A stretch of DNA of 6,623 bases from SAR92 clade bacterium (GTDB lineage Bacteria; Pseudomonadota; Gammaproteobacteria; Pseudomonadales; Porticoccaceae): NCBI GenBank assembly GCA_018607545.1, contig JABBBF010000099.1, forward strand, positions 1 to 6,623. The letters are read 5' to 3'. The notes beneath the pieces were generated by a model. The model was not told where the DNA came from. It worked only from the letters and a program-made list of their open reading frames with translations, and did no database searches. This document shows, one piece after another, positions 1 to 6,623 of the stretch. The position numbers and the translations under genes are program-made. Within the stretch, counting starts at the first letter, position 1, and every line of letters begins with the position of its first letter.

Positions 1-619
1 GCAGGGTGACCAGGTCGGTCATTGGCGTGTCGGCTATATTGAGTCGGCCAGCACCGACTGAGCCCGCCGCTATCATCGCTATGCCCAGCAGTGAGCCGCG
101 CACGCAGATAGTTGAAAAGCGTTGCGCATATTGTGGGAAACGGCGCAGAAATCCCATTCCTAACAACAGTGGTAGCAGCAAACAGAGACCAATCTCAATG
201 GCGATTCTCAGAGTCGGCATGGTAAAGCTATCGGGCATATACTCGGCGATCAAGAAATCTAAAATCAGTGGCGTAGTCACCAGACAGGCTACAGAGGTGA
301 AGGCGGTGATGCTGATGGATAGGGGCACATTGCCCCGGGCCATAAAGGTAAAGATATTTGATGAGGTGCCGCCGGGTATGGCGGCAATGATGGCGATACC
401 AATAATCATTCCTGGGGGCAGGTCGGTGGCGAGAATAAAGAGCAGTGCGGTCAATGGCACAATCACTAGTTGCATGAGCAAGCCTACATTCACGGCTTTT
501 GGCTTGAGCACTACCTTTTGAAAGTCAGACACTCGCAGTCCGGCGCCCATTCCCAGCATTGCCAGCACCAACTGCACCACGGCAACCCAATATTCATACT
601 CTATATACCAGTCAATCAT
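1..619 (-). CDS. Bile acid:sodium symporter (SBF/BASS) family transporter, N-terminal 206 residues, 3' end off window
   Basis: The minus strand is open from an ATG at 619 to the window edge (206 codons without a stop), so this is the N-terminal part of a protein usually about 290-330 residues long. It begins MIDWYIEYEYW and then alternates hydrophobic helices with short polar turns, as expected for an inner-membrane carrier. Family hallmarks are a first helix ending in LGMGAGLRVSDF, a conserved helix with MQLVIVPL, and a PGGTSSNIFTFMARGNVPLS stretch that corresponds to the family's conserved P-G-G-x-x-S-N...A-x-G-N-x-x-L-S motif, part of the sodium and substrate core. Members use sodium gradients to move organic anions such as bile acids, pantoate or keto acids. 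The substrate cannot be read here. A purine-rich GGGGGAAAG lies just before the ATG and supports this start. The family is secure, the function is not. Confidence 0.88.
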   Translation of the reverse strand, partial: MIDWYIEYEYWVAVVQLVLAMLGMGAGLRVSDFQKVVLKPKAVNVGLLMQLVIVPLTALLFILATDLPPGMIIGIAIIAAIPGGTSSNIFTFMARGNVPLSISITAFTSVACLVTTPLILDFLIAEYMPDSFTMPTLRIAIEIGLCLLLPLLLGMGFLRRFPQYAQRFSTICVRGSLLGIAMIAAGSVGAGRLNIADTPMTDLVTL

Positions 620-674
620 CTCTTTCCCCCAATCTATTAGCCTTTTTAAGTGCAGGCTTATCTTATTATTCTGG

Positions 675-697
675 GCTGTTTATTGCTCATAAACAGC
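675..697. repeat. Perfect 9-bp inverted repeat in the symporter leader
   Basis: GCTGTTTAT (675-683) and ATAAACAGC (689-697) are perfect reverse complements around a 5-base loop. The element lies 56-78 bases upstream of the symporter start. No T-run follows on either strand, so it is unlikely to be an intrinsic terminator. It could be an operator for a dimeric regulator or an mRNA leader hairpin. Confidence 0.55.
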
Positions 698-774
698 GGC
701 CTCTATAGTACATACTTTAGAGAGCTGCAGTAACAGCATTGAAAATCTAAACATGTGGACATACTAGTGGGAGA

Positions 775-792
775 TGCGAGAGGTGCGAGAGG
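775..792. repeat. Tandem 9-mer TGCGAGAGG x2
   Basis: TGCGAGAGG occurs twice back to back (775-783 and 784-792). It lies between the symporter leader and the terminator of the next gene. Two copies of such a short word could be replication slippage or paired binding half-sites; nothing visible decides between these. Confidence 0.4.
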
Positions 793-815
793 GGTAGAAA
801 TTTTGTAGCAGGCAA

Positions 816-855
816 TAAAAAGGCCCTTGAAACTGCGAAACAGCTAAAAGGGCCT
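816..855 (-). terminator. Rho-independent terminator for the TorF-like gene
   Basis: AGGCCCTT (821-828) pairs with AAGGGCCT (848-855) in a G+C-rich 8-bp stem, and a CTG/CAG pair (833-835 with 841-843) extends it internally. Read on the minus strand the stem runs directly into TTTTT then ATTG, a good U-tract. The plus-strand exit (CTCTTTATA) is poorer. The orientation fits the gene ending at 1043, giving a 3' untranslated region of about 220 nt that includes both duplicated stem-loops. Confidence 0.78.
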
Positions 856-880
856 CTTTATATCTTTGGTGCATCCTTCA

Positions 881-908
881 GTCTCTGAACTTGGGAGAAC
901 ACGGAGAC
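881..908. other. Stem-loop A of a duplicated 28-nt element
   Basis: GTCTCTG (881-887) faces CGGAGAC (902-908) across a 14-base loop, and A880-T909 adds an outer pair. As plus-strand RNA the one non-Watson-Crick pair is a U-G wobble; as minus-strand RNA it is a C-A mismatch. The loop on the minus strand reads UGUUCUCCCAAGUU. Stem-loop B, 110 bases away, is identical at 25 of 28 positions. Confidence 0.5.
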
Positions 909-970
909 TTCTAGACCCACCTCCACCATTGCTGACTATGGCGGTTAGAACGAAGTATCAAAAGTGGGCT
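881..970 (-). repeat. Downstream copy of a ~90-bp tandem duplication (3' end of TorF-like gene)
   Basis: Aligned without gaps at an offset of 110 bases to 991-1080, about 63 of 90 positions match. The match is uneven: 25/28 in the stem-loop part (881-908), about 8/10 at the far end (961-970), and weak in the middle. Identity drops to roughly 3-4/10 in the flanking ten-base blocks, so the ends of the duplicated unit are visible. This copy holds a ghost of the gene's C-terminal codons and lies inside the 3' untranslated region of the intact gene. Confidence 0.65.
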
Positions 971-974
971 TTCT
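945..974 (-). pseudogene. Ghost of the TorF-like gene C-terminus (PTFDTSF-stop)
   Basis: In the duplicated copy, the minus strand at the position and frame corresponding to the intact gene's last codons (offset 110) reads PTFDTSF followed by TAA (945-947). The intact gene reads PTFVASYSLPF followed by TAG. Three initial residues and a serine are identical, and an aromatic residue is kept before the new stop. The frame is closed three codons upstream of PTF by TAA (975-977), and there is no start codon, so this is a remnant and not a gene. It could equally be a decayed partial duplication or the last trace of a tandem paralogue. Confidence 0.4.
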
Positions 975-990
975 TTAAGGCAGTTTTTAG

Positions 991-1018
991 GTCTCAGAAC
1001 TTGGGAGGACACTGAGAC
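991..1018. other. Stem-loop B of a duplicated 28-nt element
   Basis: GTCTCAG (991-997) pairs perfectly with CTGAGAC (1012-1018), and G990-C1019 extends the stem to 8 bp. The 14-base loop on the minus strand reads UGUCCUCCCAAGUU, which contains CCUCC, the same word as the anti-Shine-Dalgarno sequence of 16S rRNA. It starts 25 bases after the stop codon of the TorF-like gene, so it should be in that gene's 3' untranslated region. No U-run follows on the minus strand immediately after the stem (CTAAAAAC), so it is a poor terminator by itself. Confidence 0.55.
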
Positions 1019-1080
1019 CGCTAAACTAACCTATTCCGTTCACTAGAATGGCAGTGAGTAGGAAGCCACAAACGTTGGCT
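991..1080 (-). repeat. Upstream copy of the ~90-bp tandem duplication (overlaps the end of the TorF-like gene)
   Basis: This copy comprises stem-loop B, the bases between it and the stop codon, and the last 12 or so codons of the intact outer-membrane protein gene. It is the partner of 881-970. Because it includes functional coding sequence, it is probably the parental copy. Confidence 0.65.
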
Positions 1081-1666
1081 CTGCTTCTTCAGCTGTAGAT
1101 CCAAATGGCGTGCTGTAGGTGAACGACAGTGAGTCATTGTAGCTGTAAGTCACGTCGAAGTTTTCTTGATCGTTAGCACCGTTATCGTGAGCACCATACA
1201 TCAGAGAGAAAGCACCAACGTCATAGCCAAGAGTGGTGTAAGAATAGTTGCTGTCGATATCATCATAGACAGTAAGGCTTACTGGGCCGTAGCCTACAGA
1301 GTAAACATATTCTTGTAATTCAGACGCTTCATTGTTGGTATCTGCAGATGGATAAATATAGGTAAAGTAGCTGAGGCTATAGTTGAACTCGCCAACTGAT
1401 CCGCCGTAACCAGCAAAGAAATCATACTCAGTTCCCATAGCAACATCGCCGGAAGAAACCCACATGCCAGCAGTGAAACCACCTTCGCTGTAAACTATGT
1501 CGGCAGCCAGTGCTGCGTCGCCTTGACCTAGGTCGTATCCACGCCATAAGTAAGAAGAAGAAACCGAAGCAGAAGCCGAGACTTCAGCAATGGCTACAGG
1601 TGCAACCGCGAAAGACAAAGTTGATACTGCAGCAGCAGCGATCAGGGTTTTCTTGAACATTTTCAT
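1043..1666 (-). CDS. TorF/Gcw_chp-family putative porin (secreted outer-membrane beta-barrel protein)
   Basis: A 207-residue protein with a clear Sec signal peptide: basic MKMFKK, a hydrophobic alanine-rich core, and a likely cleavage after AIA at residue 27. The mature protein opens with SSSYLWRGYDLGQG (about residues 36-49), the signature of the proteobacterial family annotated as TorF or Gcw_chp (PF09694/TIGR02001). Alternating hydrophobic and polar residues, many Tyr, Ser and Gly, and a C-terminal phenylalanine (SYSLPF) fit an outer-membrane beta-barrel with a terminal Bam-recognition residue. It looks slightly short for the family. Its solute, if any, is unknown. The first ATG has GAGG 11 bases upstream, a rather long spacing; a second in-frame ATG two codons later would be further still. 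It appears monocistronic, with its own candidate promoter (1782-1810) and terminator (816-855). A decayed copy of its 3' end lies downstream. Confidence 0.87.
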   Translation of the reverse strand: MKMFKKTLIAAAAVSTLSFAVAPVAIAEVSASASVSSSYLWRGYDLGQGDAALAADIVYSEGGFTAGMWVSSGDVAMGTEYDFFAGYGGSVGEFNYSLSYFTYIYPSADTNNEASELQEYVYSVGYGPVSLTVYDDIDSNYSYTTLGYDVGAFSLMYGAHDNGANDQENFDVTYSYNDSLSFTYSTPFGSTAEEAEPTFVASYSLPF

Positions 1667-1760
1667 ATGGTAATAAACCTCAAAGTTAAATTTAGACCTT
1701 CAAAAAGGCGTGCCCCCAAATTCGGCAAGCTCACTTGATTCAACACTCTCAGAGCAAATA

Positions 1761-1770
1761 ATTGCGCAAT
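1761..1770. promoter_or_regulatory. Perfect 10-bp palindrome ATTGCGCAAT in the TorF-like leader
   Basis: ATTGCGCAAT is its own reverse complement. It lies about 12 bases downstream of the candidate -10 element of the outer-membrane gene, around or just past the expected transcription start, where a repressor site would act. A palindrome of this length can also occur by chance. Confidence 0.3.
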
Positions 1771-1781
1771 AAAGTGATGGG

Positions 1782-1810
1782 TTTATATTAAAGACAATGG
1801 GTTATTTTAA
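1782..1810 (-). promoter_or_regulatory. Candidate sigma-70 promoter of the TorF-like gene
   Basis: On the minus strand TTAAAA (1810-1805, 4/6 to the -35 consensus) is followed after exactly 17 bases by TATAAA (1787-1782, 5/6 to the -10 consensus). Transcription would start near 1775, giving a leader of about 110 nt. The region is A+T-rich, so a chance match is possible. Confidence 0.4.
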
Positions 1811-1842
1811 TATGCGTGTTAAACACTAGAGGACTACGCATA
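1811..1842. repeat. 7-bp inverted repeat between the response-regulator gene and the TorF-like promoter
   Basis: TATGCGT (1811-1817) and ACGCATA (1836-1842) are perfect reverse complements around an 18-base loop. The element starts 22 bases after the response-regulator stop codon. On the minus strand the exit is TTAAAATAAC, not a proper U-run, so it is at best a weak terminator for the kinase-regulator operon. It abuts the candidate -35 of the next gene and could instead be an operator. Confidence 0.35.
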
Positions 1843-1863
1843 ATGACTTATAGAGTAGTGCCG

Positions 1864-2772
1864 TTACTTTATTTGACTCAGATATCTTAGAGAAATAGCT
1901 GCCGCAGTAGTGCGATTTTCAACATTTAATTTACGGAATATTTGTTCCAGATGTTTATTCGCGGTGCGCGGACTAAAATCCAAAATAATCGCAATTTCAT
2001 GATTGGTTTTTCCCTTAGCAATCCAGGTTAATACTTCGGCTTCTCTGGCCGTAAGACCAAATTTATCTCTCAGTAGATCCGCTTCATTGGGTTTGTTTGC
2101 CAGTTCGACAACCAATAGCCTCTCATCAGTATCCTGAGATTCCAGTGCGCTAAATAATAATGGCTGTTCTAAATCATCTAGTCGAAGAGGCTTTTTAGCT
2201 CCCAGTGCCAGCCAAGGTTGCAATCTTGCGGGCAAGGTATGTGCTATCCAATCCGGCGTAGCACCACTGCTCGCCATTAGACTGTGAGTGTTGGGCGTGG
2301 ACCAGAGGATTTTGCCCCTTAGATCCACTGACAGAGAGTATTGGCCCAGAGTGTCGAGCGCCTGGCGCGCGCCGTTAGCGATCCGTGAGTTAGTCAGCTG
2401 AGCGCCAATTCTTGCCACTAAGCCCTGAACGTCTATGGGTTTGGTGACATAGTCGATACCTCCTGCATCGAAGCCTCGAACTATATCTTCACTGGCGTTT
2501 AGCCCGGTCATAAAGATCACCGGAATGTGGGCGATGAGGGCGTCTCCCTTGATTAGGCGGCAGGCTTCAAAGCCATCCATTTCCGGCATCATTGCATCCA
2601 TCAAAATAATTTCTGGCTTGATACGCTTGGCGATGGTCAGTGCCTGCTGCCCAGACAGCGCGACCAGGACCGTGAGACCTACATCCGAGAGGGTGGTGTT
2701 GAGCATGCTTATGGTTTCTGGGTTGTCGTCTACGATCAATACGACGCCACTACATTTTGAATTAGATTTCAT
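1864..2772 (-). CDS. LuxR-type response regulator (REC - PAS-like linker - HTH), partner of the permease-kinase
   Basis: A 302-residue cytoplasmic transcription factor. Residues 9-125 form a complete receiver: acidic pair D15/D16, phospho-acceptor D59 in LMDAMMPEMDG, T89 and K111 (in TKP). Residues 137-225 form a linker whose SVDLRGKILWSTPN segment resembles the start of a PAS domain, though weakly. Residues 240-300 are a LuxR/NarL helix-turn-helix, opening LTAREAEVL with the recognition region SPRTANKHLEQIFRKL. The ATG overlaps the last 11 bases of the kinase gene, and the bases before it hold no good ribosome site, which points to translational coupling and a tight stoichiometric pair. All residues needed for phosphorylation-controlled DNA binding are present. 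The natural target would be the divergent urea-transporter promoter and perhaps its own operon; this is inferred from position only. Confidence 0.9.
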   Translation of the reverse strand: MKSNSKCSGVVLIVDDNPETISMLNTTLSDVGLTVLVALSGQQALTIAKRIKPEIILMDAMMPEMDGFEACRLIKGDALIAHIPVIFMTGLNASEDIVRGFDAGGIDYVTKPIDVQGLVARIGAQLTNSRIANGARQALDTLGQYSLSVDLRGKILWSTPNTHSLMASSGATPDWIAHTLPARLQPWLALGAKKPLRLDDLEQPLLFSALESQDTDERLLVVELANKPNEADLLRDKFGLTAREAEVLTWIAKGKTNHEIAIILDFSPRTANKHLEQIFRKLNVENRTTAAAISLRYLSQIK

Positions 2773-5700
2773 TATTTATCGTCGTCAGTTGGGAGTGGAT
2801 TTTTATTAGGTCTAGCTGTGCCAAATTACGATTTAATTCAGCACATAATTGAGGCTTCAAACGGCCGGCTTTTTCCGCTTTAGTTAGGGCATTTTTAAAT
2901 CCATCGACATAACCAATATCAATAAAAGAGAGCAATTCTCTGACAATTAGAGGGTCATTTTTAATGCCATTATCTGAGGATTTCGCGCTGTCCTGGACCT
3001 CGCTGGCTAGTTCCAAGGTGATATCAAGCTGGTCCGCCAGAGTGGCTAGCAGGGTCGGCATATTCACTGGCTTAACCAGGTAGTCATTGTGCAGCGGTGT
3101 ATTGTCCTCTCTGCCAGGGCTCGCTCCAAGACCTTCATCTGCCTCTGCTGAGATCATAACTATGGGCACAGTTAAGCCGCGCTGGCGCAGTTCTGCGGCT
3201 AGCTCCCAACCAGTCATATTGGGCATGGAAATATCCAGCATAAATAACTTAGGGGTACATTGTTCGAGCATCCGTAGGCAGGAGGCACCGTCAGCGGCGG
3301 CAATAACATTGAAGCCGAGGGGCGTTAGGGTGTCGATTAACAGACGCCGCTGAACCGCATCGTCGTCCACCACCATTAGGCTCAGGGTTTCGCCGTGATA
3401 GCCGATAACCCGGTCTGCCACTACTGGTTGATGACTGACTTCGCGACTGCTCGGCAGCATCAGTGAAACTCTAAATGTGGAACCTTTCCCGAACTCACTT
3501 TCAATACTTAAATCGCCACCCATGCGGTGCACCAGAGCCTGGGTAATGGCTAGTCCAAGGCCACTGCCAGCAACCTGATACTTGGGGTCGGCAATACGCA
3601 CAAAGGCCTCAGATATACGGGATATATTGTCGCGTTCGATTCCGACCCCGGTATCGGTTACGGTGAAATAGGCCACCTGGTTACGGTATTTAAGATCCAC
3701 CGTAACGCTGCCCTCTGGAGTGAATTTTATCGCATTGGAAATCAGGTTGATCATCACCTGACGCAGTCGTTTACCGTCGGCAATAACTGTCTCTGGAAGT
3801 CTTTCCTGATGGCTAAAATTGAGGTTTATATTTTTGCTTTGGGCCTGTATTTGAAACATATACATAAGCTGTTCAATCATCGCCAGCATATCCACTCTGT
3901 TTCTGTGCAGGTCGAGTCTTCCTGCCTCAATCTTAGAAATATCTACCAGCCCTTCTATCAGATCGGTGAGGTGTTCACTGCTGCTGCGCATCACCTTAAT
4001 CGACTCGCGGCGGGGCAGGGGAATATCATCGGCGCCCTCAAGTAGCTGGGCATAGCCCATAACCGAGTTCAGCGGAGTCCGCAGTTCGTGGCTAATTCTT
4101 TCCAGATAACGACTCTTGGCAATGTTGGCGGCATCGGCTTTTTCTTTCGACTGTTGCAGTTTCAGATCCGTTTTTTTATGAGCGCTAATTTCATTGATCA
4201 GTAACTGAGTTTGGCGCTGAGATTCGTCTTGCGCCAGTTGACGTCCCTCCATACTCAGTAGGTAAGACCAGGTGGCCACCGTTAAAACGATTATCGAAAT
4301 CGCTGACAGGGTCCAGGAAAATATCTCAATCAGGGCTAGTTGGTCAGGATAAAGGCTGATGGTTTTTATCGATGCCAGCTTGATCAATGATAAGAAAATC
4401 CCCAAATTAACGCTAAATAAGACGGCAAATTTAAAAGCTCGAGATTGGATGTGTCGCAGCCTGACGGATTTGAAAAACAGCTGCACAAAGATTAAAAATT
4501 GATTCGATATCAGACCTTCGGTTCGGCAGGCATCTTTGCAGTGTGCGTCCAGAGAGCAGCATAGAGAACATATCGGTAGCTGATAGAGCGGGCAGTAGGT
4601 CATGTCTGGCTTTTCGAAAATATTTTCACAGACTCCACATTGCTCGCTAGCTAGAGAGCCAGACGGCCCGGTATTCAATGGCGCTGGACGCACAATGTAA
4701 TAGCGCCCCTTGGTAGCCCACGCAATTAATGGAGAGATTACAAAGGTCAGAGCCAGTGTGATAAATGACGAGAAAGCCTGGGCTTCAATACCCAGCAAAC
4801 CGTTGTATGCAATGATGCCCAGGATCATAGATATGAGCATGGCTCCCACACCAACCGGATTGATATCGTAGAGATGGGCGCGCTTAAATTCTATATGGGG
4901 CGGACTCAGACCCATTGGTTTATTGATTACCAAATCCGCCACCATAGAGCCAATCCAGGAGAGCGCAATAATGCCGAATATACCCAGGGTCTTTACCAGT
5001 GCGCTATAGATACCCACTTCCATCAGAATAATTGCCACCACCACATTAAACACTACCCAGACCACACGCCCTGGATGGGCATGGGTAAGGCGGGCGAAAA
5101 AATTTGACCAGGCGATGGAGCCAGCGTAGACATTGGTGACATTAATTTTTAACTGTGACAGCACCACAAAGGCTGCGGTCAGAGCTAAGATGGTAGATGG
5201 AGATTGGCTCACATAGCTAAAGGCCACCAGATACATCTGGGTGGGCTCGGCGGCCTGCTCGGGACTGATACCGTAGTTGATCGCCAGCACCAATAAAAAA
5301 GAGCCAAGTAATAATTTAAAAGCGCCAATAAGGATCCAGCCAGGGCCGGCCAAAATAGTTGCCAGCCACCAAGATCGTTTACCGGCTATTGATTGCGGGG
5401 GAATAAAACGTGCGTAATCGGCCTGCTCGCCAATCTGCGCCACCAGAGAAAATAGCAGAGTCGAGGCCGCGCCGATCATCAGCCAGTCAAACTCTGGACC
5501 GCTTTGGTTCTGCCCTTGAAACTTAACCCAGTTATCAATACTGCCCATATCGTTGACCAGAATATAACCGATGGGCAGCAGCTGCAGCAGTACCCAGAAT
5601 GGCTGTGTCCAGGTTTGAAAGCGGGTGATCATGGTGATGCCATAGGTGACTATGGGAATCACTAACAGGGTGCTCACTAGATAGCCCCAGTGCAAGGGCA

Positions 5701-6145
5701 GGCCGAAGATAAGTTCCAATGCCAGGGCCATAATGCTGGCTTCAAGGGCTAAAAAGATAAAGGTAAACGAGGCATAGACCAGCGAAGTGATAGTAGAACC
5801 AATGTAGCCGAACCCGGCTCCGCGAGTTAGCAGGTCTATATCAAGCCCGTATTTACTGCTGTAATAACTGATCGGCATTGAGAGCAGTAGCAGAACCACG
5901 CTCACCAGTAAGATTGAAGCCACAGCGTTGTTAAAACCATAGCTCAGGGTGATGGAGCCGCCAATCGCCTCTAGGGCCAAAAAGGTAATTGCGCCCAAAG
6001 CGGTGCTTGCGACTTTTAGCGCTCTCCATTTTCGTGCGCCGACACTGGTGAAGCGGAGCGCGTAGTCTTCCAGGGTTTGATTGCCAACCCATTGGTTGTA
6101 CTTGCGCCGCGCGCCAAAGACGCCTTGCTTTGTTCTAGCAGTCAT
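2762..6145 (-). CDS. NCS1-type permease fused to hybrid sensor histidine kinase (transporter-kinase)
   Basis: A 1127-residue inner-membrane sensor. Residues 20-475 are an NCS1 (purine/cytosine/hydantoin/allantoin) permease with about 12 membrane helices; family-like stretches include LLTRGAGFGYIGS and EQADYARFIPP. Residues 503-540 hold eight cysteines (503, 506, 518, 526, 529, 530, 536, 540) in CxxC-type spacing, a probable metal-binding or redox module. Two more helices (about 571-595 and 605-630) and a coiled coil lead to HisKA with H686 in ISHELRTPLN. HATPase_c follows with N800/N804, DTGVGI (831-836) and GSGLGLAI (860-867). The receiver (about 922-1040) has D927/D928, D971, S999 and K1025. 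A helical tail of about 70 residues has no visible Hpt histidine. The start is the ATG at 6145, with AGGTG at a good distance; a TTG one codon earlier would lie too close. All phosphorelay residues are intact. CbrA is a comparable fusion but with an SSS-type transporter. The ligand is unknown; a purine-derived nitrogen compound is plausible. Confidence 0.9.
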   Translation of the reverse strand: MTARTKQGVFGARRKYNQWVGNQTLEDYALRFTSVGARKWRALKVASTALGAITFLALEAIGGSITLSYGFNNAVASILLVSVVLLLLSMPISYYSSKYGLDIDLLTRGAGFGYIGSTITSLVYASFTFIFLALEASIMALALELIFGLPLHWGYLVSTLLVIPIVTYGITMITRFQTWTQPFWVLLQLLPIGYILVNDMGSIDNWVKFQGQNQSGPEFDWLMIGAASTLLFSLVAQIGEQADYARFIPPQSIAGKRSWWLATILAGPGWILIGAFKLLLGSFLLVLAINYGISPEQAAEPTQMYLVAFSYVSQSPSTILALTAAFVVLSQLKINVTNVYAGSIAWSNFFARLTHAHPGRVVWVVFNVVVAIILMEVGIYSALVKTLGIFGIIALSWIGSMVADLVINKPMGLSPPHIEFKRAHLYDINPVGVGAMLISMILGIIAYNGLLGIEAQAFSSFITLALTFVISPLIAWATKGRYYIVRPAPLNTGPSGSLASEQCGVCENIFEKPDMTYCPLYQLPICSLCCSLDAHCKDACRTEGLISNQFLIFVQLFFKSVRLRHIQSRAFKFAVLFSVNLGIFLSLIKLASIKTISLYPDQLALIEIFSWTLSAISIIVLTVATWSYLLSMEGRQLAQDESQRQTQLLINEISAHKKTDLKLQQSKEKADAANIAKSRYLERISHELRTPLNSVMGYAQLLEGADDIPLPRRESIKVMRSSSEHLTDLIEGLVDISKIEAGRLDLHRNRVDMLAMIEQLMYMFQIQAQSKNINLNFSHQERLPETVIADGKRLRQVMINLISNAIKFTPEGSVTVDLKYRNQVAYFTVTDTGVGIERDNISRISEAFVRIADPKYQVAGSGLGLAITQALVHRMGGDLSIESEFGKGSTFRVSLMLPSSREVSHQPVVADRVIGYHGETLSLMVVDDDAVQRRLLIDTLTPLGFNVIAAADGASCLRMLEQCTPKLFMLDISMPNMTGWELAAELRQRGLTVPIVMISAEADEGLGASPGREDNTPLHNDYLVKPVNMPTLLATLADQLDITLELASEVQDSAKSSDNGIKNDPLIVRELLSFIDIGYVDGFKNALTKAEKAGRLKPQLCAELNRNLAQLDLIKIHSQLTTINNEI

Positions 6146-6195
6146 CAAGCACCTGTGACGAAGAGAGAGAAAAGAGGGTTAATGCTCTAAACAAA

Positions 6196-6211
6196 GCAAT
6201 TAGTCTGCCAA
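6196..6211 (-). promoter_or_regulatory. Sigma-54 (-24/-12) promoter of the kinase-regulator operon
   Basis: On the minus strand the sequence reads TTGGCAGACTAATTGC, followed by TTT. It matches the sigma-54 consensus (TTGGCACG, four bases, TTGC) at TTGGCA and TTGC, and the invariant GG and GC doublets are exactly 12 bases apart. Transcription would start near 6184, about 40 bases before the kinase ATG at 6145, leaving room for the AGGTG ribosome site. Sigma-54 promoters need an enhancer-binding activator; NtrC would fit the nitrogen theme, but I see no clear NtrC site upstream (6230-6400). Confidence 0.72.
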
Positions 6212-6343
6212 TAAAGCGGTAAAGTCATAGAAGCCATTTTAAATCGAAATCGCCTACCTCTTTTCGAGCAGTCTTTTATCCTCCCAGACGATCCCTCAAA
6301 CGCCTATGCGCCAAATAACGTATACCTCGGGCTATAAGGCGAA

Positions 6344-6372
6344 TTGTGGCTTTTGCCTCGACAGCCAATAAT
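6344..6372 (+). promoter_or_regulatory. Candidate sigma-70 promoter of urtA
   Basis: TTGTGG (6344-6349, 3/6 to the -35 consensus) is followed after 17 bases by AATAAT (6367-6372, 5/6 to the -10 consensus). The start would be near 6379, about 25 bases before the urtA ATG. The poor -35 is what one expects of an activator-dependent promoter. No sigma-54 GG/GC pair with correct spacing is present on this strand in the intergenic region. A short palindrome CTCGGCGAG (6373-6381) lies over the presumed start. Confidence 0.4.
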
Positions 6373-6403
6373 CTCGGCGAGTTTAACTTACTGAGGTCTC
6401 CCC

Positions 6404-6623
6404 ATGAAAAGCTCCATTACTAACAACATCCCAAGCTGGCGTCGCGCTCTGCTGGTATCTGCTGCAGCCTTTGCAGTGGCCCAAGCAGGCTTGACTAATG
6501 CAGCATCTGACGAATATGCAACATCCGTAGTTAACACCACTGGTCTCGCGGTTACCGACGACACAGTAACTGTCGGTATCCTTCACTCGATCACCGGCAC
6601 CATGGCGATCAGTGAGACGGGTT
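6404..6623 (+). CDS. urtA: Urea/short-chain amide ABC transporter periplasmic binding protein UrtA, N-terminal 73 residues, cut by window end
   Basis: The ATG at 6404 is preceded by GAGG (6393-6396) at a spacing of 7 bases. The first 35 or so residues are a signal peptide: a polar N-region with WRR, the core ALLVSAAAFAVAQAG, and a likely cleavage near NAA-S. The mature start includes DDTVTVGILHSITGTMAISE, the highly conserved N-terminal motif of UrtA and the related amide-binding proteins FmdD and AmiC. The protein would bind urea or a short-chain amide in the periplasm and deliver it to the UrtBCDE membrane complex, whose genes normally follow. The full protein is usually about 400-430 residues. 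It is divergent from the permease-kinase gene, with 258 bp between starts. UrtA is preferred over FmdD/AmiC from the motif and common genome context, but the missing part would be needed to separate them. Confidence 0.88.
   Translation, partial: MKSSITNNIPSWRRALLVSAAAFAVAQAGLTNAASDEYATSVVNTTGLAVTDDTVTVGILHSITGTMAISETG

What the first reader, a model, noticed from the sequence alone, without database searches (positions are those of the whole stretch)
2762..6145. NCS1 permease welded to a hybrid histidine kinase: a candidate nitrogen-compound transceptor
One protein carries a full-length NCS1-type permease (about 12 helices), a cysteine cluster, two further helices, and an intact HisKA-HATPase-REC chain. 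Transporter-kinase fusions are known (CbrA with an SSS-family transporter), so the principle is not new. The NCS1 version is much less characterised, and its ligand and whether it still transports are unknown. NCS1 proteins carry purines, cytosine, allantoin, hydantoins and related compounds, several of which are degraded to urea. With urtA divergent, a plausible logic is sensing of an upstream purine or ureide to induce urea uptake.
Basis: partly seen in the sequence, partly recalled or inferred. Interest (0 to 1): 0.75.

Follow-up and report, generated by a model that had tools for sequence, protein, structure and literature searches.

The report
Urea/amide sensor kinase with permease domain
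This is a widespread but almost unstudied bacterial sensor, a permease-like membrane domain joined to a signalling kinase, that most likely detects urea or small amides and switches on the genes that import and break them down; close relatives also sit on Klebsiella plasmids.

Summary
The fusion is real: one 1127-residue protein (window 6145-2762, minus) with an NCS1-fold permease domain, a cysteine cluster, two more helices and HisKA-HATPase-REC. A LuxR-type regulator gene overlaps its end; urtA starts divergently. The permease model (pLDDT 90.7) matches CodB and Mhp1 above every other listed structure. The nearest stand-alone permeases, sharing the key site residues, lie beside urease, formamidase or amidase genes in 4 of 5 annotated contexts read. 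A palindrome, TRCGTCAWWTGACGTA, lies between kinase and urtA (window 6307-6322, 2 mismatches). At up to one mismatch it is in 69 of 80 kinase genomes and 7 of 40 others; of 53 exact sites the 52 that could be placed lie at urtA, amiE, fmdA, ureD, putative-porin or kinase starts, some far from the kinase. Best reading: a urea/short-chain-amide receptor kinase from an NCS1 amide-permease branch. Ligand binding, transport and operator binding are inferred. AmsS of Acinetobacter is probably a studied member; its energy phenotype fits less well.

The parts
2762..6145 (-). NCS1-fold sensor domain fused to a hybrid histidine kinase (1127 aa from the ATG at 6145)
4676..6088 (-). NCS1-fold permease domain, about residues 20-490
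4526..4639 (-). cysteine cluster, residues 503-540, probable zinc site(s)
   Evidence: alignment columns; four of the cysteines (503, 506, 526, 529) kept in the stand-alone sister permeases
4247..4441 (-). two further transmembrane helices before the kinase
   Evidence: sequence; helices in the full-length model (low confidence)
3920..4117 (-). HisKA domain
   Evidence: Pfam
3455..3778 (-). HATPase_c domain
   Evidence: Pfam
3038..3376 (-). receiver (REC) domain of the hybrid kinase; no Pfam HPt match in the protein
   Evidence: Pfam
1864..2772 (-). partner response regulator (REC + GerE/LuxR DNA-binding), overlapping the kinase gene by 11 bases
   Evidence: same position in 79 of 80 and 80 of 81 related loci
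6307..6322 (.). predicted operator TGCGCCAAATAACGTA (2 mismatches to TRCGTCAWWTGACGTA)
   Evidence: regulon
6404..6622 (+). 5' end of urtA (cut by the window), the predicted target operon
   Evidence: sequence by eye; urtABCDE-fmdA-fmdB at this place in L125 and L127

Best explanation
A transceptor-type sensor kinase for urea and short-chain amides (formamide, acetamide). Its membrane half belongs to a branch of NCS1-fold permeases whose stand-alone members are probably urea/amide permeases. Ligand occupancy or turnover in that domain changes, through the cysteine cluster and two extra helices, the activity of the HisKA-HATPase-REC part, which controls the LuxR-type regulator made from the next gene. 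The regulator binds the palindrome TRCGTCAWWTGACGTA upstream of urtABCDE and, by genome, of amiE, fmdAB, a putative porin or ureD, so that cells make uptake and hydrolysis proteins when the substrate is present. Shown here by computation: architecture, fold, gene partnerships, palindrome and its genome-wide placement. Inferred: the ligand, that it binds in the NCS1 cavity, the direction of the kinase switch, that this regulator binds the palindrome, and activation rather than repression.
For: Partners: in the 80 best relatives from genome contigs the regulator follows in 79, urtA is divergent within 1.6 kb in 66 of the 75 with enough upstream DNA, and 52 have formamidase or amidase, 8 urease, 1 both, 11 urtA only, 8 none. 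In 81 loci from an order-wide sample (80 of 293 genomes match; G069 holds only a fragment and is left out): 38 amide, 19 urease, 2 both, 7 urtA only, 15 none. The two closest genomes (91% and 89%) carry urtABCDE-fmdA-fmdB with ureG and ureF convergent; L194 shows the rest of the urease operon by eye. Palindrome: 62 of 108 kinase-urtA intergenic regions have a site with <=2 mismatches, none of 1080 shuffles do (near-copies included). Genome-wide at <=1 mismatch: 69 of 80 kinase genomes, 7 of 40 without the kinase (Fisher p 1.5e-13, kinship not corrected); the reversed control pattern hits 13 of 80 and 7 of 40. Of 53 exact sites 52 were placed, all at urtA, amiE, fmdA, ureD, putative-porin or kinase starts. 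For 15 kinases with no such genes in the fetched flanks, 11 genomes have the site before urtA at another place. Sister permeases (about 40% identity) keep T128, E135, L234, Q237, E240, Q241, K333 in 120 of 120 listed and lie in urease operons (L238, L252), opposite fmdA-fmdB (L253) or with amiE (L254); one context (L239) has none. In print: an amidase-linked Urt set was already inferred to carry amides (PMC3098086, passages).
Against: No ligand, transport or binding data. The probable member studied in the laboratory, AmsSR of Acinetobacter baumannii, is induced by the ionophore CCCP and its loss alters energy metabolism; the terms 'nitrogen', 'urea' and 'urease' do not occur in that paper's main text (PMC10112286, passages). 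In 4 of 15 genomes whose kinase lacks such neighbours no site was placed at such a gene; of 28 one-mismatch sites that could be placed, 10 are elsewhere. The window's own site is degenerate and its two closest genomes have no site at <=1 mismatch. Whether urea or amides came first is open: the tree root lies on a long outgroup branch.
Confidence: 0.68

Rival explanations
1. One reading: the NCS1 domain senses a purine, hydantoin or ureide, an upstream source of urea, and induces urea uptake in anticipation.
For: Databases name the domain and its stand-alone kin purine-cytosine, cytosine or allantoin permease; the fold is nearest CodB; in L194 a phosphoribosyltransferase and a purine-permease-like gene (by eye) lie roughly 13-17 kb from the kinase start.
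Against: No purine-catabolic genes among the recurrent neighbours that I identified (many smaller gene clusters were not named); allantoicase in 3 of 40 kinase genomes; aromatic sandwich not kept in the alignment; sister permeases sit with urease and amidases.
Confidence: 0.07
2. The membrane half is not a ligand sensor but reads membrane energy, redox/zinc state (cysteine cluster) or general nitrogen status, and the regulator merely tunes urea/amide use.
For: AmsSR, probably of this family, responds to CCCP and affects respiration (PMC10112286, passages); the cysteine cluster is strongly conserved.
Against: The exact palindrome is nearly confined to urea/amide genes, so the output is substrate-specific; putative cavity residues are nearly invariant and shared with stand-alone permeases.
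Confidence: 0.15
3. It is still a working urea/amide uptake permease and the signal is flux, not occupancy.
For: Full-length domain with a confident NCS1-fold model; CbrA, an SLC5-kinase fusion, is stated to mediate histidine uptake (PMC13022988, passages).
Against: Kinase loci usually bring their own UrtABCDE, so transport by the sensor would be redundant; the residue aligned with a Na2 threonine is lysine in 157 of 157 rows, which is alignment-based.
Confidence: 0.2

Closest known systems
CbrA, CrbS, RpuS: SLC5/STAC histidine kinases (PMC13022988, PMC5715377, PMC9100948; passages)
   Same: Transporter-fold domain fused N-terminally to a histidine kinase; CrbS also hybrid, with a LuxR-family regulator that acts through an imperfect palindrome; output is uptake/use genes for the nutrient.
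AmsSR (earlier StkRS) of Acinetobacter baumannii (PMC10112286; passages)
   Same: 14 transmembrane helices, hybrid kinase without HPt, LuxR-type regulator directly downstream. A. baumannii locus L255 encodes just such a pair (1157 + 319 aa, permease part 50% identical to the window's), divergent from a stand-alone sister permease with a 3-mismatch site between.
   Different: The passages read give neither an NCS1 fold nor an amide/urea role; the locus tag was not matched, so identity of AmsS with the L255 kinase is likely but untested.
CodB and Mhp1, NCS1 transporters (PMC9379551; passages)
   Same: Fold of the sensor domain; a shared arginine and FG..GS stretch at TM2-3.
   Different: By alignment Trp108->Phe131, Phe204->Leu234, Gln105->Thr128; Glu135 at the place of Mhp1 Gln121; Lys333 where a Na2 threonine aligns; no kinase.
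Ks-Amt5, ammonium-transporter-histidine kinase fusion (named in PMC12918730; passages)
   Same: Nitrogen-compound transporter fold fused to a histidine kinase.
   Different: Amt fold, ammonium ligand.
AmiC/AmiR and FmdDEF amide systems (recalled; AmiR_N/ANTAR and Peripla_BP_5 seen at L162)
   Same: Control or uptake of short-chain amides; amidase neighbours.
   Different: Different regulator class. In the P. veronii Yu15 locus of PMC13209695 (passages) amiC/amiR are reported absent and FmdB is called the positive regulator; whether this kinase is beside it was not checked.

Membership tests
NCS1 transporter family (sensor domain) | Homology to known NCS1 permeases over the whole domain | tested here: met
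   hhalign of the kinase-permease profile to the L162 permease, which passes PF02133 (36.4 vs 23.5 bits): probability 99.9, 440 columns, 29% identity; to E. coli CodB: probability 93, E 3.1e-7 with the mixed profile A5, but only 10.7%, E 0.0029 with kinase rows alone
NCS1 transporter family (sensor domain) | LeuT-type fold closest to CodB/Mhp1 | tested here: met
NCS1 transporter family (sensor domain) | Direct match to the curated model PF02133 (a detection aid rather than a property) | tested here: not met
   no hit at E<=10 for residues 1-659, nor for two sister permeases at E<=0.1; some sisters carry it, e.g. P0289
NCS1 transporter family (sensor domain) | Aromatic pair on TM3 and TM6 around the substrate | tested here: inconclusive
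   aligned positions are Phe131 and Leu234; alignment-based, no superposition available. I therefore call the domain NCS1-fold / NCS1-derived
Hybrid histidine kinase | HisKA, HATPase_c and REC with catalytic residues | tested here: met
SLC5/STAC histidine kinases (CbrA type) | SLC5-fold transporter domain as nearest fold | tested here: not met
SLC5/STAC histidine kinases (CbrA type) | STAC domain | tested here: inconclusive
   no Pfam hit between permease and HisKA; whether the library holds a STAC model was not checked
AmsS-like kinases | 14 TM + hybrid kinase without HPt + LuxR regulator downstream | tested here: met
   architecture, (helices read from models, the full-length one of low confidence); paper passages
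AmsS-like kinases | Sequence homology to AmsS itself | tested here: inconclusive
   an A. baumannii kinase in L255 is 50% identical in the permease part, but the ABUW_2427 sequence was not at hand
Transceptor | Ligand binding or transport by the membrane domain drives signalling | not testable with these tools
   needs biochemistry

The most novel reading that the evidence does not exclude
A previously unrecognised urea/short-chain-amide branch of the NCS1 fold exists in two forms: stand-alone permeases encoded in urease, formamidase and amidase loci (named allantoin or cytosine permease, including one directly after ureG in Klebsiella), and receptor kinases derived from the same branch that, with one LuxR-type regulator and one palindrome, command urea and amide use across Alpha- and Gammaproteobacteria and on Klebsiella plasmids. 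It would be the first dedicated urea/amide-sensing two-component system with a defined operator.
Probability: 0.5. Interest if true: 0.85.

Novelty: new variant of a known kind. Interest (0 to 1): 0.75.

Why it matters
It proposes a ligand class, regulator and operator for thousands of proteins now called 'ATP-binding protein' or 'hybrid sensor histidine kinase', and a substrate for a branch of permeases called allantoin or cytosine permease. It offers a regulator for urt-fmd-ami operons that lack amiC/amiR. A paired receptor and permease from one branch is a clean system for asking how a transporter becomes a receptor. The same module (kinase, regulator, palindrome, urtABCDE-formamidase) is in both Klebsiella plasmid loci that I read; one preprint on the Klebsiella urea transport cluster names neither a histidine kinase nor a two-component system in its main text (PMC13060141). 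Tests are simple: palindrome reporters and ligand panels in laboratory strains.

Tried and rejected
Rejected: purine/ureide ligand (see rival). Rejected: sigma-54 control of urtA; a -24/-12 pattern in 1 of 108 intergenic regions. Rejected after a second alignment: an idea that QIGEQ (237-241) is a kinase-specific insertion in TM6. The gap moves with the alignment (against 122) and the stand-alone sister permeases have QIGEQ too. Weak: residues that separate amide from urease loci are mostly clade markers. Led nowhere: viral contigs hold no relative by tblastn; the full-length model is poor (pLDDT 66) and its fold search lists kinase and receiver structures; NCS1 structures are not reached by sequence from A4 or A2. 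Paper searches gave no description of an NCS1-kinase fusion or of the palindrome in the rows listed; only open PubMed Central papers are held and for only 12, 10 and 10 of 1558, 492 and 2398 hits were listed.

Limits: the 80 loci are the best of 536 and rich in Bradyrhizobium; sets A and B share some genomes (e.g. L001/L175); L162 (stand-alone permease) and L163 (fragment) were left out of set B. Some 'urtA only' and 'none' loci are cut by contig ends. The palindrome was derived from kinase-urtA regions, so sites there are not independent, while fmdA, ureD and distant urtA sites are. Of the 11 'another place' sites one (G168) is 5 kb downstream of the kinase and one (G156) is on another contig of a locus cut at the contig end. 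Genomes without the kinase are the first 40 unmatched handles, not a random draw. One search was a first scan of 17 genomes (10 with a match; G164 in it is not among the kinase genomes) and is not in the tallies. The porin beside urtA in some loci is so named by eye; it has no Pfam match. Sister-permease contexts were chosen by me from 37 plasmid-collection records, at least four of them chromosome-sized (L252 and L255 come from such); five annotated ones were read and L239 showed no urea/amide gene. In unannotated L255 the reference set hits, besides kinase, regulator and permease, only an ABC ATPase at 29%.

Full report
WHAT IS THERE. The window's minus strand holds one gene for a 1127-residue protein (6145-2762) followed, with an 11-base overlap, by a LuxR-type response regulator gene (2772-1864); urtA starts divergently at 6404 and is cut by the window edge. 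Pfam recognises HisKA, HATPase_c and REC, and nothing in residues 1-659. Homologues start at the ATG at 6145. All 8000 candidates scored (a cap) match residues 1-640; the closest named ones are Porticoccaceae and SAR92 bacteria. Downstream lie a TorF-type porin gene (1043-1666) and the start of a transporter gene (619-2, bile-acid-symporter-like by eye).

NEIGHBOURS. NCBIfam names the recurrent divergent operon UrtA, B, C, D, E, aliphatic amidase, a ClpB-like AAA protein, formamidase FmdA and an FmdB-type protein, all but the AAA protein above curated cut-offs. Tally: set A, the 80 best loci of genome contigs: regulator downstream 79 of 80; urtA divergent within 1.6 kb in 66 of 75 with enough DNA; formamidase/amidase 52, urease 8, both 1, urtA only 11, none 8. 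Set B, 81 loci from 79 of the 80 genomes (of 293 in one order) that match the permease profile: regulator 80 of 81; urtA within 1.6 kb 37 of 78; formamidase/amidase 38, urease 19, both 2, urtA only 7, none 15. Urease genes of the reference set were confirmed with Pfam. In a tree of 163 rows the amide and urease states need two changes; the window lies in a 117-row clade (support 99) with 85 amide-linked rows. The two genomes nearest the window (91% and 89%) have the same order downstream (regulator, TorF, SBF) and urtABCDE-fmdA-fmdB upstream, with ureG and ureF running towards it. In L194, by eye, all of ureDABCEFG is there, then a phosphoribosyltransferase and a purine-permease-like gene. All 30 of 30 kinase genomes tested have a UrtA above cut-off.

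PALINDROME. In 108 kinase-urtA intergenic regions the commonest spaced words come from one palindrome. Against TACGTCAWWTGACGTA the best site has at most 1 mismatch in 47, 2 in 62, 3 in 71, 4 in 80 of 108; 1080 shuffled regions give none at 2 or fewer. It mostly lies 80-130 bases before urtA. The window's copy is TGCGCCAAATAACGTA at 6307-6322; on the whole window with up to 3 mismatches there are 4 matches (this site on both strands, and two others) against 0.21 expected. Genome-wide with at most one mismatch the pattern is in 34 of 40 and 35 of 40 kinase genomes (G069 holds only a fragment of the gene), mostly once or twice, and in 7 of 40 genomes without the kinase; Fisher p 1.5e-13, kinship not corrected. 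The reversed control pattern hits 13 of the 80 and 7 of the 40 (counted), so the 7 of 40 is the chance level. Of 90 distinct sites, 53 are exact; 52 of these lie in fetched DNA and all 52 are within 450 bases of the start of urtA, amiE, fmdA, ureD, a putative porin or the kinase. Of 37 one-mismatch sites 28 were placed: 18 at such genes (one of them a TorF gene), 10 elsewhere; 9 were not fetched. Thirteen placed sites are at fmdA, several where an amidase block separates it from urt. Where the kinase has none of these neighbours, the site is before urtA at another place in 11 of 15 genomes, mostly urt-urease operons. I read this as the regulator's target; binding itself is untested.

SISTER PERMEASES. 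Searching plasmids with the sensor domain found stand-alone permeases about 40% identical. In a 121-row tree (71 kinase rows, 44 stand-alone, 6 outgroup) each group falls on one side of a branch. T128, E135, L234, Q237, E240, Q241, K333, N335 and N338 are identical in 120 of 120 listed sisters; in 157 kinase rows they are invariant or nearly so (L234 in 145). E59 is Glu in 157 of 157 kinase rows and in none of the 120 sisters. Contexts: A. johnsonii, permease-ureEFGJDABC; Klebsiella, right after ureG; Moraxella, opposite fmdA-fmdB; Arthrobacter, with aliphatic amidase, AAA protein and acs; Streptomyces, nothing of the kind. In an A. baumannii record the sister permease is divergent from a kinase-regulator pair of this family with a 3-mismatch site between.

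SITE. Against CodB (PMC9379551, passages) Gln105, Trp108 and Phe204 align with Thr128, Phe131, Leu234; Mhp1 Gln121 with Glu135; a Na2 threonine with Lys333. These are sequence alignments at about 20% identity; another one shifts TM6 and TM8. Taken at face value the flat-ring sandwich is gone and acidic/amide side chains are fixed, which suits a small polar amide.

MOBILE COPIES. The sensor domain is in 525 of 72,556 plasmid records at E<=1e-20, 342 of them Klebsiella (some are stand-alone sisters). Two Klebsiella loci read have the kinase, the regulator, the palindrome (one mismatch; exact) and urtABCDE-formamidase, one also amidase and AAA. Methylosinus pOB3b1 has kinase and regulator divergent from urtABCDE-ureDABC. 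S. meliloti pSymB has a 2-mismatch site before urtA.

KNOWN OR NEW. Transporter-kinase fusions are known with SLC5 (CbrA, CrbS, RpuS) and Amt folds. No NCS1-fold one was described in the rows listed by seven searches (open papers, three lists capped). One genome paper shows the locus: Ectopseudomonas G3 lists HK and LuxR genes beside urt operon III, with fmdA the next locus tag, and does not join them (PMC13296017, passages). Another describes an amiE-fmdA-fmdB-urt locus without amiC/amiR in P. veronii Yu15, which grows on acetamide and formamide; whether this kinase is beside it was not checked (PMC13209695, passages). AmsSR has the same architecture and an energy phenotype (PMC10112286, passages), the main result that does not fit neatly.

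VERDICT. Observation confirmed; interpretation partly supported, with the ligand revised from purine/ureide to urea and short-chain amides. A new variant of a known kind with a testable regulon.

Noticed in passing
window 1043-1666 (-): TorF-family porin (Gcw_chp) downstream of the regulator, kept in L125 and L127; in genome G237 a one-mismatch palindrome lies at a TorF gene, so the porin may belong to the regulon.
   Followed up: partly
L237 11870-11885; L240 11896-11911: Klebsiella plasmids carry kinase, regulator, palindrome and urtABCDE-formamidase as a module, near transposase genes; the kinase is annotated ATP-binding protein (in other records response regulator or ArcB).
   Followed up: partly
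L255 4379-10611: A. baumannii kinase-regulator pair (probably AmsSR) divergent from a stand-alone sister permease, with a TACGCAAAATAACGTA palindrome between them.
   Followed up: partly
L252 7956-9563: The 'cytosine permease' directly after ureG in a Klebsiella urease operon is a sister of the sensor domain, a candidate urea permease.
   Followed up: partly
L134, L138, L143, L145, L149, L158, L159, L161 (gene beside urtA): A protein of about 385 aa without a Pfam match (porin-like by eye) lies between kinase and urtA and has its own palindrome in some genomes.
   Followed up: no
G046 (L216, L232, L233): A genome without the kinase has several copies of a closely similar palindrome on different contigs, not next to genes of my urea/amide reference set.
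   Followed up: partly
L162 5949-10984: Stand-alone NCS1 permease in a cluster with a double CN_hydrolase, AmiC-like binding protein and AmiR/ANTAR regulator.
   Followed up: partly
window 1790-1850: A longer dyad (ATGCGT...ACGCAT) upstream of the TorF gene, seen by eye.
   Followed up: no
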